A stretch of DNA of 64,000 nucleotides, from positions 1-64,000 of the forward strand of contig NZ_CP144374.1 in the NCBI RefSeq assembly GCF_040451425.1, in the 5' to 3' direction. The position numbers were made by a program, and so were the translations under genes. Shown piece after piece: positions 1 to 64,000 of the stretch. The notes beneath the pieces were generated by a model. That model saw only the letters and a list, made by a program, of their open reading frames with translations. It had not been told where the DNA came from and ran no database searches. The DNA is from Thermodesulfovibrio sp. 3462-1 (GTDB lineage Bacteria; Nitrospirota; Thermodesulfovibrionia; Thermodesulfovibrionales; Thermodesulfovibrionaceae). Position 1 is the stretch's first letter, and each line of letters begins with the position of its first letter.

Positions 1-1320
1 ATGAATGAAATAAATAAAATTTGGCAAAAAATTTTAGAGATTATTGCCCAGAAAGTTGGAGAATCAACTTTTCAGTTATGGTTTTCTCCTGTAAAACTTT
101 TAGAGATAAAGAATTCAAAGGCTTTTATTGAAGTTCCAAATAGATTTTTTAAGGACTGGATAGAAGATAATTTTCCTTCAATAATAAGTGATGCTTTCTA
201 TCAAATTACAGGAAACCAAATCTCGGTTTGTTACATTATTACAGGTAAAGAGCATGAGACAGTTTCAACTGAAGAAAAAAAGCCTGTAATAAAAAGAGGT
301 AATTTGAATCCTAAATATACTTTTAATACCTTTGTTGTGGGTCCGTCAAATCAGTTTGCCCATGCAGCAGCACTGAGAGTTGCTGAAAATCCAGGATTTG
401 CTTATAATCCTCTTTTTATATATGGTGGTGTTGGACTTGGTAAAACTCATTTAATAACAGCTATTGGAAATTATATTCTTGATAAAAAACCGGGAATTAA
501 TGTATGTTATATGTCTTCAGAACAATTTACAGGAGAGTTTGTTTCCGCAATAAGACATGAAAAAATGCCTGAGTTTAGGCAAAAATACAGAGCCCTTGAT
601 GTATTTATTGTAGATGATATTCAGTTTATTGCTGGCAAAGATTCAACTCAGGAAGAATTTTTTCATACATTTAATGAACTTTATAGCAAGCAAAAGCAAA
701 TAGTCATTTCAAGTGATAGACCACCGATGGAGATTTCTGATATTACAGACAGGCTTCGTTCAAGATTTGGAATGGGTCTTATTGCAGACATTCAACCACC
801 AGAAATAGAAACCAGGCTTGCCATCTTGTATAAAAAAGCTGAGCTTGAAGGAGTTCAATTGCCTGAAGAAGTAGCTTATTTCATAGCATCCCGAGTTAAA
901 TCAAATGTTAGAGAACTTGAAGGCTCTTTAATTAAACTCTGTGCATATATTTCCATTACAAAGACCCCAATAACCATGGATCTAGCAAAACATGTTTTAA
1001 GAGATTTACTTCCTGATGAAAACAAGCCAATCACAATTGATTTAATTCAGAAAGCTGTATGTGAAGCCTTAGGTATTAAACTTCATGATATAAAGTCAAA
1101 AAAAAGAACTAAAGAGATTGCAAATGCGAGGAAAATAGCCATGTATATAACAAAAAAACTGACAAATCTTTCACTGGCAGAAATAGGCAATGCCTTTGGT
1201 GGTAAGGATCATGCCACTGTTATATATGCCTGTAAGCAGATAGAAAAGGATAAAAAGCAAGATGAATCTCTTAATAAGCTAATAGACAGCATAATAAGAA
1301 AATTACAGGAAAACAAATAG
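1..1320 (+). CDS. dnaA: Chromosomal replication initiator protein DnaA
   Basis: Initiates chromosome replication by binding DnaA boxes at oriC, melting the origin as an ATP-dependent oligomer and recruiting the helicase loader. The 439-residue product has the full family architecture: an N-terminal helicase-interaction domain (about 1-85), a short linker, an AAA+ domain with Walker A GGVGLGKTH (142-150) and Walker B FIVDDIQF (202-209), and the C-terminal DnaA-box helix-turn-helix with the signature GGKDHATV (400-407). It begins at the first base of the window, so neither its promoter nor the origin is visible. dnaN follows after 12 bases, preceded by a strong GAGGAG site. Length and motifs are normal; no oddity seen. 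Confidence 0.99.
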   Translation: MNEINKIWQKILEIIAQKVGESTFQLWFSPVKLLEIKNSKAFIEVPNRFFKDWIEDNFPSIISDAFYQITGNQISVCYIITGKEHETVSTEEKKPVIKRGNLNPKYTFNTFVVGPSNQFAHAAALRVAENPGFAYNPLFIYGGVGLGKTHLITAIGNYILDKKPGINVCYMSSEQFTGEFVSAIRHEKMPEFRQKYRALDVFIVDDIQFIAGKDSTQEEFFHTFNELYSKQKQIVISSDRPPMEISDITDRLRSRFGMGLIADIQPPEIETRLAILYKKAELEGVQLPEEVAYFIASRVKSNVRELEGSLIKLCAYISITKTPITMDLAKHVLRDLLPDENKPITIDLIQKAVCEALGIKLHDIKSKKRTKEIANARKIAMYITKKLTNLSLAEIGNAFGGKDHATVIYACKQIEKDKKQDESLNKLIDSIIRKLQENK

Positions 1321-1332
1321 AGGAGGAGTAAA

Positions 1333-2424
1333 ATGTATGTAAAACTGAAAAAACAAAAAATACAGGAAACTATTGGAAAAATTCAAAGCATTGTTGAAAA
1401 AAAGAGCATTATGCCTGTGCTAAATCATTTTCTTATGGATGTTACTGAAAGTTCTGTATCCATTTTAGCCACTGATCTTGAAACAGCGGTAAAGCTCCCA
1501 GTTGAAGCAGAAATAATTGAACCTGGTAAAACATGTATACCTGCAAGAAAATTTTATGAAATCATAAAAGAACTTGAAAGTGATTTTGAAATTAAACTTT
1601 CAGAGGGATGGCTTAAAATTCAGTCTGGAAGATCAAATTTCAGACTTGCTGCATTAGATGCTTCTGAGTTTCCTGTTTGGCCACAGATTGGACAAGCTTG
1701 TCAGATTAATTTATCAAGAGATCTTCTTCTTACGGCAATAGATAAGACTCTTTATGCTTCTGGAGAAGCTGATGCAAGATATGTTTTAAATGCTCTTCTT
1801 TTTGAACTAAGAAATGGAGAAATTCATGTAGTTGGCACAGATGGACATAGACTTGCTCATTTTAAGGCAGCACTTAATGTAGCATCAGAAGACAGAAAAG
1901 TTATTTTATCAAAAAAATCTTTAAATGAATTAAAAAAATTCTTATCCAGTGCTGAAAATGTTTCACTTCAAATCGGCAAGACCCATGTGATGATAGAAAT
2001 TGATGGAATAAGTTTTCTTACCCGTATGATAGAAGGTAATTATCCAAACTATGAAGCAGTCATTCCAAAAGACTTTGATAAACAGGCAATTGTTGATAAA
2101 GAATTGTTGATAGCTTCATTAAAAAGAGTTTCTGTGCTAAGCAGAGAAAGACAGAATGCTGTCAGAACAGAATGGGGGCAGAATTTAACTATTTCTGCAT
2201 CAGACCCTGAAATTGGAGAGGCTCAGGATGAGCTCAGTATTGATTATCAGGGAGAACCTATTGTTATTGGTTTTAATGCAAGGTATTTAATAGACGCTCT
2301 TGAGCGCATAACATCAGATAAAGCAAAGATTATGATGAACGAGCCAGAAAAAGCTGTGTATATAACAGATGCTCATGATACTTCCTTTGTTTATGAATGC
2401 GTTGTTATGCCTTTAAGGCTTTAG
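1333..2424 (+). CDS. dnaN: DNA polymerase III beta subunit (sliding clamp)
   Basis: Ring-forming processivity clamp that tethers DNA polymerase III and repair enzymes to DNA. The 363-residue length and the pattern of three similar clamp domains fit the family; the C-terminus (YECVVMPLRL) is the usual clamp ending (V.PMRL-type). It starts 12 bases after dnaA with GAGGAG just upstream, so the two are almost certainly cotranscribed. The 54-base gap to gyrB carries a short GTTCAA-type repeat (see repeat entry). No damage seen. Confidence 0.98.
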   Translation: MYVKLKKQKIQETIGKIQSIVEKKSIMPVLNHFLMDVTESSVSILATDLETAVKLPVEAEIIEPGKTCIPARKFYEIIKELESDFEIKLSEGWLKIQSGRSNFRLAALDASEFPVWPQIGQACQINLSRDLLLTAIDKTLYASGEADARYVLNALLFELRNGEIHVVGTDGHRLAHFKAALNVASEDRKVILSKKSLNELKKFLSSAENVSLQIGKTHVMIEIDGISFLTRMIEGNYPNYEAVIPKDFDKQAIVDKELLIASLKRVSVLSRERQNAVRTEWGQNLTISASDPEIGEAQDELSIDYQGEPIVIGFNARYLIDALERITSDKAKIMMNEPEKAVYITDAHDTSFVYECVVMPLRL

Positions 2425-4713
<2,289 letters not shown>

Positions 4714-4719
4714 CCTTAA

Positions 4720-7195
<2,476 letters not shown>

Positions 7196-7199
<4 letters not shown>

Positions 7200-7459
7200 C
7201 AGAACAAAAGAAGGCAGTAGCATTAAAGTATGATAAAGAAAGGGACACAGCACCAAAGGTTGTAGCTAAAGGAAGAGGCTGGATTGCTGACAAGATTATA
7301 GAGCTTGCAAGGCAGCATGGAATTCCTTTAAAAGAAGATGAGGCTTTAGTGGAAGTGCTTTCAAAGCTTCCACTTTATGAAGAAATTCCAGTTGAGCTCT
7401 ATAAAGCAGTAGCTGAAATTCTTGTTTTTGTCTATAAAATTAAGGGTAAAATAAAATAA
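7196..7459 (+). CDS. FlhB C-terminal-domain homologue (YlqH/FhlB type)
   Basis: An 87-residue soluble protein that corresponds to the cytoplasmic tail of FlhB/YscU without the membrane part: AVALKYD near the start, then VVAKGRGWIADKIIELARQ and PLYEEIPVELYKAVAEILVFVY. In full FlhB this domain autocleaves in an NPTH loop; that motif is absent, as expected for stand-alone copies. It overlaps the FliK-like gene by 4 bases and trpC by 1 base. It probably interacts with the flagellar export gate or substitutes for the FlhB tail; no flagellar structural genes are nearby. Confidence 0.8.
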
Positions 7460-8244
7460 TGCATATTTTACAAAAGATAGTTGAAGCCAAAAAATTAAGA
7501 ATTAATGAGTTAAAAAAGATTAAATCAATTGAAGAAATAAAAAAAACAGCACACACTGTTAAGACATCTTGCCAATTCTATAAAGCAATAAAAAGACTTC
7601 CTCAGGAAGGAATAAAACTTATCGCAGAAATAAAAAAAGCCTCTCCAATTAAGGGACTGCTTAAAGAGTATGATGTTTTAAAAATGGCTGACCTTTATGT
7701 ATCCTCAGGTGCAGATGCTATTTCAGTTATTACTGAAGAAGATTTTTTTCTTGGAAGTCCTTCATTTTTAGTAAAAATAAAGGAAAAATATCCTAATGTG
7801 CCTGTTTTAAGAAAGGATTTTATTTTTGATGAATATCAGATATATGAGTCAAAACTGCTTGGAGCAGATGCTATTCTTTTAATTGGAAATATTTTAAATA
7901 AACAACAATGTAAATTTTTATACGAGCTTACAAAATCTCTTCAGATGGATGTATTATTTGAAATTCACGATGAACAAGATTTAGAAAAAGCCTTATTCGC
8001 AGGAGTTGACATAATAGGAATAAACAACAGAAATCTTAAAACCATGCAGATTGCGCTTGATACAACTTTCAGGCTTAAGGAGTTAATTCCTGAGGATAAA
8101 ATTACAGTGAGTGAAAGCGGAATCTCTGAAAGAACTCATGTTGAAAAGCTTCTTAAAAAAGGAATAGATGCCATCTTAGTGGGAACATCAATAATCTTAA
8201 GCAATAATCCCTCTCAAAAAATAAAGGAGCTAAAACTTACTTAA
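7459..8244 (+). CDS. trpC: Indole-3-glycerol phosphate synthase
   Basis: Converts carboxyphenylamino-deoxyribulose phosphate to indole-3-glycerol phosphate in tryptophan synthesis. The 261-residue TIM barrel has the family signatures IAEIKKASPIKG (beta1, catalytic Lys), VLRKDFIFDEYQIYE, IIGINNRNLKT and ISESGI-like VSESGI plus the phosphate-binding AILVGTS. It starts at the last base of the preceding stop codon, so it is cotranscribed with the FliK/FlhB-tail pair, an unusual location. No other trp gene is present in the window. It is the last core gene before the defence island. Confidence 0.97.
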   Translation: MHILQKIVEAKKLRINELKKIKSIEEIKKTAHTVKTSCQFYKAIKRLPQEGIKLIAEIKKASPIKGLLKEYDVLKMADLYVSSGADAISVITEEDFFLGSPSFLVKIKEKYPNVPVLRKDFIFDEYQIYESKLLGADAILLIGNILNKQQCKFLYELTKSLQMDVLFEIHDEQDLEKALFAGVDIIGINNRNLKTMQIALDTTFRLKELIPEDKITVSESGISERTHVEKLLKKGIDAILVGTSIILSNNPSQKIKELKLT

Positions 8245-8354
8245 TCTGCAATTAGACATGCTAATGCCTTTTTCAGCAAGAAAGCCCATCCTGAACTATT
8301 CTACCTGACTTTGACAGATTATGGCTAATTTTATTTCTTTCAGAAAGCACAAGC

Positions 8355-8672
8355 CAATAACATATTTACAGCTTGTAAAGTCATAGAGGGTAGGCCAAGG
8401 CACAAGGTAGTAGAGAGTTTTTTAGACAGTTATATACTTGGGCAGATACTTGCAGTGGAGGCAGTATGGAAGAAGCTAAACTTAGATGAGACATTCAATT
8501 AGTGATAGGACTGATACTCAGTGAAGATGACATGCCAATTGGCTATGAAGTATTTTCTGGAAACAGCTTTGAAGGCAAAACAGTAAGCACAATGATAATG
8601 ACTGAGAGATAAATTTTCAATAAACAAGGTAGTGTTTGTTGCGGACAAGGGAATACTTAGCAGGTCTGTGTT
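8355..8672 (+). pseudogene. Remnant of an IS1634/IS4-type transposase
   Basis: The gap between trpC and the defence island holds no intact gene but contains successive fragments of a DDE transposase in shifting plus-strand frames, interrupted by stops. Readable pieces are TYLQLVKS (8358 on), EGRPRHKVVESF then GQILAVEAVWKKLNLDETFN, MPIGYEVFSGNSFEGKT (about 8531-8581) and KVVFVADKGILSRS (to about 8667). The order and wording match IS1634-like transposases, where the Asp of VADKG is a catalytic residue. The remainder and both ends are missing. The fragment abuts the truncated 3' end of the restriction gene on the opposite strand, so the element probably helped form this boundary. About 8245-8354 shows nothing recognisable. 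Confidence 0.75.
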
Positions 8673-9133
8673 AGTATGTCTCCAATGTAGCTATCAATTC
8701 CTTTTGATTCCTCACCAGGGTCTGACAATCTATAATTCGTTCCTTTAAGCTCTGCACCCTTCTTTAAGATTGCCTCCTGAAACCTCAACCCAGCAAAAGT
8801 TTTTACTATAACTAAATCCCTTACCCACTCTTTTACAGTATCCCTGTCAATCTTATTTATAGCATCTTTGAGTTCTTTTAATTTTTGAAGAATCTTCTCC
8901 GTGGCATTCTTTATTGCATCTGGCTTTTTCTTCAAGTATCATTCTTCCCGTTCTTGTAGTGTTTTTCCTTCAAACTCCTGAATAAGCTCGCTCATCTGAC
9001 CAACTACCTTTGGTCGTGTTCCCTGTGCATTTTGATTTGCCAGGTTAATGAGTGGTGCTACATATTTTGGAAATTCAGGTGTTTCAATATCTAAATATTT
9101 TCTAATCTCTTCAATACTTATTTTTATTTTCAT
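8657..9133 (-). pseudogene. Broken MjaI-like type II restriction endonuclease
   Basis: Two minus-strand reading frames, 9133-8939 (64 codons) and 8935-8657 (92 codons), are in the same frame, separated only by a TGA at 8939-8941 and one Tyr codon. Together they read as one protein with NLANQNAQGTRPKVVGQM and VRDLVIVKTFAGLRFQEAIL, which I recognise as the MjaI restriction endonuclease family (CTAG-type). The TGA probably replaced a Trp codon. The 3' end breaks after GIDSYIGD and runs into IS-remnant sequence, ending in the unrelated tail ILTQTC, so the C-terminal part is lost. The gene follows herA by 6 bases. Almost certainly inactive. The family name is from memory, not a search. Confidence 0.7.
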
Positions 9134-9139
9134 ATTTAG

Positions 9140-10906
9140 CTATCTCATAAATCTATTTACTCTTAAAAATTCTTCAGGAGTATTATAAACTGTGAGGAAA
9201 AGTGGGGTACCAGCGAAAGAAAGAGGCGAAACTGGACCAATTGTCATAAAAGCATATTGTCTTGAGGCAATGTCAAAAGCACTATGTGGGTCACGAAAGG
9301 ATTGATAGAGTTTAAGGGCATTAGGGTCACCACCAACAATTTCTTTTAAAGACATAAATTCTGTTCCCAAAGCCAGACCAAAACCAAAGAAGAAGATTCT
9401 CAATTGGCCAATAATCTCTTTATGTAAACTTGATAGGGTCTGACTTATAAACAACCATCCAAGTCCATATTTTCTTGTAGTTCTCACTGCGTCAAGAAGT
9501 GAAAGTCTTACACTTTCCTGTTTTTCATTTTCAATTTTTTCCCTTGGGGCTAATCTATGGGCTTCATCTAAAATCACAAGAGTATTTAAAAATCTATTTT
9601 CACGATAAGCACGCTCAGCTGAATAAGTTAGTCCATCTAATAATCGTTTTATTACCAATGCCTGAATAGTTTCATTCCAAAAAAGACCTGAGGCCATTTC
9701 TCTGGATAAATCTATAACCACAACAGGACGACGACTTCTATCAAGATCAAATGTTTGTTGAATTAGGTTATCAACACTAATAGCTCCTCTACGATCTCTT
9801 CTGAATAACTCAGTTATTGGCCCCCAATAATTATTGAAGAATTCATCTCGATTTGCGTCTTGATAAACTGTGTTGAATCTATCACGAGACTGCTGGGTTC
9901 TATAAAATTGCATCTGAACATTTCCATCACCAAGAATTTGCCATGCACGGTTAAAAGATTGGCGGTCATATAAATTTTCTAACGTAACTCGTCCTCTTTG
10001 TAATCTTTCTGCTAAAACCTCGGAGGCTATTCTTCTATTTTCTCCTTTTGGAATCGAGAGTCGCTCAAAGAATGGTGATTCATAAAGGATTTCACTAAAA
10101 AGGTCCCATCTATCCAAAACCAAATCTCTAACACTTCTAATTACCACCTCTTTATTTAACAATGAAAGAACACTGGATAAATTCAAAGGAAATCCTTCTG
10201 CTCTCATCTCTCCTCGTGCATCCTTTGAAAACTCACCTTGAGGGTCTATTACAAATATAGCCATATCAGGGTACCTTGCATAGGCTAAGAGAATCATCTT
10301 TGCCAGAACCGACTTCCCAGAACCCGTTTTCCCAAAGATTCCGAGATGATATGCCTCTCCAGCTCCGTGTGGTCCTGTCCCAAAATGCTTGAACCAGAGT
10401 GGAAGTTTTGGTGTAGAACCATAAACATGACCTAAATAAAATATTTCATCTCTGTACAGTTCTAACAACCTATCCAATATCTCGTCAGTTGCTAAATGGA
10501 TGGAAGTACCTGTAGCAGGAACAGTTCCTAAAATACTCGGTTCAAATCTATTGCCATTGTCACTAAATACCGCACTTACTGTCATTTGTCCTAAATGGGT
10601 ATCTTGCTGTCCACTTACAGGATTGACTTGACCCCTTTGCCTTGCAAGAGACCTCATTGTTGGGTCTTCAAGCCAGATATTCTTTAGTTGAACCTCTGTT
10701 ATCTGTCCTAATGCGTAATGGGGTTTACCATCCTGAGAAAATCTAAAGAGTGCAAGCTCTCCGACCAATTTCTTCTCAACAGCAGTGCCGAGGATATCCA
10801 AAGAAAGTTCGCTGGTAGAAGAAGGAGAGCCTATTGTTCCAATACGCTCAGAGGAGCTGATTAATTGCTCAAGGTTTGTTCTTTCGTAAAACATACTCTT
10901 TTCCAT
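9140..10906 (-). CDS. HerA-like hexameric DNA-translocating ATPase
   Basis: HerA ATPases form hexameric rings that thread DNA and work with the NurA nuclease in end resection in archaea and in several bacterial defence systems. Visible features are an N-terminal beta-rich HAS-barrel-like region, Walker A GKTGSGKS (about 192-199), DPQGEF (a HerA/FtsK-family motif), Walker B TLVILDEAH (about 442-450), a sensor region LFISQTLSSL and a C-terminal lid. I chose the ATG at 10906, not the upstream one at 10939, because GGAGGA (10911-10916) precedes it with good spacing. It overlaps the methyltransferase gene by 38 bases. Its partner NurA is encoded two genes upstream in the same operon. Confidence 0.9.
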   Translation of the reverse strand: MEKSMFYERTNLEQLISSSERIGTIGSPSSTSELSLDILGTAVEKKLVGELALFRFSQDGKPHYALGQITEVQLKNIWLEDPTMRSLARQRGQVNPVSGQQDTHLGQMTVSAVFSDNGNRFEPSILGTVPATGTSIHLATDEILDRLLELYRDEIFYLGHVYGSTPKLPLWFKHFGTGPHGAGEAYHLGIFGKTGSGKSVLAKMILLAYARYPDMAIFVIDPQGEFSKDARGEMRAEGFPLNLSSVLSLLNKEVVIRSVRDLVLDRWDLFSEILYESPFFERLSIPKGENRRIASEVLAERLQRGRVTLENLYDRQSFNRAWQILGDGNVQMQFYRTQQSRDRFNTVYQDANRDEFFNNYWGPITELFRRDRRGAISVDNLIQQTFDLDRSRRPVVVIDLSREMASGLFWNETIQALVIKRLLDGLTYSAERAYRENRFLNTLVILDEAHRLAPREKIENEKQESVRLSLLDAVRTTRKYGLGWLFISQTLSSLHKEIIGQLRIFFFGFGLALGTEFMSLKEIVGGDPNALKLYQSFRDPHSAFDIASRQYAFMTIGPVSPLSFAGTPLFLTVYNTPEEFLRVNRFMR

Positions 10907-11828
10907 CTTTTCCTCCAAATTCAAATAATCCGGGAGCATTAGAATTAAAAAACTCCTTAATGCGTCTTTCTGCTAATTTTACATATTTTTCGTTTATTTC
11001 GTATCCTATATAGTGGCGGTTAGTTTTTATTGCTGCAATTGCGGTCTGTCCACTACCCATAAACGGGTCTAAAGCAACTTCTCCCTCAAAAGTGTAAAGT
11101 TGGATTAACCGGTAAGGCAATTCAACTGGAAAAGGTGCTGGATGTCCAACTTTGGTTGCTGGTTCTGCAGCAAAGGTCCATACGCTTTTGGTAAATTCAA
11201 GAAATTCTTCCTTAGACATAGTGCTTTTTCTTCCGAGATTTTCCCTTGAAAACATACCTTTAGAAAAGACCAAAATATACTCATGAATGTCTCTCAGTGT
11301 TGGATTTTTAGCAGAAAGCCAGCTACCCCAAGCAGTTGATGGACTTCCACTTGACGCTTTATTCCATATAATTTCACCTCGCATTAAAAATCCTAACTCA
11401 AGCATATCCTCAATTATAAAAGCATGTAGTGGGATATACGGCTTTCTTCCAAGGTTAGCGATATTGATGCATGCTCTTCCCCCTGGCACAAGAACCCTTT
11501 TTACCTCCTTCCACACTCGTTTCAAAAATTCTCTGTATTCATTGAGTGTAAGATTTGCGTCATATTCCTTTCCAACATTATAGGGAGGTGAAGTAACCAT
11601 CAGGTGAACGCTATTATCTGGCAGTTCATCCATCTTTTCGCTTGTCTTGCAAAAAATTTTGTCAATAAACTCTAAAGGGATAGGGTTTTCTACATATTCT
11701 GTTATCTCTTCTTTCGGAAGTCCTTCATATAACTTGCTCGTGTAGAAAGGAGTAGAGTCATGATTAATCCTCCCAGGAGACCCAAAGGTGCTCGTTTTTG
11801 TCCCATATTTTCTACGATTGACTTTCAT
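10869..11828 (-). CDS. DNA methyltransferase, TSPPY (amino-methyl, probably N4-cytosine) class
   Basis: A 319-residue beta-class amino-methyltransferase: catalytic motif IV TSPPYN at about 79-84, followed by the target-recognition region, then the AdoMet motif DPFMGSGQTAIAA near 258 and GYEINEKYVKLAERRI. Ser rather than Asp before PPY is more usual for N4-cytosine methylation, though not decisive. The N-terminus (GSPGRINHDSTPFY) resembles methylases of restriction systems with four-base palindromic sites. The start codon immediately follows the stop of the ThaI-like endonuclease gene, so the two are a likely cognate pair; the broken MjaI-like gene downstream is the alternative partner. The 3' end overlaps herA. 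Confidence 0.88.
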   Translation of the reverse strand: MKVNRRKYGTKTSTFGSPGRINHDSTPFYTSKLYEGLPKEEITEYVENPIPLEFIDKIFCKTSEKMDELPDNSVHLMVTSPPYNVGKEYDANLTLNEYREFLKRVWKEVKRVLVPGGRACINIANLGRKPYIPLHAFIIEDMLELGFLMRGEIIWNKASSGSPSTAWGSWLSAKNPTLRDIHEYILVFSKGMFSRENLGRKSTMSKEEFLEFTKSVWTFAAEPATKVGHPAPFPVELPYRLIQLYTFEGEVALDPFMGSGQTAIAAIKTNRHYIGYEINEKYVKLAERRIKEFFNSNAPGLFEFGGKDGKEYVLRKNKP

Positions 11829-12503
11829 TTAGTCCTCTCTCCATAGGTCAATCCATCTTTTATAGGCATTAAATTTTATCTCTGTTCTCTGCCAATTTAT
11901 TTCAATCTTCCTAGAGTTACTATCTTCAATCAAACTCAATAATGCTTCTTTAGTGATTTCAACCCCTCTTGGATTTGTTCCTGGTTTAGGAAGTTTTATG
12001 TACCTTTCTCTACCTATTTTATCAAAAAGCCGTTTTTGAGCCTCCAATGGAATGTAATAAAATCCCCCAACATCATTCCAATTTATCTGAACAAGTAGAA
12101 TATCACAATGAGGATAATAATTTTCACGGAATTCTTTTGCTTTCTGTGCGTCAACAGTCCATATCAGTTTGACACCACTAAAACTTTTACCTGTAATTGT
12201 CTTTATTGATACTGGTTCGCCAAATAATTTCACATCTACCTCTGGTTCGGTTATAGGGATCTCAGTTTCAACATTTGCTTCACCAAATTTATAAATAAGC
12301 AAGGCTACAATTATCCTTTCTCTAACTGACCCAACCTCCATTCCAGTTTTGCCCGCCCTTGAACTTTCTAATTCTGCAAGTTGAAACAGATAGGGCAACT
12401 GTCTTTTTATCTTCTCTACAAGTTTCTCATCTTCAAATATTTCTATCAAGCGATTGGATTTTGCTCCTTTACCTACAGCCAGACCGTCAGATTTTTCTTT
12501 CAT
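11829..12503 (-). CDS. Probable type II restriction endonuclease, ThaI-like
   Basis: A 224-residue protein resembling the ThaI restriction endonuclease family (CGCG cutters): AELESSRAGKTGMEVGSVRERI, then a candidate PD-(D/E)XK core with EIPITEPEVDVKLFG followed by PVSIKTITG, giving Glu/Asp and Lys candidates for metal binding, and CDILLVQINWND. It starts with ATG at 12503 behind GGGAGG, which overlaps the end of nurA, and its stop abuts the methyltransferase start. That layout, endonuclease then methylase with zero spacing, is typical of a restriction-modification pair. The family assignment is from memory of motif wording; specificity is not established by the sequence. Confidence 0.55.
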   Translation of the reverse strand: MKEKSDGLAVGKGAKSNRLIEIFEDEKLVEKIKRQLPYLFQLAELESSRAGKTGMEVGSVRERIIVALLIYKFGEANVETEIPITEPEVDVKLFGEPVSIKTITGKSFSGVKLIWTVDAQKAKEFRENYYPHCDILLVQINWNDVGGFYYIPLEAQKRLFDKIGRERYIKLPKPGTNPRGVEITKEALLSLIEDSNSRKIEINWQRTEIKFNAYKRWIDLWRED

Positions 12504-12505
12504 AT

Positions 12506-13657
12506 TTACCTCCCACTTTCAGTTCTATAGCCATGCATACTGAAAAAAATCTCTCCTATATCCCCCTGGTGTAATTCTGTCATCCTTCTGGTAGCAGTTT
12601 GCCTGAAGGCGGGAATAGCACTTCCAAGATGCTTTACCATTCGGTCTGCTATATAAAGAGGATATGGTTCCATAATCCCGGGGGTTCCAGACTGATATTT
12701 AAGACCTTGAAGCAATACTGCTATCCGAGAATTATTTGTGGCAATAGAAGATGCCATCTCAATTCTAAAAACTGGGGTCCAGTTATGAGGTCTGTAATAC
12801 ATAACATAAATCCTATTTATTGCTGAGATAACCTCATCTTTTAATCTTTCAATTTCTTTGTCGTTAATAGGAATTCTTAAATGCCAGGGTTGTTGAGGTT
12901 CTTCTAATGGGATTGGCGAGGTAAATTCACCCGGAGACAAAATCGCAGTCAAAATCGCTCTGTCATCATAATTAGCCGACCAACCGAGGTTCTTACCTAA
13001 CTCCCTTCTTGTAGTGTACTTCGGCATACCCACCCATAATTTATCGGTCCTTGCTGACTCCAAAATGATTTTATAATCTTTAAGAAACTGCTTGAATCTT
13101 TCTATCAATTGTTTGCCTACTTCTGTTTGATTACCTTCATTCTCCCATTCAATAACTCTGTTTATTGCCTGATTCATATATATCAACGGTGTTGTAAGAG
13201 AACCATCTAAGAAAACTATATCGTGAGGTGCCTTTGCTGCGAGTTCAAGTTCCATCTCCATCATCAATCCTCTTATAACCGTGCCTATATCAGGGTTATG
13301 CTTTTCGGGGTGAATAAATACTCTATGATGAGGCTTCTCCCAGTATCTTTTTTCAGAGGGTGGAGTCAATCCTTCAATTGCAACCGCAGCACAAGCAGCA
13401 AAATCAGTTGCTAAAAGCCTCTCCACTGCATAAGAGCCATCTACCCCGCAAGTCGTTGGTATGCCCGGATACCCAAGTTCTGTATCCAGTTTCAAGATAT
13501 TTTGTTCTTGTAGTTGCTTCCGTATTTTTGCCTTATTTTCCTGGATTTCCTTAAAAGAAGCATATAACTGCTCACCAACCGATTCACTTTTGGAAAGCAT
13601 CTCTTCAACAAGTGCCTCAGGCAATTCAGCAAAAGGTGTTTGCTCAGGTTTTTCCAT
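12506..13657 (-). CDS. NurA-family nuclease
   Basis: NurA is an RNase H-like, Mn-dependent 5'-3' exonuclease/endonuclease that docks on HerA. The 383-residue product has the two hallmark Asp motifs: CGVDGSYAVERL (Asp at about 73) and IVFLDGSLTTPL (Asp at about 151), with an acidic MEMELELA helix between, and a C-terminal region with RIEMASSIA and a late TRRMTELHQGD segment. The ATG at 13657 has GAGGA six bases upstream and is preferred to the ATG at 13663. It sits 9 bases after the sacsin-like gene and its own end supplies the ribosome site of the next gene. HerA is encoded downstream in the same operon. Confidence 0.85.
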   Translation of the reverse strand: MEKPEQTPFAELPEALVEEMLSKSESVGEQLYASFKEIQENKAKIRKQLQEQNILKLDTELGYPGIPTTCGVDGSYAVERLLATDFAACAAVAIEGLTPPSEKRYWEKPHHRVFIHPEKHNPDIGTVIRGLMMEMELELAAKAPHDIVFLDGSLTTPLIYMNQAINRVIEWENEGNQTEVGKQLIERFKQFLKDYKIILESARTDKLWVGMPKYTTRRELGKNLGWSANYDDRAILTAILSPGEFTSPIPLEEPQQPWHLRIPINDKEIERLKDEVISAINRIYVMYYRPHNWTPVFRIEMASSIATNNSRIAVLLQGLKYQSGTPGIMEPYPLYIADRMVKHLGSAIPAFRQTATRRMTELHQGDIGEIFFSMHGYRTESGR

Positions 13658-13666
13658 TTTCATTCC

Positions 13667-16600
13667 TCACAATTTAAAATTAACTGGATGTGCATAAAGC
13701 TTCCCTTCTTTCCAGAGTTTGATTGGATTTCTCAATATACGAATTTCAGCATCTTTTTTCCCAGCATTTGATACAACATAAAAAGAATATTTCACTCCCT
13801 CATTTTGGTCAAAAAGTTTCCTCGCAAATTCCCACTGAGTTCCTGTAACCTCTATTAATTCTTCTCCTTCCTGTGTTTTGGTTTTAACCTCAATGTATTC
13901 CACATCAGTTCCATTTTTTCTTATAACGAAATCATAACCTTTTCCCTGGTCTTGTTGCATATTCAGCCATATAATTTCTAATTCTCCATTATTAGCATTT
14001 ATAACTTTAAATCCTGAATCCGTATCCTCAATTTTTCCCTCTTTTTCATACTTTTTCTTAAGGGCATTATAAACATATTTTTCACCCCACTTACCTATTG
14101 CTTTTTTATCAATAGTTTCTCTTTTATTATTCTCTTGCCCAACCCTATCCACATATCCATTTTCCTTTGCTTGTTCCTGTGCGTCTGCGATTTTAACCTT
14201 TTCTGCTTGACCTGATAGATCAGGAGTAATAATTTTTTCTGGTTCTACTTCTTGTATTTTTACAAAGTCCACATTGGGTTCAACTTCTGGTATCCACTGC
14301 TCTTTTTCCTTTTCTTCCTCTAATAGTTTCGTTTCTCTTTCAGAAAGAATTTTTTCAAGTTCATCAGGACTAAGATTATGTTTTTTTGCAATCTCCAATA
14401 TTTTTCTTTCATCTTCCGGCAGTTGTTCTATAATCTCTGGTTTGAATCCAAGAACTTGCTTTAGAACCTCTATATTTGCACCATCTTTTTTGTAACTATC
14501 GGCTAGTTCCGAAAAAGTGATTTCAGAAGGCTTTCTAAAATTACCATTTTTGTCAATTAACCATGCATTTTGTTTGAGTGTTTTTAGAAATTTTGCTTCG
14601 AATCTCGCACTATGTGCTGAATAATAAAACCATTTGTATTCACCTTTAAAAAATTCTTGTGCTTGCCGACTACTTAGATGCTCAATAGCTTTTAGGAGTA
14701 ATTTCCACAGCAAGTATGATTTTTCGGGTGTTATGTTATTCATAAAATTATCCAAACCTTCATAGTCATAATTTTTTTGATAAATATCATAGGTGCAACC
14801 GCTATTACCTCTTAGTTTAAATTTCTCCTCCCATGTTAAATTGCCTTCAACCTCAACGCGTCTTGGTTTATCTTCAACTCCCAATTCTTCCAAAAATTTT
14901 TTCACCATTCCCTTGTCAAACCTTTGAAAAATTTCCTCAGAAACAAAATATACTGATTGATAACCTTCAAAATAGTTTTTCAAATCCTCATCAGGGAAAT
15001 AAGCTTTACTTCCTTTTACCAGAGCTTCAGTTTTATTTTCATTGTTCTTAATTGCTAAAATAAAATTCGCATCTGACAATTCTTCAATAAATTCACTCTT
15101 TTTACCTGATTGTACGGTTTCTGATTGTACGGTTTCATATCCTCTCAAAAACTTTGCAAAATCATCAAAATACTTTTCATCTTTTACAGGATTCTCTGCC
15201 TTATATTTAGGTAAAATAAATTCTCTAATCTCAGCAAAAATGTCTGGTTTTGTTAACCCAAGTTCTTTTAAGAACTTTAAAGATTGTTCCTTTTCAGTAA
15301 GAACACGCTTAACAGTCTTATATTCGGATTTTGTTTCCCCTGGCAAGTAAACTTGAACGTTTCCATTATTATCAAATGGTGCTATATGCTCGTTGTTTTC
15401 CAATCTGATAATAGGTTTGGTTCTTAAAATACCTTTTGAATATCCCCTATCACTCCATAAAGATTGCTGGTCTAAAAGACGACTATAGAAATCAATTATC
15501 CATTCATCAGATTTTGTCTGTAAGAATTCAGTAGTTATTTTTCTCGCAAAACTTTCAAAATCAACTTCAGGAACTCCAAGTTCGTTAATCAGATAATCTC
15601 TGAGTTCTCGTGTTTTATCATAGGTTATATTTGTATCTAACCAGCATTTTTTAGAAAATAATTTCTGAAGATCGCTGCTGTTTAAAAACTCGGTTAATTC
15701 TTTACCACGTGCTAATAAAGCGTCGCTTGCTTTAGTGTATGTCCCATCAAAAGAAGGTAAAAGTTCCTCTGATTGTAACTTTGCTTTTACTTTATTATAA
15801 ATAACTGCGTAAATGTATTCTGCTTCTTTATGCTCTGGATCAATAGGCAAAATATTTAAAAAATTAACATCAAGATAACCTAAATTCTTGATTACTAATA
15901 AGCTTTCAGCAACAAGATTTCCGATTTCTTCCACTATCGCCTTATTTTGTTCATCTTCTAAAGGGATGTTTTCCCTATTCGGGGTTGTTCTTAATGGACC
16001 TTGAATAAGAAAATTAAGAAAGGTGACTTTCTCGGTAGGGAAAAATACAAAAAGTTTTGAATTTAGTTCTGGAACGATTATCTCTTTATTATTTTCATCT
16101 TTGTCCAGTTTATATGCTACTTCAACCCATAATTCTTTATCCTCTATGTTTATTGGTTTTCTAAAAACCAAATATTCCTCGGTAATACTTGATGACACTA
16201 TTGTTACTCTCTTTATATTTTTGTCCCCATGTATATTTTTACTTTCTTTTAAATAGTGCCCGGAAGAAGATGGGGTTTCCCATTTAATTTCATTGATATT
16301 CTTTAAAAACAATAATGTTTTTAAATCTAACTCCTCAAGTTTTTTCTTCGTAAGATTGAAAATTTCTTCAGGTGACCGATATTTATGATTAAAAGGCAAA
16401 CGAATTAACGTTTTGTCTATCTTTTCGTTGGAATTTATCTCAACTGGAACTACAAAATCTTCAATTTTTATTTTATATTCCCCAGAAAAAATATAAGGCG
16501 TTTGAGTAATTGCAAAAACTGACTTGAACCCAACCCCAAATTTACCAATTGCATTTAGGTCTTCTTTCTTTTTAGAAATGCCAATTCCTGTGACTCCGTC

Positions 16601-16831
16601 AATATCCTCCAGATCAAAATCTTTACCATTATGATAAAACTCAAATTTATCTTTAAAAAGTTTGATAATTACCTCAGTTGCTCCTTCATCTTCGGCATTT
16701 TGTAATAATTCATAAATAAAATGAGAAGGATCGGCATATAATCCCGCCAGAATACTATCAAAATCAAAATTGTTTTCTTTTGAAGAATTTACCCATTGTT
16801 TTCGTTTGTTTATGAGGTCTTTTAATTCCAT
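13667..16831 (-). CDS. Sacsin/Hsp90-like ATPase with C-terminal DUF3883 nuclease-like domain
   Basis: A 1054-residue protein. The N-terminus is a GHKL ATPase of the sacsin type: HFIYELLQNAEDEGATEV supplies the Glu/Asn/Asp of the N-box (Asn 45), DGVTGIGIS the second motif and AIGKFGVGFKSVFA (95-107) the glycine-rich lid. A long helical middle of unknown fold follows, then a charged Glu/Lys linker (about 830-900) and a C-terminal DUF3883 domain: KWGEKYVYNALKKKYE, a central YDFVIRK and EYIEVKTKT, which fits a PD-(D/E)XK nuclease core (Glu, Asp, Glu-x-Lys). The start ATG directly follows the druA-like stop (TAAATG). Such ATPase-nuclease proteins recur in defence islands; the mechanism is unknown. 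A GHKL switch driving a nuclease is inference. Confidence 0.8.
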   Translation of the reverse strand: MELKDLINKRKQWVNSSKENNFDFDSILAGLYADPSHFIYELLQNAEDEGATEVIIKLFKDKFEFYHNGKDFDLEDIDGVTGIGISKKKEDLNAIGKFGVGFKSVFAITQTPYIFSGEYKIKIEDFVVPVEINSNEKIDKTLIRLPFNHKYRSPEEIFNLTKKKLEELDLKTLLFLKNINEIKWETPSSSGHYLKESKNIHGDKNIKRVTIVSSSITEEYLVFRKPINIEDKELWVEVAYKLDKDENNKEIIVPELNSKLFVFFPTEKVTFLNFLIQGPLRTTPNRENIPLEDEQNKAIVEEIGNLVAESLLVIKNLGYLDVNFLNILPIDPEHKEAEYIYAVIYNKVKAKLQSEELLPSFDGTYTKASDALLARGKELTEFLNSSDLQKLFSKKCWLDTNITYDKTRELRDYLINELGVPEVDFESFARKITTEFLQTKSDEWIIDFYSRLLDQQSLWSDRGYSKGILRTKPIIRLENNEHIAPFDNNGNVQVYLPGETKSEYKTVKRVLTEKEQSLKFLKELGLTKPDIFAEIREFILPKYKAENPVKDEKYFDDFAKFLRGYETVQSETVQSGKKSEFIEELSDANFILAIKNNENKTEALVKGSKAYFPDEDLKNYFEGYQSVYFVSEEIFQRFDKGMVKKFLEELGVEDKPRRVEVEGNLTWEEKFKLRGNSGCTYDIYQKNYDYEGLDNFMNNITPEKSYLLWKLLLKAIEHLSSRQAQEFFKGEYKWFYYSAHSARFEAKFLKTLKQNAWLIDKNGNFRKPSEITFSELADSYKKDGANIEVLKQVLGFKPEIIEQLPEDERKILEIAKKHNLSPDELEKILSERETKLLEEEKEKEQWIPEVEPNVDFVKIQEVEPEKIITPDLSGQAEKVKIADAQEQAKENGYVDRVGQENNKRETIDKKAIGKWGEKYVYNALKKKYEKEGKIEDTDSGFKVINANNGELEIIWLNMQQDQGKGYDFVIRKNGTDVEYIEVKTKTQEGEELIEVTGTQWEFARKLFDQNEGVKYSFYVVSNAGKKDAEIRILRNPIKLWKEGKLYAHPVNFKL

Positions 16832-17977
16832 TTATAACCCCTTTAACATTTTCTCTACTTTCTGAAAAAATTTATTTTTATCAAACTCTCTCCATTCCAG
16901 CATTCTTTCTGCTCTAGGTATTGCCCATCTCTCTTTCCAATAATCAACTAACTTGTCAAAAGGACGATCTACCCAAATAGGTTTTTCGCTATAATGGATA
17001 ATTTCTTTTAAATTCTTGACTAGTGGAAATAGATAAAATTCTCGTTTAATTCCATGGTATTCAAATTTAGGTAACCCGAGACATTTTAGCCCCAGGCTTA
17101 TCAATTTAAGTTTTCTTGACGGACCGTGTCCGTATCCCCTGGTGACATCAATACCCTTCTGGGATAAAAAGCTTAAAATTTCTTGATATAATTCTTCTGG
17201 AATATGAAATGTGCCTGAACCCTGAGTATAACCTAAAGACATTGCTACCGTCTCTCCATTGTATTTTAAGCGGTTATACAGGCTACTTTTACCAAATGCA
17301 CTCGTGGTGGTAATAAATAAGAGTTCAGGTTTTAATTTTCTCCCTTTAATGATTGATATATAATTCCTGTATTTCCTCTTATAAGCTTCTCTTATTTCAT
17401 TGCAGGTTAAAGCAAGAGCAACCATTTTTCCACCCAGTATCTCATTATAAGGAGGTAGAGCACCAACTCGTTGTGCCTGCATAGACATATTTATCCAGAT
17501 ATCTAACTCGTCCTTTGGTATATCCAGGTAATTATCCCGGACTGACATCTTTAGCACAGGGCTTTGTAAACAAATCAAACCAAAAGGTGCATCATGTGTT
17601 TTATCCCATAACAAAAATCTCATCTGGCGACCGTAGGAGCGTTGAAACGGAATACTCCACCATACTAAATTCCACCAGCGGAATAAGATTTCTTCAAGAG
17701 AACCTGATTGAACCTCTCTTAATTCTAAGGAAATCTCCTCAGGTATAATTTCAGAACCATTTTTACAATAATTTTTCACTTTCTTTATAGAATCTATCAA
17801 AAAATTTCTATGCAAAGATAGTTGCTCGAACCTTGCCTTTTGCTGAATCCGACGAAATGTTGTTTTATTATATTCAGCTGGTCTCACGTGGGGATTTATT
17901 TTAAACCCTTGTTCTTTTAAGACTTTGATAATTTTTTTCTTAATTTCTATTTCAGAAGAATTTAATTTTGTTTTCAT
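16832..17977 (-). CDS. DruA-like protein (DUF4338, Druantia-associated)
   Basis: A 381-residue protein of the DUF4338 family, named DruA in the type I Druantia anti-phage system. Recognisable elements are GRQMRFLLWDKTHDAPFGL, LQSPVLKMSVRD, AQRVGALPPYNEILGGKM, a basic helix before ELLFITTTSAFGKSSLYNRL and GYTQGSGTFHIPEELY. The biochemical activity of DruA is not known to me. The large helicase DruE that defines Druantia is absent from the window, so this is DruA used outside canonical Druantia. The start ATG overlaps the stop of the upstream MjaI-like fragment (ATGA) and is followed immediately by the sacsin-like gene. Confidence 0.78.
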   Translation of the reverse strand: MKTKLNSSEIEIKKKIIKVLKEQGFKINPHVRPAEYNKTTFRRIQQKARFEQLSLHRNFLIDSIKKVKNYCKNGSEIIPEEISLELREVQSGSLEEILFRWWNLVWWSIPFQRSYGRQMRFLLWDKTHDAPFGLICLQSPVLKMSVRDNYLDIPKDELDIWINMSMQAQRVGALPPYNEILGGKMVALALTCNEIREAYKRKYRNYISIIKGRKLKPELLFITTTSAFGKSSLYNRLKYNGETVAMSLGYTQGSGTFHIPEELYQEILSFLSQKGIDVTRGYGHGPSRKLKLISLGLKCLGLPKFEYHGIKREFYLFPLVKNLKEIIHYSEKPIWVDRPFDKLVDYWKERWAIPRAERMLEWREFDKNKFFQKVEKMLKGL

Positions 17978-18046
17978 TTCTTTCCCTTAAATTCCTGAAT
18001 ACGCTCGCCCATCTGACCCACTACTTTAGGTCGTGTTCCCTGTGCA
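17974..18046 (-). pseudogene. Short fragment of a second MjaI-like restriction gene
   Basis: The 69-base gap between the TdeIII-like gene and the druA-like gene is filled by an open minus-strand stretch reading NAQGTRPKVVGQMGERIQEF then GKK and a stop. It matches the N-terminal part of the broken MjaI-like gene at 8960-9040, about 87% identical over roughly 70 bases. It has no start codon and begins exactly at the end of the upstream gene, so it cannot be a gene on its own. It is a recombination scar or the relic of another MjaI-family gene. Confidence 0.7.
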
Positions 18047-18820
18047 TTATTTAAATCTTGAAAAATATTCATCTATTTCTGGCCTCAATTCTATTCCTAC
18101 CCTTTCAAAACAATTCAAAAGTTCTTCATAAGCACCTTCTCCTCCAAGAAAATCCCAAAACTCCTTTGCTACCTTTAATTCATTTTCTAAATCCAACATC
18201 CCTTTCAGTGTCCATCTTTCATAAGGTTTAGGCTCATAAGGATTATAAGGAATGGCAATGTAAGAATGGACATTTGCATCTGGGTATTTTAATAAATAGA
18301 TTGCTACCCATTCTAAAAGTGTCTTCTTAAAATCTTTGAAATTGCCAATATTCGGCTTGGCTGTTTTTAAATCAAATAAATGTATTGCTCCATCATTAGT
18401 TTTTACACATAAATCTACTTTTACAGTCTTTAGCTTATTTATTTTACCCATAGTAGCCACTTTTCTTATTCTTTCAATTTCTTCCATTTTATTTGGATTT
18501 CTTCCAATAGTGAGATCATTCATAATGTGCTGAATTTCAATCTGGGCTTGTTCAGTTATTTCATTTCCTACTTCAAATTGTTTCTGTGCGGTGGGAAATC
18601 TCAAACTTGCCAATGTTTCAGCTACAGGCTCAAAAATAGAAGTACCAAAAGTAGTGTTTAAAGAGTGAATAAAGGAAAATAGTGCCATTCTATCACGACC
18701 AAGCAGGCGATAATGGAATGGCATATTACTTGTCTCTGGCTTATATGTTAAAAGTTTATTTCTTAAACTTTCTCTAATAGTATTTTCAATCTTTTTTATT
18801 TGTTCCTGAGGGAGAGGCAT
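18047..18820 (-). CDS. Probable type II restriction endonuclease, TdeIII family
   Basis: A 257-residue protein that I recognise as TdeIII/MjaII-type restriction endonuclease (GGNCC specificity known for the family). Characteristic wording is PFHYRLLGRDRMALFSFIHS and TTFGTSIFEPVAETLA. A PD-(D/E)XK-like core follows: KVDLCVKTNDGAIHLFDLKTAKPN, with Asp and Asp-x-Lys as metal ligands. The ATG at 18820 is preferred to an upstream TTG/ATG extension because AAGGAAGGA lies 5 bases before it and the longer form would run through the methyltransferase. It follows the methyltransferase by 2 bases, forming a restriction-modification unit with one or both methylases upstream. Confidence 0.7.
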   Translation of the reverse strand: MPLPQEQIKKIENTIRESLRNKLLTYKPETSNMPFHYRLLGRDRMALFSFIHSLNTTFGTSIFEPVAETLASLRFPTAQKQFEVGNEITEQAQIEIQHIMNDLTIGRNPNKMEEIERIRKVATMGKINKLKTVKVDLCVKTNDGAIHLFDLKTAKPNIGNFKDFKKTLLEWVAIYLLKYPDANVHSYIAIPYNPYEPKPYERWTLKGMLDLENELKVAKEFWDFLGGEGAYEELLNCFERVGIELRPEIDEYFSRFK

Positions 18821-18822
18821 TT

Positions 18823-20427
18823 TTATCCTTCCTTTAAATGAAATATTGATTCTGAATAAGGTGTTTCCCTGTCTTTCTCTACTCGGCATAAAACAGGTCG
18901 TTTAAATTCCTTAACAATCTTCATTCCAGCTAATTCTGCAATCTTTGGATAAAGATTAAATTTATCATTAGCCACCAAAAATACATCATAGTCGTCTTGG
19001 AGATACTTTTTGCAATTTATAAGCACCTCAGCTACACCTTTAATATAAGAATTCCTTTGCTCTTCCCCCTGACCTTTGGATAGAGGCCCTATCTCTAATT
19101 CATCATTACGTTCAAATCCAAATATCTCATATGCATACGCATGTTGTTCGTGGTAATCAATAAGCCCAACATAAGGTGGACTTGAAAATATTCCTTTTAT
19201 CTTTTGCCTTAATAACAATTCTCCAAACTCCGGATTTGCTTTTTTAATTTCTTCATAAATATCTATTGTTCTACTATCCCCGGTTAAACAGATTTGAAAT
19301 GTATTGGTTCTTAACTTATCAAATTCTTTAAGCCGAGTAAGTGTATCTCTTGTATAAAAATCCCACCATTTTTTGATAGAAAATATTGGTTTACAGATTT
19401 TTCCATGCTTTTTGCAGTAGTAGGTAGTGGTAACAGGTTCTTTTAATGTTGCAAGGTCAGAATGGGTAGTTGCTCTACATGAGCGGGCAGTTCTGCTTAA
19501 AATGATAGTTAGGACATTTTTTACATCTATGTTATTTATTTTTTTAATTTCTTGCGATAAAAAATCTATCTCTTTCCTCACAGGATCTAAAAACCACTTA
19601 TCTAAAAAAGTTTCATTTTTATCCTGTTTTATCTTGATTTGATACTTTTGTACCAGCTCATTATAAATAGTAAGAAATTCTTTTTCTTTATCTTTTGCAT
19701 ATTCATTTTCTTTTATTGTTCCATTAGCAACTTTTCTTTTATATTCCGGTGAGGGGAAATATTTATTATTAAATTTTGTAAGTTCCGACAGTAAATGTTC
19801 TTCAAAGAGAATATTATTTTTGGTCTTCTGAAATTCTTTTAGTCTTGAATTCAATTCACGAATAGTATCTTCAATTAAAATTAAATTATGCTTTTCAACT
19901 TTTACATTGGAAATCAAGGTATTGAAAAAAGAAATATCTATTCCGATGGCATGCATACCTAATTCATTTGCTTGGACTAATGTTGTTCCACTTCCACAAA
20001 ATGGATCCAATACTATATCGCCTTTATGAAAATATACCTCTTTTTTAAACTCATCCGTATGTGAATCAAGGAAATATTCAACCAATTGAGGGATAAATTT
20101 TCCTTTGTATGGATGTAATCTATGAACATGTTTTGTCCTTTCCGCTTCCGTATATTGAGCAAATGATAAATGCCAATTGATATCCTCTCCTAATATCTTT
20201 TGCCAGTTTTTTTCTTTTGAAAAAGAATCATAATAATTTTTTAGTTCCTCTATATCTACAAGTGGATTACCATTACTACCGTATTTTTTTAATCTCCCAT
20301 ACTGAATTAGATATGATATATTTGAGATGGTAACTTTGCGATTCAAATAATTAGAAGCCCAGATACTGGCTTCCTTCAAATTGATAAGTTTCTTTCCCCA
20401 ATTTTCAAACAAGGTCTTCTGCTCCAT
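18823..20427 (-). CDS. DNA methyltransferase with N-terminal HTH-like region
   Basis: A 534-residue amino-methyltransferase with AdoMet motif I VLDPFCGSGTTLVQA (about 118-132) preceding the catalytic motif IV FSSPPYVGLIDYHEQ (about 435), i.e. the alpha/gamma-like order, unlike the other two methylases of the island. The first 70 residues look like a MerR/excisionase-type helix-turn-helix (LKEASIWASNYLNRK, PLVDIEELKNYY). The long middle (160-420) would hold target recognition. The ATG at 20427 follows GAAGGTG; an upstream in-frame ATG at 20442 is less well placed. It overlaps the preceding methylase by 23 bases and lies 2 bases before the TdeIII-like endonuclease, its likely partner. Confidence 0.85.
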   Translation of the reverse strand: MEQKTLFENWGKKLINLKEASIWASNYLNRKVTISNISYLIQYGRLKKYGSNGNPLVDIEELKNYYDSFSKEKNWQKILGEDINWHLSFAQYTEAERTKHVHRLHPYKGKFIPQLVEYFLDSHTDEFKKEVYFHKGDIVLDPFCGSGTTLVQANELGMHAIGIDISFFNTLISNVKVEKHNLILIEDTIRELNSRLKEFQKTKNNILFEEHLLSELTKFNNKYFPSPEYKRKVANGTIKENEYAKDKEKEFLTIYNELVQKYQIKIKQDKNETFLDKWFLDPVRKEIDFLSQEIKKINNIDVKNVLTIILSRTARSCRATTHSDLATLKEPVTTTYYCKKHGKICKPIFSIKKWWDFYTRDTLTRLKEFDKLRTNTFQICLTGDSRTIDIYEEIKKANPEFGELLLRQKIKGIFSSPPYVGLIDYHEQHAYAYEIFGFERNDELEIGPLSKGQGEEQRNSYIKGVAEVLINCKKYLQDDYDVFLVANDKFNLYPKIAELAGMKIVKEFKRPVLCRVEKDRETPYSESIFHLKEG

Positions 20428-21721
20428 AATTTTCACCTTCAATATATTCTAAAAACTTTGTCTTATACTTATAAGACATTGCCATATCCACATCCGCCAG
20501 AGCATTTTTAATCAAATGTGCATTTATGAATGTTTTTTTCCATAAATAGAGATAGCAAAGTAAGCGGTTTTTCTCATCATATTTGATACTGTTATCAAAT
20601 TTTAAGAAGACTTTTTGCCCTTTGGTTTTTTCTTTCAGAAATTGAATTGCTTTTTCCTTCTTTTCTACTATTTCTTTTACACCTAATAACTTAATTTCCA
20701 GTCCGTTATTTAAGAGCAATATCTCTGGGCTAATAATTTCTTTCACTTTATGATAGTTTTTTCTTTCATAATGGGAATTGTCTATTTTTGAGCCAAATCT
20801 CAATTTCTTTGGATCAACTTTTTTATCAAATTTTATAGGGTCTTTAAAAATATAGGGGAGCTTTTTTATCTCTTCTTTGAAATCTACCTTTGATTCTTTT
20901 TGTTTAATTATTTCAAAAGTAGCATCTTGAAAAACATTGCTCTGATTAATACCAAGTTTTTCTTTTATGATTGGTAAGAAATCTTCGTTTATTTCATAGC
21001 CAATAGAGTTTCTATTCAAGTTTTTAGCAGCTAAAGATGTTGTCCCACTACCAAGAAATGGGGCAAGAACAGTATCACCAACAAAGCTAAACATCTTAAT
21101 AAGCCGTTTTGGCAACTCTTCAGGAAACATCGCAAGGTGTTTATCCTGTTTTTCACCCGGGAAGTTCCAGTGCCCTGTAAAGTATTGATTCCATTCCTCA
21201 TCCGTTAATCTTGATTGCTCTTTAATCTCTTTACTTACCTTTGGAGGATTGCCATACTTCTTAAAAATCAAAATGAATTCATAATCTAACTTGAGAATGC
21301 CATTTCTTGGATAAGGGTAAGAACCCATAACTGTTGCACCACCCGTTGTATGGCATGTAGTCACTTTCTGCCAGATAATAGCACCCATATAATCGAAGCC
21401 TGCGCTTTCGCAGAACTTGATGATTTCCGTCCTTATTGGAATTACTTTATATCTTCCGTAATAAACCGAACGAGCAAACTGGTCTCCGATATTGATACAC
21501 AATCTGCAACCTTTATGTAGAACACGATAGCATTCATTCCAGACCAAATTAAGATTGTTTATATATTCTTCATAAGTATCGTTAAATCCTATCTGTTTTC
21601 CATTCCCATAATCTTTTAACTGCCAATATGGTGGAGATGTAATAATAAGATGCACGGATTCATCTGGAAGTTCTTTCATCCATCTTGAATCTCCGATGAT
21701 TATTTTGTGGGTAGTTTTCAT
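20405..21721 (-). CDS. DNA methyltransferase fused to an SNase-like C-terminal domain
   Basis: A 438-residue protein. Residues 1-265 form a beta-class amino-methyltransferase with motif IV TSPPYWQLKDYG (about 29-40) and, later, the AdoMet motif VLAPFLGSGTTSLAA, in which the usual Asp of DPF is Ala. Residues about 310-430 have the pattern of a staphylococcal-nuclease fold: GLEIKLLGV, a helix with FLKEKTKGQKVFLKFD, then NRLLCYLYLWKKTFINAHLI and a final helix. At the positions of the SNase catalytic Arg35/Asp40/Glu43 (RLIGVDTPE in active enzymes) this one reads KLLGVKEIV, so the domain is probably non-catalytic. It is the first gene of the island operon; no clear Shine-Dalgarno is seen. Confidence 0.82.
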   Translation of the reverse strand: MKTTHKIIIGDSRWMKELPDESVHLIITSPPYWQLKDYGNGKQIGFNDTYEEYINNLNLVWNECYRVLHKGCRLCINIGDQFARSVYYGRYKVIPIRTEIIKFCESAGFDYMGAIIWQKVTTCHTTGGATVMGSYPYPRNGILKLDYEFILIFKKYGNPPKVSKEIKEQSRLTDEEWNQYFTGHWNFPGEKQDKHLAMFPEELPKRLIKMFSFVGDTVLAPFLGSGTTSLAAKNLNRNSIGYEINEDFLPIIKEKLGINQSNVFQDATFEIIKQKESKVDFKEEIKKLPYIFKDPIKFDKKVDPKKLRFGSKIDNSHYERKNYHKVKEIISPEILLLNNGLEIKLLGVKEIVEKKEKAIQFLKEKTKGQKVFLKFDNSIKYDEKNRLLCYLYLWKKTFINAHLIKNALADVDMAMSYKYKTKFLEYIEGENYGAEDLV

Positions 21722-21751
21722 AGGATTACTTTAAACATTTTACCATACTTT

Positions 21752-21796
21752 ACAGCTGCAAAACTCACCCTTTCGAGTTCAAACAGTTGCAGCTGT
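21752..21796. promoter_or_regulatory. Long hairpin at the right edge of the defence island
   Basis: Perfect 10-base arms ACAGCTGCAA (21752-21761) and TTGCAGCTGT (21787-21796) enclose a second stem AACTC/GAGTT. The hairpin lies in the 200-base gap between the divergent first methyltransferase gene of the island and iorA. It could be an operator, a transcription-blocking element or the trace of a mobile element end. There is no U-run, so it is not a standard terminator. Confidence 0.5.
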
Positions 21797-21923
21797 GCAA
21801 ACTCTACTTTGTTAAGAACTATTACCAATCTTTAAAATCGCCTAAGAGAGTAATTTTCTGCAGAGTTTTTCAAGTTGTTTGCTACTGTTGCGTGAGAAGT
21901 CAAATTTTTCTTATTATATAAAG

Positions 21924-23741
21924 ATGTTGAAACAGTATCTTTCTGGTAATGAAGCAATTGCTTATGGATTGATTCATGCTGGAGTAAGATTTATCACAGG
22001 CTATCCCGGAACTCCTTCAAGTGAGATAATTCCAACAGCACAAAATATTGTTAAAGAGAAGTCATTGAATGCCTTTGTTGACTGGGCAGTTAACGAAAAA
22101 GTAGCCTATGAAGTAGCCTATGGAGCTTGCCTTGCAAATATAAAAAGTGCTGTCACAATGAAGCAGGTAGGTCTTAATGTGGCAATGGATCCATTTATGA
22201 ATTCTGCTTATGTTGGAACAGTAGCAGGATTTGTAGTAATAAGTGTTGATGACCCTGGTCCTCATGCATCTCAAACAGAGCAGGATAGCCGTTTTATGGC
22301 AATGGCAGCAAAGATTCCAGTTTTAGATCCTTCAACTGTAGAGGAAGCTTATGATTTTGCAAAGAAAGCAATTGAATTAAGCGAAAAATACAGCATACCA
22401 GTTATGCTCCGAAGCACTACAAGAATTTCTCATGGAAGAGCAGTGGTGCAGATAGAGGAAGAAGTTGTAGGGTTGGATTTAAATCCTGTTTTTAAAACAT
22501 CAAAAGAATGGTCAAAAAACTTAAGCAGATTTGCTGCAACACCAAAGCAAAGGCTCGAACTTCACAGGATTTTAAACAAAAAAATTGATGAGATTGCAGA
22601 GAGAAACAAACCTCAGCTGTTTTTCAGTGGAGACATTCTCATTCTTTCAAGTGGTGCTGTATTTGCATATCTTTATGAACTCATTGAAGAATATGGGTTA
22701 AATGACAAAGTTACTCTTGCAAAATTTGATATTCCCTATCCTTTGTCAAAGGAAATGATTAATTTTAATAGAAATTTCAATCGCATTGTTACTGTTGAAG
22801 AATCCTATCCTTTAATTGAGTTACAGCTTGATACAGAGGGAAGAAGAAATGGGATTGTCCCTAAGCAAGGAGAGCTTACACCAGAGGTTTGTGAGGAAAT
22901 TCTTGAGAAATTTGGCTTGATTAAAAGGAGAAAAACATTCACTGTCCCTCCGCTTAAGAGACCTTCTCTTTGTCCTGGTTGTGCTCACAGAGCAGCTCTT
23001 TTTGCAGTGAAAAAAGTATTTGGTAAAAAAGCAATATATGCTGGAGACATTGGTTGCTACACCCTTGCACTTAATTTTGGAGTTACTGATACAGTTTTGA
23101 ATATGGGAGCGAGTATTTCTTTTGGTTTTGCCTTCAGAAAAGCTTTTGAGCTGGGACAGAAAGAGCAGGATGTTGTTTCAATAATTGGTGATTCAACTTT
23201 TTTCCATTCAGGCATTCCACCATTAATTGATGCAGTACACTATAGAGTGCCTTTTTTAGTTGTAATTCTTGATAATCAAACAGTTGCTATGACAGGAAAT
23301 CAGAAGACTCTCTCTGATGAATTCAGCTCTTCCGGTGAGCCTGTAATGCCAATTGTTATTGAAAATCTTGTAAAAGCTATAGGAGTTAACTTTGTTCATG
23401 TTGTAGATCCCTATGATTTTGATATTTCAATAAAAACTCTTAAGGAGGCAAAAAAAGTTCTTAAGAAAAAAGAACCTGCGGTGATTGTATTCAGGCATCC
23501 ATGCATTAATACAAAAGAAGGACTTAGTGCTAATCCAAAGTATAATGTTCAGATTTCTAAGGAACTATGTAAAGGATGTAGAATTTGCACCGTAGAATTT
23601 GAATGTCCTGCAATAATTTTTAATGAAGATGAAGGCAGGGCAGAGATTGATAAAATCCTTTGCATAGGTTGCGGATGTTGTATTCATGTATGTCCTGCAA
23701 AGGCAATAGTTTATTTTAAAGGTTGGAATGAATTGCAATGA
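21924..23741 (+). CDS. iorA: Indolepyruvate:ferredoxin oxidoreductase alpha subunit
   Basis: Catalytic subunit of the thiamine-diphosphate enzyme that oxidatively decarboxylates aryl-pyruvates to aryl-acetyl-CoA, passing electrons to ferredoxin. The product (605 residues from the chosen ATG) has the pyrimidine-binding domain (GYPGTPSSEI), the TPP-binding domain (GDSTFFHSGIPPL, LDNQTVAMTGNQ) and two C-terminal [4Fe-4S] motifs, CKGCRICTVEFECP and CIGCGCCIHVCP. The ATG at 21924 starts the usual MLKQYLSGNEAIAYG; a TTG at 21879 would add 15 unlikely residues. Overlaps iorB by 4 bases. With the following ligase it suggests aryl-acid/amino-acid fermentation or its reverse. Confidence 0.95.
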   Translation: MLKQYLSGNEAIAYGLIHAGVRFITGYPGTPSSEIIPTAQNIVKEKSLNAFVDWAVNEKVAYEVAYGACLANIKSAVTMKQVGLNVAMDPFMNSAYVGTVAGFVVISVDDPGPHASQTEQDSRFMAMAAKIPVLDPSTVEEAYDFAKKAIELSEKYSIPVMLRSTTRISHGRAVVQIEEEVVGLDLNPVFKTSKEWSKNLSRFAATPKQRLELHRILNKKIDEIAERNKPQLFFSGDILILSSGAVFAYLYELIEEYGLNDKVTLAKFDIPYPLSKEMINFNRNFNRIVTVEESYPLIELQLDTEGRRNGIVPKQGELTPEVCEEILEKFGLIKRRKTFTVPPLKRPSLCPGCAHRAALFAVKKVFGKKAIYAGDIGCYTLALNFGVTDTVLNMGASISFGFAFRKAFELGQKEQDVVSIIGDSTFFHSGIPPLIDAVHYRVPFLVVILDNQTVAMTGNQKTLSDEFSSSGEPVMPIVIENLVKAIGVNFVHVVDPYDFDISIKTLKEAKKVLKKKEPAVIVFRHPCINTKEGLSANPKYNVQISKELCKGCRICTVEFECPAIIFNEDEGRAEIDKILCIGCGCCIHVCPAKAIVYFKGWNELQ

Positions 23742-24181
23742 AACTGGTCATAGTTGGAAAAGGTGGACAGGGTGTCATATTTTTTTCAAAGATGATTGCC
23801 AAAGCTGCAATTAAAAAGGCAGTTATGGTCCGCTCCACAGAAATAAAGGGAATGGCTAAAAAGGGTGGCGTAGTTGAGATTCAGATGAAAATAGGTGAAG
23901 GAATGAGCGGGACTGTAAGAAGAGGCAGTGCTGATATGGTGATTCTTTTAAGTGAGGATTTGTTAGATTATGCAAGAAGTTTCGGTGATAAAATCTTCAT
24001 TTTTAGCAAAGAAGAAATACAAAAAGCAATGACTTCTGTGCCAGTGCGTTATGTTAATACTTTTCTGCTTGGAGTATTTGTTCAGAAAACAAAATTATTC
24101 AGTTGTGATGACTTTATAAGTATTCTCGATGATGAAAATAAAAAATCCTTTATAAAGGGGTGCGAATATGTTCAATCTTGA
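23738..24181 (+). CDS. iorB: Indolepyruvate:ferredoxin oxidoreductase beta subunit
   Basis: The gamma-type partner subunit of IorA, with the opening GKGGQGVIFFSKMIAKAA and the family motif STEIKGMAKKGGVVEIQM. At 147 residues it is shorter than the common 190-200; the missing part is C-terminal, and the sequence simply ends at a stop 10 codons into the next gene's start region, so this may be a natural short form. Its start overlaps the iorA stop (ATGA) and its end overlaps the ligase gene by 14 bases: a tightly coupled operon. Confidence 0.9.
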   Translation: MKLVIVGKGGQGVIFFSKMIAKAAIKKAVMVRSTEIKGMAKKGGVVEIQMKIGEGMSGTVRRGSADMVILLSEDLLDYARSFGDKIFIFSKEEIQKAMTSVPVRYVNTFLLGVFVQKTKLFSCDDFISILDDENKKSFIKGCEYVQS

Positions 24182-25445
24182 AAAAGAAACACTACCAAGA
24201 CAAGAGATCGAAAAAATTCAACTTACAGGACTTAGAAAAACTTTAAAATATCTTAAAAATTCAAAGTCAAAACTTAAGGAAAAATATAAACACATTGAGC
24301 CAGAAGATATAAAAAGCCTTGATGATCTAAAATTTCTTCCTTTTACAACAAAGGATGAGTTAAGAGATTGTTATCCCTTTGAACATATAGCTCGTGATGT
24401 TTCAGAGTGTGCAAGAATGCATATGAGCTCTGGAACAACAGGAATTCCAGTGATAAATGCAATGACAAAAGGAGACATTGCACAATGGGCAGAGATAATG
24501 GCAAGGTGTCTCAGTTGTGCTGGTCTTACTGAAAAGGATAGAATTCAGATAATGCCTTCCTTTGGACTTTTCAATGGCGGCTTTGGTTTTCACTACGGAG
24601 CTGAGCTTCTTGGTTGTTTTATTGTTCCTGCAGGCGCAGGAAGGTCTTTAATGCAGCTTAAACTTATTAAAGAGCTTGAAGTTACTGCTATAGGAGCAAT
24701 TGCTTCTTATCCTGCAAGGCTTATTGAAGTTGCTCGTGAAGCTGGATTTGATTTTAGAGAAACTAAGCTCAGAGTTGCCATACTTGGTGCTGAAACATGG
24801 TCAGATGAATACAGGCGCAGGATTGAAGATGACATGGGAGTAAAAACCTTTGACATAATTGGACTTACTGAAACAGGTGGAGTTGGCCTTGGAATTGATT
24901 GTCCTGCACGGGCAGGAATTCATGTATGGGAAGACCATTATATTGTTGAGATTATCCATCCTGAAACAGGAGAGCCATTGCCTCAGGGGCAGGAAGGAGA
25001 AATGGTTATAACAACTCTTACTCGTGAAGGATTGCCATTAATCAGATATCGCACAAGAGACATATCGAGTATTTTATCTTATGAAAAATGTGATTGCGGA
25101 AGAACTCATGTTCGTGTAAGCAGAATTCGAGGAAGAACTGATGACATGCTCAAGGTTAAAGGAGTTAATTTTTATCCTTCACAGGTTGAACAGATTTTGC
25201 TTAAATACAAAGGTCTTTCTCCATATTACCAGCTTGTCATAGAAACAGTAAAAGGCAAGGATGAAATGACAATTATTATCGAAAAAGCAGACAATGGGAT
25301 TACACAAAAAGAACTTGAACATCTTGATCTTGAATTGTATGACTTTTTAGGCTTTCACAGTAAAATTCAGGTTGTTCCAGAGGGAACAATTCAAAGAGTT
25401 CCTGGCAAGGCAGTAAGAATTATAGACAAGAGAAAGAAATTTTAA
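24168..25445 (+). CDS. paaK: Phenylacetate-CoA ligase family enzyme
   Basis: An AMP-forming acyl/aryl-CoA ligase of 425 residues: P-loop-like SSGTTGIPVINAMT, the ANL motifs TETGGVGLGIDC and RTRDISSIL, and the C-terminal domain with GRTDDMLKVKGVNFYPSQVE and a late VPGKAVRI holding the catalytic Lys. The arrangement iorA-iorB-paaK is known from several anaerobes and links aryl-pyruvate oxidation with aryl-acetate/aryl-acetyl-CoA interconversion and ATP. The exact acid used is not established by sequence. A parS-like site starts at the base after its stop codon. Confidence 0.92.
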   Translation: MFNLEKETLPRQEIEKIQLTGLRKTLKYLKNSKSKLKEKYKHIEPEDIKSLDDLKFLPFTTKDELRDCYPFEHIARDVSECARMHMSSGTTGIPVINAMTKGDIAQWAEIMARCLSCAGLTEKDRIQIMPSFGLFNGGFGFHYGAELLGCFIVPAGAGRSLMQLKLIKELEVTAIGAIASYPARLIEVAREAGFDFRETKLRVAILGAETWSDEYRRRIEDDMGVKTFDIIGLTETGGVGLGIDCPARAGIHVWEDHYIVEIIHPETGEPLPQGQEGEMVITTLTREGLPLIRYRTRDISSILSYEKCDCGRTHVRVSRIRGRTDDMLKVKGVNFYPSQVEQILLKYKGLSPYYQLVIETVKGKDEMTIIIEKADNGITQKELEHLDLELYDFLGFHSKIQVVPEGTIQRVPGKAVRIIDKRKKF

Positions 25446-25461
25446 TGTTCCACGTGGAACA
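25446..25461. promoter_or_regulatory. parS-like ParB-binding site 1
   Basis: TGTTCCACGTGGAACA is a perfect 16-base palindrome of the chromosomal parS class (the form known from pseudomonads; Bacillus uses TGTTTCACGTGAAACA). It lies just after the paaK stop, about 25 kb from dnaA, where parS sites usually cluster. A second site is at 29018. Confidence 0.85.
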
Positions 25462-25508
25462 TTTTTAAGAATGCCTGAGAAGTTGAAGGCGCTGACAATG
25501 TTGACGCA

Positions 25509-26216
25509 ATGACAGCAAATAAAATTTTAAATTCTCTTTATAAAGTAACAAAGCAGGTTATTAAAGGCTTAACTCTTAAAGAAAGAGCAGAGGCTGTTGC
25601 TAAACTTTGTGTTGAAGAACTCAATTTAAAGCTTTGCTGGATTGGTAAAAAGCAGAAGGATGGCTCTGTAAGTGTTTTTGTTCAATATCCTCCTGAGCAT
25701 CCATATCCAGGAAAGATAAAGGTAAGATGGGATGAATCTGAATACGGATCAGGTCCTACTGGGAAAGCAATAAGATTTAAAACATATCAGGTTCTTCAAG
25801 ATATAGAATCATCTCAGTATAAACTTTGGCTTTCAACTGCTAAAAAATATGGTTTTAAGTCATCAGCTTCTTTCCCAATTATAGCTGATGGAGAAGTTTT
25901 TGGAGCTTTGAATTTATATGCTAACAAGAAAAATTTTTTTAATTCTAAGATAATTGAAGCTTTTGTCTCCTTTAGTGAAATTCTTGGTATTGCCTTCAGA
26001 AATGCTCTCTTCTTTGAGCAGTCAATTGATAGATTGAATAAGATTACAGCTTTAAGAAATATTGATCTGTCAATAATTTCAAGCTTTGATATAAGAGTTA
26101 TCTATGATGTCTTTATTAATGCAGCCGTTAATTTATTGAATATAGATGCTGTAAGCATCCTTATTTTTGATGAAGCAACACAGGAACTTTATTTCAAAGT
26201 CAAAGAGGCTTATTAA
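25509..26216 (+). CDS. GAF-domain sensor, N-terminal part of a frameshifted GAF-GAF-HD-GYP gene
   Basis: A 235-codon frame with a complete GAF domain (about 20-165, with WIGKKQKDGS, GPTGKAIRF and FGALNLYANK) and the first half of a second GAF (from about 175, ending FKVKEAY). It stops at TAA 26214-26216. The continuation of the second GAF (LLNDEFKKQRIKIGQF) is found in another frame starting at about 26207, so a single-base deletion or sequencing error probably cut one gene of roughly 530 codons in two. The start at ATG 25509 has no strong ribosome site. GAF domains bind small ligands and here would control the HD-GYP output. Confidence 0.7.
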   Translation: MTANKILNSLYKVTKQVIKGLTLKERAEAVAKLCVEELNLKLCWIGKKQKDGSVSVFVQYPPEHPYPGKIKVRWDESEYGSGPTGKAIRFKTYQVLQDIESSQYKLWLSTAKKYGFKSSASFPIIADGEVFGALNLYANKKNFFNSKIIEAFVSFSEILGIAFRNALFFEQSIDRLNKITALRNIDLSIISSFDIRVIYDVFINAAVNLLNIDAVSILIFDEATQELYFKVKEAY

Positions 26217-26311
26217 ATGATGAATTTAAAAAGCAGAGAATAAAAATAGGACAGTTTATTCCTGGAAAAGCAGCCAGAGAAAGAAAAATTTTAAAAGTAA
26301 GCCAACAAGAA

Positions 26312-27109
26312 ATGGATGAACCCTTAAGAAAAATGCTTATGCAAATGCAAGGTTTTGAAGACTACTATGTTTGTCCAATGATATCCAAGGGAAGGCTTCT
26401 GGGAGTAGTTGAATTTTTTCAGAGAAAAAAATTAAATCATGATGAAGAGTGGTTTAATTTTTTAGAAACATTGACAGGACAAATTTCAATAGCAGTGGAA
26501 AATGCAAACATTTTGTCTGAGATTCAGAGTGCAAAAGAAGATCTTCTTTTAGCTTATGACCAAACTATTGAAGCCCTTTCTTTTGCTCTTGATTTAAGGG
26601 ACAAGGAGACAGAAGGACATTCTCAAAGAGTTACAGAGCTTACAGTAAAAATTGCTGAAAAATTTAGAATAAAAGGTGAAAAACTTAGATATGTGAGATG
26701 GGGAGCCTTGCTTCATGATATCGGAAAACTTGGAATTCCTGATAATATTCTTCTTAAGCCAGGTCCTTTAAGTTCAGAGGAATGGGAAATTATGAAAAAA
26801 CATCCTGAATACGGATATAATATGCTCAGCCGCGTTGAATATCTTTTGCCTGCTCTTGAAATTCTGCTTTATCATCATGAAAAATGGGATGGCTCAGGAT
26901 ATCCAAGAGGGCTTAAGGGCAAAGAAATACCTCTTTCTGCAAGAATATTTGCAGTGGTAGATGTATGGGATGCTTTAACAAATGAAAGACCTTACAGACC
27001 TGCATGGAGCAAAGAAAGAGCTTTGCAGTATATTGTTTCTCAATCAGGTATTCATTTTGATCCAGAGGTTGTTAAGATTTTTTTAGAAATAATGCAGAAT
27101 AAAATTTGA
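26312..27109 (+). CDS. HD-GYP phosphohydrolase, C-terminal part of the frameshifted gene
   Basis: A 265-codon frame with the rest of the second GAF domain (YYVCPMISKGRLLGVVEFF) followed by an HD-GYP domain: HDIGKLGIPDNILLKPG (HD metal ligands), HHEKWDGSGYPRGLKG (the GYP signature) and VVDVWDALTNERPYRPA. HD-GYP domains usually hydrolyse cyclic di-GMP. The ATG at 26312 is only the first Met in the open frame, which really opens near 26205 and joins the upstream GAF gene after a frameshift. A terminator follows at 27163. If the frameshift is real, the phosphodiesterase part could be expressed separately or lost. Confidence 0.75.
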   Translation: MDEPLRKMLMQMQGFEDYYVCPMISKGRLLGVVEFFQRKKLNHDEEWFNFLETLTGQISIAVENANILSEIQSAKEDLLLAYDQTIEALSFALDLRDKETEGHSQRVTELTVKIAEKFRIKGEKLRYVRWGALLHDIGKLGIPDNILLKPGPLSSEEWEIMKKHPEYGYNMLSRVEYLLPALEILLYHHEKWDGSGYPRGLKGKEIPLSARIFAVVDVWDALTNERPYRPAWSKERALQYIVSQSGIHFDPEVVKIFLEIMQNKI

Positions 27110-27162
27110 CCTGAATTTGGAAAATATTTTAAAATTTTCAAGCTTGTCCTGAAGGATAAGTT

Positions 27163-27200
27163 AAAGCCATGAAGGTTCAGTAAGCTTTCATGGCTTTTTT
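27163..27200 (+). terminator. Rho-independent terminator
   Basis: Arms AAAGCCATGAA (27163-27173) and TTCATGGCTTT (27187-27197) pair perfectly and are followed by a run of T. It lies 50 bases after the HD-GYP frame and before the tonB-like gene, so it ends the upstream transcript. Confidence 0.85.
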
Positions 27201-27227
27201 GTTTTAAAAAAGTTTTTCAGATAAGAG

Positions 27228-27902
27228 ATGAAAATACTTTATGTAAATAAATTGCAGTATTTCATTTTGCTGTCTATTTTTTTACATATTTTGTTTTTTA
27301 TTACACTTTCAAGTTTTGCCAGGTTAAACCAGGAACGCCAGGCAGTTGAAATTTTCATAATAAATGAAGAGTTACAAAAAAGTCATGAAACTTTAAGCAT
27401 GCCTAATGTGCCTCACAAAAAAACATTGAAAGCATTTGCGCCTTTATTGAAAAAACAATCAACTGTTGAATCTAAGAAGGATGCGCCAGTTGATAATTCT
27501 AAAACAGAAAAAACTATGGTTATTGAGCCTGCATCATCAAATCAAACTACAGCAACCACAGGTTCAGGCAGTTTGAGTTCTGCAGATCATTCAACAACAG
27601 AAAAAACTGGAGTGATTGATACAGAATTTGGAACAGCTTATGGTCCAAAATTTATTCACAGAGCAATTCCTGTATATCCACAGATTGCAAGAAGACTTGG
27701 CAAGGAAGGAAGAGTTATTTTAAGGCTTACTCTTAATGAAAAGGGAGAACTTATAAACATTGAAGTCATACAAGGAGCTCCGTATGGATTTACAGAATCT
27801 GCTGTTGAAGCAGTAAAAAAATCAAAATTTTCACCTGCCACTAAAAATGGTAAACCAGTCCCCTGCCGAGCCATCCTTCCTGTAAGATTTGTCTTAAAAT
27901 AG
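27228..27902 (+). CDS. TonB-like energy-transducing protein
   Basis: A 224-residue protein with one N-terminal membrane anchor (about 10-32), a Ser/Thr/Lys-rich periplasmic spacer (40-130) and a C-terminal TonB domain (about 135-224) with IPVYPQIARRLGKEGRVILRLTLNEKGEL and AVEAVKKSKFSPA. TonB couples the proton-motive force, via ExbB-ExbD, to outer-membrane receptors, which implies a diderm envelope. The spacer is not strongly Pro-rich. ExbB/ExbD are not nearby. An alternative role is as a TonB-domain envelope protein without receptor coupling. Confidence 0.88.
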   Translation: MKILYVNKLQYFILLSIFLHILFFITLSSFARLNQERQAVEIFIINEELQKSHETLSMPNVPHKKTLKAFAPLLKKQSTVESKKDAPVDNSKTEKTMVIEPASSNQTTATTGSGSLSSADHSTTEKTGVIDTEFGTAYGPKFIHRAIPVYPQIARRLGKEGRVILRLTLNEKGELINIEVIQGAPYGFTESAVEAVKKSKFSPATKNGKPVPCRAILPVRFVLK

Positions 27903-28034
27903 CAATATTTTTTAATGTTGGAATTTCTCAGAGATTCCTTGCACCTAAGGACAGTTTAAGTTCAGGTAAAATATTTGGAAATATTACTGATTTTTTTGTA
28001 AACTAAATAAACAATCAATGATTCAGGAGGTATT

Positions 28035-29198
28035 ATGCAGATTCAGTACTCTGAAAGGATCAGAACTTTGCCCCCTTATCTTTTTGCAGCAATTGATCAG
28101 ATGAAAAGAGAAGCTCTTTCAAAGGGAGCAGATTTAATTGATTTAAGCATTGGAGACCCTGATATTCCAACTCCTTCCCATATTGTAGAGGCAATGAAAA
28201 AAGCCGTAGAAAAACCAGAGCATCATAGATATCCAAGTTATGAAGGAATGTTTTCCTTCAGAAAAGCTGTTTCAGACTGGTATAAAACCAGGTTTAATGT
28301 TGAACTTGACCCAGAAAAGGAAGTTTTAAGTCTTATTGGTTCAAAAGAAGGCATTGGGCACATTCCTCTTGCCTTTGTTGATCCAGGAGATGTTGTTTTA
28401 GTGCCCAATCCAGGATATCCAGTTTATCCAGTTGGGACAAAGTTTGCAGGAGGTATTCCATATTTTATGCCTCTTAAAGAAGAGAAAGGATTTTTGCCAG
28501 ACCTTGACATTATTCCTGAAGATGTATGCAAAAAAGCAAAGCTTATGTTTATCAACTACCCTAACAATCCAACGGCTGCTGTAGCTGATGAAAATTTTTA
28601 TAAAAAAGTCGTTGAGTTTGCAAAAAAATATAATATTATTGTATGTCATGATGCAGCTTATTCTGAAGTTTATTATGAAGAAAAGCCTCTCAGCTTTATG
28701 CAGACAGAGGGAGCCAGGGAGGTTGGCATAGAGTTTCATTCTCTCTCAAAAACTTATAACATGACAGGATGGAGAATAGGATTTGCTGTTGGAAATAAAG
28801 ATATTCTTTCCGGGCTTGGTAAAGTTAAAACAAATCTTGACTCTGGTGTTTTTCAGGCAATTCAGGAGGCAAGTATAGTTGCTCTTCAGACAGATGATAG
28901 CTTTTTAAAAGGAATTAGAGATATTTTCAAAGAAAGGAGAGATATTCTATATGAAGGACTTAAAGCCGTAGGATTTGATGTTAAAAAGCCTATGGCAACC
29001 TTTTATCTGTGGGTGAAAGTTCCACGTGGAACAAATTCAATTGACTTTGTTGCAAAGCTTTTAAAGGAAGCTGAGGTTTTATGTACACCAGGAGTGGGAT
29101 TTGGTGAATATGGAGAAGGATACATAAGATTTGCCCTTACACAGTCTAAGGAAAGAATAAAAGAAGCGGTAGAAAGAATAAGGAGGCTTAAGCTGTGA
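28035..29198 (+). CDS. dapL: LL-diaminopimelate aminotransferase
   Basis: A class I/II PLP aminotransferase of 387 residues that makes LL-2,6-diaminopimelate directly from tetrahydrodipicolinate in lysine and peptidoglycan synthesis. Features are the YSERIRTLPPYLFAAID opening typical of DapL, GDPDIPTP, the NYPNNPTAA motif (cofactor Asn), HDAAYSEVYY, and SLSKTYNMTGWRIGFAVG with the Schiff-base Lys. GGAGG precedes the ATG. The coding sequence carries the second parS-like site (29018-29033). The stop overlaps the start of the yjbQ-like gene. Confidence 0.93.
   Translation: MQIQYSERIRTLPPYLFAAIDQMKREALSKGADLIDLSIGDPDIPTPSHIVEAMKKAVEKPEHHRYPSYEGMFSFRKAVSDWYKTRFNVELDPEKEVLSLIGSKEGIGHIPLAFVDPGDVVLVPNPGYPVYPVGTKFAGGIPYFMPLKEEKGFLPDLDIIPEDVCKKAKLMFINYPNNPTAAVADENFYKKVVEFAKKYNIIVCHDAAYSEVYYEEKPLSFMQTEGAREVGIEFHSLSKTYNMTGWRIGFAVGNKDILSGLGKVKTNLDSGVFQAIQEASIVALQTDDSFLKGIRDIFKERRDILYEGLKAVGFDVKKPMATFYLWVKVPRGTNSIDFVAKLLKEAEVLCTPGVGFGEYGEGYIRFALTQSKERIKEAVERIRRLKL
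29018..29033. promoter_or_regulatory. parS-like ParB-binding site 2 (inside dapL)
   Basis: AGTTCCACGTGGAACA differs from site 1 only in its first base; the inner 14 bases are a perfect palindrome. It is embedded in dapL codons for VPRGT. Two such sites 3.6 kb apart near dnaA are very unlikely by chance. Confidence 0.8.
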
Positions 29199-29596
29199 TG
29201 AAAACATTGACAGTAAAAACTTCTTCAAGAGAAGAATTCGTTGATATTACAGATGAAGTTGAAAAGACTGTTAGAGACAGTGGAATTAAAAACGGAGTGT
29301 GTTACCTATATGTTCCTCACACAACAGCAGGCATAACCATTAACGAAGGGGCTGATCCTTCAGTAAAAAAGGACATCATCAATGCATTAAAAAAGATTGC
29401 ACCCTATGGTGCAGGATATCTTCACATGGAAGGCAATGCAGACAGCCATATTAAAACAACAATCGTAGGTTCATCAGTGACTGTTTTTATTGAAGATGGT
29501 AATCTCCTTTTAGGACAGTGGCAGAGCATATTTTTCTGTGAGTTTGATGGACCAAGAACAAGAAAAGTTTATTTAAAAATAATTAAAGAGAATTAA
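29198..29596 (+). CDS. YjbQ/UPF0047 family protein (secondary thiamine-phosphate synthase type)
   Basis: A 132-residue single-domain protein with the family signature YVPHTTAGITINEGADPSV and the C-terminal LGQWQSIFFCEFDGPR. Family members form trimers and have weak thiamine-phosphate synthase activity; the physiological role is unclear. The ATG at 29198 is used, with AGGAGG upstream; a GTG at 29195 overlaps the dapL stop. Confidence 0.92.
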   Translation: MKTLTVKTSSREEFVDITDEVEKTVRDSGIKNGVCYLYVPHTTAGITINEGADPSVKKDIINALKKIAPYGAGYLHMEGNADSHIKTTIVGSSVTVFIEDGNLLLGQWQSIFFCEFDGPRTRKVYLKIIKEN

Positions 29597-29608
29597 AGAG
29601 GAGGAATA

Positions 29609-30373
29609 ATGTTAAACATTAATGCTATAGCTCCAGAGGAGCTTACAGAAGAATCAAAGTTTAAGTTTCGCTGTTATCCAGGCATTTCCTGTTACAAAAG
29701 CTGTTGTAAAAATATTGATATAATGCTAACTCCCTTTGACATAATGAGATTAAAAAATAGATTTGGTATTTCTTCAGGTGAGTTTTTAATGAAGTATACC
29801 TATGTTTTTATTGAACCAAAGAGCGGTTATCCATTTGTTTTTTTGAATAAAAATGATGATGAAGAAAAAACCTGCCCTTTTCTATGTGAGGCAGGATGTT
29901 CGGTTTATGAAGACAGGCCTGCTACATGCAGATATTATCCTATAGGACAGGTGTCTCTTAAAAAATTTGACTTTACAGATGGAATTACAGAGGAACATTA
30001 TTTTTTTGTTAAAGAGCCTCATTGCAAAGGCTTTAATGAAGACAGAGAATGGACAGTGGCTGAATGGAGAAAGGATCAAGGAGTTGACCTTTATGATGAT
30101 ATGAACAGAGGATGGAAGGAGCTTTTCTTTAAGAGAAATTTAAAACCTGAGCGACTTGATGAAAGAAAAGCTAAGGCTTTTTATATGGCTTGCTATGATA
30201 TTGATGCTTTCAGAAGATTTGTTTTTGAAAGTAGATTTCTTCAGGTTTTTGATGTTTCTGAGGAAAGAGTGGAAAAGATGAAGAAAGACGAAACAGAGTT
30301 AATGAATTTTGGATTTGACTATGTAAAATTTCTTTTGATGATTAAGGAGACGATGAAGTTAAAGCATAGTTGA
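29609..30373 (+). CDS. YkgJ-family cysteine-cluster protein
   Basis: A 254-residue protein with the Cys pattern of YkgJ/zinc- or iron-chelating proteins: CYPGISCYKSCC near the N-terminus, then CPFLCEAGCSVYEDRPATCRYYP, followed by a helical C-terminal region. The cysteines probably bind a metal or Fe-S cluster; the function is unknown. GAGGAGG precedes the ATG, 12 bases after yjbQ. It converges with rlmN, overlapping it by 15 bases. Confidence 0.85.
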   Translation: MLNINAIAPEELTEESKFKFRCYPGISCYKSCCKNIDIMLTPFDIMRLKNRFGISSGEFLMKYTYVFIEPKSGYPFVFLNKNDDEEKTCPFLCEAGCSVYEDRPATCRYYPIGQVSLKKFDFTDGITEEHYFFVKEPHCKGFNEDREWTVAEWRKDQGVDLYDDMNRGWKELFFKRNLKPERLDERKAKAFYMACYDIDAFRRFVFESRFLQVFDVSEERVEKMKKDETELMNFGFDYVKFLLMIKETMKLKHS

Positions 30374-31411
30374 AGCTGTGCTACAAAGATAGAGGGCTTT
30401 TAGCTGTCCACATGCTGCGAGAATGTCCTGTCCTTTGCTTTTTCTGATAAACACAGAATAGCCATGGGATATCAATATTTGCTGAAATTTAAGTACCTCC
30501 CATTCATCTGGTTTTTTAAATTCACATCCTTCCCATGGATTAAAAGGTATAAGGTTTATTTTTGATTGTATTCCTTTAAGCATTTGCGCAAGCCTTAAAG
30601 CATCTGTTTCAGAGGAATTGACTCCTTTAAGCATGACATATTCAAAGGTAATTCTTTCTCTGGGTTTTAGTGGATATTCTTTAAGTGTTTTTAAAAGCTC
30701 ACGGAGTGGATATTTTTTATTCACTGGCATAATAGAGGTTCTTGTTTTTTCATCAGACGCATTAAGGGATATTGCAAGCTTTACTGAAGGAGCCTTCTTG
30801 GGTAACTCTTTAATCGCTGGAATGATACCAGCAGTTGAAATAGTGATTCTTCGTGGTGAAAATTCAATTAAATTTTTAAATCTCCACAATGCTTCAACAA
30901 CATTTTCAAAATTCAGCAGAGGCTCACCCATTCCCATAAAAACAATATTAGTGATTTTTTTATTTTCATTTTTTATTAACCTGCTAACCTGAATAAACTG
31001 ATCAACTATTTCCCATGCATGTAGATTTCTTTTAAATCCGATCCTGCCTGTAAGACAAAACCTGCATTTAAGAGGACAGCCAATCTGGCTTGATATGCAA
31101 AGCGTGAGTCTGTTTCTGTCAGGAATTAACACGCTCTCTATTTTTTCTTTATCTTCCAGTTCCCACAAAAATTTTTCAGTGCTATCCTTACTTATTTTTC
31201 TTTCAATCAGTTTAATGTTGCCAATATAGTATTCTTTAGATAAACTTTCTTTAAGCGATTTAGGTAATTCTGTGATTTCATAAATTGAAGTGGCAAATTT
31301 TTTATAAATCCAGTGAATAAGTTGCCTTGCTCTGTATAAAGGAAGATGCTCGTTTTTTATAATTTCTTCTATTTGTGGATTATTGTAATTCTTGAGATTT
31401 TTCAGTATCAT
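30359..31411 (-). CDS. rlmN: Dual-specificity RNA methyltransferase RlmN
   Basis: A radical-SAM enzyme that methylates C2 of A2503 in 23S rRNA and A37 in some tRNAs. The 350-residue length, the cluster motif CPLKCRFC (Cys 112, 116, 119), GMGEPLLNFENVV, the SLNASDEKTRTSIMP segment, EYVMLKGVNSS and the C-terminal methyl-carrier Cys region (DILAACGQLK) are all as in the family. It overlaps the LOG-family gene by 4 bases (ATGA) and is cotranscribed with it. Confidence 0.95.
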   Translation of the reverse strand: MILKNLKNYNNPQIEEIIKNEHLPLYRARQLIHWIYKKFATSIYEITELPKSLKESLSKEYYIGNIKLIERKISKDSTEKFLWELEDKEKIESVLIPDRNRLTLCISSQIGCPLKCRFCLTGRIGFKRNLHAWEIVDQFIQVSRLIKNENKKITNIVFMGMGEPLLNFENVVEALWRFKNLIEFSPRRITISTAGIIPAIKELPKKAPSVKLAISLNASDEKTRTSIMPVNKKYPLRELLKTLKEYPLKPRERITFEYVMLKGVNSSETDALRLAQMLKGIQSKINLIPFNPWEGCEFKKPDEWEVLKFQQILISHGYSVFIRKSKGQDILAACGQLKALYLCSTASTML

Positions 31412-32082
31412 TCGTGATGAAGAGGCGGTATAGGAACTTCAAGCTTTGTGAGATAGTTTTTAAGATAACTGGAGACTGCCTCAGGATTGTCAATAATTTC
31501 AAAGTATTTAAAGTCATCAAGGCTTATTGCACCAATGCTCTTAGGTGAATTTTTAAACCATTCAAGAAGCCCTTTCCAGTATTCAGCGCCATAAAGAATT
31601 ATAGGAAATGAAAGAATTTTACCTGTTTGAACAAGGGTTAGTGCTTCAAAAAGTTCGTCCAAAGTTCCAAATCCGCCAGGGAAGATAATAAATCCAATAG
31701 AGTATTTTATAAACATGAGCTTTCTAACAAAGAAGTAACGGAAGTTTAAAGAAATATCAAGATATTTATTAGGATACTGTTCATGAGGCAACTCAATATT
31801 CAAGCCTATTGATTTTCCTTTGCCAAGTTTTGCACCTTTATTGGCGGCTTCCATGATGCCAGGACCGCCTCCAGTAATTATTGAAAATCCTGCTTGACTG
31901 AGTAGTTTTGCCGTCTTGAAGGCTTCTTGATAATAAAAACTTTCTTCTGTTAATCTGGAACTTCCAAATATTGAAACTGCAGGTCCTATTCCATGAAGTG
32001 TTTCAAAGCCTTCAACAAGTTCTGACTGAATTCTAAATACTCGCCATGTATCAGTTGATTTAAAATCCTCTATCATCTTCAT
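31408..32082 (-). CDS. LOG-family (TIGR00730-like) Rossmann-fold protein
   Basis: A 224-residue protein with the lysine-decarboxylase-like LOG motifs GGGPGIMEAANKGA and PGGFGTLDELFEALT. Some family members release cytokinin bases from nucleotides; in most bacteria the role is unknown. It overlaps the GroES-like gene upstream by 23 bases and rlmN downstream by 4. A second, more distant relative is at 38833. Confidence 0.9.
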   Translation of the reverse strand: MKMIEDFKSTDTWRVFRIQSELVEGFETLHGIGPAVSIFGSSRLTEESFYYQEAFKTAKLLSQAGFSIITGGGPGIMEAANKGAKLGKGKSIGLNIELPHEQYPNKYLDISLNFRYFFVRKLMFIKYSIGFIIFPGGFGTLDELFEALTLVQTGKILSFPIILYGAEYWKGLLEWFKNSPKSIGAISLDDFKYFEIIDNPEAVSSYLKNYLTKLEVPIPPLHHE

Positions 32083-32446
32083 CCTCTACAATTGTAGTTC
32101 TTATAAGGGCAAGAATTGCAGAATGGGGCACAATTAGATACTTTTTTTCCTCAAATTCTATTTCAATTCCTGCATCTTTAAGAAAAAGTGCGTAATCACC
32201 TTCCTGAGCCTGAAGGGGTATGTATCTTATGGGTTCAGTGTTTGTCTGTTTCCATGGTTCTTCAAGCACAACTGAGATGTCATTCACAGGATAACCTGGT
32301 CCCACTTTTATAACTCTTCCACCAAGAACTTTGTTTTTTTCTTTTACAGTAGGAGGTAAAAAGAGTCCTGCCCGTGTTTCCATTCTCTCATCTGGTTCAA
32401 TAAGAACTCTGTCTCCAACTATTATTAACTTTCTCTGTGTTTTCAT
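32060..32446 (-). CDS. GroES-like co-chaperone family protein
   Basis: A 128-residue protein with a Cpn10 fold pattern: GDRVLIEPDERMETRAGLFLPPTVKEK, GGRVIKVGPG and a terminal EKKYLIVPHSAILALI. It carries an insertion of roughly 30 residues (about 55-85) compared with the 95-residue GroES, and no groEL is adjacent, so it is a divergent stand-alone member rather than the main co-chaperonin. It shares a transcript with the LOG-family gene. Confidence 0.82.
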   Translation of the reverse strand: MKTQRKLIIVGDRVLIEPDERMETRAGLFLPPTVKEKNKVLGGRVIKVGPGYPVNDISVVLEEPWKQTNTEPIRYIPLQAQEGDYALFLKDAGIEIEFEEKKYLIVPHSAILALIRTTIVEDEDDRGF

Positions 32447-32494
32447 AAATTTTAAATCACTCGCAGGTGCTTGAATCCTTAATTTTATTTTATC

Positions 32495-34771
32495 TCAGCT
32501 ACATCTGGTAAATCCACAACTGTGACAGATAACGCATCCTTCTTCATAAGAAAGTGCACTTCCACATTCAGGACATGCTCCATAATGAGCTGCTTCATCA
32601 TCTGAAATTTGAACTGTTAATTTTGAATTTTGACTCACCCTTTGAGCTACTGAATCACCTGAAGCTTTTGAATCACCCATTTTGCTATGTGAACTTTCTC
32701 TTATTTCGGCTTCTATTGCCTTTGCAATTGCATCTGAACAGCTTGTAATTTTACCACTGCTACACCAAACAGGAGCATGACAGGATATTCCTTTAAGCTG
32801 TTTTATTATCTCCTCTGGTTCAATACCACTTCTTAAAGCAAGAGATATAAGTCTACCAATTGCTTCTGCCTGAGAAGCAGCACATCCACCTGCTTTACCT
32901 ATATTTGTGAAAACTTCAAAGGGTTTGCTTTCCTCATCTTTATTTATTGTTACATAAAGATTTCCGCAGCCTGTTTTCATCAGCCTTGTAACTCCTTTTA
33001 GAACCTCAGGTCTTTTTCTTGGTTTAAGAGTTAAAGGAATGCTTTGAGCTTCTGTTTTAGTCTTCTGGATGACCTGTCCCTGTCTTGAGCCATCTCTGTA
33101 AACAGTAACACCTTTACATCCAAGACGATAGGCAAGAAGGTAAACTTCTCTTACATCTTCCTCTGTTGCATGATTTGGAAGATTTACTGTTTTGCTGACT
33201 GCGTTGTCAACATATTGTTGAAATGCTGCCTGCATGCGAATATGTTCAGATGGAGAGATTTCATGAGCTGTAACGAATATTTTTTTAATCTCCTCAGGAA
33301 TTTCTTTAATTTCCTGAATTGAACCTGTTTCAGCTATCTTTTCAGCTAAAGCATCAGACCAGAGTCCTAATTTTTCCATCTCTTTTCTGAAATAAGAATT
33401 AACTTCTACAAGACGTGTTCCATCCATTACATTTCTTGCAAAACATATTGCAAAAAGAGGTTCAATTCCAGAAGAACATCCTGCAATTATGCTCAGTGTT
33501 CCTGTAGGTGCCACTGTTGTAATAGTGGCATTTCTTAAAGGCATTTTTCCGTAATAAATGCTCTTGGGATAGTTAGGAAAGGTTCCTCTTTCTTTTGCAA
33601 GTTCTTGAGAAGCATTCCTTCCTTCTTGAAGTATAAACTTCATCAACTCTTCTGCCAAACTGAGAGCTTCCTTTGAGTTGTAAGGAATTTTTAACTGAAC
33701 AAGCATATCAGCCCAGCCCATTACTCCGAGCCCTATTTTTCTGTTTGCCTTTGTATTCTTTTCTATGATTTCTAAGGGGTACCTATTTGCATCAATTACA
33801 TTGTCAAGGAAATGAACAGCCTTCCATACGGTGCTTCTTAAAACTTCCCAGTCAACAGTGTTGTTTCTAACCATCTTTGCAAGATTTATTGATCCAAGAT
33901 TACAGGACTCATATGGTAAAAGAGGTTGTTCTCCGCAGGGATTTGTTGCTTCAATTTCACCGAGCTCAGGTGTTGGATTTGTAGCATTAATTCTGTCAAG
34001 GAAAACAATGCCTGGTTCACCATTTTTCCATGCCTGGTGCACAATAAGATCAAAAACTTCTTTTGCTTTAAGCCTTTTTACAGTTTGCAGTGTTCTTGGA
34101 TTTATAAGATCATATTCTTCATCATTTATAACTGCTTTCATGAACTCTTCAGTGAGACCAACAGAGATATTAAAATTAGTAAATTTTGTAAGGTCATCTT
34201 TACATTTTATAAATTCAACGATGTCAGGATGATCAACTCTTAGAAGTCCCATATTAGCTCCTCTACGACGACCGCCCTGTTTTACTGCTTCTGTTGCAGA
34301 ATCAAAAACACTCATGAATGATACAGGACCTGAACTTATTCCCTTTGTTGAGCCTACAACATCTCCTTTGGGTCTGAGACGAGAGAAACTAAAACCTGTT
34401 CCTCCTCCTGATTTATGAATGATCGCAGCATACTTTACTGCATCAAAAATTCCTTCCATAGAGTCTTCCACTGGTAAGACAAAACAGGCACTAAGTTGCC
34501 CGAGCGGAGTTCCAGCATTCATTAAAGTAGGAGAGTTTGGCAAAAATTTAAGTGTTGTCATAAGCTCGTAGAATTCCTCTTTTGTTTTATTGACATCTTT
34601 TTCAGATTTGCCGTAAATTGCGTCTATTTGAGCAATTGCTGTTGCTACACGATGGAATAATTCCTCTGGTGTTTCTATAATTTTGCCCTCTTCATCTTTT
34701 TTAAGATACCTTCTTTTTAAAACTTCTATTGCATTGTGTGTTAATTGTAAAGATAGCTTAAATTTTTCCAT
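32495..34771 (-). CDS. nrdJ: Adenosylcobalamin-dependent ribonucleotide reductase (class II)
   Basis: Makes deoxyribonucleotides using a B12-generated thiyl radical, independently of oxygen. The 758-residue protein has LSACFVLPVEDSMEGIFDA, GGGTGFSFSRLRPKG, the active-site NPCGEQPLLPYESCNLGSIN, APTGTLSIIAG and a C-terminal TSCPD-like zinc module (CPECGSALSYEEGCVICHSCG). No separate small subunit is present or needed. No cobalamin riboswitch is visible in the 47-base upstream gap. It is divergent from the exchanger gene. Confidence 0.96.
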   Translation of the reverse strand: MEKFKLSLQLTHNAIEVLKRRYLKKDEEGKIIETPEELFHRVATAIAQIDAIYGKSEKDVNKTKEEFYELMTTLKFLPNSPTLMNAGTPLGQLSACFVLPVEDSMEGIFDAVKYAAIIHKSGGGTGFSFSRLRPKGDVVGSTKGISSGPVSFMSVFDSATEAVKQGGRRRGANMGLLRVDHPDIVEFIKCKDDLTKFTNFNISVGLTEEFMKAVINDEEYDLINPRTLQTVKRLKAKEVFDLIVHQAWKNGEPGIVFLDRINATNPTPELGEIEATNPCGEQPLLPYESCNLGSINLAKMVRNNTVDWEVLRSTVWKAVHFLDNVIDANRYPLEIIEKNTKANRKIGLGVMGWADMLVQLKIPYNSKEALSLAEELMKFILQEGRNASQELAKERGTFPNYPKSIYYGKMPLRNATITTVAPTGTLSIIAGCSSGIEPLFAICFARNVMDGTRLVEVNSYFRKEMEKLGLWSDALAEKIAETGSIQEIKEIPEEIKKIFVTAHEISPSEHIRMQAAFQQYVDNAVSKTVNLPNHATEEDVREVYLLAYRLGCKGVTVYRDGSRQGQVIQKTKTEAQSIPLTLKPRKRPEVLKGVTRLMKTGCGNLYVTINKDEESKPFEVFTNIGKAGGCAASQAEAIGRLISLALRSGIEPEEIIKQLKGISCHAPVWCSSGKITSCSDAIAKAIEAEIRESSHSKMGDSKASGDSVAQRVSQNSKLTVQISDDEAAHYGACPECGSALSYEEGCVICHSCGFTRCS

Positions 34772-34818
34772 CTACTTCTCCTTGTTAAGAAATAAAACTT
34801 TAGATTATAATTTTAAGC

Positions 34819-35826
34819 ATGACTGCAGATATTTTTCTACTACTTTTTAATCTAATGTTGATACTACTAAGTGCGGAAATTTTTACAAATGGAGTTGAAG
34901 TCTTCGGGAAAAAGCTTTCCCTTAGTCAGGCAGTTACAGGAAGCATACTTGCTGCAGTGGGAACAGCTCTTCCTGAGACAATTTTACCTCTGGTTGCAAT
35001 ATTATTACATAAAGGAGAGGCAGGCCATAGCATTGGCATTGGCGCAATTCTGGGTGCGCCTTTTATGCTTTCTACTCTGGCATTTTTATTGATAGGATTG
35101 ACAGTTCTTTCTGGATACATTTCAAAAAGGAGAGCTTTTGTTTTTGAAGCAGAAATTCCTACAATAAAGAGAGATTTAATTTTTTTTCTTATTATGTATT
35201 CATCAGGAATTTTTCTTCCAATGCTTATAAAACAACATATTGTAGTGGCTTTTTTACTTGTTTTTTGTTATATTGCCTATCTTTATGTGACCTTTAAAAG
35301 TGAAAGTGGAGGAATTTTACATGAGGAAAAACTTTATTTTGATAAAATTTTTGGAAAAGTTCTGCCAATAAAAAGATTTGAGACTTTGTTGTCGGTTGCC
35401 CAGGTTTTACTTGCTCTTTTTATAATGATTGAATGTGCTCATGGATTTGTCTCTACGCTTGAGCATGTTTCTCTAAAGATAGGATTTGATCCTCTTTTAT
35501 TTGCTCTTTTGATTGCTCCAGTTGCAACTGAGCTTCCTGAAAAATTTAACTCTGTAACATGGACATTTAAAGGAAGAGATACTCTCGCAATGGGAAATGT
35601 AACTGGTGCAATGGTTTTTCAGTCAACTTTTCCAGTATCTGTGGGGATTATTTTTACAGACTGGAATATTACTGGTTATGCTCTATTGAGCGCTTCTTTG
35701 GCAATTTTATCAGGAGCAATAATTTTAGGGGAAATCTTTATAAGAAAAAAGATTTCCCCTCTTACTTTAATTTTTTCAGGTTCTTTTTACTTGATATACG
35801 CTTTGATAATTATAAAACCCTTTTAA
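34819..35826 (+). CDS. Sodium/calcium exchanger (CaCA) family membrane protein
   Basis: A 335-residue protein with about ten hydrophobic segments and the two inverted alpha-repeats of cation/Ca2+ antiporters: GSILAAVGTALPETILP near residue 40 and LLIAPVATELPEKFNSVTW near 240, both with the ion-binding Glu. It exports Ca2+ or another cation in exchange for Na+ or H+; substrate not resolved. It ends one base before the stop of the convergent ferritin-like gene. Confidence 0.85.
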   Translation: MTADIFLLLFNLMLILLSAEIFTNGVEVFGKKLSLSQAVTGSILAAVGTALPETILPLVAILLHKGEAGHSIGIGAILGAPFMLSTLAFLLIGLTVLSGYISKRRAFVFEAEIPTIKRDLIFFLIMYSSGIFLPMLIKQHIVVAFLLVFCYIAYLYVTFKSESGGILHEEKLYFDKIFGKVLPIKRFETLLSVAQVLLALFIMIECAHGFVSTLEHVSLKIGFDPLLFALLIAPVATELPEKFNSVTWTFKGRDTLAMGNVTGAMVFQSTFPVSVGIIFTDWNITGYALLSASLAILSGAIILGEIFIRKKISPLTLIFSGSFYLIYALIIIKPF

Positions 35827-36120
35827 CTATTCTTCCTCTTCCTCAAACAATTCCTCAACTTCTTCTTTTCCTTCTTCAAGCTCATCTTCCTGTTCTTCAT
35901 CATTCATAAGGAGAAGAGTGAGGAATTCACCTACATGGGTTTTTTCTTCTCTTGCAATGTCAAGAAAAACAGCTTTAATTTTTTCATCATTTGTTAATGA
36001 AGCAAGTTGTTCATAGAGATTGATAGCATCAAGCTCTGCAATAAGCCCTATTCTTAAAATTTCTCTGGTAATGTCTCCCTGTTCTAATTTTTCCATTGAG
36101 AAAGGTATTTTTGAAAGCAT
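35827..36120 (-). CDS. Small ferritin-like protein (encapsulated-ferritin-like)
   Basis: A 97-residue two-helix ferritin-like protein: IGLIAELDAINLYEQLASL and FLDIAREEKTHVGEFLTLL provide Glu, Glu and Glu-x-x-His di-iron ligands when two chains pair. The last 25 residues are almost entirely acidic. It resembles encapsulated ferritins (EncFtn), which also have tails, but no encapsulin shell gene is in the window and no cargo-loading motif is evident. Probable role: iron oxidation or peroxide handling. Confidence 0.75.
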   Translation of the reverse strand: MLSKIPFSMEKLEQGDITREILRIGLIAELDAINLYEQLASLTNDEKIKAVFLDIAREEKTHVGEFLTLLLMNDEEQEDELEEGKEEVEELFEEEEE

Positions 36121-36194
36121 AAGCCACCTCCGTTTTTTTTAATTATACAATAAAAATTTGTTAAAATTAAACAAATACATCAAGGAGGACGAAA

Positions 36195-36518
36195 ATGAGA
36201 GAGGAAGGCAAAATTTTAGCAGCGTTTCTTTTAGGAGGGGTAATTGGAGCAGCCTTTGCGCTTCTTTATGCACCAAAGTCAGGAGAAGAAACAAGAAAAG
36301 AAATTAAAAAGAAAGCTAAAGAGCTTAAGAAAAAAACTGTCAGAGCAGCGGAAGAGCTTTATGAAGAGATTGAAGAATTCTCAGAAATGCTGAAAGAGAA
36401 AGTCAAAGATATTAAAGAGCGTGGAGAGGATGCTAAAAAAGAGATTTTAAATCAGATTGAAAAACTTACAAAAGTAATTGATGAGAAAAAGAAGAAGCTT
36501 CTGGAGAAGCTTGATTGA
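36195..36518 (+). CDS. YtxH-domain protein
   Basis: A 107-residue protein with an N-terminal Gly-rich hydrophobic segment (ILAAFLLGGVIGAAFALLYAPKSGEETR), the YtxH/gas-vesicle-like signature, followed by a long Lys/Glu coiled coil. Function unknown; members are often stress-related. AAGGAGGA precedes the ATG. The stop overlaps the TTG start of mutS2. Confidence 0.88.
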   Translation: MREEGKILAAFLLGGVIGAAFALLYAPKSGEETRKEIKKKAKELKKKTVRAAEELYEEIEEFSEMLKEKVKDIKERGEDAKKEILNQIEKLTKVIDEKKKKLLEKLD

Positions 36519-38836
36519 TTGAAAAAAAGGCTCTTCTGGACTTAGATTTTTATAAAATTCTGAGTTTAATAGAAGAGTTTGCTAATTCCTCAGCTACAAA
36601 AAAAGCTATTGAAGCGATTTTTCCTTTTGATGACTTTGAACAAGCAGAAAGGGCGCTTAAGGAATTTGAAGAAATAAAAAAATATCTTGATCAGGGAAAA
36701 GAGCTCCCAATATCTTTTTTCCCTGATATTTCTGAATTACTTGATAGAGCAAAGAAAGAAGGAGCTATTTTTGAATCATCTGAGTTAACTCAATTTTTAA
36801 AGGTTCTGAGAGTTCTGGATAAAGTAGCCCCTTTTCTTGATGAGTTTTTAAACTATTCTTTTTTAAGAGATAAAATAAAAAGTATTCTTAAAACCAGTTT
36901 ATCCATCGGTCAACCATATCTTCTTGCAATACTTGAAAATACCGTTGATGAAGAGGGAAATATTCTTGATACAGCCTCTGCGTATCTGAATTACATAAGA
37001 AAACAGATAAAAATAACAGAGGAAAGAATAAAACAAAAGCTTGAAGAAATAATTAACAGGCCAAACATACAGGTTTTTCTTCAGGACAGATTTATCACAA
37101 AAAGAAACAACAGATGGGTTATACCTGTTCGGATGGATTCAAAGGGACAGGTTGCAGGAATTGTTCATGATATATCTCGTTCAGGGGAAACAGCTTTTAT
37201 AGAACCCGCTGAAATCACGCCTTTATCCAAGAAACTGGAAGAGCTTTTAATTGAACAGAGAGTTGAAGAAACAAGAATACTTAAGGAGCTCTCTTTTGAG
37301 ATTCATCAAATCAGTGATGCCCTTGAAAGAGAATTTAAATTACTCATTTATTTTGATAAAATTCTTTCAATATATAAATTTTCCAGAAAATTTAATGCTC
37401 ATGCTCCTCAACTCAGTAAAGAAATCATGATAAATCTAATTGATGCAAGACATCCTGTTCTGATGCTTTCCAGAGATGTTGTGCCTCTTCAGATAGAACT
37501 GAGGAATAAAAAAGTTCTTGTAATTACAGGACCAAATGCAGGAGGCAAAACTGTAACACTGAAGACAATAGGACTTCTAACTGCAATGGCTATCTCTGGA
37601 CTTCCCATATCTGCCAGTCCTTCCTCCACAATTCCTTTTGTAAAAACTATTTATGTTGACCTCTATCATGGAGACTCTATTGAAGAGCATCTTTCAAGCT
37701 TTGCCTTGCATGTAGTAACTCTCAAAAAAATAGTTGAAGAGGCTAATTCTGATAGTCTTGTTCTTCTTGATGAAATAGGCACAAATACTGATCCTGAGGA
37801 AGGCTCTGCCTTGGCATGTGCAATCCTTGAAGATTTAAAAGACAGAGGAGTTTTTACCTTCGCGACAACCCATTTAAGTAAAGTTAAAATTTTTGCGACA
37901 ACCAATGAAGACATAGAAATAGCCTCTATGCTCTTTGACGAAAAAACCATGTCTCCCCTTTATAAATTAAGCATTGGCAGTTTAGCTCCTTCTTATGCCT
38001 TTCAGATTGCTCAAAAATATGGTTTTCCTGAGAAGCTTATTAAGAGAGCTTACGAATTAAAAGGCTCTCAGGACAAAGAAATCTATAAACTTTTGAAGGA
38101 GCTTGAAGAAGCTAAAGCTGAATATAATAAAAAAATTGATGAAATTGAAAAAATCAAAAACAGCATCATTGCAGAAAAGGAGAAATTAGAAAAAGAGATT
38201 TCTCTTGCTTATGAAAAAAAGAGAAAAATCATTGAAGAGGCAAAAATAGAGGCTCATAATATGCTCATGAAATTGAAAAGAGAGGTTAATATTCTTTATG
38301 AGGAAGCTAAAAAAGCAGATAGAAAAAAACTTAAAGAAATATCTCTTAAAATTTCAGAATTCTCAAAAAAGTTACTGTCTCAGGAAATAAGAGTGCCTGA
38401 AAATATTCAGATTGGTGATATTGTAAGAGTAAAAACTCTCGGGCTTACAGGAAAGGTGGCTTTTATTGAAGATAAAAAAGTAAAGATTCAGACAGATAAA
38501 ATGTTTGTAGAAGCAAAAATTGATGAGCTTGAAAAGATTAATCCAGAGCAAAAAGAAGAAAAATCGAATATTTCTTTTGTGCAGGATGAGGAGATTACTA
38601 CAAAGCTTGACATTCGGAGTTTAAGAGTTGATGAGTCAGTTCCCCTTATAGAAAAATTTTTAAATAAACTGTCATTAAGTGAGACGTCATCAGGAATTAT
38701 TATTCATGGAATCGGGAAGGGTATTTTAAGAGATTTTGTAAGAGATTACTTAAAGGAACATCCTGCAGTAAAAAGCTTCCGAAAGGGCAATGCTGAAGAA
38801 GGAGGAGATGCTGTAACAGTGGTTGAAATAAAATGA
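36515..38836 (+). CDS. mutS2: Endonuclease MutS2
   Basis: A 773-residue MutS-family ATPase with a Smr nuclease domain. Visible parts are the clamp/core, the ATPase with Walker A GPNAGGKTVTLKT and Walker B SLVLLDEIGTNTDPEEGSA, a long coiled coil (about 520-620), a KOW-like segment and the C-terminal Smr domain (LDIRSLRVDE, IIHGIGKGILRDFV). The start is TTG at 36515, overlapping the previous stop. MutS2 acts in recombination control or rescue of collided ribosomes rather than mismatch repair. Confidence 0.94.
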   Translation: MIEKKALLDLDFYKILSLIEEFANSSATKKAIEAIFPFDDFEQAERALKEFEEIKKYLDQGKELPISFFPDISELLDRAKKEGAIFESSELTQFLKVLRVLDKVAPFLDEFLNYSFLRDKIKSILKTSLSIGQPYLLAILENTVDEEGNILDTASAYLNYIRKQIKITEERIKQKLEEIINRPNIQVFLQDRFITKRNNRWVIPVRMDSKGQVAGIVHDISRSGETAFIEPAEITPLSKKLEELLIEQRVEETRILKELSFEIHQISDALEREFKLLIYFDKILSIYKFSRKFNAHAPQLSKEIMINLIDARHPVLMLSRDVVPLQIELRNKKVLVITGPNAGGKTVTLKTIGLLTAMAISGLPISASPSSTIPFVKTIYVDLYHGDSIEEHLSSFALHVVTLKKIVEEANSDSLVLLDEIGTNTDPEEGSALACAILEDLKDRGVFTFATTHLSKVKIFATTNEDIEIASMLFDEKTMSPLYKLSIGSLAPSYAFQIAQKYGFPEKLIKRAYELKGSQDKEIYKLLKELEEAKAEYNKKIDEIEKIKNSIIAEKEKLEKEISLAYEKKRKIIEEAKIEAHNMLMKLKREVNILYEEAKKADRKKLKEISLKISEFSKKLLSQEIRVPENIQIGDIVRVKTLGLTGKVAFIEDKKVKIQTDKMFVEAKIDELEKINPEQKEEKSNISFVQDEEITTKLDIRSLRVDESVPLIEKFLNKLSLSETSSGIIIHGIGKGILRDFVRDYLKEHPAVKSFRKGNAEEGGDAVTVVEIK

Positions 38837-39285
38837 AAACAGTTGGAGTCATTGGAGCAGGGAAAGCAGATAAAGAACTTTTAGAACTGGCAGAAGAGGT
38901 AGGAAGACTTCTTTCAAAGGAAGGTATTACTGTTATTACAGGTGGTTTAGGAGGAGTAATGGAGGCAGCAAGCAGGGGAGCCTTTCAGGCAGGAGGCATT
39001 ACAGTAGGAATACTGCCAACACTTAAAAAAGAAGATGCCAATTCCTATGTGAAAATTCCAATTCCTACAGGCTTGGGAGAGATGAGAAATGCTCTTATAG
39101 TGAGAGCCTCTGATGTATTGATTGCCATTGGCGGTGAGTATGGCACTCTCAGTGAGATAGCTCTGGCATTAAAAACTGGTAAAAAAGTCATAGGACTTAA
39201 AACATGGAAAATACCTGGAATAATAGAATGTTATTCAGCAGAAGAAGCTGTTAGGCTTGCCACATCCTTAATTAAGGGAAAATAA
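38833..39285 (+). CDS. TIGR00725-family Rossmann-fold protein
   Basis: A 150-residue LOG-superfamily protein with VGVIGAGKADKE, TGGLGGVMEAASRGA, GLGEMRNALIVRASD and GGEYGTLSEIALAL. Function unknown; the nucleotide-binding fold is clear. It overlaps mutS2 by 4 bases and converges on the sensor kinase gene, with the two coding sequences overlapping by 55 bases on opposite strands. Confidence 0.9.
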   Translation: MKTVGVIGAGKADKELLELAEEVGRLLSKEGITVITGGLGGVMEAASRGAFQAGGITVGILPTLKKEDANSYVKIPIPTGLGEMRNALIVRASDVLIAIGGEYGTLSEIALALKTGKKVIGLKTWKIPGIIECYSAEEAVRLATSLIKGK

Positions 39286-41111
39286 ATTTTAAAGGTTGTT
39301 CCCTTACCTACCTCACTTTCAACTTCAATAAATCCTTCGTGGCCTTTTATAATTTTATAAACAATTGAAAGCCCAAGTCCTATACTCTTGTCTCCTTTCG
39401 TGGTAAAAAAAGGTTCAAATATTCTTTTCTGAGTTGCCTCATCCATACCAATTCCAGAATCTATTACAGATAAAACTGCAAACTCTTTATCTAACAGAGA
39501 AGCAGCTTCTGTTTTTATTGTTATTGTTCCTCCTTCTGGCATGGCATCACGGGCATTGAGTATTAAGTGAGTTAAAACTTCATCAAAGGCTTGAATATCA
39601 AGCTTAACCATGAGGGGAATGCTTGATAATTCGTAAACTACATTAATATGGTCTTCAACAGTAGCATTTATCTTTGTTTTCATTGACTGAATCAGAGAAT
39701 TTAAATCAAAGACCTTCATCTCATATTTTCTTTCACTTGTAACATTTAAGATTTCTTTTGAAAGATATATCGCCCTTTTTGATGCATTAATTATCTGGTC
39801 AAAGGCATTTCTAACAAATTCCTCTGATACTTTTGGCTGAGCAATACTGGCAAATCCATGAATTATGTTGATTAAATCCTTAAATCTGTGCACTGCTTCA
39901 CCAAGAGCACGCCTTACAGATTCAAAATGGTGAAATTCTTCCATTTTTCTTTCCATTTCTCTTGTCTTAAGGATTTTTAACGAAGCAAAAGAGATGGCTC
40001 TGCTTAAATATCCTATTTCATCTGTTCTTTGAGAATATTTTTCAAGGTATATCTCTTTAAATCCAAGATAAGCTGTCTGTCCTGAAATCTCAATTATGGG
40101 ATTTATGTATTTTTTTGTAATATAAAGGAGCACGAAAAAAATAAGAACCAGAGAAGTAAAAATCTGATAAAAGAGATGAATGTATAGGCTTTTTTTAATG
40201 ACTATCTCTGGTGTCATTGTTACAAGAGAAAGTTTTCTATTTTTCATGTTCCAATTTTCTATTTTTACGAACCATTTTTGATTGTGAAAACTGATTTTAT
40301 CTTTTCCTGAATACAGGGCATGGTAGAGTAGAGGGAACTGGTCCTTATTAACTTTATAAATTTTTCCTGGCTTAGGAGTAATTTCATCAATAAAAGCTAT
40401 TAAGTACTTGTTGTCTAAGATAAGATAAAGCTTTACTTCTGGATGAAGCATCTCTTTGGCTTTATATAAAAACGAAGAGATATCCTTTATCATTAAATCA
40501 ATGCCAACAACTTCTTTTGAATTACCACACAAAAGTAAAGAAGCTGTAACTCCAGGGTTTTTTGTTGTCCTGAATTGATACTGTTCACTCCATTGAATAT
40601 CATTGCGTTCAAGTGCCTGTTTATACCAGAGTGTGTTTCGTGGATCGTAATTATCCTTAACTCGTCTTTTATTTATTATTTCTCCATCATTGTTGAGAGT
40701 ATTCCATACTACATATCCTCGGTCTTCTGCTTTTTTAATTCTGTTAAGCCATTTGTCTCTATCATTTAAAATAAGATAGCCATTTCCCTTCCCATCTCCG
40801 TAATTTATTGATGTTACATAGGGATACTTTTTCATAAAATCCATCAGAAATTTATTGGTTTTTTCAATGTCATTAAAGTTTAAAATTTTACAGCAAACAA
40901 GAGCCTGAATGTTATAAAGAAAAGTTTCAACAGGACTCATTAATTTCTCAACTTCTCCTTTAAAAAAAGATGAAACTGTTTTCATATGATGAATGAGATA
41001 TTGCTCATAAAGATGGTAAGAAACTAAATAATTGGTTATGGCAATGCCTGTAGCCAGAGCTATCATTACCAGTACAGTAAGCCACTTAATACTTAAAGTA
41101 AATTTTGCCAT
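39231..41111 (-). CDS. Membrane sensor histidine kinase with periplasmic Cache-type domain
   Basis: A 626-residue kinase: membrane segment at about 10-32, periplasmic dCache-like domain (35-305, with TSINYGDGKGNGY and DPRNTLWYKQAL), second membrane segment 311-331, a HAMP-like region, the H-box EAVHRFKDLINIIHG (phospho-acceptor His 408) and the ATPase with HLILNARDAMPEGG, DSGIGM, EPFFTTKG and GLGLSIVYKII. Cache domains usually bind small organic ligands. No response regulator is adjacent, so it is an orphan kinase. The gap 41112-41333 upstream shows no RNA or repeat. Confidence 0.92.
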   Translation of the reverse strand: MAKFTLSIKWLTVLVMIALATGIAITNYLVSYHLYEQYLIHHMKTVSSFFKGEVEKLMSPVETFLYNIQALVCCKILNFNDIEKTNKFLMDFMKKYPYVTSINYGDGKGNGYLILNDRDKWLNRIKKAEDRGYVVWNTLNNDGEIINKRRVKDNYDPRNTLWYKQALERNDIQWSEQYQFRTTKNPGVTASLLLCGNSKEVVGIDLMIKDISSFLYKAKEMLHPEVKLYLILDNKYLIAFIDEITPKPGKIYKVNKDQFPLLYHALYSGKDKISFHNQKWFVKIENWNMKNRKLSLVTMTPEIVIKKSLYIHLFYQIFTSLVLIFFVLLYITKKYINPIIEISGQTAYLGFKEIYLEKYSQRTDEIGYLSRAISFASLKILKTREMERKMEEFHHFESVRRALGEAVHRFKDLINIIHGFASIAQPKVSEEFVRNAFDQIINASKRAIYLSKEILNVTSERKYEMKVFDLNSLIQSMKTKINATVEDHINVVYELSSIPLMVKLDIQAFDEVLTHLILNARDAMPEGGTITIKTEAASLLDKEFAVLSVIDSGIGMDEATQKRIFEPFFTTKGDKSIGLGLSIVYKIIKGHEGFIEVESEVGKGTTFKIYFPLIKDVASLTASSAE

Positions 41112-41333
41112 CTTTATTAAAGTATATCTTTAAAAAATTTTTTTAGCTACTTTAAGATTGCTAATAAAAAAATTTTCAAGACTGATTCTTTCCAATTCTT
41201 AAATCTTAGTTTTTCTATGTCTTTGGTTTCACTCTCGCAGAGTTTACTTTGAGCTTAATTAAAGGGCTCAGAACATGTCACCTGCTATGACAAAATAAGA
41301 TTTAATCTTTATTGAACAGCTTTAATTAAATAA

Positions 41334-41612
41334 TTAGCACTTTACTTTATAGGCAACGCATTTGCCATTTTTATCAGGACAACATCTTTCACACCAATGT
41401 TGTCCATTTTTATCACAGCAACATACCCTTTCATAGCAACCATTTGGTTGAAGACTCCATTGAGAGCAGTTTGCCGCTTCTGCGAGAAGAGTATTTTCTG
41501 AGTTAATATTGCATGAATTAGATTGCTCAAAGGATTTTGTTGTTGATAAACCTGATGAAGCAAATGTAAACATCAGTCCGATTAAAAAAATTGCCAAAAC
41601 TAATTTTTTCAT
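41334..41612 (-). CDS. Small exported cysteine-rich protein
   Basis: A 92-residue protein with a clear signal peptide (about 1-23) and 11 cysteines, most in the C-terminal third, in which CCxDKNG occurs twice (CCCDKNGQHWC and CCPDKNGKC). The spacing suggests a disulfide-rich or metal-binding mini-domain. I do not recognise the family. It follows the composite lipoprotein gene by 15 bases with AGGAGG in the gap, so the two are cotranscribed. Confidence 0.7.
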   Translation of the reverse strand: MKKLVLAIFLIGLMFTFASSGLSTTKSFEQSNSCNINSENTLLAEAANCSQWSLQPNGCYERVCCCDKNGQHWCERCCPDKNGKCVAYKVKC

Positions 41613-41627
41613 TTTTAACCTCCTGAA

Positions 41628-43904
41628 TTATTTAATTATTAGTCTTTCCATTAAAAATTTTATCTGTCTGTCCTCTGGATTAAGTCTCAGAACCTCTTCA
41701 AATACCCTTTTTGCCTCATCTTCCATGCCCCTTTGATAATACATTAAACCAAGGGATCTTTGCAGTGTTGAATCTTTTGGAAATTTTTCCACTCCCTCTT
41801 TAAGATAATTCAAAGCCTTTTCATCTTCTCTCATCTCCTGATAGCAGATAGCAATATAATAATAAACCTCTGCAGTTGGCTGGGCTTTAAGTGCCTCTTC
41901 AAAAAGTGTTACAGCTTTTCCATAGTTTCTCTGTCTGAAGTAGTTTCCTCCTTCAATAACAAATTCTGTTGCCTTTTTCTGCCTCTCTTGCTGAGAAAGA
42001 GTTGAATAGGGATTTGCAATGGCATTTATAACTTTTCCCTCAGGAATTCTAAGATTATAGACACTGCTTACCTGAATATTTTTGAGCTTCATCTCATCAA
42101 TGTTTATCGAACCAAAGTAATTTGCCGCAATCTTTAAAATTGTTTCTGAGGAAATATTCACATTGTTATCGTAAATGTTGTTATCCTTTAAATCGCCCGA
42201 AAATTCGTTAATCTTAATACCTGTCTCATTCTGGAATATGGTGTTCATGGAAATTGCAGAAGAGGTTCTTACGAGTTCAATTCCTATTTTATTTCCTGAA
42301 ATTGTTGAATTTTTAATTGAGGCAGAGGGCATTCCTGATATTAAAATCCCTGTATCACAATCAGTTATTACTCCGTTTTCAACAAAACCACGGGCTGAAT
42401 TTAAAATCAATCCCGTATGTGCATTTTTGAGCCTGAATCCGTTTATGTTTACCTCTCCTTCTTTAACAGCTATCCCTCTCCATTTTTTATCAGTAGCTGA
42501 AATAAACTCCACAGAAGCATCCTTTGCATCTATGACAATCTTGCCTTCAACAATAAGTTCAGAATCTTCATGAAACATTATTCTTGTCTCAGGCTCAACT
42601 GTTAGTGTTAAACCTTTGGGTATTCTAAAGCTATTCTTAACAATATAAATTCCGGAAAGAACTGTATCTTTTTCAATTGTTCCTGAGATTATCTGTGGTT
42701 GTCTGGTTGTGAGAGAAGCTTTTACAGCATCCTGTATCTCCGATTCATTTCCCGCAGTATCATATGCAATGACCCTGTAGTAATAAACTTTTCCATGCTC
42801 CAATGCTCTGTCTTCAAAGAGATTAAGCTCAACCCTTGCAATTTCTTGAAATCCTGTAAGTGGTTGTTCACTTCTTAAAACTTTATAGCCTTTTAAGTCA
42901 GGGATATTTTTCAGAGCTTGCCATGAGACTTCTATTCTATCATGAAAGCCTTTAGCCCTTAATCCTGTTACCTGAGGAGGTGCTGTTGTGTCAATTGTAA
43001 TAAATCCGCTTACATCAATCCATTGAGTTTCATACCCGCCTGGTTTTCTTAATGATATAATTATGGGAACCTCTTTTACATTATCATCGGGCATAACAAC
43101 ATATTCACCAATATAAATTCCAGGCTGAGTTTCTTTCATTGGTATGCCTCTTTTAAAGTTACCAATATCAAAGCTGGCAACCATTCCTCTGTCTCCTTCT
43201 AAACCAACCTTTATGATCTTCCCTTTACCAAAGGGAGAATCCTTGGCATTTGTAATAACCTCTTTAATTACAGGTCTTTCTTCAACAATGCCAGATGGTG
43301 AAGGAATTTTTTCATTGAATTTATAGCAAAGTTCATTGAGCATTCTTACCTGTTGAATATCCCTTATGTTCATTGCTGTTGATATTGCTGTCATGACCGC
43401 ACTTAATGGAGAAAGTGGAATTCCACCCTCATGGTATCTGACAGAGTCTTTCAGTCTGAGAACCTCTTTTCCTGTCCTTGTATTTATCATCCAGACTTCA
43501 GCTTCTATGCCAAGCTGTGAGTAGGCAACTGCATAAATTTTTTTGTAGTCAGTAACTCTACCATAAATCAATCCATCGCATCCAAGAGCCTCACATATCT
43601 CCTTTGGTGGAATTTCAAGAATATTTTTGCCCTTTGATTTTTCAAGCTGAATTATTTTTTCATCAACAATGCTCAGTTCAATATCCCTGTAAGGCTTAGA
43701 GCTAAAGTGATTGTAAAAGGCTTTTCTTACCTGGTTTGCTATTCCAAGCTCTTCTGTTTTATTTTCAAAGGGAAGAATGGCAACTGTTTTTGGAAGCTCT
43801 TCCTCTGATATTTCTGTTTGATGACTCTCTTTTTTTACCTCGGGCATGGTAGCACAGGAAGCAATAAATAAAACAATAAATAAAGCAAACAAAGGCTTTT
43901 TCAT
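41628..43904 (-). CDS. Composite lipoprotein: GNA1162-like, FN3, beta-helix and TPR
   Basis: A 758-residue protein with a lipobox (FIASC, Cys 17). Next comes an N-terminal domain similar to GNA1162/DUF799 or CsgG-related lipoproteins (TVAILPFENKTEELGIA, CDGLIYGRVTDYKK), a beta segment, a fibronectin-III-like domain at about 310-390 (DRIEVSWQALKNIPDLKGYKVLRS), a right-handed beta-helix (about 410-590, repeated G-I-N-x-x-G patterns) and TPRs near the C-terminus (YYYIAICYQEMREDEKAL). It likely sits on the outer membrane as a scaffold. Domain names are by pattern. The small Cys-rich gene follows. Confidence 0.75.
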   Translation of the reverse strand: MKKPLFALFIVLFIASCATMPEVKKESHQTEISEEELPKTVAILPFENKTEELGIANQVRKAFYNHFSSKPYRDIELSIVDEKIIQLEKSKGKNILEIPPKEICEALGCDGLIYGRVTDYKKIYAVAYSQLGIEAEVWMINTRTGKEVLRLKDSVRYHEGGIPLSPLSAVMTAISTAMNIRDIQQVRMLNELCYKFNEKIPSPSGIVEERPVIKEVITNAKDSPFGKGKIIKVGLEGDRGMVASFDIGNFKRGIPMKETQPGIYIGEYVVMPDDNVKEVPIIISLRKPGGYETQWIDVSGFITIDTTAPPQVTGLRAKGFHDRIEVSWQALKNIPDLKGYKVLRSEQPLTGFQEIARVELNLFEDRALEHGKVYYYRVIAYDTAGNESEIQDAVKASLTTRQPQIISGTIEKDTVLSGIYIVKNSFRIPKGLTLTVEPETRIMFHEDSELIVEGKIVIDAKDASVEFISATDKKWRGIAVKEGEVNINGFRLKNAHTGLILNSARGFVENGVITDCDTGILISGMPSASIKNSTISGNKIGIELVRTSSAISMNTIFQNETGIKINEFSGDLKDNNIYDNNVNISSETILKIAANYFGSINIDEMKLKNIQVSSVYNLRIPEGKVINAIANPYSTLSQQERQKKATEFVIEGGNYFRQRNYGKAVTLFEEALKAQPTAEVYYYIAICYQEMREDEKALNYLKEGVEKFPKDSTLQRSLGLMYYQRGMEDEAKRVFEEVLRLNPEDRQIKFLMERLIIK

Positions 43905-44200
43905 AACATACTCCTAAGGCTTTTTTCAAATTATAATGCTTTATGACAATGATTGCAAGGTAATTTTCACATTAACTTTTGAAAGTAAATGAAGAAATAT
44001 TATGATAACCGGATCTCTTTAAACTCTACTTCTTCTGGATAACCATATACCTCTATCCCAGAGGTTAAGACAAACCCCGCATTATCTATCATGGGTGAAA
44101 TCAATAGCTTTCTGCTTACTTTTACCCCTTCCTTCTCTCTTAAGTAATTTTTGGAAGTTCGCTCTCTTGACTCCTTTACAATGTTTTGATAAACTGGAGT
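43905..44200. other. Divergent intergenic region with an orphan open frame
   Basis: The 296-base gap between the composite lipoprotein and the Crp/Fnr gene must hold both promoters. On the minus strand 44203-44000 is open for 67 codons without a good start and reads protein-like (KLLISPMIDNAGFVLTSGIE), ending at TAA. It could be the 3' end of a lost gene, or chance. No hairpin or repeat stands out. Confidence 0.3.
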
Positions 44201-44896
44201 ATGTCAAATATTGATATTCTTCAAATTTTAAAAGAAATTCCTATTTTTCAAAGTCTTTCTGATGAACATCTAACTCTCATTTCTAAGGGTTTTAAAATAT
44301 ACAGAGTAAAGAAGGGAGAAATTATCTTCTATCAATCTGATGAAAGTACTGATCTTTACATTATTCTTGATGGTGCAGTTAAAGCCTGTCTCTTAGATTC
44401 GGATGGGAAAGAACTCATTCTTAATATTTTTAAAAAAGGTGATTTCTTTGGAGAATTAAGTCTTCTTGATGGTAGACCTCGTTCAGCAACAATTATTGCT
44501 ATTGAGGATTCTGTTGTTGGAGTGCTTAAAAGAGAGCATTTTCTAAAATTACTCAAAAATAATCCTATGATTGTTATCTCTCTTCTTTCTGCTCTTGTTG
44601 AAAGAATAAGGATGACCGATGAAATGCTTGGTGCGATGGCATTTTTGGATGTTAGCAGGAGAATCATAAAATTTCTCATGAATGTTGCTGAAAAGGAAGG
44701 AGAGAAAACCAGAGATGGATTGATAAGAATCAAAAAGATCACTCATAGAGAACTTGCTTCCTGTACAGGTGCTTCAAGAGAAGCCATTACAAAGGCATTA
44801 AAGGTTTTGAAGTTTAAAGGGATATTAAAGGAAGAGGAAGGCTTTTTCCTGATATCACCACATATTGAGCCCTGTAGTTTTTATGAGGAAAAATGA
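44201..44896 (+). CDS. Crp/Fnr-family transcriptional regulator
   Basis: A 231-residue regulator with a cyclic-nucleotide-binding fold (about 10-125: KGEIIFYQSDESTDLYIILDG, GDFFGELSLLDGRPRSATI) and a C-terminal winged helix with recognition segment ITHRELASCTGASREAITKAL. The cysteines do not form an Fnr-type cluster motif, so it is Crp-like; ligand unknown. The ATG at 44201 has GGAG just upstream and is preferred to the TTG at 44186. It overlaps the next gene by 4 bases, so it may regulate the exported-protein cluster it heads. Confidence 0.92.
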   Translation: MSNIDILQILKEIPIFQSLSDEHLTLISKGFKIYRVKKGEIIFYQSDESTDLYIILDGAVKACLLDSDGKELILNIFKKGDFFGELSLLDGRPRSATIIAIEDSVVGVLKREHFLKLLKNNPMIVISLLSALVERIRMTDEMLGAMAFLDVSRRIIKFLMNVAEKEGEKTRDGLIRIKKITHRELASCTGASREAITKALKVLKFKGILKEEEGFFLISPHIEPCSFYEEK

Positions 44897-45405
44897 AAAC
44901 TTCTATCTTTATCATTTTTTTAATGATTTTTTTCACATGCTATGCTGAAGCAAAAATTCAATGCGTTGACTCTGAAGGAGATGCAGCAATTACAGGCAAT
45001 GATATTCCATCAGCAAAAGCTGAGGCAATATCAAGAGCAAAATGGAATGCCGTTGAACAGGTAGCTGGTATAAAAATAAAAGCTCAAACAGTGGTTCAAA
45101 ACTTTATCCTTGTAGATGATGCAATTGTCAAAAAAACTGAGGGAGTTATATCAAAATACAACATAAAAAAAGAATGGAAAGATAGAGATTCTTATAAAGT
45201 AATTTTAAATGTCTGTGTAGAAACCAATAAAGTAGATGATGCTGTATCAAAACTCGCCTTAAACAACTCCTTAGCTGTCTTCATTCCTGCAAAAAAAACA
45301 AAAAATGAATATCATCAATTGAGCATGAACGAAATGGAAGAGGAAAACATTCAAAATAATCATATTAACTTCAGGAACAGAACAAGCAAAAGCAATGGCA
45401 TCTAA
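44893..45405 (+). CDS. Exported LPP20/FlgT-like protein, N-terminal part (frameshifted)
   Basis: A 170-codon frame with a signal peptide (about 1-20) and an LPP20/FlgT-N-like domain: AKAEAISRAKWNAVEQVAGIKI, then a beta hairpin ending YKVILNVCVE. After NNSLAVFIPAKK the frame degrades and ends (FRNRTSKSNGI). In the +1 frame the sequence IILTSGTEQAKAMASNIEDA continues smoothly into the next frame, so this gene and the next are probably one gene of about 285 codons broken by a frameshift near 45350-45370. Confidence 0.65.
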   Translation: MKTSIFIIFLMIFFTCYAEAKIQCVDSEGDAAITGNDIPSAKAEAISRAKWNAVEQVAGIKIKAQTVVQNFILVDDAIVKKTEGVISKYNIKKEWKDRDSYKVILNVCVETNKVDDAVSKLALNNSLAVFIPAKKTKNEYHQLSMNEMEEENIQNNHINFRNRTSKSNGI

Positions 45406-45751
45406 TATAGAGGATGCTGCTATGCAGAGTCTTAAAACTCTTTCAGAAAAGTTTGTACCGATCGTTTTCGAAAAAATAACTAAATATGTAAATAGCCTTT
45501 CTAAGAAAATATTAGTTAAAGTTGAAGGTGTGTCAGATATAGATAAACATTTTGAAATAAAAGAATTACTGCAGAATATAGCATGGGTTACAGAAGTTGA
45601 AGACAGAGGTCTTGGAGAATTTATGATAAGTTATCCTGAAAATCCTGTATATCTTGCAAACAGCCTGAATCAAAAAGGCTTCACCGTTGTTAATTTTTCG
45701 CCATTTTATATTATTTTAAAGGCTGAAAACAATAGAGTAAGGGATAATTGA
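45395..45751 (+). CDS. C-terminal part of the frameshifted LPP20/FlgT-like gene
   Basis: A 118-codon frame overlapping the previous one by 11 bases. It reads DAAMQSLKTLSEKFVPIVFEKI, then ILVKVEGVSDIDKHFEIKELL, a segment resembling domains that follow FlgT/LPP20 modules in envelope proteins. It has no ribosome site of its own at the ATG 45395, and its frame is open upstream of that ATG, which supports fusion with the preceding frame. Confidence 0.55.
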   Translation: MASNIEDAAMQSLKTLSEKFVPIVFEKITKYVNSLSKKILVKVEGVSDIDKHFEIKELLQNIAWVTEVEDRGLGEFMISYPENPVYLANSLNQKGFTVVNFSPFYIILKAENNRVRDN

Positions 45752-45833
45752 AAATTGAACAGTTGCATTTTCTTGATTATCAAAAACTTGTGTTTTTTTG
45801 AAAACTCTCAGAATTAAATTGGAGGTAATAAAG

Positions 45834-46853
45834 ATGCAACAGAAAACTTTGTATAGCGTTATTTTATCCATTCTTATGGTAGCTATTTGGGGATGCGTCC
45901 CCCCAAAAGTTAGCTTGATGGAGTATACAATGTTGGATATTGATAACAAAAAGGTAACACATTTCATGCCTGATTATGCTATTCAGAAGAGAAAACCAAA
46001 AATTGCAATTCTTCCACCATCTGATAATACTCAGTTCAGAGGATGTGAGCTCTACAGCAGTGCGCAGGAGTATCTTACTCAAGCATTTGCCAATACAGGC
46101 AGTGTCGAACTCGTGGAAAGATCTCAACTAAAGGTATTGATGGAAGAGTTAAAATTTAGAGCAGGTGTTTCAGGAGATATAGATCTTCAGAAATTTGCAA
46201 AAATTGCTGAAAAAGTAGATTTCGTACTTGTTGGTTCCATATCAAAGGCGTATATTAATGTACGCTTTACTCCGGCAAGTTCATGGACAGATAAAAAAGG
46301 AAAAACCCACTATAACCCGGCATCTTGCAATGAAGAGGGTGAGATTGGATTGACACTCAGATTGATTCAATTTCCAGAAGGAAGAATTCAGAAAGCTTTT
46401 AGTATGAATGGTAGAGCAAAAAATTATAGAGGACAAGACAATTATTGCAGGGTGGAGGATCCTTGCGGACTTTTAAATAAGGCAATTGAAAAGGCTATTA
46501 ATAACTCCAGAAGTGAAATTTTTGATGTGTTTTCAGTTTATGGATATATATACAAAACAATGACAAACAGAAAAAATCCTAAAGAAAGAATCGCGTTTAT
46601 TACACTGGGGCGTTCAGATGGTTTAAAAGAAGGCTCAATAGTTGAAATTGTAGAGTTTGTAAAAGAAAGAGATCCAGTAAAAAATATTGATATAATTACA
46701 CCCAGAATAGTTGGTGAGTGCACTGTATCAGAAACGGATTTACAAAGTGACAGAAGCATTTGCATTATTGCTGAAGATTATGTAGATAAAGTTTTGACAG
46801 GTCATGCTATTAAAACAAGCGCACCAAAAGGGTTCTGGCAAAAATTAAGATAA
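45834..46853 (+). CDS. CsgG-like lipoprotein
   Basis: A 339-residue lipoprotein (lipobox AIWGC) with a CsgG-type domain: KIAILPPSDNTQF, LTQAFANTGSVELVERSQLKVLMEEL and KIAEKVDFVLVGSISKAYI, followed by a C-terminal beta-rich domain (RIAFITLGRSDGLKEGSIVEIVE). CsgG itself is the curli secretion pore, but many relatives are envelope lipoproteins of unknown role. The ATG at 45834 lies behind GGAGG and is preferred to one at 45798. Confidence 0.82.
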   Translation: MQQKTLYSVILSILMVAIWGCVPPKVSLMEYTMLDIDNKKVTHFMPDYAIQKRKPKIAILPPSDNTQFRGCELYSSAQEYLTQAFANTGSVELVERSQLKVLMEELKFRAGVSGDIDLQKFAKIAEKVDFVLVGSISKAYINVRFTPASSWTDKKGKTHYNPASCNEEGEIGLTLRLIQFPEGRIQKAFSMNGRAKNYRGQDNYCRVEDPCGLLNKAIEKAINNSRSEIFDVFSVYGYIYKTMTNRKNPKERIAFITLGRSDGLKEGSIVEIVEFVKERDPVKNIDIITPRIVGECTVSETDLQSDRSICIIAEDYVDKVLTGHAIKTSAPKGFWQKLR

Positions 46854-46928
46854 AAAATGTGAAAATTACCTTTACATATATTTTTTTTACTGATATTATC
46901 TGATTAGAAAAGCAAAGGAGGTTTTGGT

Positions 46929-48137
46929 ATGAAATATTTAAAAATTTTAGTTTTCCTATCTATTATTGTCATAGCTATCTATGGATGTGCTCCAAAGGAA
47001 GTCTCAAAATGCACTCTTCCTGAAGACAATCCAGAATACCATTATCTCATTGGAATGAAAGCTCTGGAAGATGGGAAAATTGAGCTTGCAATTGAGAAGT
47101 TTGAGAGAGCCATTTACTGCGATGAAAACTTCTCAAAGGCTTATTCAGGGCTTGCTATTGCAAAGTCTGAAAAAGTTAAGAAAATTCAGGATCCTGAAAT
47201 TAAAAAAATTGAAATTGAAAGAATTAACAAAGACCTGAAAACTGCCAAAAAGAAAGCAGAGACTCCTCAGCAAGAGTTTGACTACTACATGGCAAAAATA
47301 AGAAGTTTAACCAATCTCAAAACAAACTCACTTGAGGAAACTGAAAAAGCCTATTTCAATGTACTGAACATTAAAGTTGATGATGCTCAACTTACTTATT
47401 ATCAAGGTAAAGAAGCAGCCCATTATTTTATGGGGCTTGCATATTTTGATGCACTTGATTTTGAAAAAGCAAAGGACAAATTCAGAGCTGTTTTGAACTC
47501 AAAGATAGATGGAAAATGGAATGAAAAAGCTGACAGAGCCTGGAAAAAAACTGATAAAATCATCCGTGCAATGGCTGGAATAACAGTTGGCGATGCTGGC
47601 AAAAAAATCGCAGTCAAAGATTCAATAACAAGAGCTGAACTTGTAGCTTTGCTTATCAATGAACTTAAAATTGACAGGGTTTTTTCTGGCAAAATTCCGA
47701 TTCAAAGTGAGATTAAACAGATAAAGCCAGAATTTATACCTGCTGACATCATCAACAATCCATTTAAACAGGAGATACTAACAATACTCAAATGGAAAAT
47801 TAGAGGACTTGAACCAAAATATGATGAAACAGTAAAGGCATATCTTTTTAAACCAGATGAAATTGTAAAAAGAGGTGAAATGGCTTTGATACTTGAAGAT
47901 GTATTGATTAAGCTTACAGGTGATGAAAAAATTGCAACCGCATTTTTCGGGCATGAAAAATCTCCATTCCCGGATATAAGACCAACATCTCCAATTTACA
48001 ATGCTGTTATGAACATGACAACAAGGGGGATTATGGAGCCAGAGCTTTCAGGAGAATTTGATCCTGAAAAACCAGTTGATGGAGCAGAGGCAATTCTTGC
48101 AATAAGAATGTTAAAACAAAAAATAAACATTTATTAG
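46929..48137 (+). CDS. Lipoprotein with TPR and S-layer-homology-like repeats
   Basis: A 402-residue lipoprotein (lipobox AIYGC). TPR-like helices (YLIGMKALEDGKIELAIEKF, AHYFMGLAYFDALDFEKAK) are followed by two SLH-like segments (DSITRAELVALLINEL; IVKRGEMALILEDVL) and FPDIRPTSPIYNAVMNM with TTRGIM. SLH modules commonly bind cell-wall polymer or outer-membrane partners. GGAGG precedes the ATG; the next gene is 9 bases away. Confidence 0.78.
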   Translation: MKYLKILVFLSIIVIAIYGCAPKEVSKCTLPEDNPEYHYLIGMKALEDGKIELAIEKFERAIYCDENFSKAYSGLAIAKSEKVKKIQDPEIKKIEIERINKDLKTAKKKAETPQQEFDYYMAKIRSLTNLKTNSLEETEKAYFNVLNIKVDDAQLTYYQGKEAAHYFMGLAYFDALDFEKAKDKFRAVLNSKIDGKWNEKADRAWKKTDKIIRAMAGITVGDAGKKIAVKDSITRAELVALLINELKIDRVFSGKIPIQSEIKQIKPEFIPADIINNPFKQEILTILKWKIRGLEPKYDETVKAYLFKPDEIVKRGEMALILEDVLIKLTGDEKIATAFFGHEKSPFPDIRPTSPIYNAVMNMTTRGIMEPELSGEFDPEKPVDGAEAILAIRMLKQKINIY

Positions 48138-48146
48138 GAGGGCAAA

Positions 48147-49055
48147 ATGAAAAAACTATCAGTTATTGTCTTATTATTGTTTTTATTGATAGGAGTGGGC
48201 ATTGCTCAGCAGGATACTGATAAGGTCTCATCAACATTTGAAAAGGCAAATGAATGGCTTCAGAAAAACAATCTTACTCTTACCACTTCACCTGAACAGG
48301 CATTTATCAATGATTACATTCTTGTTGCAGCTGAGGGACTCCCATCACCAACTGCAAAAACACCTGCTCAGAGAAGGCTTACTGCAGAAAGAGCTGCCAC
48401 TACCCTTGCTTATCGCCAGCTTGCAGAGATAATTGAAGGAGTTGCAGTTGTTGGAGACACAATGGTCAAAGATGCAGAGCTTCAGTATGATGTTGTAAGA
48501 ACAGCGGTTACAGGCTTTGTAAAGGGTGCTCAGATTGTGCATAAAGAATGGGATCCTCAGCAAGAAGTTGCACTTGTTATTGTAAAAGTGGGAATGACAG
48601 GTCCAAAAGGATTTGGTTCTCTCATGTATGAAAAAATTCTCGGAGATCCTAAGATCAAAAAAGAAATAATCGAACCTCAACCTCAATTTAAACCAAAGCC
48701 TATTAAACTTGAAGAAAGATATGATGGACTTATAATTGATGCCAGAGAGGTTAACTTCAGACCAGCTCTTATAAACAGAATATTTACTCAAAAGGGTGAT
48801 CTTCTTTATGACCCTTCAAAAATAAGTCAAAAAGTGCTTGTTGAGCAGGGCTGCGGTGAATACACCAATAGCATTGAAAAGGCAATGGCAGCTCTGGAAA
48901 AAAGAGGAGTAAAAAATCCTCTAATAGTAAAAGCCTCTGGTACAGTAACTCCTTCTGATGTTCAGGTTTCAGATGAAGATGCTGTAAAAATTTATTCGGC
49001 AAATCAGAAGGCAAACTTCTTTGCCAGTGCAAAAGTTGCCTTTGTGTTGAAATAA
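48147..49055 (+). CDS. Exported LPP20-family protein
   Basis: A 302-residue protein with a signal peptide (about 1-20) and an LPP20-like domain: RRLTAERAATTLAYRQLAEIIEG, AELQYDVVRTAVTGFVKGAQI and VALVIVKVGMTG. A C-terminal region repeats the envelope-lipoprotein style (DGLIIDAREVNFRPALINRIF), seen in other LPP20/FlgT-related proteins. Function unknown. Cotranscribed with its neighbours. Confidence 0.8.
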   Translation: MKKLSVIVLLLFLLIGVGIAQQDTDKVSSTFEKANEWLQKNNLTLTTSPEQAFINDYILVAAEGLPSPTAKTPAQRRLTAERAATTLAYRQLAEIIEGVAVVGDTMVKDAELQYDVVRTAVTGFVKGAQIVHKEWDPQQEVALVIVKVGMTGPKGFGSLMYEKILGDPKIKKEIIEPQPQFKPKPIKLEERYDGLIIDAREVNFRPALINRIFTQKGDLLYDPSKISQKVLVEQGCGEYTNSIEKAMAALEKRGVKNPLIVKASGTVTPSDVQVSDEDAVKIYSANQKANFFASAKVAFVLK

Positions 49056-49072
49056 GTTAAAAGGGAGGCATC

Positions 49073-49777
49073 ATGAAAAAATTATTGATAATTTTTATCA
49101 CATTTTTTGTATTAATTGCCACTTCTACATACGCCCAGGACGATACAACGGTTTTCATAATCCTTGAAGAAGTAAAAGAGCTTATTCCAGACATTCTCTC
49201 TTTGAGTGTTGGAGTTAATGTAAATACATCAAAGGAAGTTGATGCCGTAAACATTCTTGGTGCAGTAGATAAATCTTTGAAAAATCTTGGTTTTGAATAT
49301 CGTGGTGGAAAATATTATGTTACTAAAAACTGCTGGTGGGAAGAAAATAAACAAAAATGCTCAGGCTACAAAGGTTCAATTCACTACTTATTTGAATTAA
49401 AAGAACCTTCTCAGCAGAATAAAATTTTTCAAGAACTGGCAAATTTTAAAGAAAAATACGGTGAAAAAATGGATTTCATAGTATCAACTCCAGAGTGGAC
49501 TGTGTCCAAAAAGAATCTTCGTAATGCTGAAGATGCATTGAAAATTGAGATAATTGGTAATGCTCAAAATTTTGCCAAAAAAGTTTCTGAAAAAATGGGT
49601 AAAACTTGTAGTTTAACCAGCATAGACTATGACATTAGAAGACCTTCATGGTGGTGGAAAGAAGAAGAGGTTTCTTATATGATGAAAACAACAAAATCAA
49701 TGGTAGAAGCACCAGAACCTAAGAAGGAAGAAAAGACAGTTTCAGTAAAAGCTTCTGTAAAGATGATTTGCAGGTAA
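49073..49777 (+). CDS. Exported SIMPL-like (DUF541) protein
   Basis: A 234-residue protein with a signal peptide (about 1-22). The remainder looks like a SIMPL/DUF541 domain: an N-terminal strand with LSLSVGVNVNTSKEVDAVNILGAVDKSLKNLG, a central helix with AEDALKIEIIGNAQNFAKKVSEKMG, and a final VSVKASVKMIC strand. The family's role is unknown. Start behind AAGGGAGG; next gene after 3 bases. Confidence 0.6.
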   Translation: MKKLLIIFITFFVLIATSTYAQDDTTVFIILEEVKELIPDILSLSVGVNVNTSKEVDAVNILGAVDKSLKNLGFEYRGGKYYVTKNCWWEENKQKCSGYKGSIHYLFELKEPSQQNKIFQELANFKEKYGEKMDFIVSTPEWTVSKKNLRNAEDALKIEIIGNAQNFAKKVSEKMGKTCSLTSIDYDIRRPSWWWKEEEVSYMMKTTKSMVEAPEPKKEEKTVSVKASVKMICR

Positions 49778-49780
49778 AAA

Positions 49781-52700
49781 ATGAGATGGAAGCATCTTTT
49801 AATATCAATTTTAATAGTTTTTATTCCCCTGACAGTTACTGCTCAACCAAAAAATGAAGCTGAAAGACTGTGGGAGCTTGGAGATAAAGCTTACAAGGAA
49901 AAAAGATACAAAGAAGCGATCTACTATTATGAAAAGTCTCTTGCATTATGTGGAAATGATTATGAATGCTATACTTCTAACTACAATGGTCTTGGTGCAT
50001 CGTACGAAGACATGGGAGATGATGACAAGGCACTGTTTTATTACGAAAAAGCAATTGATGCTGCAAGAAAACTTGGCAATAAAGAATGGCTTGCTGATGA
50101 TCTTTTTCTTGCTGGTTCAATTTACTATCGTAGAGCAATTGATTATGAAAAAGCATACCACTATCTTGAAGAGTCAAGAAGGCTTTTTGCTGAAATCAAT
50201 GCTAAAGATTCTCTTCCCATAGTTTTACACGAATTTGGAAAAGCTGCGCTGAGTATTGGTAAGTTTAATGAGGCTCTTTCAAGCTTCAATGAATCTACAA
50301 AACTTTACAAAGAAAAGGGAGATGAAAATTCTGTTGGAGCAAATCTTTCTTTTATCGGAGTGGTTTACCATAGGATGGGTCAGCTTGAAAAAGCTCTTTC
50401 CTATTATGAAGAGGCGTTAAAATTAGCAAAAAAATATAACAACTCAGAAGGGATCTCAATTGTAATGCGTTATATAGCAGACACATATGCTCACCTTTAT
50501 AAGCCTGAAAAGGCTATTTCTTATTATCAGGAAGCAATAGAAATCCAGAGTAAAAACAATCTAAAACGAGAACTTGGAGTAACATTGAATAATCTTGGAA
50601 CATTATATTTTGATCTCGGACAGTATGAAAAGGCTCTATCAAACTACGAACAGGCGCTTAGAATAGCAAAAGAACAAAATGATACTCCAACAATCGCAAC
50701 AATACTTAATAATATTGGCCATGACTATTCCAAATTAGGCAGGCTTGATATGGCAATTTCTTATTATCAGCAGTCCCTTGAAATTGAAAGAAAACTGAAA
50801 AGACCTCATTCGCTTGCCTATGTTTTAAACAATATCGGAATGCAATATTTTAAAGCTGGTAAATACAATGATGCTTTAAAGTATCTCTATGAAGCCCTTG
50901 AAATTGATAAAAGACTGAATAATCCCTATCTTCTTGAAACAAGGCTCAATAATATTGGTGCTGTTTATCTAAAACAGGGAAGATTAAAAGAGGCAGAGGA
51001 GGTATTCATTGAAAGAAAAAGACTTGAAGAAAAAATTAAACCAAACAGACTGCTTCATCTCGGTCTCATAGAGGTATATCTTTTAACAGGCAGATATGAT
51101 GAGGCATTAAGGCTTGCAAATGAGATTCCACCTTCATGGAGAGATAATCCAAATAGGCACTTTGAGTATTACACTCAGGTAGGACTGGCATTAAAAGGTA
51201 AAGGGAACTTACAGGAATCAGCAATTAATCTGATGAATGCTATAAACATAGTTGAAGACATGAGACAGTCAGTTAGTGAAAAAGGTCAATTTTTTGCAGG
51301 TGGTGGATATTACGGAAGGCTCACTCCATACAGAGCAATGATATCAGTGCTTTATGAGATGTTTAAAAAAGGTTATGAGCTTACTTCAGGTGGAAGAATA
51401 ACTTTCACACCAGAGGCTTCATCATGGCAGATTCGCACAAGAAGAACTGCTTTTAATTTTTTGATTTTAGGAAATAATCCAGCATCTGCAGCCTTTTATT
51501 TCAGTGAACTTACAAAAGCGCGCACCTTTCTTGAGGCAATGGCAGGCTCTGCAGAAAAGACAACATCCGCCCAGATTCCGCCTGATTTAAAGAATCGTGA
51601 AGATGAATTAACCAGAGAGCTAAGTTATCTTGACAGCCAATGGGAAAGTGCTCTCAAAAAAGGTGAGCAGGCAGTAAAAGAGCTTGAGAGGAGAAGACAA
51701 GGAGTTAAAAAACAGCTTGATGAACTAATAGAAGTATTGAGAAAGAATTATCCAAGATATGCAGCCCTTCATTATCCTTTGCCTGTTAAAGCTGAAGACT
51801 TACCATTAAGAACAGATGAGGTTTTGTTTGAGTATGCAATAACTGATGATGCTACCTTCTTATTTATCGTAAGAAAAGGGGGTGTACAAAGGCTTATTAA
51901 GATACCCATTTCAAGAGAGTCCCTTGAAGAGACAGTGAAATCATTTATAGAGCCAATGAACATGAAAAAGCCTGATAAATTTTCAACAGCTATTGCGAAA
52001 AAGCTTTATGATATTCTTCTTTCAGAGGCATTAAATGAGGTAAAAGAAAATGAAAAGATAATCATAGTTCCTGATGGAATCTTGGGAGTTCTTCCTTTTG
52101 AGGCTCTTGTTATAAAAGAAGGAACAGGTATCAAAGATAGCATTTACATTGCAGACAAATACACAATTGCATACTATCAATCAGCAACAATCCTGGCATT
52201 TCAGAGAATTTTAAAAGAAATATCGCCAGAAAAAACACTTTTTGCACTGGGCAATCCAGTTTTTAGCAGAGATGACCCAAGATACATTGCATGGAAACAG
52301 GGAAAGAAAGAAGAGTTTGCCAGTCTCAATCAATATGCCTTCAGAGGACTTGCAATAAAAGCAAAATGGGGAGCAGTTACACAGGAGGAGTCCAACAAAA
52401 TAGAATTTCCACCTCTGCCTGAGACAGAAATTGAGGTAAGAGAAATAGCAAGGATAATGGGCGTAAATCCAGAGCCTCCACAGGTTTTACTTTCAGTTAT
52501 GGCAAATGAGACAAATCTTAAACAAGCAGGGCTTGAAAAATACAGATACATTCATTTTGCAACTCATGCATCCCTTCCTGGAATGATTCAGGGAGTAAAT
52601 GAGCCTTTCATCCTTCTCGGGCAGGTTGAAAATCAGGGAGAGGATGGATTTTTAACATTAAGCGAAGTTGCTGATATGAAGCTCAATGCAGACATTGTGG

Positions 52701-52978
52701 TTTTGTCTGCCTGTGTTACTGGAGTTGGAAAGGAGGTTGAAGGAGAAGGAGTTGTAAACTTTGCAAGAGCATTTCAGCAGGCAGGAGCAAAGGCTGTGAT
52801 AGTGAGTCTCTGGGAAGTGGCATCTGAGCCAGCAGTGGAATATATGAAGACTTTATATAGCCATCTGAAATCAGGCAAAAGCAGAGCCGAGGCAATGAAG
52901 CTGACAAGACAGCAATTGAAATCTAAATATCCAAGCCCATTTTATTGGGCAGTATTTATACTGCATGGAGAAAGTTAG
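49781..52978 (+). CDS. Exported TPR-CHAT protein (clan CD peptidase-like)
   Basis: A 1065-residue protein with a signal peptide (about 1-22). About a dozen TPRs follow (up to about 480, many of the LNNIGxxYxxxGxYxxAL type), then a helical linker with LTKARTFLEAMAGSAE. The C-terminal CHAT domain (about 660-1065) has a visible catalytic pair: YIHFATHAS (His 929) and VVLSACVTGVG (Cys 978). CHAT proteases belong to the caspase clan; separase and the CRISPR-associated Csx29 are relatives. Export to the periplasm or cell surface is notable. It stands in a run of exported genes; a second caspase-clan protein is at 58686. Confidence 0.88.
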   Translation: MRWKHLLISILIVFIPLTVTAQPKNEAERLWELGDKAYKEKRYKEAIYYYEKSLALCGNDYECYTSNYNGLGASYEDMGDDDKALFYYEKAIDAARKLGNKEWLADDLFLAGSIYYRRAIDYEKAYHYLEESRRLFAEINAKDSLPIVLHEFGKAALSIGKFNEALSSFNESTKLYKEKGDENSVGANLSFIGVVYHRMGQLEKALSYYEEALKLAKKYNNSEGISIVMRYIADTYAHLYKPEKAISYYQEAIEIQSKNNLKRELGVTLNNLGTLYFDLGQYEKALSNYEQALRIAKEQNDTPTIATILNNIGHDYSKLGRLDMAISYYQQSLEIERKLKRPHSLAYVLNNIGMQYFKAGKYNDALKYLYEALEIDKRLNNPYLLETRLNNIGAVYLKQGRLKEAEEVFIERKRLEEKIKPNRLLHLGLIEVYLLTGRYDEALRLANEIPPSWRDNPNRHFEYYTQVGLALKGKGNLQESAINLMNAINIVEDMRQSVSEKGQFFAGGGYYGRLTPYRAMISVLYEMFKKGYELTSGGRITFTPEASSWQIRTRRTAFNFLILGNNPASAAFYFSELTKARTFLEAMAGSAEKTTSAQIPPDLKNREDELTRELSYLDSQWESALKKGEQAVKELERRRQGVKKQLDELIEVLRKNYPRYAALHYPLPVKAEDLPLRTDEVLFEYAITDDATFLFIVRKGGVQRLIKIPISRESLEETVKSFIEPMNMKKPDKFSTAIAKKLYDILLSEALNEVKENEKIIIVPDGILGVLPFEALVIKEGTGIKDSIYIADKYTIAYYQSATILAFQRILKEISPEKTLFALGNPVFSRDDPRYIAWKQGKKEEFASLNQYAFRGLAIKAKWGAVTQEESNKIEFPPLPETEIEVREIARIMGVNPEPPQVLLSVMANETNLKQAGLEKYRYIHFATHASLPGMIQGVNEPFILLGQVENQGEDGFLTLSEVADMKLNADIVVLSACVTGVGKEVEGEGVVNFARAFQQAGAKAVIVSLWEVASEPAVEYMKTLYSHLKSGKSRAEAMKLTRQQLKSKYPSPFYWAVFILHGES

Positions 52979-52987
52979 GAGGTTAAC

Positions 52988-53311
52988 ATGTTTGGTTTGC
53001 CAGAATTAATAGTGATTTTTTATCTTGTTGCAATTGCATTCTGGATTGCAGGAATTGTGGTTGCAATCAGAATTAAAGAGAAAAAAGCTCTTTATATCCT
53101 TCTGGCTGTGTTGTCCTTACCAGTGTTAATGTTTTTAAACAGACAAGTAAGTATCTTTTTAATCAAAAGTCAGATAGTATCAACCTTCAAAAGCAGCGTG
53201 ATTGCATTTGCCATAAGCACTGTTGTGATTTGTGCACTGCAAATTTCAATATTCTTCTATATGAAAAAAATCAAAAACAGAACATTTCAGACAGAAGGAG
53301 ATAAAAAATGA
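52988..53311 (+). CDS. Small membrane protein, three predicted segments
   Basis: A 107-residue protein with hydrophobic segments at about 5-28, 33-55 and 66-92 and a basic tail. No recognised family. GGAGG lies before the ATG, and it overlaps the next gene by 4 bases, so it probably belongs functionally with the CHAT gene or the following secreted protein. Confidence 0.7.
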   Translation: MFGLPELIVIFYLVAIAFWIAGIVVAIRIKEKKALYILLAVLSLPVLMFLNRQVSIFLIKSQIVSTFKSSVIAFAISTVVICALQISIFFYMKKIKNRTFQTEGDKK

Positions 53312-55380
53312 AAAAAATTTATGCTTTGCTAATAGCAGGAATATTAATTTTTCTTTCTGCTAATACTATTTCAGCTGAGGAATTACTCACAGAAGAGACT
53401 GTAAAAAACTTCACCTATCATTTACTTTATTCAGACAAGACAGTCACTTTAAAAAATGGAGAGTATGAATCTCCACTAATACCTGGCAATCAAGAGGATA
53501 TGGAAAATTTTATCCATGTAAAGCTGATAAAATACCTGATAATCAAATCATCTTCAACTAATAATTCATCGGCGATTGTAATACTTGCAGAAAACGAAGG
53601 TGGTAGTGGATTTTTCTTTCAGATTACAGCTCTTGTTCAAGAAAAAGGCGAAATAATCCAGACAAACTCAATTGAGCTTGGGGACAGGGTTGAGATAAAG
53701 GATTTGAAATTTGTTAAAGGTTTTGATGAAATGCCCTTTAGAAGAAGCAGAGATAAAATATTGCTTGCTCTTCTTACCCACAAGGAAACTGATCCCACCT
53801 GCTGCCCATCAAAATTGGAAAATAAATGTTTTACTCTGGTCAGAGATAAAGAGAATAAAATTCAATTGTTAACCTGTGAACAAGCTGAAGAAGAATATCC
53901 TCTTCCTGTGGTGAAGAAACCAGCGATTTATCTTTATCCTGAAAAAACGGAAAAAGTAGAAATAACCCTGAATCCGGAGGGCAATATTACAAAGACAATC
54001 CCACATTACAATGGAAAATGGTCTGTAACTGTTAACCCAGATGGTATTATAGATGGCAAATATCAATATCTTTTTTATGAAGTAGAACTAAGTAAACCTG
54101 TTGTTCCACCAGATGAGGGATGGGTAGTTTACAGAAAAGATTTATCTTCATGGTTTGACAAATATCTTTCCAAATTAGGACTAAATAGCAGAGAAATCAA
54201 AGATTTTAAAGAATACTGGATGGCAGAACTTCAAAAACATCCAGATGATTACTACGAGATAAAACTTTTGACCGATGATTTCCTATCAAAAAATTTACAG
54301 GTTAAGATAGAGCCAGAACCAGATACTTTTATAAGGGTTATTTTACATTTTAAACCTATCTTTGGTAATCCAAAAACCTTAAAAGAGCCTGCTATCAAGA
54401 CCCCTGAAAGAAGAGGTTTTACTGCAGTAGAGTGGGGTGGAATTATGGAAGAATCCGATAAATCTGACATAAAAAATCCAGAATATTCATTTTTGCCTAC
54501 TGAGACAGGGATAATTATTTTACGTGCCCTTGAGATCAAGGACCACAAAATAAAAATAAAAGTTAATACTGGTGGTTGCACAGATAAAAGAACTATAAAA
54601 CCTGTTTTAAGGGAGTCAGAAACTACCATATCAAATCAAAAAGGAGCACCTAAATCTTACGAGATAATTTTTATAAGAACAGAACCTGATCGTTGTAAAG
54701 CACTTTTTCCAGAGGGCACAGATATTGAATATGATATTTCCAAAGAATTCAACATTAAAATGCCATATACAATAACCGTTAAAAATCCTACCATGCCTAT
54801 TACCAAAAATGACCCATATTTTATATTTGGAAAGGTTAAATCTGAAGTTAAAGAAGTTCCTGTGCAAGGTGAGGAAGGGAAATTTATTGGTGGGGCTATT
54901 TTAGAAATGATAACAGAAATAAGAAGAGATGTTAAAAATGCCACCCTTTACGCTATAAATCAGGAAATAAAGCGTTATAAACAACGAAAGGATTCTGAAA
55001 AGGTGAAAAAATTAGAAGAAGAGCTTGAAAAAATCAAAAATATGGCTGATGAGAGTTTCCCAGTTCCAGAAGAGGATAAGCCTTTATCAGATCAAAAAGA
55101 TATACTTCAGGATATTGGCAAATTTGGCACAATTGTGCCCTGTAAGCCTGTAAAGGTTGAAATGATCTTTGACAGAAAATATTCTACAGGAGAAATCTTA
55201 AATATCAAAGGGATGACAAAATCAGGTCCATTTTACCATATAGCTGGAATAAGAAAGGGAATATTTGACAGTTTAAAACCGGGAAATATTTATGAAACAA
55301 TAATTTGCCTTGTATATAAACGGGAATACTTTGGATTTATACCTGACTACTATGTATATGTAGCAGATGTAAAAAAGTAA
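53308..55380 (+). CDS. Large exported protein with a PAIYLYP-type domain
   Basis: A 690-residue protein with a signal peptide (about 1-24). The middle carries a recognisable but unnamed domain: KKPAIYLYPEKTEKVEITL, HYNGKWSVTVNPDG, YLFYEVEL and WVVYRKDLSSWFDKYL. This is widespread in uncharacterised secreted proteins of anaerobes. After it come FTAVEWGG and a C-terminal region with a coiled coil near 550-580. Function unknown. Four-base overlap with the preceding membrane-protein gene. Confidence 0.7.
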   Translation: MKKIYALLIAGILIFLSANTISAEELLTEETVKNFTYHLLYSDKTVTLKNGEYESPLIPGNQEDMENFIHVKLIKYLIIKSSSTNNSSAIVILAENEGGSGFFFQITALVQEKGEIIQTNSIELGDRVEIKDLKFVKGFDEMPFRRSRDKILLALLTHKETDPTCCPSKLENKCFTLVRDKENKIQLLTCEQAEEEYPLPVVKKPAIYLYPEKTEKVEITLNPEGNITKTIPHYNGKWSVTVNPDGIIDGKYQYLFYEVELSKPVVPPDEGWVVYRKDLSSWFDKYLSKLGLNSREIKDFKEYWMAELQKHPDDYYEIKLLTDDFLSKNLQVKIEPEPDTFIRVILHFKPIFGNPKTLKEPAIKTPERRGFTAVEWGGIMEESDKSDIKNPEYSFLPTETGIIILRALEIKDHKIKIKVNTGGCTDKRTIKPVLRESETTISNQKGAPKSYEIIFIRTEPDRCKALFPEGTDIEYDISKEFNIKMPYTITVKNPTMPITKNDPYFIFGKVKSEVKEVPVQGEEGKFIGGAILEMITEIRRDVKNATLYAINQEIKRYKQRKDSEKVKKLEEELEKIKNMADESFPVPEEDKPLSDQKDILQDIGKFGTIVPCKPVKVEMIFDRKYSTGEILNIKGMTKSGPFYHIAGIRKGIFDSLKPGNIYETIICLVYKREYFGFIPDYYVYVADVKK

Positions 55381-55395
55381 ATAAAGGTGGGAAAA

Positions 55396-55791
55396 ATGAA
55401 AGAAAAACCAAAAATAGCCTCAGTTAGACCCTCTCCTTTTGCATCATGGATAACAATCATAGGGCTTGTAATATTTCTGTTCTTCGGACTGTTTTTAATG
55501 TCTGATGCTCCTGATAATGCACCTTTTGCCCTTTTCCGTATTATCTGGATTGCTGCATGTATCGGAGGCATCATATATTCAATTAAAAATCTATCCACAT
55601 ATTCCAGGTCAGAAAAAAATAAGATTCCCATTACTTCTACAGATGTAGTTAAGATAGAAGAGGGTGATGAACCAGGGGTAAAGGATTTTGAGTCGAGGCT
55701 TAGAAAACTTGAAGCATTGAGAAAAGATGGGCTTATTACTGAAGAAGAATACAAGCAGAAACGTAAGGAGATTATGGAGGAGAAGTGGTAA
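55396..55791 (+). CDS. Membrane protein with SHOCT domain
   Basis: A 131-residue protein with two membrane segments (about 15-38 and 47-65) and a C-terminal SHOCT motif (LEALRKDGLITEEEYKQKRKEI), a short oligomerisation or interaction module. The ATG at 55396 follows AAGGTGGG; the GTG at 55387 would remove that site. Confidence 0.8.
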   Translation: MKEKPKIASVRPSPFASWITIIGLVIFLFFGLFLMSDAPDNAPFALFRIIWIAACIGGIIYSIKNLSTYSRSEKNKIPITSTDVVKIEEGDEPGVKDFESRLRKLEALRKDGLITEEEYKQKRKEIMEEKW

Positions 55792-55823
55792 AAGAGGAAT
55801 AAATTCCAAAAAGGAGGCTTATT

Positions 55824-57794
55824 TTGAATAAGAAAATACTTATTTTCGTTTGCATCATGGTATGTATATTTTCAGGAATTGGTTCTATAAAGGCGTTTTC
55901 TTCAGAGCCGTTGGTAATTATTGCAGATGGGGAATATGTTATGGGCAATGGAGAGACAATGGAGGTTGCAGAGGAAAGAGCGAAAAAGGCAGCAATGCAG
56001 AAGGCTGCTGAACAGGCTGGTGCCTTTGTAAAAAGCTATACAAAGGTTAAGAATCTTGCCCTTGAAAGCGATGTTGTTGAAGTCATTGCCAATCACTCAA
56101 TGAAAGTGGAAGTTATTGAAAAGAAAAAGTCAGTCCTCGGTGATGTGGATGCAATAAGGTTTTATGTGAAGATAAGATCAACAATGACAGAAGATGAGAT
56201 AGAGGCAAATCTTAAAAAAATAAAGGAAGACCAGAGCATTGTGGAAGCCTATAACAGGCTTAAAGCAGAATTTGAAAAGCAGGATAAAGAAATGGCAAAA
56301 CTTAAACGACAGCTTGAGCTTGCAACTTCTGGAGATAAACAAAAAATAGCAAAGCTTATATCTGAAGAAGAGAAAAGATACAAAGCAAGCCTCTGGCTTG
56401 AAAGGGCTCAGGAAGTTTGGGACACCGATGAAAAATTAAAAGCCTATGAAAAAGCCTTAGAACTCAATCCAGATATGCCTCAGGCTTACCTTGGTATTGC
56501 AAAAGCCATGATAGACAAATACCTAGCTGAACCATCCAGTGACAAAGAGATAGAAGATAAACTTGATGCTTTAAGAGATGCTGTGGAAAGTATCAACAGA
56601 GCAGTAGCGCTTGATGAAAACTATGCAGAAGCTTATGCACTTCGGGCAGATACACTTTACAAAATAAAATGTATGGAGAAGCAGAATACAAATGACAAGA
56701 ACTACAATGAAAGGATATTAAAAGATATAAACAAAGCATTAGCGTTAAACGCCTCGAATAAAGGTGATTTGTATTATCTCAGGTCTTCAATCTATCTGGA
56801 GGAACTTCAAGATGCTGAATTAGAAGAGGCTTTTTCTGAAAGAATTGAAGAATATCTCAACAAGGCATTAAATGAAATAGAAAACGCAAGAAGACTCTGT
56901 AAAAAGGAAGATTTTGAGTGTTTGAGTAGATATTACAGGAAAAAAGCACATGCTTATACTTATGTGAGAAATTACTGGATAAGGCAAGGCAATATTGATA
57001 AAGAAAAGCTGTATGAAGAACTGATAAAGGAAGCAAAATTAAAGGCAGACGAATTAGAAAGGCATAATTTACAGCAAGCCGAAAAAAGAGAGCAAGAACA
57101 GATGAATGAGTTATTTCAGACAGAATATGGTAAAATTGAGTACTACCTATATGAAGGAGGATGGGTAGAGAGGGTTACTGGTATTTCTTTCAAAGAGATG
57201 CAGCAAAAAAGTGAGGATGAACAGGAGAAAATACGAAAACAGATATTAACAAGAATTCAAAAGAAGATTTCTTCTGGAACTACATCTGCAGAAGAGTATC
57301 TTTATATGTCTGAACATGTAGATTCTCCAAGATTAAGAGAGGATTACTTCAATAAGGGAATAGCTCTTCTTGAAAAAAGAAATCCTCAGGGAATTGATGC
57401 ACTCTTTCTTGTGTATAATCTCGTTGGTTTCTATGAAGGAAATGATGATCTTCAGCTTAGGTACTTAAACAAGGCAAAAGAGATTGTGGATAAAAATCTT
57501 CCTCATGCACAAAAGGCATTGAGCACAGATGAAGCAATATCCTTAGCCTCAGAGATGGGCAAAGCAGAAAGTGACACGGATAGAGCTAATGTTACTAAAA
57601 AACTGGCTAAACTCAATAAACAGCAGGCAGAAGCTTTTTGGTGGTTTAGTTTTGCATTCCAGATTTCTCAAAAAAAGGCGGAGATATATGAGAGACTGGA
57701 GTTGCCTTCAAAGGCAAGGGAAGAATATCTTTATCTCTGTAATACTTTTAAAAATACAAAGGCATGCAAAAATGCGGAAAGATTAAAAAAATAG
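55824..57794 (+). CDS. Exported LPP20-like/TPR protein
   Basis: A 656-residue protein starting with TTG behind AAAGGAGG. It has a signal peptide (about 1-25) and an LPP20/FlgT-like N-terminal domain (EVAEERAKKAAMQKAAEQAGAFV; VDAIRFYVKIRSTM). A coiled coil follows (125-180), then many TPR-like helices (KLKAYEKALELNPDMPQAYLGIAKAM, AVALDENYAEAYALRADTLYK). The rest is helical. A probable envelope scaffold, function unknown. Confidence 0.78.
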   Translation: MNKKILIFVCIMVCIFSGIGSIKAFSSEPLVIIADGEYVMGNGETMEVAEERAKKAAMQKAAEQAGAFVKSYTKVKNLALESDVVEVIANHSMKVEVIEKKKSVLGDVDAIRFYVKIRSTMTEDEIEANLKKIKEDQSIVEAYNRLKAEFEKQDKEMAKLKRQLELATSGDKQKIAKLISEEEKRYKASLWLERAQEVWDTDEKLKAYEKALELNPDMPQAYLGIAKAMIDKYLAEPSSDKEIEDKLDALRDAVESINRAVALDENYAEAYALRADTLYKIKCMEKQNTNDKNYNERILKDINKALALNASNKGDLYYLRSSIYLEELQDAELEEAFSERIEEYLNKALNEIENARRLCKKEDFECLSRYYRKKAHAYTYVRNYWIRQGNIDKEKLYEELIKEAKLKADELERHNLQQAEKREQEQMNELFQTEYGKIEYYLYEGGWVERVTGISFKEMQQKSEDEQEKIRKQILTRIQKKISSGTTSAEEYLYMSEHVDSPRLREDYFNKGIALLEKRNPQGIDALFLVYNLVGFYEGNDDLQLRYLNKAKEIVDKNLPHAQKALSTDEAISLASEMGKAESDTDRANVTKKLAKLNKQQAEAFWWFSFAFQISQKKAEIYERLELPSKAREEYLYLCNTFKNTKACKNAERLKK

Positions 57795-57803
57795 GAGGAA
57801 GAC

Positions 57804-58181
57804 ATGAAGAAGTTATTAGTTTTTGTATTGGTAGCAAGCCTATTACTTGTATCTGCGGGGTGCACTTCGTACTATAGGGAGCATTTTATCACTATTCCCA
57901 ACACGCCCGAAAATGCGCAGATACTGAGAGAATGTCAGAGGACTGAAGCCGTTGCGGTCGGCTATGATTCGGATGGCATGAAGAAGCTGACAATAGACTG
58001 CTATCGCACGTTTCGGGGTTGGACAGAGCGGGTGGCTGAGTCCAAGGAAGAGGCTCGCAGGATTGATGAAGAGTTCAGGAATAAAAAGGCTGCTTCCTCG
58101 GGCCGGTGTGTTTGGCTCACGAGTTTTCGTTACTACCAAGATTGGTATAGCTATTACTTGTGTGATATCACCGACAAATGA
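57804..58181 (+). CDS. Small lipoprotein of unusual base composition
   Basis: A 125-residue lipoprotein (lipobox VSAGC) with no recognised domain. From about 57900 the gene is visibly richer in G and C than its neighbours (codons such as CGC, CGG, GCC), which suggests recent acquisition. After the TGA the same frame stays open for 49 more codons to 58331, which include a peptide with its own ATG at 58255 (MDSKDIAALDELNDYFEAHP). The gap 58182-58348 holds nothing else. Confidence 0.65.
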   Translation: MKKLLVFVLVASLLLVSAGCTSYYREHFITIPNTPENAQILRECQRTEAVAVGYDSDGMKKLTIDCYRTFRGWTERVAESKEEARRIDEEFRNKKAASSGRCVWLTSFRYYQDWYSYYLCDITDK

Positions 58182-58348
58182 TCCAAATCGAGTAAAAGGG
58201 GCCATTTCTTTAATCTTGACAACTCGTTGTCGATATCTCGGTGCAGGAAATCCATGGACAGCAAGGATATCGCCGCCCTCGATGAGCTTAATGACTACTT
58301 TGAAGCTCATCCAGGGCTAAGAAAAAAATAAAAAACTGGAGGTGTGTT

Positions 58349-58639
58349 ATGAAAAAGTTATTAGTATCAGGAATTATTTCAGGGCTTTTGATGACAGGTG
58401 TTGCCTTTGCAGGTAATGATTCTCCATACGATAGTGCTCAAGGCATTTCAGGAAGCAGCCACAGAGCTTCGGAAGAGGCAAATCAACCATCTGACTACAA
58501 TAGATTAAATGGTCCTGATGAAAGAGCACGACATGATGCGGGTTCAGGCTTTGACACAAACAGGGATTCAAATCTTGGTTGGGGAAACCAGTATATTCCA
58601 ACTCCTACTCCAAAGATTGATAAGGAATATTCAAAGTAA
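58349..58639 (+). CDS. Small exported protein, unknown
   Basis: A 96-residue protein with a signal peptide (about 1-22) and a mature part rich in Ser, Asn, Asp and Gly without hydrophobic core segments (GNDSPYDSAQGISGSSHRA), probably disordered. GGAGGTG precedes the ATG. Not recognised. It directly precedes the WD40-caspase gene. Confidence 0.65.
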   Translation: MKKLLVSGIISGLLMTGVAFAGNDSPYDSAQGISGSSHRASEEANQPSDYNRLNGPDERARHDAGSGFDTNRDSNLGWGNQYIPTPTPKIDKEYSK

Positions 58640-58685
58640 AATTTACTGGAAAGACTGACAATTAAAAAAAAGAGGAGGTGAAAAC

Positions 58686-61600
58686 ATGAAGAAGAATTTT
58701 TTAATGTTGATCCTCTTTCTTTTTGGGATTTTGCATATTGCTGAGTGCTCTTATGCTCAGGAAAAACCTGAGATTTTTGTGCAGTTGGGGCATAGTCACG
58801 ATGTCAAAGCAGTAGCCTTTTCCCCTGATGGCAGGATAGTGGCATCAGGAAGTTGGGATAAAACCATCAAGCTCTGGGATGTAGCAACAGGTCGTGAGAT
58901 AAGAACACTAAGCGGGCATAGTGACGTTGTCTCTGCTGTTGCCTTTTCCCCTGATGGCAGGATGGTGGCATCAGGAAGTGGGGATAAGACCATCAAGCTA
59001 TGGGATGCTGCAAGCGGCAGAGAGATTCGCACCTTAAGCGGGCATAGTGGCTGGGTCAAAGCAGTAGCCTTTTCCCCTGATGGCAGGATAGTGGCATCTG
59101 GAAGTGTGGATAACACCATCAAGCTCTGGGATGTAGCAACAGGTCGTGAGATAAGAACACTAAGCGGGCATAGTAAGTTGGTCCTATCAGTAGCCTTTTC
59201 CCCTGATGGCAGGATGGTGGCATCTGGAAGTGGGGATAAGACCATCAAGCTCTGGGATGTAGCAACCGGCAGAGAGATTCGCACCTTAAGCGGGCATAGT
59301 GGCGATGTCAAAGCAGTAGCCTTTTCCCCTGATGGCAGGATAGTAGCATCTGGAAGTGATGATAAGACCATCAAGCTATGGGATGTAGCAACAGGTCGTG
59401 AGATAAGAACACTAAGCGGGCATAGTCGCGATGTCAATGCTGTTGCCTTTTCCCCTGATGGCAGGATGGTGGCATCTGGAAGTTGGGATAAGACCATCAA
59501 GCTATGGGATGTAGCAACCGGCAGAGAGATTCGCACCTTAAGCGGGCATAGTGGCGATGTCGAAGCAGTAGCCTTTTCCCCTGATGGAAGGATAGTGGCA
59601 TCAGGAAGTTGGGAAACCATCAAGCTCTGGGATGTAGCAACCGGCAGAGAGATTCGCACCTTAAGCGGGCATAGTGGCTGGGTCGAAGCAGTAGCCTTTT
59701 CCCCTGATGGAAGGATAGTGGCATCAGGAAGTTGGGAAACCATCAAGCTCTGGGATGTAGCAACAGGTCGTAAGATAAGAACACTAAGCGGGCATAGTTA
59801 TTCTGTCAAAGCAGTAGCCTTTTCCCCTGATGGCAGGATAGTGGCATCAGGAAGTAGGGATAACACCATCAAGCTCTGGGATGTAGCAACAGGTCGTGAG
59901 ATAAGAACACTAAGCGGGCATAGTAAGTTGGTCCTATCAGTAGCCTTTTCCCCTGATGGCAGGATAGTGGCATCAGGAAGTGAGGATAACACCATCAAGC
60001 TATGGGATGTAGCAACAGGTCGTGAGATAAGAACACTAAGCAGGCATAGTTATTCTGTCGAAGCAGTAGCCTTTTCCCCTGATGGCAGGATAGTGGCATC
60101 AGGAAGTTGGGAAACCATCAAGCTATGGGATGTAGCAACAGGTCGTGAGATAAGAACACTAAGGGGGCATAGTTATTCTGTCAAAGCAGTAGCCTTTTCC
60201 CCTGATGGCAGGATACTGGCATCAGGAAGTGAGGATAACACCATCAAGCTCTGGGATGTAGCAACTGGTCGTGAGATAAGAACACTAAGCGGGCATAGCA
60301 ATTGGGTCCGATCAGTAGCCTTTTCCCCTGATGGCAGGATAGTGGCATCTGGAAGTTGGGATGGCACCATCAAGCTCTGGGATGTAGCAACTGGTCGTGA
60401 GATAAGAACACTAAGCGGGCATAGTTATTATGTCGAAGCAGTAGCCTTTTCCCCTGATGGCAGGATAGTGGCATCTGGAAGTGGGGATGGCACTACTCGC
60501 ATATGGGACATCTCCACAGGCAAGGAGATTGCTCAATTCGTGGGCTTCACAGACGGCGAATGGGTCGTAATCACTCCAGAGGGCTACTACAATGCCTCTC
60601 CAGGTGGGGATAAGCACTTAAATGTCCGCATTGGAAACAATGTCTATAGCATAGAAAACTATCGTGAGGCATTTTATCGTCCTGACCTTGTGAAGGTTGC
60701 CCTATCTGGGGGCTCACTTAAGGAGTATAAGACCCTTGCTGATGTAAAACAGCCACCACTGGTAGAGATTATTGACACACCATCAAGCACCCGGAATGAT
60801 GAAGTAAAGGTTACTGTGAGGCTTACAGACCAGGGTGGTGGTATTGGAGATATAAGGCTCTATCTCAATGATGTTGCTGTACTGGTAGACAGTGCAAGGG
60901 GTGTGAAGATTACTCCAAAGCCTGGTGAAAAGGCGATTTATAAGACCTACACCATAAAGCTCCTTAATGGTGAAAATGTTATTAAGGCAGTTGCCTTCAA
61001 TGGAGACAACACCATGCAGAGTAACCCTGCAGTGCACAGGATCATCGCCTCCCTCTCCATCAAAAAGCCCTCTATGTATGCAGTTGTCATAGGCATAAAT
61101 AAATACAAAAACCCCAAGCTTGAGCTAAAGTATGCAGTGGCAGATGCAAGGCTCTTTGCAGAGACATTAAAACAGATTGCAGGACCATTATTTCAAAGGG
61201 TAGAGATAAGGCTTTTAACAACAAAAGAGGAGACAACAAAGGAGAGTATCAAAAAGACCCTTGAGCAGATGAAAAATCTCAATCCAGATGATGTCTTTGT
61301 CTTTTATGTGGCAAGTCACGGCACAGTGGATGAGGGAGAGTATTTTTTGATCACTTCAAATGTTGGCTCTCTTAGCACCTTCAGGCTAAAAGAGGATGCC
61401 TTAACCCAGACAGAGCTAAAAGAGCTCATAGCCAATGTGCCATCAACAAAGAAGATGATAGTCATAGATACCTGCAATGCTGGAAAGCTTGGTGAGGCAC
61501 TTCAGGTTGCCATGCTTACAAGGGGGATGAGTGAGGAGACAGCAGTAAAGATACTTTCCCGTGCAGTTGGCTCAACCATACTTAGTGCATCAACCTCACT

Positions 61601-61829
61601 TCAGGAGGCACTTGAGGGCTATCAGGGACACGGGCTGTTTACATATGTTCTTTCAGAAGGCATGAAGGGAAAAGCAGACATGGACAGGGATGGCTTTATA
61701 AAGACCCTTGAACTTGCAAACTATGTGGACAGTGAAGTTCCTGCCCTTGCAGAAAAGGTCTTTAAGCGAGCCCAGTATCCAACAGCAACCCCAAGCGGAC
61801 AGGCTTTTCCGATAGGGAAGATAAGATAG
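58686..61829 (+). CDS. Exported WD40-repeat caspase-like protein
   Basis: A 1047-residue protein with a signal peptide (about 1-25). It then has 14 WD40 repeats of 42 residues that are nearly identical (VAFSPDGRIVASGS, TIKLWDVATGREIRTL), a beta linker, and a C-terminal caspase-like peptidase domain (about 797-1047). The catalytic pair is FYVASHGT (His 878) and VIDTCNAGK (Cys 930), and the domain opens with YAVVIGINKYKNPKLELKYA. Repeats 7, 8 and 11 lack one residue (SWETIKLW for SWDKTIKLW). The near-identity of 126-base units implies recent amplification or homogenisation. The last 33 codons recur at 62625. Metacaspase-like specificity for Arg/Lys is possible but not shown. Confidence 0.92.
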   Translation: MKKNFLMLILFLFGILHIAECSYAQEKPEIFVQLGHSHDVKAVAFSPDGRIVASGSWDKTIKLWDVATGREIRTLSGHSDVVSAVAFSPDGRMVASGSGDKTIKLWDAASGREIRTLSGHSGWVKAVAFSPDGRIVASGSVDNTIKLWDVATGREIRTLSGHSKLVLSVAFSPDGRMVASGSGDKTIKLWDVATGREIRTLSGHSGDVKAVAFSPDGRIVASGSDDKTIKLWDVATGREIRTLSGHSRDVNAVAFSPDGRMVASGSWDKTIKLWDVATGREIRTLSGHSGDVEAVAFSPDGRIVASGSWETIKLWDVATGREIRTLSGHSGWVEAVAFSPDGRIVASGSWETIKLWDVATGRKIRTLSGHSYSVKAVAFSPDGRIVASGSRDNTIKLWDVATGREIRTLSGHSKLVLSVAFSPDGRIVASGSEDNTIKLWDVATGREIRTLSRHSYSVEAVAFSPDGRIVASGSWETIKLWDVATGREIRTLRGHSYSVKAVAFSPDGRILASGSEDNTIKLWDVATGREIRTLSGHSNWVRSVAFSPDGRIVASGSWDGTIKLWDVATGREIRTLSGHSYYVEAVAFSPDGRIVASGSGDGTTRIWDISTGKEIAQFVGFTDGEWVVITPEGYYNASPGGDKHLNVRIGNNVYSIENYREAFYRPDLVKVALSGGSLKEYKTLADVKQPPLVEIIDTPSSTRNDEVKVTVRLTDQGGGIGDIRLYLNDVAVLVDSARGVKITPKPGEKAIYKTYTIKLLNGENVIKAVAFNGDNTMQSNPAVHRIIASLSIKKPSMYAVVIGINKYKNPKLELKYAVADARLFAETLKQIAGPLFQRVEIRLLTTKEETTKESIKKTLEQMKNLNPDDVFVFYVASHGTVDEGEYFLITSNVGSLSTFRLKEDALTQTELKELIANVPSTKKMIVIDTCNAGKLGEALQVAMLTRGMSEETAVKILSRAVGSTILSASTSLQEALEGYQGHGLFTYVLSEGMKGKADMDRDGFIKTLELANYVDSEVPALAEKVFKRAQYPTATPSGQAFPIGKIR
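58788..60535 (+). repeat. 14 tandem 126-base WD40-coding repeats
   Basis: The unit is 126 bases (42 codons), in register with the WD40 repeat; three units are 123 bases. Long blocks are identical at DNA level between units. Differences concentrate in the codons after GHS (for example GWV, KLV, SYSV) and before KTIKLW (WD, GD, VD, ED), the exposed variable positions of the propeller. The antisense strand is also open for long stretches as a by-product. Confidence 0.9.
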
Positions 61830-61860
61830 TTCAAGTGTTCAAGCGTTCAAGGGTTCAAAG
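61728..61860 (+). repeat. Direct repeat A: 3' end of the WD40-caspase gene
   Basis: The final 33 codons of the gene plus about 31 bases downstream, including GTTCAA repeats. A 95%-identical copy lies at 62625-62757; the two flank the toxin-antitoxin pair. All six differences in the coding part are synonymous. Confidence 0.85.
61830..61860. repeat. GTTCAA-type short tandem repeat (copy 2)
   Basis: Four GTTCAA units spaced 8 bases, starting at the stop of the WD40-caspase gene. The same array follows repeat B at 62726-62757. The remaining gap to 61953 has no other structure except a short GC-rich hairpin-like GCAGGCTTTAGCCTGC at about 61868. Confidence 0.6.
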
Positions 61861-61953
61861 GGTAGGCGCAGGCTTTAGCCTGCGAAACAACACTTTGAGT
61901 TTTGGTATTTTAAGATATAATATAGATAATGCTGAAGAAAGGAGGAAATTAAT

Positions 61954-62175
61954 ATGAGTATATCTGTAACATTGCCTGAAATAAATATACCAGAAGGTGA
62001 GTTAAAACTTATGCTTTCTATAAAATTATTAGAAGAGGGGTTAGTCTCTCTCGGAAAGGCAGCAGAAATCGCAGGATATTCAGAAAAAGCTTATGTTGAA
62101 ATACTATTGCATAGAGGGGTTTCACCAATTAGATATCAGAATTTAAATCTTGAAAAAGAGTTTAATAATGCATGA
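61954..62175 (+). CDS. UPF0175-family antitoxin-like protein
   Basis: A 73-residue protein of the UPF0175 type: LSIKLLEEGLVSLGKAAEIAGYSEKAYVEILLHRG. These are DNA-binding-like antitoxins usually paired with PIN toxins. AAGGAGG precedes the ATG, and its stop overlaps the start of the PIN gene by 8 bases, a typical toxin-antitoxin arrangement with the antitoxin first. Confidence 0.88.
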   Translation: MSISVTLPEINIPEGELKLMLSIKLLEEGLVSLGKAAEIAGYSEKAYVEILLHRGVSPIRYQNLNLEKEFNNA

Positions 62176-62617
62176 TAGAATTATAGCGGACACATCTGTC
62201 TTGATTGCCCTTGAGAAGATTAACCTTCTTGACTTATTGTGTAAGATTTATAAGGAAGTTATCATACCAGAGGGGGTGCTAAAGGAATTTGGTAGTATCA
62301 ATTTGGGTTGTTTTTCAACTAAAAGTGTTGATAGCAAATTGGTTAACCTTTTTATAAAGGAAATGAATCTTGGTAAGGGAGAAGCAGAGGTAATAGCCTT
62401 GTCTTACAATACTGGCATTCCTGTTTTAATTGATGATTTAAGGGCAAGAAAACTGGCTGATGAAATAGGATTAACAGTAAGTGGAACAATAGGAGTATTA
62501 ATGAAAGCTCAGAAAATGGGGATTATAGAGAGTGCTTTGGAAAAGGTTTTAGAGCTTAAGAAAATGGGCTTTTATATTTCAGATGAAATAATAAGACACA
62601 TTAGCAGATTTTACTGA
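62168..62617 (+). CDS. PIN-domain toxin (DUF3368)
   Basis: A 149-residue PIN-fold RNase: ADTSVLIALEKINLLDLL (first Asp), LGKGEAEVIALSYN (Glu), LIDDLRARKLADEIGLTVSGTIGVLMKA (Asp pair). The family is DUF3368. The ATG at 62168 gives the usual MHDRIIADTSV; a TTG at 62150 would add 6 residues. It forms a toxin-antitoxin pair with the preceding gene and is followed within 10 bases by direct repeat B. Confidence 0.88.
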   Translation: MHDRIIADTSVLIALEKINLLDLLCKIYKEVIIPEGVLKEFGSINLGCFSTKSVDSKLVNLFIKEMNLGKGEAEVIALSYNTGIPVLIDDLRARKLADEIGLTVSGTIGVLMKAQKMGIIESALEKVLELKKMGFYISDEIIRHISRFY

Positions 62618-62624
62618 TAATTTT

Positions 62625-62757
62625 GACAGTGAGGTACCAGCCCTTGCAGAAAAGGTATTCAAGCGAGCCCAGTATCCAACAGCAACCCCAAGCGGACAGG
62701 CTTTTCCGATAGGGAAGATACGATAGTTCAAATGTTCAAGCGTTCAAGGGTTCAAAG
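62625..62757 (+). repeat. Direct repeat B: orphan 3' end of a second WD40-caspase gene
   Basis: A 133-base copy of 61728-61860 (about 7 differences). It encodes the last 33 codons of the caspase protein without the rest of the gene, ending in the same stop and GTTCAA array. Because the differences are synonymous, it derives from a once-functional paralogue rather than from a recent simple duplication. The rest of 62758-62826 has no other feature. Confidence 0.8.
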
Positions 62758-62826
62758 GTGAAAAATACCTTGAAAACTTATTTATAAAAATTTATAATTT
62801 GAGTAAGCATGGCAGAAGGAGGCTAA

Positions 62827-63681
62827 ATGAGTAAATTCATTACAGGATTAATACTTTCACTTATTTTTGTCTCGTATCTTTATGGAGCTCAGTCTACGAT
62901 TACAGAATCAGAGGGCTATGCCTGCATGGGTGAAGACAGGACAAAAAGGCAGACAGAAGAGACAGCCCTTCAGGATGCAAAGAGAAAGGCAATTGAGCAG
63001 GTGAGCACCTATATCCAATCTGAAACACAGGTAAAGGACTTTGAACTTCAGAAAGACATTGTAAATGCCTATGCCAATGCAAAAGTAAGGGTTATTTCTG
63101 CTCAGGCAAAATGGGATAGTGAGCCACCAAAAGTTGGAGACTGTTACAGAATCAAGATCAAGGCAGAGGTCATCCCGGATGAAGAAGCGATGAAGCGGAT
63201 TTCACAGGCAAAGGAGATTGATGATCCTTTAGCACCCCTGAAAGTCAGACTGTGGACTGAAAAAAAGGAATACAAAGCAGGCGAAAGAATAAAACTCTAT
63301 CTCAAAGGTAACAAGCCCTTTTATGCAAGGGTTCTTTACAGACAGGCAGATGGCACAGTTGTGCAGATACTTCCAAATCCTTATAGAAAAGACAACTACT
63401 TTCAGGGTGGAGTAGTCTATGAGATTCCTTCAGGTCCAGACAGGTTTGAACTTGAGACAACACCTCCCTTTGGTGAGGAAAGCTTTATCGTATATGCAAG
63501 CACAGGAGAGCTCGGAAATATTGAGCTTGAAGAGACTGGCAGTGTCTATAAGGTCCGCACATCCCTTAATGACGCAGGAGATAAAACAAGGGGGATAAAC
63601 ATAGTTGAAAAAGGCAGAGTAAAATCTGCCGAGTTTGTAGAGGAGAAAGTAAATATAAAGGTTCAAGATGGTTCAAGGTAG
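62827..63681 (+). CDS. Exported LPP20/DUF4384 protein
   Basis: A 284-residue protein with a signal peptide (about 1-20). The LPP20/FlgT-like domain (LQDAKRKAIEQVSTYIQSETQVKDF; YRIKIKAEVIPDEEA) is followed by a DUF4384 domain (APLKVRLWTEKKEYKAGERIKLYLKGNKPFYARVLY, then VVQILPNPY). DUF4384 is commonly found attached to envelope or peptidase proteins. AGGAGG precedes the ATG. The last codons run into the GTTCAA repeats. Confidence 0.85.
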   Translation: MSKFITGLILSLIFVSYLYGAQSTITESEGYACMGEDRTKRQTEETALQDAKRKAIEQVSTYIQSETQVKDFELQKDIVNAYANAKVRVISAQAKWDSEPPKVGDCYRIKIKAEVIPDEEAMKRISQAKEIDDPLAPLKVRLWTEKKEYKAGERIKLYLKGNKPFYARVLYRQADGTVVQILPNPYRKDNYFQGGVVYEIPSGPDRFELETTPPFGEESFIVYASTGELGNIELEETGSVYKVRTSLNDAGDKTRGINIVEKGRVKSAEFVEEKVNIKVQDGSR

Positions 63682-63738
63682 TTCAAATGTTCAAATTGAA
63701 AAAAATTGAACACTTGAACAATCTTGAACATTTGAACA
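63658..63738. repeat. GTTCAA-type repeat with a 14-base inverted repeat
   Basis: GTTCAA units begin inside the last codons of the DUF4384 gene. GTTCAAATGTTCAA (63681-63694) is repeated in perfect inverted form, TTGAACATTTGAAC (63724-63737), 29 bases away, so it can form a hairpin between the DUF4384 gene and the four-helix-bundle gene. Confidence 0.7.
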
Positions 63739-63757
63739 ATGTAATTACGGAGGAATG

Positions 63758-64000
63758 ATGGTAAGATATTTTGAAGAGCTTGATATATGGAAAGAGGCGA
63801 GGCTTTTTACAAAAAAGATATATGAAATTACAAAAAATAGCTCATTTTCTAAAGACTATGGACTTGTTGACCAGATAAGAAGGGCATCTGTATCAGTGAT
63901 GTCAAATATTGCAGAAGGCTTTGAAAGAGGTAGTAATCAGGAGTTTCTTCAGTTTCTATATATTGCAAAAGGTTCCTGTGGCGAGGTAAGAACCCAGCTA
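63758..64000 (+). CDS. Four-helix bundle protein (S23 family), truncated by the window end
   Basis: An open frame starting [17 protein letters not shown] and continuing past the window: [38 protein letters not shown], the signature of the four-helix-bundle proteins once described as 23S rRNA intervening-sequence proteins. The ATG at 63758 is preferred to 63755 because GGAGG is too close to the latter. Such genes are often near mobile or repeat-rich DNA. 81 codons are visible. Confidence 0.9.

What the first reader, a model, noticed from the sequence alone, without database searches (positions are those of the whole stretch)
9140..17977. DruA + sacsin/DUF3883 + NurA + HerA: candidate undescribed defence system
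Four genes not usually described as one system sit in one tight minus-strand operon: a DruA-type DUF4338 protein, a 1054-residue GHKL ATPase with a DUF3883 nuclease-like tail, NurA and HerA. Gene borders are TAAATG, 9 bases or overlapping, which indicates co-translation. Seen in sequence: the motifs and layout. Established: HerA-NurA resect DNA ends; DruA belongs to Druantia, normally with the large DruE helicase, which is missing here. Inference: the GHKL protein senses infection or structure and licenses DNA degradation by HerA-NurA and its own nuclease, with DruA as a further factor. Flanking restriction-modification genes mark self DNA.
Basis: partly seen in the sequence, partly recalled or inferred. 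Interest (0 to 1): 0.85.

Follow-up and report, generated by a model that had tools for sequence, protein, structure and literature searches.

The report
DruA-NurA-HerA core with swappable cargo
The real unit is a three-gene module (DruA, the nuclease NurA and the DNA motor HerA), found across bacteria and archaea and probably a defence against invading DNA; other defence genes, including the sacsin-like one, have been slotted into the borders between its genes.

Summary
Comparative data change the unit. DruA-NurA-HerA is the conserved core. It is contiguous in all 9 other Nitrospirota genomes with an intact contig (one of them with a single cargo gene between), and in most of 72 loci from about 20 phyla (52 of the 67 not cut at a contig edge carry DruA). 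The sacsin/NOV protein (PADLOC TmtA-like) has close relatives that sit alone; it occupies the DruA|NurA border in only three known loci, one archaeal. The core has two gene-border slots holding different genes in different genomes: sacsin/NOV or a pentapeptide protein; ThaI R-M, GmrSD, or a NucS-like plus BrxD-like pair. DruA models confidently as a GNAT fold; its best solved match, tied with other GNATs, is phage Mu Mom, a DNA-modifying enzyme. No paper in the open library joins DruA or Druantia with NurA or HerA, and DruE is absent, so this is not Druantia. Best reading: an undescribed DruA-HerA-NurA anti-invader system with embedded cargo. Defence is inferred, not shown.

The parts
16832..17977 (-). 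DruA (core gene 1), 381 aa, GNAT-fold protein
   Evidence: Pfam PF14236 3e-72; AlphaFold2 model pLDDT 91.6 with 44 sequences; VIA matches are GNAT proteins, top phage Mu Mom Z 10.8, tied
13667..16831 (-). Sacsin/GHKL ATPase with NOV_C PD-(D/E)xK-like tail, 1054 aa: cargo in slot 1 (DruA|NurA border)
   Evidence: Pfam SACS, NOV_C; PADLOC TmtA 9e-94; solo in 12 other genomes of the phylum; same slot in L069 and L075
12506..13663 (-). NurA nuclease (core gene 2), 385 aa
   Evidence: PF09376 4e-14; D75, D153 and D340 invariant and E138 nearly so in 51 sequences; D75 aligns to the VDGS aspartate of a solved NurA, 3tai
11829..12503 (-). ThaI-type restriction endonuclease: cargo in slot 2 (NurA|HerA border)
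   Evidence: PF15514 4e-100; missing at this border in close relatives L057, L058, L071
10869..11828 (-). DNA methyltransferase partner of the ThaI endonuclease: cargo in slot 2
   Evidence: PF01555 2e-49, PADLOC MTase_II 2e-140
9140..10939 (-). HerA DNA translocase (core gene 3); by homology its start may lie about 45 bp further in
   Evidence: PF01935 2e-12; most similar solved chains include anti-phage HerA proteins
9620..10222 (-). Variable central segment of HerA (about residues 240-440, between Walker A and Walker B)
   Evidence: mean pairwise identity falls to about 50% in places against 79-98% on either side among close relatives
18047..18889 (-). TdeIII-type restriction endonuclease (neighbour, not core)
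   Evidence: PF09520 2e-90
18823..20442 (-). DNA methyltransferase next to the TdeIII enzyme (neighbour, not core)
   Evidence: PADLOC MTase_II 7e-232
20405..21721 (-). DNA methyltransferase with SNase-like tail (neighbour, not core); homologue next to an intact MjaI-type endonuclease in L069
   Evidence: PF01555 3e-44, PF00565 1e-6; L069
8245..21903 (.). Whole 13.6-kb island lying between trpC (IGPS) and an indolepyruvate oxidoreductase gene; empty site in two genus mates
   Evidence: G052 and G166 have the two host genes about 20 and 50 bp apart

Best explanation
The thing itself is a three-gene module, DruA-NurA-HerA, that moves between distant microbes and most likely protects the cell against invading DNA. 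Shown here: the three genes stay together in fixed or permuted order across about 20 phyla, are sporadic within the genus, and their borders serve as slots for other defence genes. Inferred from the families: HerA forms a ring-shaped ATP-driven DNA pump with NurA as its nuclease, so together they thread and degrade duplex DNA. Inferred: DruA, a GNAT-fold protein shared with Druantia and with some DndF proteins, controls or targets that machine (by modifying a protein or DNA, or by sensing infection), as it may do for another DNA motor, DruE, in Druantia type I. The sacsin/NOV protein and the ThaI pair are passenger defence systems using the same transcript, not steps of the DruA-NurA-HerA reaction.
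For: Core: in 396 Nitrospirota genomes NurA relatives occur in 10 others; in all 9 with intact contigs DruA, NurA and HerA follow in that order, the tenth is cut at a contig end. All 13 intact full-length DruA genes in that survey lie in a cluster with a HerA-type gene, in three divergent versions. Of 72 loci in named genomes, 67 have HerA within 400 bp of NurA and 52 carry DruA; in the NurA tree the DruA label changes 7 times against 16.6 in shuffles. Horizontal spread: NurA is 79-89% identical across several phyla; HerA of this type is present in only 4 of 16 genus genomes; clean empty site. Slots: DNA alignment shows sacsin lying exactly between the DruA stop and NurA start, and slot 2 exactly between NurA stop and HerA start; cargo includes GmrSD (PADLOC HEC-06), ThaI R-M and a BrxD-like ATPase, known defence families. 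PMC12988326 reports that several Hma-embedded candidates, HEC-06 among them, were antiviral in assays. Motor: HerA-DUF4297 is a solved anti-phage pump-nuclease (PMC11291478).
Against: No phage test exists. Genes near the triad in other phyla are mostly ordinary: among 100 neighbours no PADLOC family matched more than 2 and few defence families appeared, so general defence-island location is not shown. In Nitrososphaera the same NurA-HerA clade sits beside Mre11-like and Rad50-like genes, a repair context. 15 of 67 usable loci lack DruA, mostly archaea and Thermomicrobium. Most relatives are metagenome bins, so some cross-phylum cases could be mis-binned contigs.
Confidence: 0.6

Rival explanations
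1. A horizontally spread DNA-repair or recombination module: HerA-NurA resects ends, and DruA regulates it; there is no immune role.
For: HerA-NurA is the archaeal end-resection pair; the same clade is linked to Mre11-like and Rad50-like genes in L093; surroundings in other phyla are mostly housekeeping.
Against: Sporadic within the genus (4 of 16), no Mre11-Rad50 here, DruA partner, embedded restriction and GmrSD cargo, and a variable HerA segment. The function of bacterial HerA-NurA is itself disputed (PMC9960219).
Confidence: 0.2
2. One reading: one four-gene defence system in which the sacsin/NOV ATPase senses infection and licenses HerA-NurA, with DruA as a further factor.
For: DruA-sacsin-NurA-HerA in exactly this order recurs in a deltaproteobacterial bin and in Ferroglobus; the embedded sacsins form one clade, support 83/83.
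Against: Sacsin relatives are solo in 12 genomes; the core lacks sacsin in the large majority of loci; the slot holds an unrelated pentapeptide protein in G205 and nothing in G194 and L071.
Confidence: 0.1
3. A mobile element: DruA helps transposition and HerA-NurA processes DNA ends; the defence genes are simply cargo of the element.
For: Short DruA-family proteins sit beside IS66 and other DDE transposase genes; cargo varies; a clean empty site and 68-bp direct repeats flank DruA..HerA.
Against: No intact transposase or integrase was recognised in the window island; the 68-bp repeats are pieces of an MjaI endonuclease gene and only 88% identical, not element ends; only chance-length repeats were shared by the island's two ends.
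Confidence: 0.08

Closest known systems
Druantia type I (DruA-DruB-DruC-DruD-DruE)
   Same: Shares DruA: plasmid-borne loci annotated DruA, lying with large DEAD/DEAH helicase genes, are 32-34% identical to this DruA. DruA with a DNA motor.
   Different: No DruE here, which is the one component shared by all Druantia types (PMC13192584); motor and nuclease are HerA and NurA.
HerA-DUF4297 and other HerA-effector anti-phage pairs
   Same: HerA ring motor plus nuclease partner; anti-phage HerA proteins are among this HerA's best solved matches (PMC11291478).
   Different: The nuclease is NurA (RNase H-like, from general knowledge) rather than DUF4297 or Sir2, and DruA is added.
HerA/FtsK capture systems and BREX-related capture (BRC) systems
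   Same: HerA/FtsK translocase combined with nucleases and, in BRC, a GNAT protein (PMC10853773, PMC12839542). DUF4338 is called a GNAT domain fused to some DndF.
   Different: Neither paper's main text mentions DruA or NurA; BRC has PglZ, BrxC-like, TGT and DUF4007 parts not found here.
Archaeal HerA-NurA(-Mre11-Rad50) end resection
   Same: NurA next to HerA.
   Different: No Mre11-Rad50, with DruA, horizontally mobile, not universal in the genus.
Hma-embedded candidates (HEC, guilt-by-embedding)
   Same: Defence genes placed inside the operon of another system; GmrSD cargo matches HEC-06.
   Different: The host operon is DruA-NurA-HerA, not Hma.
Tiamat / PADLOC TmtA
   Same: The sacsin/NOV cargo matches PADLOC TmtA, 9e-94. 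That TmtA means Tiamat is from memory.
   Different: The best profile stretch covers residues 17-773 of 1054; not shown to act alone here.

Membership tests
Druantia | DruE helicase-nuclease (shared by all types, PMC13192584) | tested here: not met
   No DruE-like gene in the island; no hit in the genome to PF09369 (MZB), taken from memory as a DruE domain
Druantia | DruA (type I) | tested here: met
   PF14236 3e-72, PADLOC DruA 9e-90
HerA-DUF4297 / HerA-Sir2 defence pairs | HerA-family ATPase | tested here: met
   DUF87; Walker A GKTGSGKS and Walker B ...DEAH conserved
HerA-DUF4297 / HerA-Sir2 defence pairs | DUF4297 or Sir2 effector beside HerA | tested here: not met
   The partner is NurA
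HerA-NurA end resection (Mre11-Rad50 linked) | NurA beside HerA | tested here: met
   Adjacent in relatives; split by ThaI R-M in the window
HerA-NurA end resection (Mre11-Rad50 linked) | Mre11-Rad50 neighbours | tested here: not met
   None in the island; present in L093
NurA | Catalytic acidic residues | tested here: met
   D75, D153 invariant, E138 nearly invariant in 51 sequences; D75 aligns to the solved NurA. The C-terminal position that reads AH in L191 and L189 reads AD here
DNA-modifying GNAT (Mu Mom) | GNAT fold | tested here: met
   VIA Z 10.8, rmsd 4.0, 180 residues, to 8bv8; other GNATs tied
DNA-modifying GNAT (Mu Mom) | Sequence kinship to Mom | tested here: inconclusive
   hhalign of 44 DruA against 12 Mom sequences finds nothing (probability 0.3%)
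DNA-modifying GNAT (Mu Mom) | Modified adenine in host DNA | not testable with these tools
   needs nucleoside mass spectrometry
Type II R-M (ThaI type) | Endonuclease and methyltransferase adjacent | tested here: met
   PF15514 4e-100 next to PF01555 2e-49
Tiamat / TmtA | Matches TmtA profile | tested here: met
   9e-94, best stretches within residues 17-773
Anti-phage defence system | Protects against phage | not testable with these tools
   needs phage challenge

The most novel reading that the evidence does not exclude
DruA is a Mom-like GNAT enzyme that chemically marks the cell's own DNA, and HerA-NurA pumps and degrades DNA that lacks the mark: a restriction-modification-like system built from unrelated parts, with DruA playing the same self-marking role in Druantia.
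Probability: 0.1. Interest if true: 0.88.

Novelty: new variant of a known kind. Interest (0 to 1): 0.62.

Why it matters
The function of DruA is, to my knowledge, unknown and the role of HerA-NurA in bacteria is disputed (PMC9960219). A module that ties the two together across bacteria and archaea makes both questions testable in one small operon, and suggests that DruA is a general partner of DNA motors (DruE in Druantia, HerA here). The two gene-border slots also give a second host, besides Hma, for finding new defence genes by what is embedded in it; three of the slotted proteins (the pentapeptide protein, the NucS-like one, and the 361-aa one in L088) match no PADLOC model.

Tried and rejected
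Four-gene obligate system: rejected on solo sacsin relatives and sacsin-free cores. Druantia membership: rejected, no DruE. Viral contig scan with the sacsin protein: no relatives. Phage records: only Pelagibacter phages hold weak DruA relatives. DruA-Mom kinship by sequence profile: none found. NurA-HerA fusion in L104: an artefact of an overlong ORF. General defence-island enrichment: not seen among 100 neighbours. The 68-bp direct repeats as element ends: they are MjaI endonuclease gene pieces, 88% identical. First DruA model (pLDDT 76) gave only weak GNAT matches; repeated with 44 sequences. Foldseek alone gave no E below 0.001 for either model.
Full report
Observation. The window starts at base 1 of a complete 1.82-Mb genome; its relatives are Nitrospirota. 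On the minus strand, 21721 down to 9140, nine genes follow each other with tiny gaps: methyltransferase M1, methyltransferase M2, TdeIII endonuclease, DruA, sacsin/NOV, NurA, ThaI endonuclease, methyltransferase, HerA.

What is conserved. The sacsin/NOV protein was sought in 396 genomes of the phylum: 12 others have it, and none was found with DruA, NurA or HerA beside it (a few contigs are short). NurA was sought in the same genomes: 10 others, and in all 9 with intact contigs DruA, NurA and HerA follow in that order, in one with a single cargo gene between DruA and NurA. DruA (PF14236) was sought too: the 13 intact full-length genes all lie in a cluster with a HerA-type gene, in three divergent versions; the middle gene of one version has no Pfam hit but shows NurA-like DG, RDG and RAH motifs. 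One broken copy (G325) has no HerA nearby. Shorter DruA-family proteins lie beside transposase genes in the two cases examined.

Breadth. A scan of one genome per species with the NurA profile gave 72 loci from about 20 bacterial and archaeal phyla by record title. Counting with profiles rebuilt from these: HerA lies within 400 bp of NurA in 67; DruA lies upstream in 46 and downstream in 6; 15 have no DruA, and 5 more are cut at a contig edge. In the NurA tree the DruA label is strongly clustered (7 changes against 16.6 in shuffles). The closest relatives, 70-89% identical in NurA, come from many phyla including an archaeon, which means recent transfer; mis-binning of metagenome contigs could account for some.

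Slots. Close relatives without cargo (L071, G194) let the insertion points be read from DNA alignments. Sacsin lies exactly between the DruA stop and the NurA start; the ThaI pair lies exactly between the NurA stop and the HerA start. Slot 1 holds sacsin in the window, L069 (Deltaproteobacteria bin) and L075 (Ferroglobus), and a pentapeptide protein in G205. Slot 2 holds ThaI R-M in the window, GmrSD in L068 and L077, a NucS-like (weak match) plus BrxD-like pair in G057 and an unknown 361-aa protein in L088. The three embedded sacsins group together with modest support (83/83), so one acquisition followed by transfer is likely.

Island. In two genus mates (G052, G166) the host genes trpC and the oxidoreductase gene, which flank the island here, lie about 20 and 50 bp apart: the 13.6 kb were gained or lost as a block or in steps at one site. 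HerA of this type is present in 4 of 16 genus genomes.

Parts. HerA keeps Walker A and B; its most similar solved chains include anti-phage HerA proteins and TdpA, ahead of the chain named HERA (4d2i). Its central segment falls to about 50% identity in places among close relatives whose flanks are 79-98% identical; NurA and DruA vary too (troughs of 55 and 52% away from their ends), but without such a long block. This is what an arms race could leave, but relaxed constraint or domain replacement is not excluded. NurA keeps its acidic residues. DruA has 25 invariant residues in 44 sequences and a confident model with a GNAT fold; Mu Mom, which modifies adenine in DNA, is first but tied, and profile comparison finds no sequence kinship. 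PMC10853773 also calls DUF4338 a GNAT domain.

Mechanism. Shown: gene content, conservation, transfer, slots. From established families: HerA-NurA couples DNA translocation to degradation (PMC9960219); HerA-DUF4297 shows that a HerA motor plus nuclease can be anti-phage (PMC11291478). Inferred: DruA controls or targets this machine. Plasmid loci annotated DruA lie with large DEAD/DEAH helicase genes, so DruA seems to partner different DNA motors. Sacsin/NOV and ThaI R-M are most simply independent passengers.

Known or new. Full-text searches of the open library found no paper with DruA and HerA, or with Druantia and NurA; 'NurA, HerA, DUF3883' gave none. PADLOC has no model that hits this NurA. 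Subscription papers and most preprints were not searched. I rate it a new variant of a known kind: HerA-plus-nuclease defence joined to DruA, with embedded cargo.

Limits. No phage data; neighbourhoods in other phyla are mostly housekeeping, which weakens the defence inference; the repair reading keeps about one chance in five.

Noticed in passing
window 8600-9133 (-): Broken MjaI-type restriction endonuclease gene (in-frame stop) just downstream of HerA; an intact MjaI-type endonuclease lies next to a homologue of M1 downstream of HerA in L069.
   Followed up: partly
window 17981-18048 and 8964-9031: 68-bp direct repeat, 88% identical, flanking DruA..HerA; both copies are pieces of an MjaI endonuclease gene.
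   Followed up: partly
window 20405-21721: DNA methyltransferase with a C-terminal staphylococcal-nuclease-like domain (PF00565, 1.4e-6).
   Followed up: no
L195:1073-3416, L196:335-2786, L244:3216-7116: Short DruA-family proteins beside IS66 or other DDE transposase genes, and an IS66 element just upstream of a plasmid DruA: DruA alone is not a marker of defence.
   Followed up: partly
L093:9953-16947: Nitrososphaera NurA-HerA of the same clade beside Mre11-like and Rad50/SMC-like genes, no DruA: possible link between repair and the DruA-linked version.
   Followed up: no
L038:11315-19850: Sulfuricurvum plasmid with a NERD protein and a DUF3883 sacsin relative directly upstream of qatABCD.
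   Followed up: no
L243:1051-2349: Pelagibacter phage Mosig carries a DUF4338/DruA-family gene.
   Followed up: no
window NurA residue D340; L191:5416-6702; L189:9728-10891: C-terminal AH motif seen in the divergent NurA of L191 and L189 is AD in all 51 aligned NurA of this clade.
   Followed up: no
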